A DNA stretch of 14,339 nt. It comes from Bacillota bacterium. GTDB taxonomy: Bacteria; Bacillota; Dehalobacteriia; UBA4068. The position numbers and the translations under genes are program-made. Where the stretch lies: the NCBI GenBank assembly GCA_017439615.1, contig JAFSIU010000062.1, positions 1-14,339 of the forward strand, written 5' to 3'. Position 1 is the first letter of the stretch, and every line of letters starts with the position of its first letter. Below, piece after piece: positions 1 through 14,339 of the stretch. The notes below the pieces were generated by a model. The model saw nothing but the letters and a program-made list of their open reading frames with translations. It made no database searches and was not told the DNA's origin.

Positions 1-663
1 AAAGCCGATGCAGGCACCGACGAGAGCGCATGCAGCAATGGCCAACTTGTCATATTCGATACCGGCAATTGGTGCTGCGATAAAACCACAAGCGCATATC
101 ACTGCAAAGGCAGCAAAAACTATTGCGGAAACACCGCCGCAAAGTCCGTCAAGCCCATCAGTAAGATTGACAGCATTGACCATACCGACAAAGAAGAATG
201 CCAGCAAGGGATAATAGACCCAGCCAAGATCAAGATTATAATCGATCAAAGGGATATATACACTTGTGCCGCCGCCCAGATATTTAACAATTATAAACAG
301 AACTATGAATGCGATGAGGAATTGAGCAACAAGCTTTTGCTTGGCAGAAAGGCCGAGTGAACGATGAAAAGCTATTTTCATCAAATCATCGGTGAGACCG
401 ATGAGACCAAAAGCAAGAAAGGAAATAAAAAGCACCCAAACAGCAGGAGATGCCGCACCGAAAATCAGTGCAGCACAAATAGCGGCAGGCAGCATGACAA
501 TACCGCCCATTGTAGGAGTTCCTGCTTTTTTCAAATGACTTTGAGGACCGTCCGAGCGGATATTCTGTCCGAATTTCAGACGGTGCAGCAAAGGAATTGT
601 CAAAGGATATAAAACCAAACTGATAATAATAGCAGCAAGTGCTGCAAACAACATTGAATCCAT
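1..663 (-). CDS. mraY: Phospho-N-acetylmuramoyl-pentapeptide-transferase MraY (3' part off the window)
   Basis: MraY is the integral membrane enzyme that transfers phospho-MurNAc-pentapeptide from the UDP precursor to undecaprenyl phosphate, forming lipid I on the cytoplasmic face. The visible 221 residues start at ATG 661-663 behind a GGGAG ribosome-binding site, and the frame stays open to the window edge. The family is usually about 320-360 residues, so roughly two thirds are seen. Family signatures are clear: RSDGPQSHLKKAGTPTMGG near residues 37-55, the LTDDLMK Asp-Asp pair after the second hydrophobic block, and NAVNLTDGLDGL near residue 160. Several hydrophobic membrane segments alternate with short loops. 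It follows murE by 83 bases and is the last visible gene of the dcw cluster. The truncation comes only from the window edge. Identity is close to certain. Confidence 0.96.
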   Translation of the reverse strand, partial: MDSMLFAALAAIIISLVLYPLTIPLLHRLKFGQNIRSDGPQSHLKKAGTPTMGGIVMLPAAICAALIFGAASPAVWVLFISFLAFGLIGLTDDLMKIAFHRSLGLSAKQKLVAQFLIAFIVLFIIVKYLGGGTSVYIPLIDYNLDLGWVYYPLLAFFFVGMVNAVNLTDGLDGLCGGVSAIVFAAFAVICACGFIAAPIAGIEYDKLAIAACALVGACIGF

Positions 664-702
664 AACGATCTCCCAACAGAAATATTGATTAACAGGCTTT
701 TG

Positions 703-735
703 CTGTCTGACTTATTCATAAAGATTGCCAGACAG
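703..735. repeat. Short inverted repeat in the murE-mraY gap
   Basis: Arms CTGTCTG (703-709) and CAGACAG (729-735) are perfectly complementary around a 19-base spacer. The element lies in the 83-base gap between murE and mraY, the place where many bacteria carry murF. No T-run follows on the minus strand, so it does not look like an intrinsic terminator. It may be a processing hairpin or simply chance. Confidence 0.35.
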
Positions 736-746
736 GATTCCCGGGG

Positions 747-2216
747 TTAAGCATTCTCCCAAAGCGCCATAATGGCGGAGGCTGCCTCTTCCCTGTCATC
801 GAAATGTATCTTCTCGGTGCCGATGATCTGATAATCTTCATGCCCCTTGCCTGCGATGACTATTACATCTCCCTTTTGCGCAATATTGACAGCTCGTTTT
901 ATCGCATCCCGACGGGAAACAATAATTTCATATTCGCAGTTTTTACCACGGACACCTTCAGCAACCATTGCAACAATTGCATCAGGGTCTTCGGTGCGGG
1001 GATTATCAGAGGTGATAATACAATAATCGGCAAGCTCTGCGCCAATTGCTCCCATAATAGGGCGTTTGGTTTTATCTCTGTCACCGCCGCAGCCGAATAC
1101 AGCTATCAATCGATTCGGATTCAGCTCACGCGCGGTCGAAAGTACATTTTGCAAGCCATCGGGAGTATGGGCATAATCCACAATGACCATAAACTCCTGC
1201 CCCGCATCAACCTTTTCGAAACGTCCCGCGACCTGCGGAGAATAGGAAAGGCATTCGATAATTGCCTCCATCTGCATACCTTCTGCCAAAGCAGCAGCTG
1301 CAGCAGCTGCAGTATTATAAATATTGAAGCGGCCTGTCAAAGGGGTATGCAGCCTGTAATCCCTGCCTTCATAGCAGACCTCAAAGGAAGTGCCTGAGGC
1401 ATCAATATGATAATCTTTTATTCTGAATACTGCATCCTCTTTCATGCCATATGTGAAAACTCTGCAGCGGCAGGCATTAATGAAATGCTCAGCAACAGGG
1501 TCATCAGCATTGATCACTGCATAGGCATTAGCTGCAAGACCGCTGAAAAGCTTCAGCTTGGCATTCATATATTCTTCCATTGTGCCATGATAATCAAGAT
1601 GATCCTGTGTCAGATTTGTGAATATTGCGCCTGCAAAACCGACATTGGTTGTTCTGCCCTGATCAAGAGCATGAGAGGATACTTCCATCACAACATTGCG
1701 GCAATCCTCATCATACATTATATCCAACAGCTCAAAAAGCTCAAGACTTTCAGGAGTTGTATGTGTGGAAGCTATTACCTTGCCGCCTGCCATATTGTTT
1801 ATGGTACCCAAGAGTCCCGATTTCTGTCCATAATATTCCCAAAGCCATTTGATAAGTTTTGTTGTGGTGGTTTTACCATTTGTTCCTGTTACACCGACAA
1901 TATGCAATTTCTGCTCGGGATGCATGAACCAATTGGCAGACATTTGTGAAAGTGCAGCACGAGCAGACACAACCACTGCATATGAAACACCATCTTTTGT
2001 TTCAGAAGGCATTTCCTCAGCAACTATCAGAATCGCGCCTTTTTCATAAGCCTGCGGCAAAAAATCAAGTCCGTTTTGCTTGCTACCGCTGATTGCACAA
2101 AAAACACCGCCCGGCATTACCTTACGTGAATCATAGGCTATTGCTTGAATTTCATCTTCCGGGTTACCGGAAAAGCTTTTCAATTCAACACCTTTTAATA
2201 TATCCTGAATGAGCAT
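747..2216 (-). CDS. murE: UDP-MurNAc-tripeptide synthetase MurE (meso-DAP type)
   Basis: MurE is the cytoplasmic ATP-dependent ligase that adds the third stem-peptide residue to UDP-MurNAc-L-Ala-D-Glu. The 489 residues match the family length. Visible motifs are the ATP-binding VTGTNGKTTTTK (about 109-120), TTPES (153-157) in the UDP-MurNAc region, EVSSHAL (178-184), GRFN and GRFE in the middle domain, and SDNPRTEDP (403-411). The DNPR tetrad (404-407) is the known marker of meso-diaminopimelate specificity; lysine-adding enzymes differ there. The ATG at 2214-2216 has AAGGAGG five bases upstream. It starts 12 bases after ftsI stops and is certainly co-transcribed. A run of seven alanines (303-309) lies in a region that is normally Ala-rich in this family and is not odd. 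No murF follows it. Confidence 0.97.
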   Translation of the reverse strand: MLIQDILKGVELKSFSGNPEDEIQAIAYDSRKVMPGGVFCAISGSKQNGLDFLPQAYEKGAILIVAEEMPSETKDGVSYAVVVSARAALSQMSANWFMHPEQKLHIVGVTGTNGKTTTTKLIKWLWEYYGQKSGLLGTINNMAGGKVIASTHTTPESLELFELLDIMYDEDCRNVVMEVSSHALDQGRTTNVGFAGAIFTNLTQDHLDYHGTMEEYMNAKLKLFSGLAANAYAVINADDPVAEHFINACRCRVFTYGMKEDAVFRIKDYHIDASGTSFEVCYEGRDYRLHTPLTGRFNIYNTAAAAAAALAEGMQMEAIIECLSYSPQVAGRFEKVDAGQEFMVIVDYAHTPDGLQNVLSTARELNPNRLIAVFGCGGDRDKTKRPIMGAIGAELADYCIITSDNPRTEDPDAIVAMVAEGVRGKNCEYEIIVSRRDAIKRAVNIAQKGDVIVIAGKGHEDYQIIGTEKIHFDDREEAASAIMALWENA

Positions 2217-2228
2217 ATTATCCTCCTT

Positions 2229-4388
2229 TTAGGGTGCGACAACATTCATATCTGCATCTGTTTCATCTTCTTCTGAAAGAATCAATTCAATCAGTTTTCC
2301 TTTTGTTACTTCTGTTGACGGCTGCGGAATTTGTTCATGTACATAGCCGCTGCCACTTGATTTCAGTTTCAGTCCATAGGCACTCAATATATTAGTTGCT
2401 TCGCCCAAAGAAAAGCCTGTAAGATCCGGAACAAAGAGAGAGTCGCTGCCCGTGCCCATCGTCAATATAACCTCAGTGCCTATCATAAGCTTTTCGTTTG
2501 CGGAATAAGACTGTGCAACAACTCTGGTACCACTGCCCTGCTTCTTTGCAGTCAGACCATAAAGCTTCAGCACCTGTGCGGCATCTTCGTAGGAAAGATT
2601 GCGCAAATCGGGAACATCGACAAAAGTTGTCAGATCAATATCGGCGCAGATACTTTCTTCGGATGTCTGTGCTGTTACGCCGAGATATCTCAGGACCTCA
2701 GAAAAAATGATCTGTGCTACAGGAGCTGCGACCTGTCCGCCCTGATACAATGCACCGGAAGGTTCATCAATGAGAACAAGTACTGTTATTTCAGGGTCAT
2801 TTGCAGGAGCAAAGCCGCAGAAGGATGCAACATATTTGCCCTCCTGATAGCCGCCTGCACCGGCTTTTTGTGCAGTACCCGTTTTGCCTGCCACGCGATA
2901 GCCTTCGACATAAGCAGAACGACCTGTACCATTGGCTACAACTTCTTCCAGAAACTCACACATTTTCCGTGAGGTTGACTCGGATATGACCTGACGGACA
3001 GTCTTGATTCCAAAATCCTGAATCACATTGCCGTCGGCATCGAGGATTTGTTTGATTATTTGGGGCTGCAGCAATGTTCCGCCATTGGCAATTGCCGAAG
3101 CTGCCGAAACCATTTGCAAAGGGGTAACAGAGACGCTCTGTCCGAAAGACATTGTTGCAAGATCAAGCTTTGTTACATTCTTCTCCGCGATCATAATACC
3201 GGATGATTCGCCGGAAAGACCGATATTCGTGGATGAACCGAACCCAAAGGCAGTGATATATTTATAAAAAAGACCTTTTTCCTTGGCGTCTATCATAAAG
3301 CCCATTTCGACAAAGGCAGGGTTGCATGAATTTTTCAAAGTGTCCAGCAGCTTTTGCTCGCCATGCGGCTTGTAATGACGCCAGCATTTGATTTTGTTAT
3401 CACCGACCATAATATAGCCCGGATCATAGAAAGTACTGTTTTCATTCACAACGCCTTCTTCAAGCGCGATAGCTGTCGTGAACATTTTGAAGGTGGACCC
3501 CGGCTCATAAGAATCGGTAACCAAACGATTGCGGAAGCCGCTGCTGCCATAGCTGCCGAATTCATTGGGATCACCCGCGCCGCTCATCGCCATGGCAAGT
3601 ATTTCACCAGTTTTGGTACCCATAACAAGAATGGAAGCTGCAGTAGGCGGTTCTTCCCATGCCATTATATCAGCGATCGCACGTTCACAGAAATATTGTA
3701 TATTTTCATCAAGTGTCAGCACCAAGCCCTGACCGTCCTGAGCATCAACAAGCTTATGCACAGCCTGAGGCACCTCATTGCTGCGGGCATCATATTCAGT
3801 GAGAATCGTTCCGTCGACACCCTTTAATATATCGTCATATGCACGCTCAATTCCCTCCAGGCCTTGATTATCAACACCTGCAAAGCCGAGCACCTGAGCC
3901 ATAAGTGTGCCCTTGGGATAATAGCGGCGCGGCTCCTCCATGATTTCAATACCGACATAATCCGCGGCTTCTATCTGACTGCTGATATCAAAATCGATTT
4001 TTCGTTTGAGCCAGATGAATGTCGAATCAGCTTCAAGCTTTTTCATCACGCCTTCATATTCCAATTCAAGCAGATTGCTCAGAAAAGTTGCCATTTCGGC
4101 TTTTTTGGCATCATCGATCTTGGCTTTTTTAATTTCATTGGGATTGACATATACCGAATCGGAGCTGATGGAGATTGCAAGAATATTGCCATTGCGATCA
4201 TAAATATCTCCGCGCTCTGCGATTATGGGTGTTTCACGGGTTCTTGCATTGGCTGCCTGCTGCTGCCAATACTCATTCTGGAATATCTGCAAATATACCA
4301 AACGCAAAAAAACCACACACAATACTGCTAAAACAAAAATTAGCAGTCCAGTGATTTTTTTGCGTAAATTAGTCCTTTCCGATGCCAA
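2229..4388 (-). CDS. ftsI: PASTA-domain class B penicillin-binding protein (FtsI/SpoVD family)
   Basis: This is a septal peptidoglycan D,D-transpeptidase. I place the start at TTG 4386-4388 (719 residues), because a GGAGGG site ends seven bases upstream. The longer reading from TTG 4401-4403 would place the ribosome-binding site inside the coding region. Order of parts: one N-terminal membrane anchor (about 12-34); the dimerisation region with RGDIYDRNG (59-67); the transpeptidase domain with active-site STFK (298-301), SCN (354-356) and KTG (502-504); then two PASTA repeats (about 589-646 and 650-706), each opening with a VPDL motif; and a short acidic tail. B. subtilis SpoVD has one PASTA repeat, while the pneumococcal division enzyme PBP2x has two. 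Only one class B gene is present here, so it probably serves vegetative division; a sporulation role cannot be judged. It follows ftsL by 27 bases. Confidence 0.94.
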   Translation of the reverse strand: MASERTNLRKKITGLLIFVLAVLCVVFLRLVYLQIFQNEYWQQQAANARTRETPIIAERGDIYDRNGNILAISISSDSVYVNPNEIKKAKIDDAKKAEMATFLSNLLELEYEGVMKKLEADSTFIWLKRKIDFDISSQIEAADYVGIEIMEEPRRYYPKGTLMAQVLGFAGVDNQGLEGIERAYDDILKGVDGTILTEYDARSNEVPQAVHKLVDAQDGQGLVLTLDENIQYFCERAIADIMAWEEPPTAASILVMGTKTGEILAMAMSGAGDPNEFGSYGSSGFRNRLVTDSYEPGSTFKMFTTAIALEEGVVNENSTFYDPGYIMVGDNKIKCWRHYKPHGEQKLLDTLKNSCNPAFVEMGFMIDAKEKGLFYKYITAFGFGSSTNIGLSGESSGIMIAEKNVTKLDLATMSFGQSVSVTPLQMVSAASAIANGGTLLQPQIIKQILDADGNVIQDFGIKTVRQVISESTSRKMCEFLEEVVANGTGRSAYVEGYRVAGKTGTAQKAGAGGYQEGKYVASFCGFAPANDPEITVLVLIDEPSGALYQGGQVAAPVAQIIFSEVLRYLGVTAQTSEESICADIDLTTFVDVPDLRNLSYEDAAQVLKLYGLTAKKQGSGTRVVAQSYSANEKLMIGTEVILTMGTGSDSLFVPDLTGFSLGEATNILSAYGLKLKSSGSGYVHEQIPQPSTEVTKGKLIELILSEEDETDADMNVVAP

Positions 4389-4395
4389 ATGTATT

Positions 4396-4401
4396 CCCTC
4401 C
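4396..4401 (-). promoter_or_regulatory. Ribosome-binding site that fixes the ftsI start
   Basis: On the minus strand this reads GGAGGG, with seven bases to the TTG at 4386-4388. Because it lies within the longest open frame, it argues against the upstream TTG at 4401-4403, which overlaps it. Confidence 0.75.
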
Positions 4402-4415
4402 AAGGATCATTGTCC

Positions 4416-4949
4416 TCACTCTGCTCCGATATTGAAATGTCCGCCAAAGAGACTGCCCAAAACTCTGAGCACCTTACTTCCAAAAGAAATCTCATCAGCA
4501 GCCTGAACGCTGTCAAGCAGCTCTATTTCCACATCAGGAGCCGCTGCCATAACTGAAGCATTCTCGGCAACAGCTGCAGGTGCATATGCCACAAATACTT
4601 TATCCGAGATTTCAGGATAAACCATACCCATAGACATTGCCAAAGGCTCTATACGTTCCATGGAAGCGAGAGCCGCAACCTCAAGACTCATTATATCCTT
4701 TTGTTTTTCCATTGCCTGAATGTCACTACGTATCGCATTGATGTCATAAGCAATATTATAGCTTTCTGTAACAATGGCAACATAGAAAAAGCTGACAGCA
4801 AAAATAAAGCATACCAAGCACATCAATGTGATTTTCATAATACGCTGCTGCTTATTCCGGCTGATCAGTTTGAGAGCCTTTTTTCTTTCTTTTGAACGGA
4901 GCTCTTCATATTCTGCTGATGTATATTGCTGTCTTTGCTCTGCTAACAA
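4416..4949 (-). CDS. ftsL: FtsL-like septum protein with an extended C-terminal tail
   Basis: FtsL is a small bitopic membrane protein that joins FtsB/DivIC and DivIB/FtsQ and helps activate the septal synthase pair. The call rests on position (between rsmH and ftsI) and architecture: a basic, charged cytoplasmic N-terminus (1-37), one membrane segment (about 38-60), a short charged coiled-coil stretch (about 62-98), then the RIEPLAMSMGMVYP region (99-112) that typically closes the extracytoplasmic coil in these proteins. The start is TTG 4947-4949 with AGGAGG nine bases upstream, and no in-frame ATG is nearby. At 177 residues it is longer than typical family members (about 100-130); the extra part is an Ala/Val/Glu-rich tail of about 65 residues ending in a hydrophobic, glycine-containing patch. 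FtsL proteins are poorly conserved, so the name rests on context plus shape. Confidence 0.82.
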   Translation of the reverse strand: MLAEQRQQYTSAEYEELRSKERKKALKLISRNKQQRIMKITLMCLVCFIFAVSFFYVAIVTESYNIAYDINAIRSDIQAMEKQKDIMSLEVAALASMERIEPLAMSMGMVYPEISDKVFVAYAPAAVAENASVMAAAPDVEIELLDSVQAADEISFGSKVLRVLGSLFGGHFNIGAE

Positions 4950-4985
4950 GATATGCTGCCTCCTTTTTTCATATTACCTGATAAT

Positions 4986-5921
4986 TCATATTTTCTCCGC
5001 TATACGCAGCTTGGAGCTGCGTGAGCGGGGGTTTATTTCTTCTTCATCTTTTGTCGGGACAAGCGGCTTGCGGGTGATTATCTTCACCTCTTGCTTTTTG
5101 CTGCAGCGACAAACCGGAAATTCTGGCGGACAGATGCAATCCAATGCCAGATAACGAAATCTCTCCTTGACAATTCGGTCTTCAAGTGAATGGAAGCTGA
5201 TTATCACCAGCCTGCCTCCCGGCTTCAAAAGTCCGACCGCAGCATCTATTGCCTTTTCAAGCACTGCCAATTCCTGATTTACCTCGATGCGCAGGGCTTG
5301 AAAGCTGCGGCGAGCAGGATGCTGATCCTTTTCGCGGGCACCAACGGGAATTGCTGCTTTGATGATTTCTGTCAATTCAAAGGTCGTTTCAATATTTTTT
5401 TTATTTCTTGCTTCAACAATGAATTCCGCAATACGCTTTGACCATTTTTCTTCGCCATAGGTATAGAGTACCTTTGTCAATTCCTCCACACTGTAGCCAT
5501 TAACAATATCATAAGCACTGAATTCAGAGGATTTATCCATACGCATATCCAAAGGGGCATCATGCATATAAGAAAAGCCTCTTTCGGCAGTATCAAGCTG
5601 ATGAGAAGAAACGCCGATATCCATCAGTATACCATCGACCTGACCGATGATACCAAGCTCCTGACCGATTTCTGCAAGCTTGCTGAAATTACTTCTGACA
5701 ATTTGTTTGCGATCGCCATAAGGAGCAAGTCTCTTTGTGCCTGCAGCAATTGCTTCATCATCCTGATCAATGGCAATCAGACGACAATCGCAGTTTTTAA
5801 GAATTGCCTCGGAATGTCCTGCGCCGCCCATTGTACAATCGACATAAAGACCACCGTCGTGCAGCTTTAAGCCCTGCAGCACTTCATTCATCATTACGGG
5901 AATATGTGTAAATTCAGACAT
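4986..5921 (-). CDS. rsmH: 16S rRNA (cytosine1402-N4)-methyltransferase RsmH (MraW)
   Basis: RsmH uses S-adenosylmethionine to methylate N4 of C1402 in the decoding centre of 16S rRNA. The protein has 311 residues, the usual length. Family motifs in order are HIPVMMNEVL (6-15), the SAM-binding DCTMGGAGHS (28-37), IDQD (51-54), MDIGVSSHQLD, FSYMHDAPLDMRM, PARRSFQALRIEVNQEL, and VISFHSLEDRIVK near the C-terminus. The SAM loop reads GGAGHS rather than the commoner GGGGHS, a mild change. The start is ATG 5919-5921 with a GAGGTGG site just upstream. It lies 15 bases after mraZ and 36 bases before ftsL, the standard second position of the cluster. Confidence 0.97.
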   Translation of the reverse strand: MSEFTHIPVMMNEVLQGLKLHDGGLYVDCTMGGAGHSEAILKNCDCRLIAIDQDDEAIAAGTKRLAPYGDRKQIVRSNFSKLAEIGQELGIIGQVDGILMDIGVSSHQLDTAERGFSYMHDAPLDMRMDKSSEFSAYDIVNGYSVEELTKVLYTYGEEKWSKRIAEFIVEARNKKNIETTFELTEIIKAAIPVGAREKDQHPARRSFQALRIEVNQELAVLEKAIDAAVGLLKPGGRLVIISFHSLEDRIVKERFRYLALDCICPPEFPVCRCSKKQEVKIITRKPLVPTKDEEEINPRSRSSKLRIAEKI

Positions 5922-5936
5922 AAGCCACCTCGCAGA

Positions 5937-6365
5937 CTAAAGAAGAGCCGCCATTTTTTCTGCCAACTGCTCGAATTGACCTGCATATTTTGCTTTATAC
6001 GCCTGCCAAGCATCAACAGCCCAAATCTCGATGCTGCTTCCCGCACCAATGATAGTTACTTCTTTTGCAAGTGATGCATATTCACGATATGCAGGAGGAA
6101 TGACCACTCTGCCCTGCTTGTCCAATTCCATATCCTCAGCACCGGAAAGATAAAGACGGATAAAAGCTCTTGCTTCCGCCTTGTCTGCGGATTGCTGCAG
6201 CAACTCCTGTTCACGCAAAGCCCAAGCCTCCTGAGAATACAGTGAGAGGCATTTTTCAAAGCCTTTGACCAAAACAAATTCGGTTCCTAATGCCTCACGC
6301 ATTTTTGCAGGAATAATCACGCGTCCCTTGTCGTCGATATTAAATTTGTGTTCACCTTTGAACAA
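5937..6365 (-). CDS. mraZ: Transcriptional regulator MraZ
   Basis: MraZ is a DNA-binding protein of the AbrB/SpoVT fold that controls the dcw cluster, including its own gene. I start it at TTG 6363-6365, giving MFKGEHKFNIDDKGR, which matches the usual MraZ N-terminus. A GGGAGG site sits eight bases upstream. The longer GTG start at 6372-6374 overlaps that site and is unlikely. The 142 residues contain two SpoVT-type half-domains, each with the signature DKGR (12-15) or DKQGR (82-86) followed by hydrophobic-Ile-Pro. The family length is about 140-150. The promoter region carries a matching operator at 6469-6503, so autoregulation is likely. It is the first gene of the cluster, about 110 bases downstream of the predicted transcription start. 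Confidence 0.96.
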   Translation of the reverse strand: MFKGEHKFNIDDKGRVIIPAKMREALGTEFVLVKGFEKCLSLYSQEAWALREQELLQQSADKAEARAFIRLYLSGAEDMELDKQGRVVIPPAYREYASLAKEVTIIGAGSSIEIWAVDAWQAYKAKYAGQFEQLAEKMAALL

Positions 6366-6373
6366 TGCTCTCA

Positions 6374-6379
6374 CCTCCC
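6374..6379 (-). promoter_or_regulatory. Ribosome-binding site that fixes the mraZ start
   Basis: On the minus strand this reads GGGAGG with eight bases to TTG 6363-6365. It overlaps the alternative GTG start and so decides for the TTG. Confidence 0.8.
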
Positions 6380-6381
6380 TG

Positions 6382-6410
6382 TTTAAAACTCACGGTTTTT
6401 GTGCTATAAT
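6382..6410 (+). promoter_or_regulatory. Possible plus-strand extended -10 promoter in the mraZ leader
   Basis: TTTAAA (6382-6387), 17 bases, then TATAAT (6405-6410) preceded by TG at 6402-6403 (extended -10). The -35 is weak (4 of 6), but the -10 is perfect. It points away from mraZ towards the metK terminator and would produce an untranslated RNA antisense to the dcw leader. It could be chance in AT-rich DNA. Confidence 0.35.
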
Positions 6411-6468
6411 CTCATCAGGCAATTATTGCATAAAACTATTGAAATATAGCAAAAGACAGCGGAACTCA

Positions 6469-6503
6469 TTCCACTTTACTCCATTTTCCTCTATTTCGCC
6501 CCA
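6469..6503 (-). promoter_or_regulatory. MraZ operator: four boxes at 10-base spacing
   Basis: On the minus strand, boxes TGGGG (6499-6503), TAGAG (6489-6493), TGGAG (6479-6483) and TGGAA (6469-6473) follow each other at exactly 10-base steps. The known E. coli MraZ site is a set of TGGGN repeats separated by five bases, so both sequence and spacing fit. Three of four boxes keep TGG; the second has TAG. The boxes occupy the -35/-10 spacer and the start-site region, the expected place for a repressor. Confidence 0.82.
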
Positions 6504-6511
6504 TATGTCAA
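6483..6511 (-). promoter_or_regulatory. Promoter of the mraZ/dcw operon
   Basis: On the minus strand a perfect -35 TTGACA (6506-6511) is followed by a 17-base spacer and GAAAAT (6483-6488), a 4 of 6 match to the -10 consensus. Transcription would begin near 6476, giving a leader of about 110 bases. The spacer contains two of the MraZ boxes. The exact -10 is inferred. Confidence 0.72.
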
Positions 6512-6662
6512 GTATTTTTCGCTGATTTTGCATTGTTTTTTGTGCCAAAAATTTACTTCAAGCTGCAAAAAAGAACAACAAAATAGTCCTTTGAGTTTCA
6601 AAAAAACAATATAATGTATAATTCTTTAATTTGTCGCACAAAACAAACCTATATATAGACAT

Positions 6663-6694
6663 AAAAAGACGAAGCAAAAATGCTTCGTCTTTTT
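6663..6694 (-). terminator. Intrinsic terminator of the gmk-rpoZ-metK unit
   Basis: The arms at 6663-6676 and 6681-6694 are perfectly complementary over 14 pairs around a four-base loop, with a GC-containing core (GACGAAGC) and T-runs at both ends. It lies 22 bases beyond the metK stop. Because the T-run is symmetrical, it may also stop plus-strand transcripts. Confidence 0.93.
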
Positions 6695-6716
6695 GATTAT
6701 CATATAGCAAATATGA

Positions 6717-7892
6717 TTAGATATCTTGTTTCAGCGCATCAGCTTTATCTGTCTTTTCCCAAGCAACGCCCAATTCCTCACGACCCATATGGCCATAAGC
6801 AGCCAGTTGCTTATAGATGGGGCGGCGGAGATCAAAAGCAGCGATGATAGCAGCAGGACGCATATCGAAATGACGGCGAACCAATTTTTCAAGCTGCTCG
6901 GAGGTATATTCAGAAGTACCGAAGGTTTCAACAAACAAGCTGACAGGCTCGGCAACACCGATAGCATAAGCAAGCTGTACCTCACAGCGTTTTGCAAGAC
7001 CAGCAGCAACAATATTCTTTGCGATATAGCGAGCCATATAAGCAGCAGAACGGTCAACCTTCGTCGGATCCTTGCCGGAGAAGCAACCGCCGCCGTGGCG
7101 GGCAGCACCGCCATATGTATCAACAATAATCTTTCTGCCTGTAAGACCGGTATCGCCCATAGGGCCTCCGACTACAAAGCGTCCTGTAGGATTGATATAA
7201 TACTTGGTATTATCATCGATCATATCTGCGGGCAATACCGGAAGAATGACAAATTCTTTGATGAATGCTCGCAAATCTGCTATTTCTACTTCTGCAGCAT
7301 GCTGAGTGGATACAACAACAGTGTCAATTCTCTTGGCAACACCATCTTCATATTCGATGGTTACCTGAGCTTTGCCATCAGGACGCAGATAATCGACCAT
7401 ACCATCCTTGCGTACCTTGGTCAATCTCTGGCAGAGCTTATGTGCGAGGCTGGCAGCCAAAGGCATAAGCTCCTTGGTCTCATCGCAGGCATAACCGAAC
7501 ATCATGCCCTGATCGCCTGCACCAATGGCGAATTCTGCATCAACAGCGCCTTCTTTTTGTTCCAATGCCTTGTCAACACCCATTGCGATATCAGGACTCT
7601 GTCCATCAACAGCAGTGATAACAGAGCAGGTTTTATAGTCAAAACCATAAACGGCGTTATCATAACCGATTTCTTTTACGGTTTCACGCGCGATGGCAGG
7701 GATATCAACATAACAATTTGTGGTGATTTCACCGGCAACAAGCACTTGCCCGGTGGTTACGAAAGTTTCGCAGGCTACACGACCGGCGGGATCCTGTGCC
7801 ATAATTGCATCAAGCACCGCATCAGAAATCTGATCGGCGATTTTATCGGGATGACCTTCTGTTACTGATTCCGAGGTGAAATAAGTGATCAT
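6717..7892 (-). CDS. metK: S-adenosylmethionine synthetase MetK
   Basis: MetK makes S-adenosylmethionine from ATP and methionine in the cytoplasm, the methyl donor for RsmH next door among many others. The 391 residues are full length for the family. Motifs: [13 protein letters not shown] (5-17), [12 protein letters not shown] (124-135), and the phosphate-binding GGGCFSGKD (266-274) followed by [10 protein letters not shown]. In the last motif the usual Ala is Cys at 269 (GGGAFSGKD in the enzymes I know best); the charged residues are intact, so activity is expected. The start ATG 7890-7892 has GGAGG about eight bases upstream. It follows rpoZ by 30 bases. The rpoZ-metK neighbourhood also occurs in Actinobacteria, where coaBC usually lies between them; coaBC is absent here. 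Confidence 0.98.
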
Positions 7893-7922
7893 AGCTTGCC
7901 CTCCATGATGATATTAAATTTG

Positions 7923-8123
7923 TTATTCATTATCCTTGCGATAGGCGATCTTTTGTGCTGCGATCTCGCTCAATGACAGAGAAACAGGATTAATATGCTT
8001 TTCATGCAGTTCCTGAGCATTTTCTTCAGTTAATTGACGAGCTCTTTTGGCTGCAACAATAACCAAAGTATACTTGGAATCAAACTGATCCATCATCTCA
8101 TCCAGGCGGGGACTGTTCATCAT
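7923..8123 (-). CDS. rpoZ: RNA polymerase omega subunit
   Basis: Omega helps assemble and stabilise RNA polymerase by clasping the beta-prime C-terminus. The start is placed at ATG 8121-8123 (66 residues, beginning MMNSPRLDEM), since AAGGAG at 8135-8140 lies 11 bases upstream. A GTG at 8133-8135 would overlap that site and add only four unlikely residues; the second ATG at 8118-8120 is an alternative. The core DSKYTLVIVAAKRARQL is the omega signature, followed by a helix and a short charged tail. Gene order gmk-rpoZ is standard. The intergenic gap to gmk is 17 bases, so the two are co-transcribed. Confidence 0.95.
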   Translation of the reverse strand: MMNSPRLDEMMDQFDSKYTLVIVAAKRARQLTEENAQELHEKHINPVSLSLSEIAAQKIAYRKDNE

Positions 8124-8134
8124 AATAAAATACA

Positions 8135-8140
8135 CTCCTT
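8135..8140 (-). promoter_or_regulatory. Ribosome-binding site that fixes the rpoZ start
   Basis: Reads AAGGAG on the minus strand, directly before the GTG at 8133-8135 that it overlaps by one base, and 11 bases from ATG 8121-8123. It immediately follows the gmk stop codon. Confidence 0.7.
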
Positions 8141-8719
8141 TTAAACGATTGCAGGCAGAATATCTTCTTGCCTAAAAATATTTTCTATTTCCGTCACAGA
8201 CCTTTGCAAATCATCATTAACAACCTGATAACGATAATGTGCTGCTAACTCCAATTCGGCAGAAGCGCGCTGCAGACGCAGAACGATGTCTTCTTCTTTT
8301 TCAGTCGCACGACCTCTGATACGCTGCTCCAAAACCTCGATTGACGGAGGCAAAATAAATAAGGAAACACACTCAGGTCTTTTTTGCATGACCTGCAAGG
8401 CTCCCTGAGTATCAATCTCAAGAATGACCGACTTGCCGTCTTCAATAAAGCTATCAACTGCAAAGGCAGGTGTGCCATAGCAATTGCCAAACAGCTCAGC
8501 CCATTCCAAAAAGCCGTCATCTTTCACCATGCCGAGAAAGCATTCCCTACTCATGAAATAATAATTGACACCATCTTCTTCACCATCACGCGGAGCTCGC
8601 GTAGTGGCGGAAACAGAATAGCGCAGTTCAGGATGTTTGTCCAAAAGAATCTGACAAATGGTTCCCTTGCCTACGCCGGAAGGACCGGATAATACTACTA
8701 ATTTTCCCTTTTTACACAT
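8141..8719 (-). CDS. gmk: Guanylate kinase
   Basis: Gmk phosphorylates GMP to GDP with ATP, feeding GTP, dGTP and (p)ppGpp pools. The 192 residues fit the family (about 200). The P-loop GPSGVGKGT (12-20) is intact, followed by SVSATTRAPRDGEEDGVNYYF, which carries the GMP-binding Ser/Arg/Tyr region, EWAELFGNCYGT, and the lid segment RIRGRATEKEEDI. The ATG at 8717-8719 has only a weak AGG nine bases upstream, while an in-frame stop lies just before it, so no longer start is possible. A terminator-like hairpin separates it from the mihF-like gene, so it may have its own promoter in the 8720-8798 leader. Confidence 0.97.
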   Translation of the reverse strand: MCKKGKLVVLSGPSGVGKGTICQILLDKHPELRYSVSATTRAPRDGEEDGVNYYFMSRECFLGMVKDDGFLEWAELFGNCYGTPAFAVDSFIEDGKSVILEIDTQGALQVMQKRPECVSLFILPPSIEVLEQRIRGRATEKEEDIVLRLQRASAELELAAHYRYQVVNDDLQRSVTEIENIFRQEDILPAIV

Positions 8720-8753
8720 AATCTATAACCTATCGATGGAAATACTAAATGAT

Positions 8754-8784
8754 ATTGATTAGTCTTAAACAAAAACTAATCAAT
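8754..8784. repeat. Perfect 10-base inverted repeat in the gmk leader
   Basis: ATTGATTAGT (8754-8763) and ACTAATCAAT (8775-8784) are exact reverse complements around an 11-base AT-rich spacer. It lies 35-65 bases upstream of the gmk ATG and just beyond the mihF terminator. It is AT-rich, so it is a better candidate for a protein-binding site or mRNA leader hairpin than a terminator. Confidence 0.55.
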
Positions 8785-8798
8785 TCCTAAAAAATTAA

Positions 8799-8834
8799 GA
8801 TAACCGGATAGATTCTGAAAACCTACCCGGTATC
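8799..8834 (-). terminator. Probable intrinsic terminator after the mihF-like gene
   Basis: Arms 8799-8811 and 8823-8834 pair as GATA, CCGG and TAG segments with one bulge and one mismatch around an 11-base loop. On the minus strand the stem is followed by TTAATTTTTTA. It lies 23 bases beyond the mihF stop and would separate yicC-mihF from gmk, perhaps only partly because the stem is imperfect. Confidence 0.65.
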
Positions 8835-8857
8835 CTTTTCATCATTAAAAATTAAAA

Positions 8858-9163
8858 TTAGGAAAGCTTTTCAAGCAAAGCAGCCTTTTGTCTGTTGCCA
8901 AGGCCCTGAACTCTGCGGGCATCATCAATGCCGACTTCTTCCATAATTTTAGCAGCAGTGATTTTGCCGACCTGAGGAAGAGATTCGAGCAAATATTTAA
9001 CTCTCATCTTTGCAAATACTTCGTCTTCGCTTGCCAAAACGGCTTCCAAGGTCAAAGCACCGCTCTTGAGCTGTTTGCGAGCTTCCATACGCTCACTGCG
9101 GATTTTCTGAGCTTTTGCCAATGCTTTTGCTCTTTCTTCAGGGGATAATTTCGGAATTGCCAT
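8858..9163 (-). CDS. mihF: MihF-type (actinobacterial integration host factor) DNA-binding protein
   Basis: MihF proteins are small nucleoid-associated DNA-binding proteins with a helix-two-turn-helix fold, first described as mycobacterial integration host factor and unrelated to the proteobacterial IHF alpha/beta pair. This 101-residue protein has the family layout: a basic N-terminal helix beginning near LSPEERAKALAKAQ (6-19), a linker, then KMRVKYLLESLPQVGKITAAKIM and RRVQGLGNRQKAAL, which parallel the MihF signatures LLESLPGVGK and RRVRGLG. Start ATG 9161-9163 has GGAGG nine bases upstream. It lies between yicC and gmk; in Actinobacteria mihF also directly precedes gmk and rpoZ, whereas many Firmicutes have remA at this place. 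A terminator follows. The family call is strong; the role in this organism is inferred. Confidence 0.88.
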   Translation of the reverse strand: MAIPKLSPEERAKALAKAQKIRSERMEARKQLKSGALTLEAVLASEDEVFAKMRVKYLLESLPQVGKITAAKIMEEVGIDDARRVQGLGNRQKAALLEKLS

Positions 9164-9220
9164 AATAATACACCTCCAAATATTTTTGCAAACGGGATAA
9201 TTTATAATAAAGAATGAATG

Positions 9221-10063
9221 CTATTCCAGGTTCTGCACCTGCTCGCGAACCTTTTCCAATTCGCTTTTTGCTTCAATAACGAGCTTAGTAATGGCGGTAA
9301 AGTTCGCTTTTGAGCCAATAGTATTCACTTCCCTATTCATTTCCTGAACTATGAAATCAAGCGTACGTCCGATGGGCTCATTGCTTGTCATAGTTTCTCT
9401 GAATTGCTCGATATGGCTTCCCAATCTTGTCAATTCCTCAGCAATATCCGACTTGTCTGCGAAAATTGCTGCTTCCTGCAGAATACGTGCTTCGTCGATC
9501 GGCACTTCCTGCAGAACCTTTGTCATCCTCTCAATCAGCTTGTCCCTGTAATCAGCAGCAACCTGAGGGGCAAGCACGGTGATTTGTGCAACAAGTTTCT
9601 CCAGATAATCCACTCTCTGCAGCAAATCAACTTTCAGCCTTTCGCCTTCCTGTTGTCTCAGATTGATCAATGAATCTGCTGCAGCATGCAAACAAGCAAG
9701 CACTGTTTTGGGCAGATCTTCATCTTCCATTGATATATCAACTGTCTGCATAACATTAGGGAAACTGCAGATCTGCAGCAGCGACAGATTCTCCGAAATG
9801 CCACATAAATCACACAGGTCTCTTAATTCATTATAATACGCGATGGCTGCCTGTTTGTCAATACTTATTGGTGGTCTTTTGCCATTTTTATACTCATAAC
9901 TTAGGTAGATATCAACCTTGCCTCTTTTAAGCAAAGCCTGTACCTGCTTTTTTGCATCATCTTCGCAGGCAGCGAACTGTCTGGGGAAACGCGTGTTGAC
10001 TTCAAGAAAACGGCTGTTAACCGACTTGATTTCAATTGTAATATTATAATCTCCGCAAGCCAT
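9221..10063 (-). CDS. yicC: YicC-family endoribonuclease, lacking its N-terminal motif
   Basis: YicC proteins are RNases of the YicC/YloC family. The 280-residue open frame contains the N-terminal domain (NITIEIKSVNSRFLEVNTRFPR) and the characteristic C-terminal domain with SHIEQFRETM, GRTLDFIVQEMNREVNTIGSKA and a final EKVREQVQNLE. The family normally begins with M-x-x-SMTGYG. Here the open frame begins at ATG 10061-10063, after that motif. The same frame upstream reads KSMTG, then TAA (10076-10078), then CRES, preceded by a GTG with a good ribosome-binding site. The natural start is therefore cut off by an in-frame stop. The ATG at 10063 has only a poor GAGAG upstream, so a shortened protein would depend on re-initiation. 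With the missing 12 codons the length would be 292, normal for the family. Either a real nonsense change or a base-call error explains it. Confidence 0.9.
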   Translation of the reverse strand: MACGDYNITIEIKSVNSRFLEVNTRFPRQFAACEDDAKKQVQALLKRGKVDIYLSYEYKNGKRPPISIDKQAAIAYYNELRDLCDLCGISENLSLLQICSFPNVMQTVDISMEDEDLPKTVLACLHAAADSLINLRQQEGERLKVDLLQRVDYLEKLVAQITVLAPQVAADYRDKLIERMTKVLQEVPIDEARILQEAAIFADKSDIAEELTRLGSHIEQFRETMTSNEPIGRTLDFIVQEMNREVNTIGSKANFTAITKLVIEAKSELEKVREQVQNLE

Positions 10064-10099
10064 GGACTCTCTGCATTAACCAGTCATACTTTTTGCCAC
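10064..10099 (-). pseudogene. yicC: Severed original start of yicC (in-frame TAA in SMTGYG)
   Basis: Minus-strand codons from GTG 10097-10099 read M-A-K-S-M-T-G-stop-C-R-E-S and then join the YicC frame at 10063. GGAGG at 10108-10112 lies eight bases ahead of the GTG, so this is the expected translation start. The conserved Tyr-Gly pair is replaced by TAA TGC at 10073-10078. Confidence 0.85.
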
Positions 10100-10170
10100 A
10101 ATTCCAGCCTCCTTTTTTGGCTTAATTCGCTTTGAAATCGCAAATTCCTGCTTTTTTGCAAATTTCTCAT

Positions 10171-10189
10171 TTTAAAAAAATTTTTTAAA
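10171..10189. repeat. AT palindrome in the yicC-MFS divergent region
   Basis: TTTAAAAAA (10171-10179) and TTTTTTAAA (10181-10189) are perfectly complementary around a single base. It sits five bases upstream of the -35 of the MFS gene, where an A/T tract could act as an UP element, and also upstream of yicC on the other strand. It could be intrinsic to AT-rich promoter DNA. Confidence 0.4.
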
Positions 10190-10194
10190 GGAAA

Positions 10195-10224
10195 TTGACT
10201 TAATATGACGATTTGTATTATAAT
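10195..10224 (+). promoter_or_regulatory. Promoter of the MFS transporter gene
   Basis: TTGACT (10195-10200), an 18-base spacer and a perfect TATAAT (10219-10224) form a good housekeeping promoter about 62 bases ahead of the TTG start. A TGTA-N10-TACA dyad (10214-10231) covers the -10, a reasonable position for a repressor, but the inner bases are not symmetrical and no local regulator gene is seen. Confidence 0.75.
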
Positions 10225-10286
10225 AATTACAGTTTACAATTATTCATTTAGCACTTTTTATTTTTTGAAGCAAACAGGAGTTTATT

Positions 10287-11675
10287 TTGGCTAAGATCAT
10301 CACCAAAAAAGGAATAATCACACTTGTTATTATGAACGGGCTGTCTTTTATGGGAACATTTGTTTCCGCATCTCTTACCACAGCCCTTCCTTCCGTTTTG
10401 GCAGATATGGGCATCAATGCCAATATCGGTCAGATGCTCGTGACTGCCAGCTTCCTGATGCTTGGAATCATGATGCTGATCAGCCCTGCTGCTTATGCAC
10501 GATTCGGAACTCGAAAAATCGTTATTGCATCTTTATGGCTATTCCTTGTCGGCACACTTTGCGCTACATTTGCCCCTAATTTCACTATATTGATGATTGG
10601 CAGAATATTGGAAAGCATTTGCATCGGTCTTTATATGCCGGGAATTTTTCTCGTTTTCAACAGTGTTGTCAATATCGAACATCGCGGTAAGGTATTTGCA
10701 GTTGTCAATGCCATAGTAGGAGCTTCGCCGATCATTGCAGTTTTGTGCAGCGGATATCTTACTGACAATATCGGCTGGCAGAGCGTATTCATGATAGTAT
10801 TGCCGTTTATTGCAGTATTTTTGGCGCTTGCTTACAAATATCTTGAAAATTACAGCGACAAACAAGAAAGCCTTTTTGATGCAGCTTCCTTTTTCAGTGT
10901 CGCACTTGGAGCGGGCTTGCTGCTTTATTCCTTGAGCATTCTGCCGGACAATGGTTTGACTCTGCCGATAGCTGCAATGCTGCTGATTAGCGCAATGGCG
11001 CTTTACTATTTCATAACAAGACAAAACAAGCTTGCTCATCCTTTCATTGATCTGCAAACATTTAGAATCAAGACCTTCCGCAAGGCTCTCACCGTTGCGC
11101 TGTTCATTTCTGTATTGTGCAATTCCTGCAAGGTTTTTGTTCCGATTTATCTTTTTGATAAACTTGCAATTTCCACCACAGACACCGCAATGGTATTGCT
11201 GCCGGGAACAATTGCGGCAGCAATTATCCCCTCATTGTTCGGCAAGCTTATCGATAAGCAATATTTCAAACCGATCATTTTGATATGGGCTTTGGTAATC
11301 ATCAGTTCAGCAACACTTTATATAATCATACCAGAACCCTCACTGCCTCTTATCTGTCTGCTTTACGGTGCTTATATCACCGGCACCGGTACGATTTCAA
11401 TGACAATGACCATTGTTATCACAAACACTCTTCCTCAGAATAAGCTTACACACGGCACCTGCATTCTGAGCAGCCTCAGAAATCTGGCATCCTCTGTCGG
11501 CACTGCAATGGTAATCGGTGTTTATGCACTATTCTTCAACAGCAAACATTCCTCGATAGCAGATATCAATATCGGTTCCAATGCTGTTTTTACTGTTTTA
11601 GCATGTCTGGCAGCACTTATGCTTTTCATTGCAATTGATGCTCTGCGCAAGAATCAATTCAAAAGACCGCAATAA
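10287..11675 (+). CDS. MFS transporter, DHA2 (EmrB/QacA-like) drug:proton antiporter family
   Basis: This 462-residue protein is a multi-pass inner-membrane transporter, probably an exporter driven by the proton gradient. The sequence is almost entirely hydrophobic blocks with short loops, compatible with 12-14 membrane segments. DHA2-like features are TALPSVLADMG at the end of the first segment, ARFGTRKI as the motif-A loop, LMIGRILESICIGLYMPG (segment 4, motif-B-like) and a motif-C-like segment ending GWQSVFMIVLP. The substrate cannot be read from sequence. The start is TTG 10287-10289 with AGGAG six bases upstream; the first in-frame ATG (10332) would cut into the first membrane segment. 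It is the only plus-strand gene here and transcribed divergently from yicC, with its own promoter and terminator, so it looks like a single-gene unit. Confidence 0.9.
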   Translation: MAKIITKKGIITLVIMNGLSFMGTFVSASLTTALPSVLADMGINANIGQMLVTASFLMLGIMMLISPAAYARFGTRKIVIASLWLFLVGTLCATFAPNFTILMIGRILESICIGLYMPGIFLVFNSVVNIEHRGKVFAVVNAIVGASPIIAVLCSGYLTDNIGWQSVFMIVLPFIAVFLALAYKYLENYSDKQESLFDAASFFSVALGAGLLLYSLSILPDNGLTLPIAAMLLISAMALYYFITRQNKLAHPFIDLQTFRIKTFRKALTVALFISVLCNSCKVFVPIYLFDKLAISTTDTAMVLLPGTIAAAIIPSLFGKLIDKQYFKPIILIWALVIISSATLYIIIPEPSLPLICLLYGAYITGTGTISMTMTIVITNTLPQNKLTHGTCILSSLRNLASSVGTAMVIGVYALFFNSKHSSIADINIGSNAVFTVLACLAALMLFIAIDALRKNQFKRPQ

Positions 11676-11703
11676 TACAAAGATCCCAAATGATAGGGCA
11701 AGC

Positions 11704-11735
11704 AAAAAGAGTATGGTTCTCACCATACTCTTTTT
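11704..11735. terminator. Bidirectional intrinsic terminator between convergent genes
   Basis: A perfect 14-pair stem (11704-11717 with 11722-11735) and a TCTC loop, with five A at the left end and five T at the right end. It ends the MFS gene on the plus strand (29 bases after its stop) and the ABC permease on the minus strand. Confidence 0.95.
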
Positions 11736-11753
11736 ATTATAATCACATTTGCT

Positions 11754-14339
11754 TTATTCAACTGATTTCAGGGACTCGACCATACTGATTTTATCCAGGC
11801 TGCGACGCATAACAAGAGAAACAACCAAAGAGAAAAACATTGTTACGACAAAAGACATTATATAACTGCCGAGATAGATTTCTCTGCCGAACATGACCAT
11901 ATCAACTTCAGCAGTCTGAATAACAAACATTGCAAGGAAATAGCCCAGAAGCAGACCTGCAACAGCACCGAGCATTGTAATAATGATATTTTCACGGAAA
12001 ATATATGAACTGACCTCGCCGCTGCGGAAGCCGAGAACCTTCAAGGTAGCAATCTCTCTTATGCGCTCATTGATATTGATATTTGTCAGATTATAAAGAA
12101 CGACAAAGGCAAGTGCACCGGCAGACAAAATAAGGACTATCATAACGAAATCAAGAATCTTTATCATATCCTCAAATCCGCTGCGGATATCAGAAGTCAT
12201 ATTTACCTGCAGAATGTTGTCATTTTTCAGCAATTCTTCGGCTAAAACAGATTCATTTTCAGCAGATAATGCCCCCGTTTTCAGAAGCATTGTATTGAAC
12301 TGAAGATTTTCTCCGAACAAGCTTTCATAATCAGCCGCTGTCATATAGACATAGTGATTTGCATAATGCTCTGTTATTGCACTGATGCGGATCCTGATCT
12401 CCTTGCCGTCATCGAGCAATATTATCTCATCTCCTACATTTTTGCCTGCCATTTTGGCAAGCTTTTCGCTGACGATGCATTCACCCTGATGAAGAGTATA
12501 GCTCTCATCTTTGGTCCTGGAATGGAGATTAACAAATTTGTCGAGCAGCTCTGCATCTTCCGGGATCAAAACGGTTGCAGAAAATGTTTTCTTGGGAGTT
12601 TCGACATCAAAATTCTTCTGCACTGTCTTCATTCCCAAAGCAGTGTCCGAAAAGCGTGCTGCTGCATCAATGGCAAATTGATAGTCCTCGGCAGCAGCAT
12701 TCTCATCAAAGGCTGCTATCACCTGATATTTCCAAATATCACCAAATTGCTTGCTGATGATATCACCGATTGAATCACGCAAGCCAAAGCCTGTCAGCAA
12801 AAGTGCTGTACAGCCGGAGACGCCGACTATGGTCATAAGCATACGTTTTTTGTATCTGACGATATTGCGCACGGAAACCTTCTTGCTGAAATCAAGACGA
12901 TTCCAGAAGAAGCCTATTCTTTCAAGAAAAACACGCTTGCCTGCGGGCGGAGCTTTGGGACGCATAAGCTGGGCCGGTTCCTGTTTAAGACAGCTGCGGC
13001 AGGATGCCCAGACAGTGATGCTGACACAAACGATCGTAGCAGCAACACAATATGCTCCTAATTCAAAGTCGAAAGGCGTAAGCAGTGTCGGCATATCATA
13101 CATCATGCCATAGGCAGTGATAATGACCCACGGAAAAACACGGGTGCCGACAGCAAGACCGATCAATGCACCAAGCACCGAAGCAGTCAATGCATAAAAC
13201 AAATATTTCACCATTATCTGTCCGTTTTTATAGCCAAGTGCTTTCATGGTACCGATTTGTGTACGTTGTTCATCAACCATTCGTGTCATACCTGTCAGAC
13301 ATACAAGTGCTGCTACCAAAACAAAGAAAACCGGAAAAACCTTGGCGATATTATTGATTCGCTCAGCATTCTCACCATATTCTGCATAGGCAGGATTATC
13401 GCTGCGGGTAAAAATATACCATTCGGGCATTTCAAGATCGGCAAGCTCTGCCTCAGCATCAGCTATCTCAGCTTCTGCATCGGCTATTTCCTGTTCGAAC
13501 TCTGCCAAGCCTTCTTCATATTCGCGTTTGCCGTCTTCGTATTCAGCCAAGCCCTCAGCATAATCAATTTTTGCCTGTTCGAGCTCGGCCACGCCATCTT
13601 CATAAGCCTTTACGCCATCTTCATATTCGGAAACACCTGTCAAAAAATCGGCCTCGGCCTGCTCATAATCAAGCTTGCCCTGCTCATAATCTCTGACTCC
13701 CTGCTCAAATTCAGCGCGTTTTTCTTTCAGAAGCTCAGCACCTGCATTATATGCAGCCACACCTGCCTGATACTCGGCATAGCCTGCCGCATAGTCAGCT
13801 TCACCTTTTTCAATTTCGGCAAGACCTGCAGCGAGAGCACTCATAACCTGCTGCTCCTGCTTCTGCAGCTCGGTACGACCTGCAATCAGTTTCGCTTCAT
13901 TTTCAGCCAACTGTACTGCAGCAGCTTCAAGCTGTGCATTCAATGCCTGATATTGTGCTGCAGCTTCAAGATATTGCTCACTGTTTTCACCCAAAGCTTG
14001 CTTTATCTGTTCCATCTGCTGTTGCAAGCCTGCAGCAGCAGCCACACCTTGCTCATATTCCGCTTTTCCTGCAGCAAGGACGGCTTCGCCCTGCTCCAAT
14101 TCAGTATAAGCGGCGGAGAACTGCGCTTCGGCAGCTGATTTATTTGCTTCATATTCTGCACGTCCCTTGGAAAGCTGTTCTTTGGCAGCAGCCAATTCTT
14201 TTCCTGCATTATCGAGCAGAACCTTATTATCTGCCAATTCCTTTTCGCCCGCTTCGAGATCTTTTCTGCCATCTTCTATCTGTTTCCCGGCAGAGTCCAG
14301 TTCAGCCTTGGCATCATCAAGCTGCTTTCTGCCGTCCTC
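11754..14339 (-). CDS. FtsX-type ABC transporter permease with long heptad coiled coil (5' end off the window)
   Basis: This is the membrane subunit of an ABC transporter of the MacB/FtsX-like permease type. The frame stays open to the window edge, so 861 residues are visible and the true start lies outside; the TTG at 14235-14237 is internal. Visible parts: about 300 residues of coiled coil made of seven-residue units with Tyr/Leu and Gly (such as AEYQAGV, KAYEDGV, AEYEDGK); a first FtsX domain opening with a membrane segment near 332-350 and the cytoplasmic RMVDEQRTQIGTMKALGYKNGQI; further membrane segments; an extracytoplasmic domain of about 200 residues; and a C-terminal FtsX domain with NINERIREIATLKVLGFRSGEV followed by two more segments. 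In related proteins one membrane segment precedes the coil, and an ATPase gene lies nearby; both would be beyond the edge. Lipoprotein or peptide export or surface signalling is possible; the substrate is unknown. Confidence 0.9.
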   Translation of the reverse strand, partial: EDGRKQLDDAKAELDSAGKQIEDGRKDLEAGEKELADNKVLLDNAGKELAAAKEQLSKGRAEYEANKSAAEAQFSAAYTELEQGEAVLAAGKAEYEQGVAAAAGLQQQMEQIKQALGENSEQYLEAAAQYQALNAQLEAAAVQLAENEAKLIAGRTELQKQEQQVMSALAAGLAEIEKGEADYAAGYAEYQAGVAAYNAGAELLKEKRAEFEQGVRDYEQGKLDYEQAEADFLTGVSEYEDGVKAYEDGVAELEQAKIDYAEGLAEYEDGKREYEEGLAEFEQEIADAEAEIADAEAELADLEMPEWYIFTRSDNPAYAEYGENAERINNIAKVFPVFFVLVAALVCLTGMTRMVDEQRTQIGTMKALGYKNGQIMVKYLFYALTASVLGALIGLAVGTRVFPWVIITAYGMMYDMPTLLTPFDFELGAYCVAATIVCVSITVWASCRSCLKQEPAQLMRPKAPPAGKRVFLERIGFFWNRLDFSKKVSVRNIVRYKKRMLMTIVGVSGCTALLLTGFGLRDSIGDIISKQFGDIWKYQVIAAFDENAAAEDYQFAIDAAARFSDTALGMKTVQKNFDVETPKKTFSATVLIPEDAELLDKFVNLHSRTKDESYTLHQGECIVSEKLAKMAGKNVGDEIILLDDGKEIRIRISAITEHYANHYVYMTAADYESLFGENLQFNTMLLKTGALSAENESVLAEELLKNDNILQVNMTSDIRSGFEDMIKILDFVMIVLILSAGALAFVVLYNLTNININERIREIATLKVLGFRSGEVSSYIFRENIIITMLGAVAGLLLGYFLAMFVIQTAEVDMVMFGREIYLGSYIMSFVVTMFFSLVVSLVMRRSLDKISMVESLKSVE
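13434..14339 (-). repeat. Heptad-repeat (xxYxxGx / xxLxxGx) coding region of the ABC permease
   Basis: The region encodes repeated seven-residue units rich in Glu, Ala, Tyr and Gly, for example YEDG, YEEG, YEQG and YAEG at seven-residue steps between about 13480 and 13820, becoming less regular towards 14339. It matches the known type of Leu-x-x-Gly heptad repeat protein. Codons vary between units, so this is protein-level repetition and not a recent DNA expansion. Confidence 0.85.

Follow-up and report, generated by a model that had tools for sequence, protein, structure and literature searches.

The window analysed here is the whole of one contig (G000:C191; 14,339 bases). It comes from a draft genome, presumably a metagenome bin, that totals 1,258,746 bases over 206 contigs and is 74.21% complete and 4.45% contaminated. 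On its minus strand lies yicC, which is followed by the gene for an integration host factor (IHF) and by gmk (Table 1). Read as codons, the start of yicC consists of GTG (10099-10097), GCA, AAA, AGT, ATG (10087-10085), ACT, GGT and TAA (10078-10076), continued by TGC (10075-10073), AGA, GAG, TCC and ATG (10063-10061). The translation of this frame is V-A-K-S-M-T-G, the stop TAA, C, and R-E-S up to ATG 10063, from which the frame is uninterrupted to a TAG ending at 9221 (280 aa). An earlier note on this DNA had described a GTG with a GGAGG site and a frame passing through M-A-K-S-M-T-G, TAA and C-R-E-S into YicC, and the codon reading bears this out. The same note held that a simple ORF caller hides the stop by starting at the later ATG; the mechanical ORF list indeed gives ATG 10063 as the start of yicC, and the upstream TAA is therefore hidden.

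Table 1. Features of the yicC region in the window.
Feature	Position	Strand	Basis
GGAGG ribosome-binding site of the GTG start	10108..10112	-	Read directly; 8 bases before GTG
First 12 codons of yicC, with GTG start, broken at codon 8	10064..10099	-	Codon reading; agreement with P0001 at 9/12
In-frame TAA; Tyr or Phe of SMTG[YF]G in relatives	10076..10078	-	Stop in 0/97 other loci
TGC (Cys); Gly in relatives	10073..10075	-	Reading of the loci; G9 invariant in alignment A1 (n=36)
Rest of yicC (280 aa; YicC-like_N and YicC-like_C)	9221..10063	-	ORF list, Pfam, TIGR00255
Integration host factor gene, actinobacterial type, directly downstream of yicC	8858..9163	-	NF041260; same place in 16/17 family loci
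Guanylate kinase gene gmk, downstream of yicC	8141..8719	-	TIGR03263; 16/17 family loci, 79/80 named loci

The 280-aa ORF matched positions 16-291 of the 291 positions of TIGR00255 (YicC/YloC family endoribonuclease) with 248.5 bits, which is above the curated cut-off of 167.5. It shares both Pfam domains with that family, PF03755 (positions 16-155 of 156, 121.8 bits) and PF08340 (positions 4-120 of 120, 157.9 bits), and it matched E. coli YicC as found in the PDB (8ver, 8ves, 8hvj). Among the strongly conserved columns of the family, 61 are present in the ORF, and 60 of these are kept. The window differs from the family in that codons 8-9 read stop-Cys and that the first 12 residues, S4, M5, T6, G7 and G9 among them, are missing from the ORF starting at ATG 10063. 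An uninterrupted N-terminal SMTG[YF]G with its Met5 was thus not found, codon 8 being TAA and the product from ATG 10063 carrying no part of the motif. No second copy of yicC was detected in the window's own genome (74% complete), which yielded a single match.

The gene order yicC-IHF-gmk of the window is also that of most loci from the same family. Using tblastn within 1500 bases, the IHF gene and gmk were both found downstream of yicC in 16 of the 17 loci from the same family; of the 80 named loci, 79 gave gmk downstream and 0 the IHF gene. The gap between the IHF gene and gmk in the window (8720-8857) measures just 138 bases. In one relative (L003) a gene of 90 residues, which we take to resemble RemA/DUF370, is located between the two. 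The spacing of the genes leaves room for a gene of this size at 15 of the 17 family loci; L007 has no such room. At L019 no gmk was seen.

A search for protein homologues scored 7996 candidates; the 120 proteins considered here are the listed best of 7791, and the window's own 280-residue protein has no separate entry among them. The nearest homologue within these best 120 of 7791, P0001, is 91% identical to the YicC of the window; it starts with VVKSMTGYGRESMACGDY and has a length of 292 aa, i.e., 280 + 12. At nine of its 12 codons before ATG 10063 the window encodes the residue found in P0001, the differences being Ala for Val, stop for Tyr and Cys for Gly. Because P0001 is longer by exactly 12 residues and has the same start region, the upstream residues belong to YicC and are no chance match. 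The motif MTG[YF]G was kept in all 120 listed homologues (best 120 of 7791), with SMTG[YF]G in 108 of them and a start at the inner Met, giving MTG[YF]G, in the other 12. At the DNA level, MT[GS][YF]G without a stop was observed in all 97 loci other than the window (50 MTGYG, 41 MTGFG and 6 MTSFG). These comprise the 17 loci from the same family and the 80 named loci, the latter being the best 80 from 542 confirmed ones; L001 and L002, which represent the window itself, do not enter the count. The search within the family covered 20 genomes and gave a match in 18, including the window's own, and no match in G004 and G017; the search for further genomes of the genus found only the window's own. 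The residues S4, M5, T6, G7 and G9 were invariant in alignment A1, which holds 36 of the 120 listed homologues. Since the motif is intact in the 97 other loci and the 120 listed proteins, the stop is private to the window copy among the sequences seen.

According to the genetic code, Tyr-Gly and stop-Cys are separated by two or more neighbouring base differences. The earlier note had named the bases to be expected at this place, but those exact bases were a guess, several different codons being used by the relatives at the Tyr/Phe-Gly site. Regarding a possible local template, GTTAATGC and TTAATGCA were found nowhere else in the window, TTAATGC occurred once more and TAATGCAG twice more, with no evident donor. 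Rfam yielded no match in the window at gathering thresholds.

The remainder of yicC differs from P0001 at 25 of 280 residues. With P0002 as outgroup, the window branch received 5 changes and the P0001 branch 7, 13 being assignable to neither; the corresponding figures were 3, 7 and 15 with P0003, 3, 8 and 14 with P0002 and P0003 together, and 4, 5 and 16 with seven outgroups. In A1, 66 columns are conserved at 90% or more. Sixty of them are kept in the window, one is changed (M147 to L) and five are missing, namely S4, M5, T6, G7 and G9, all within the lost start. Further stops in the 280-codon frame and an excess of changes on the window branch, the signs to be looked for in an established pseudogene, were not found. 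The Gmk of the window is 85% identical to P0122, as compared with 91% for YicC and P0001; if P0001 and P0122 come from one organism, as is assumed because each has a longest contig of 428,259 bases, YicC is not changing faster than Gmk. An old pseudogene was considered and is unlikely, because there is no excess on the window branch, the conserved columns are kept and YicC, on that assumption, is not faster than Gmk. Judged from these comparisons, the change is either very recent or an artefact of the draft genome.

The two possible starts were compared by the pairing of the 20 bases upstream of each with a typed 16S tail, taking random 20-mers of the window as reference. The pairing upstream of GTG 10099 was -13.1 kcal/mol, a value attained by 0.5% of the random 20-mers, whereas that upstream of ATG 10063 was -5.2 kcal/mol, attained by 32% and hence at the level of chance. 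Equally weak values were obtained in the same window for gmk (-5.5) and for a gene that we take to be omega-like (-5.3), so that poor pairing is not in itself sufficient to exclude ATG 10063 as a start. In the alignment of P0001 to the solved chain of E. coli YicC, M5 coincides with the Met of SMT. Ten mutants of E. coli YicC, that of M5 to alanine among them, showed no cleavage according to a preprint (PMC10793500). As this Met is missing and is needed for cleavage by E. coli YicC in that preprint, the product restarted at ATG 10063 is predicted to be inactive. A restart there, which the earlier note had considered, is not supported as a working gene, Met5 being lost and the pairing at chance level (32%).

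Other genes were inspected as a check for errors. The matches to rpoB and gyrA in the window's genome are free of stops, as are the pieces of uvrA and valS, which are cut at or near contig ends. In the window, nearly the full length of the respective NCBIfam model is covered by murE, rsmH, mraZ, metK, gmk and IHF. The ftsI-type gene likewise spans almost all of the spoVD model, with 679 bits, i.e., 9 bits under the cut-off of 688. The best model match of the MFS gene was under the cut-off, and the putative ftsL gave no match to an NCBIfam model. A candidate for a second broken gene (L100, G000:C60:1500-5600), in which two TAA had been flagged within an aminoacyl-tRNA synthetase match, was rejected; the two are the end of an open gene, leuS-like by the name read from its sequence, and a codon beyond. 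There is no sign of widespread errors in the genes checked, which counts against a consensus error.

The most likely explanations of the stop are a sequence error and a very recent knock-out; either way it is a lesion of this one copy among the sequences seen and involves no new mechanism. The earlier note had offered a real nonsense event and a base-call error, and these proved to be the right alternatives; a shared later start is excluded by the relatives. A consensus error (in assembly or base call) in this one draft contig is favoured, with even confidence, over a genuine recent null allele, which is a serious candidate of lesser probability; these weights are judgements and were not computed. 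If the error is real, at least two neighbouring bases would be wrong and yicC would be intact in the living organism; we infer a technical rather than a biological cause. An error is preferred because the relatives, including P0001 at 91%, are intact and the loss of the motif is private, because the rest of yicC is without relaxation, because two neighbouring differences hit two conserved residues where a simple nonsense mutation needs fewer, and because the genome is a draft (206 contigs, 74.21% complete, 4.45% contaminated). The YicC cluster holds four sequences on seven contigs, and Gmk is present as one sequence on four contigs (the window's own) and one on three (P0122); as these contig numbers add up (7 against 4 + 3), it is suggestive only that YicC calls, unlike those of Gmk, may vary between assemblies, and partial genes, other start calls or a further species would produce the same difference. 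An ordinary nonsense allele and a gene-breaking consensus error in a draft likewise present one isolated break in a clean frame of a single copy, but with one base difference, whereas the window needs at least two neighbouring ones. Were the stop a genuine, very recent nonsense allele of the strain, arisen by a tandem base change, translation from GTG 10099 would stop after 7 residues and leave little or no active YicC, a loss that could be tolerated given the redundancy frequent among RNases of one class. According to PMC10793500 (preprint), removing an RNase gene may have no strong phenotype, the functions being redundant, and this redundancy speaks for such an allele. A recent origin agrees with the undecayed remainder of the gene, and the clean state of the other window genes indicates that random error is not rife, which also favours the allele; against it are the requirement for at least two neighbouring base changes and the absence of the stop from the relatives (0/97).

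All other explanations are far less probable. It is improbable that the arrangement is a maintained variant in which a leader of 7 residues is followed by a restart at ATG 10063, giving a shortened working or altered YicC. An in-frame ATG does follow close after the stop, 12 bases on, the protein downstream is conserved, and weak pairing is no bar, since gmk and the omega-like gene pair just as weakly (-5.5 and -5.3). The product would, however, be without S4, M5, T6, G7 and G9, which are invariant in 36 sequences; the M5 alanine mutant of E. coli YicC has no RNase activity in PMC10793500, the pairing of -5.2 kcal/mol is reached by 32% of random 20-mers, the corresponding Met is missing in P0002 and P0003, and none of the 97 relatives has the same arrangement. 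There is a slim chance that the YicC of this lineage, produced by restart after the 7-residue leader, really is without the SMTGYG start, with an RNase activity that is lost or changed and with its remaining parts still under selection. A TAA that is read through or recoded to give full-length YicC is very unlikely: although the frame continues unbroken and in register past the stop, the next codon still encodes Cys for a conserved Gly, and of 12 gene ends examined in the window 8 are formed by TAA (murE, ftsI, metK, the omega-like gene, gmk, IHF, MFS and ABC) as well as the leuS-like gene elsewhere. Recoding is unlikely because TAA is thus an ordinary stop in this genome; to our knowledge, no bacterial code has TAA as a sense codon. 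Least credible, to the point of being negligible, is a coincidental upstream match with ATG 10063 as the normal start. The mechanical ORF list does begin at that ATG, but P0001 has the exact extension of 12 residues, GTG 10099 has a strong ribosome site, and in the family profiles the part that is matched is preceded by 15 more positions. The earlier note had considered that relatives all starting at the later Met would make the match coincidental; instead, the relatives aligned at the stop codon have no stop and carry the motif in 97/97 loci, as do 120/120 listed proteins (best of 7791), and P0002 and P0003, the next among the best 120 of 7791 listed, have no Met where the window has ATG 10063. 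The upstream match is therefore real.

If the preferred consensus error applies, the locus is a further case of a gene silently shortened by callers. An annotation from ATG 10063 would then misstate the YicC protein, because the 12 lost residues include the Met needed for activity in E. coli YicC (PMC10793500). If instead the allele is real, it would be a natural knock-out of a widespread RNase; the cellular role of YloC is described as unknown in the same preprint (PMC10793500). Neither the error nor the allele alters the picture of the YicC family, and the finding is an ordinary one.

Two further observations concern the ends of the window, where mraY and the ABC gene extend off the contig. 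In cell-wall clusters murF is usual between murE and mraY; here murE is directly followed by mraY (663-747), with no murF at that place. The gene at 11754-14339 encodes a large ABC-type permease, which gave only a weak match to lolCE and includes a long segment, charged and repetitive, that resembles a coiled coil.
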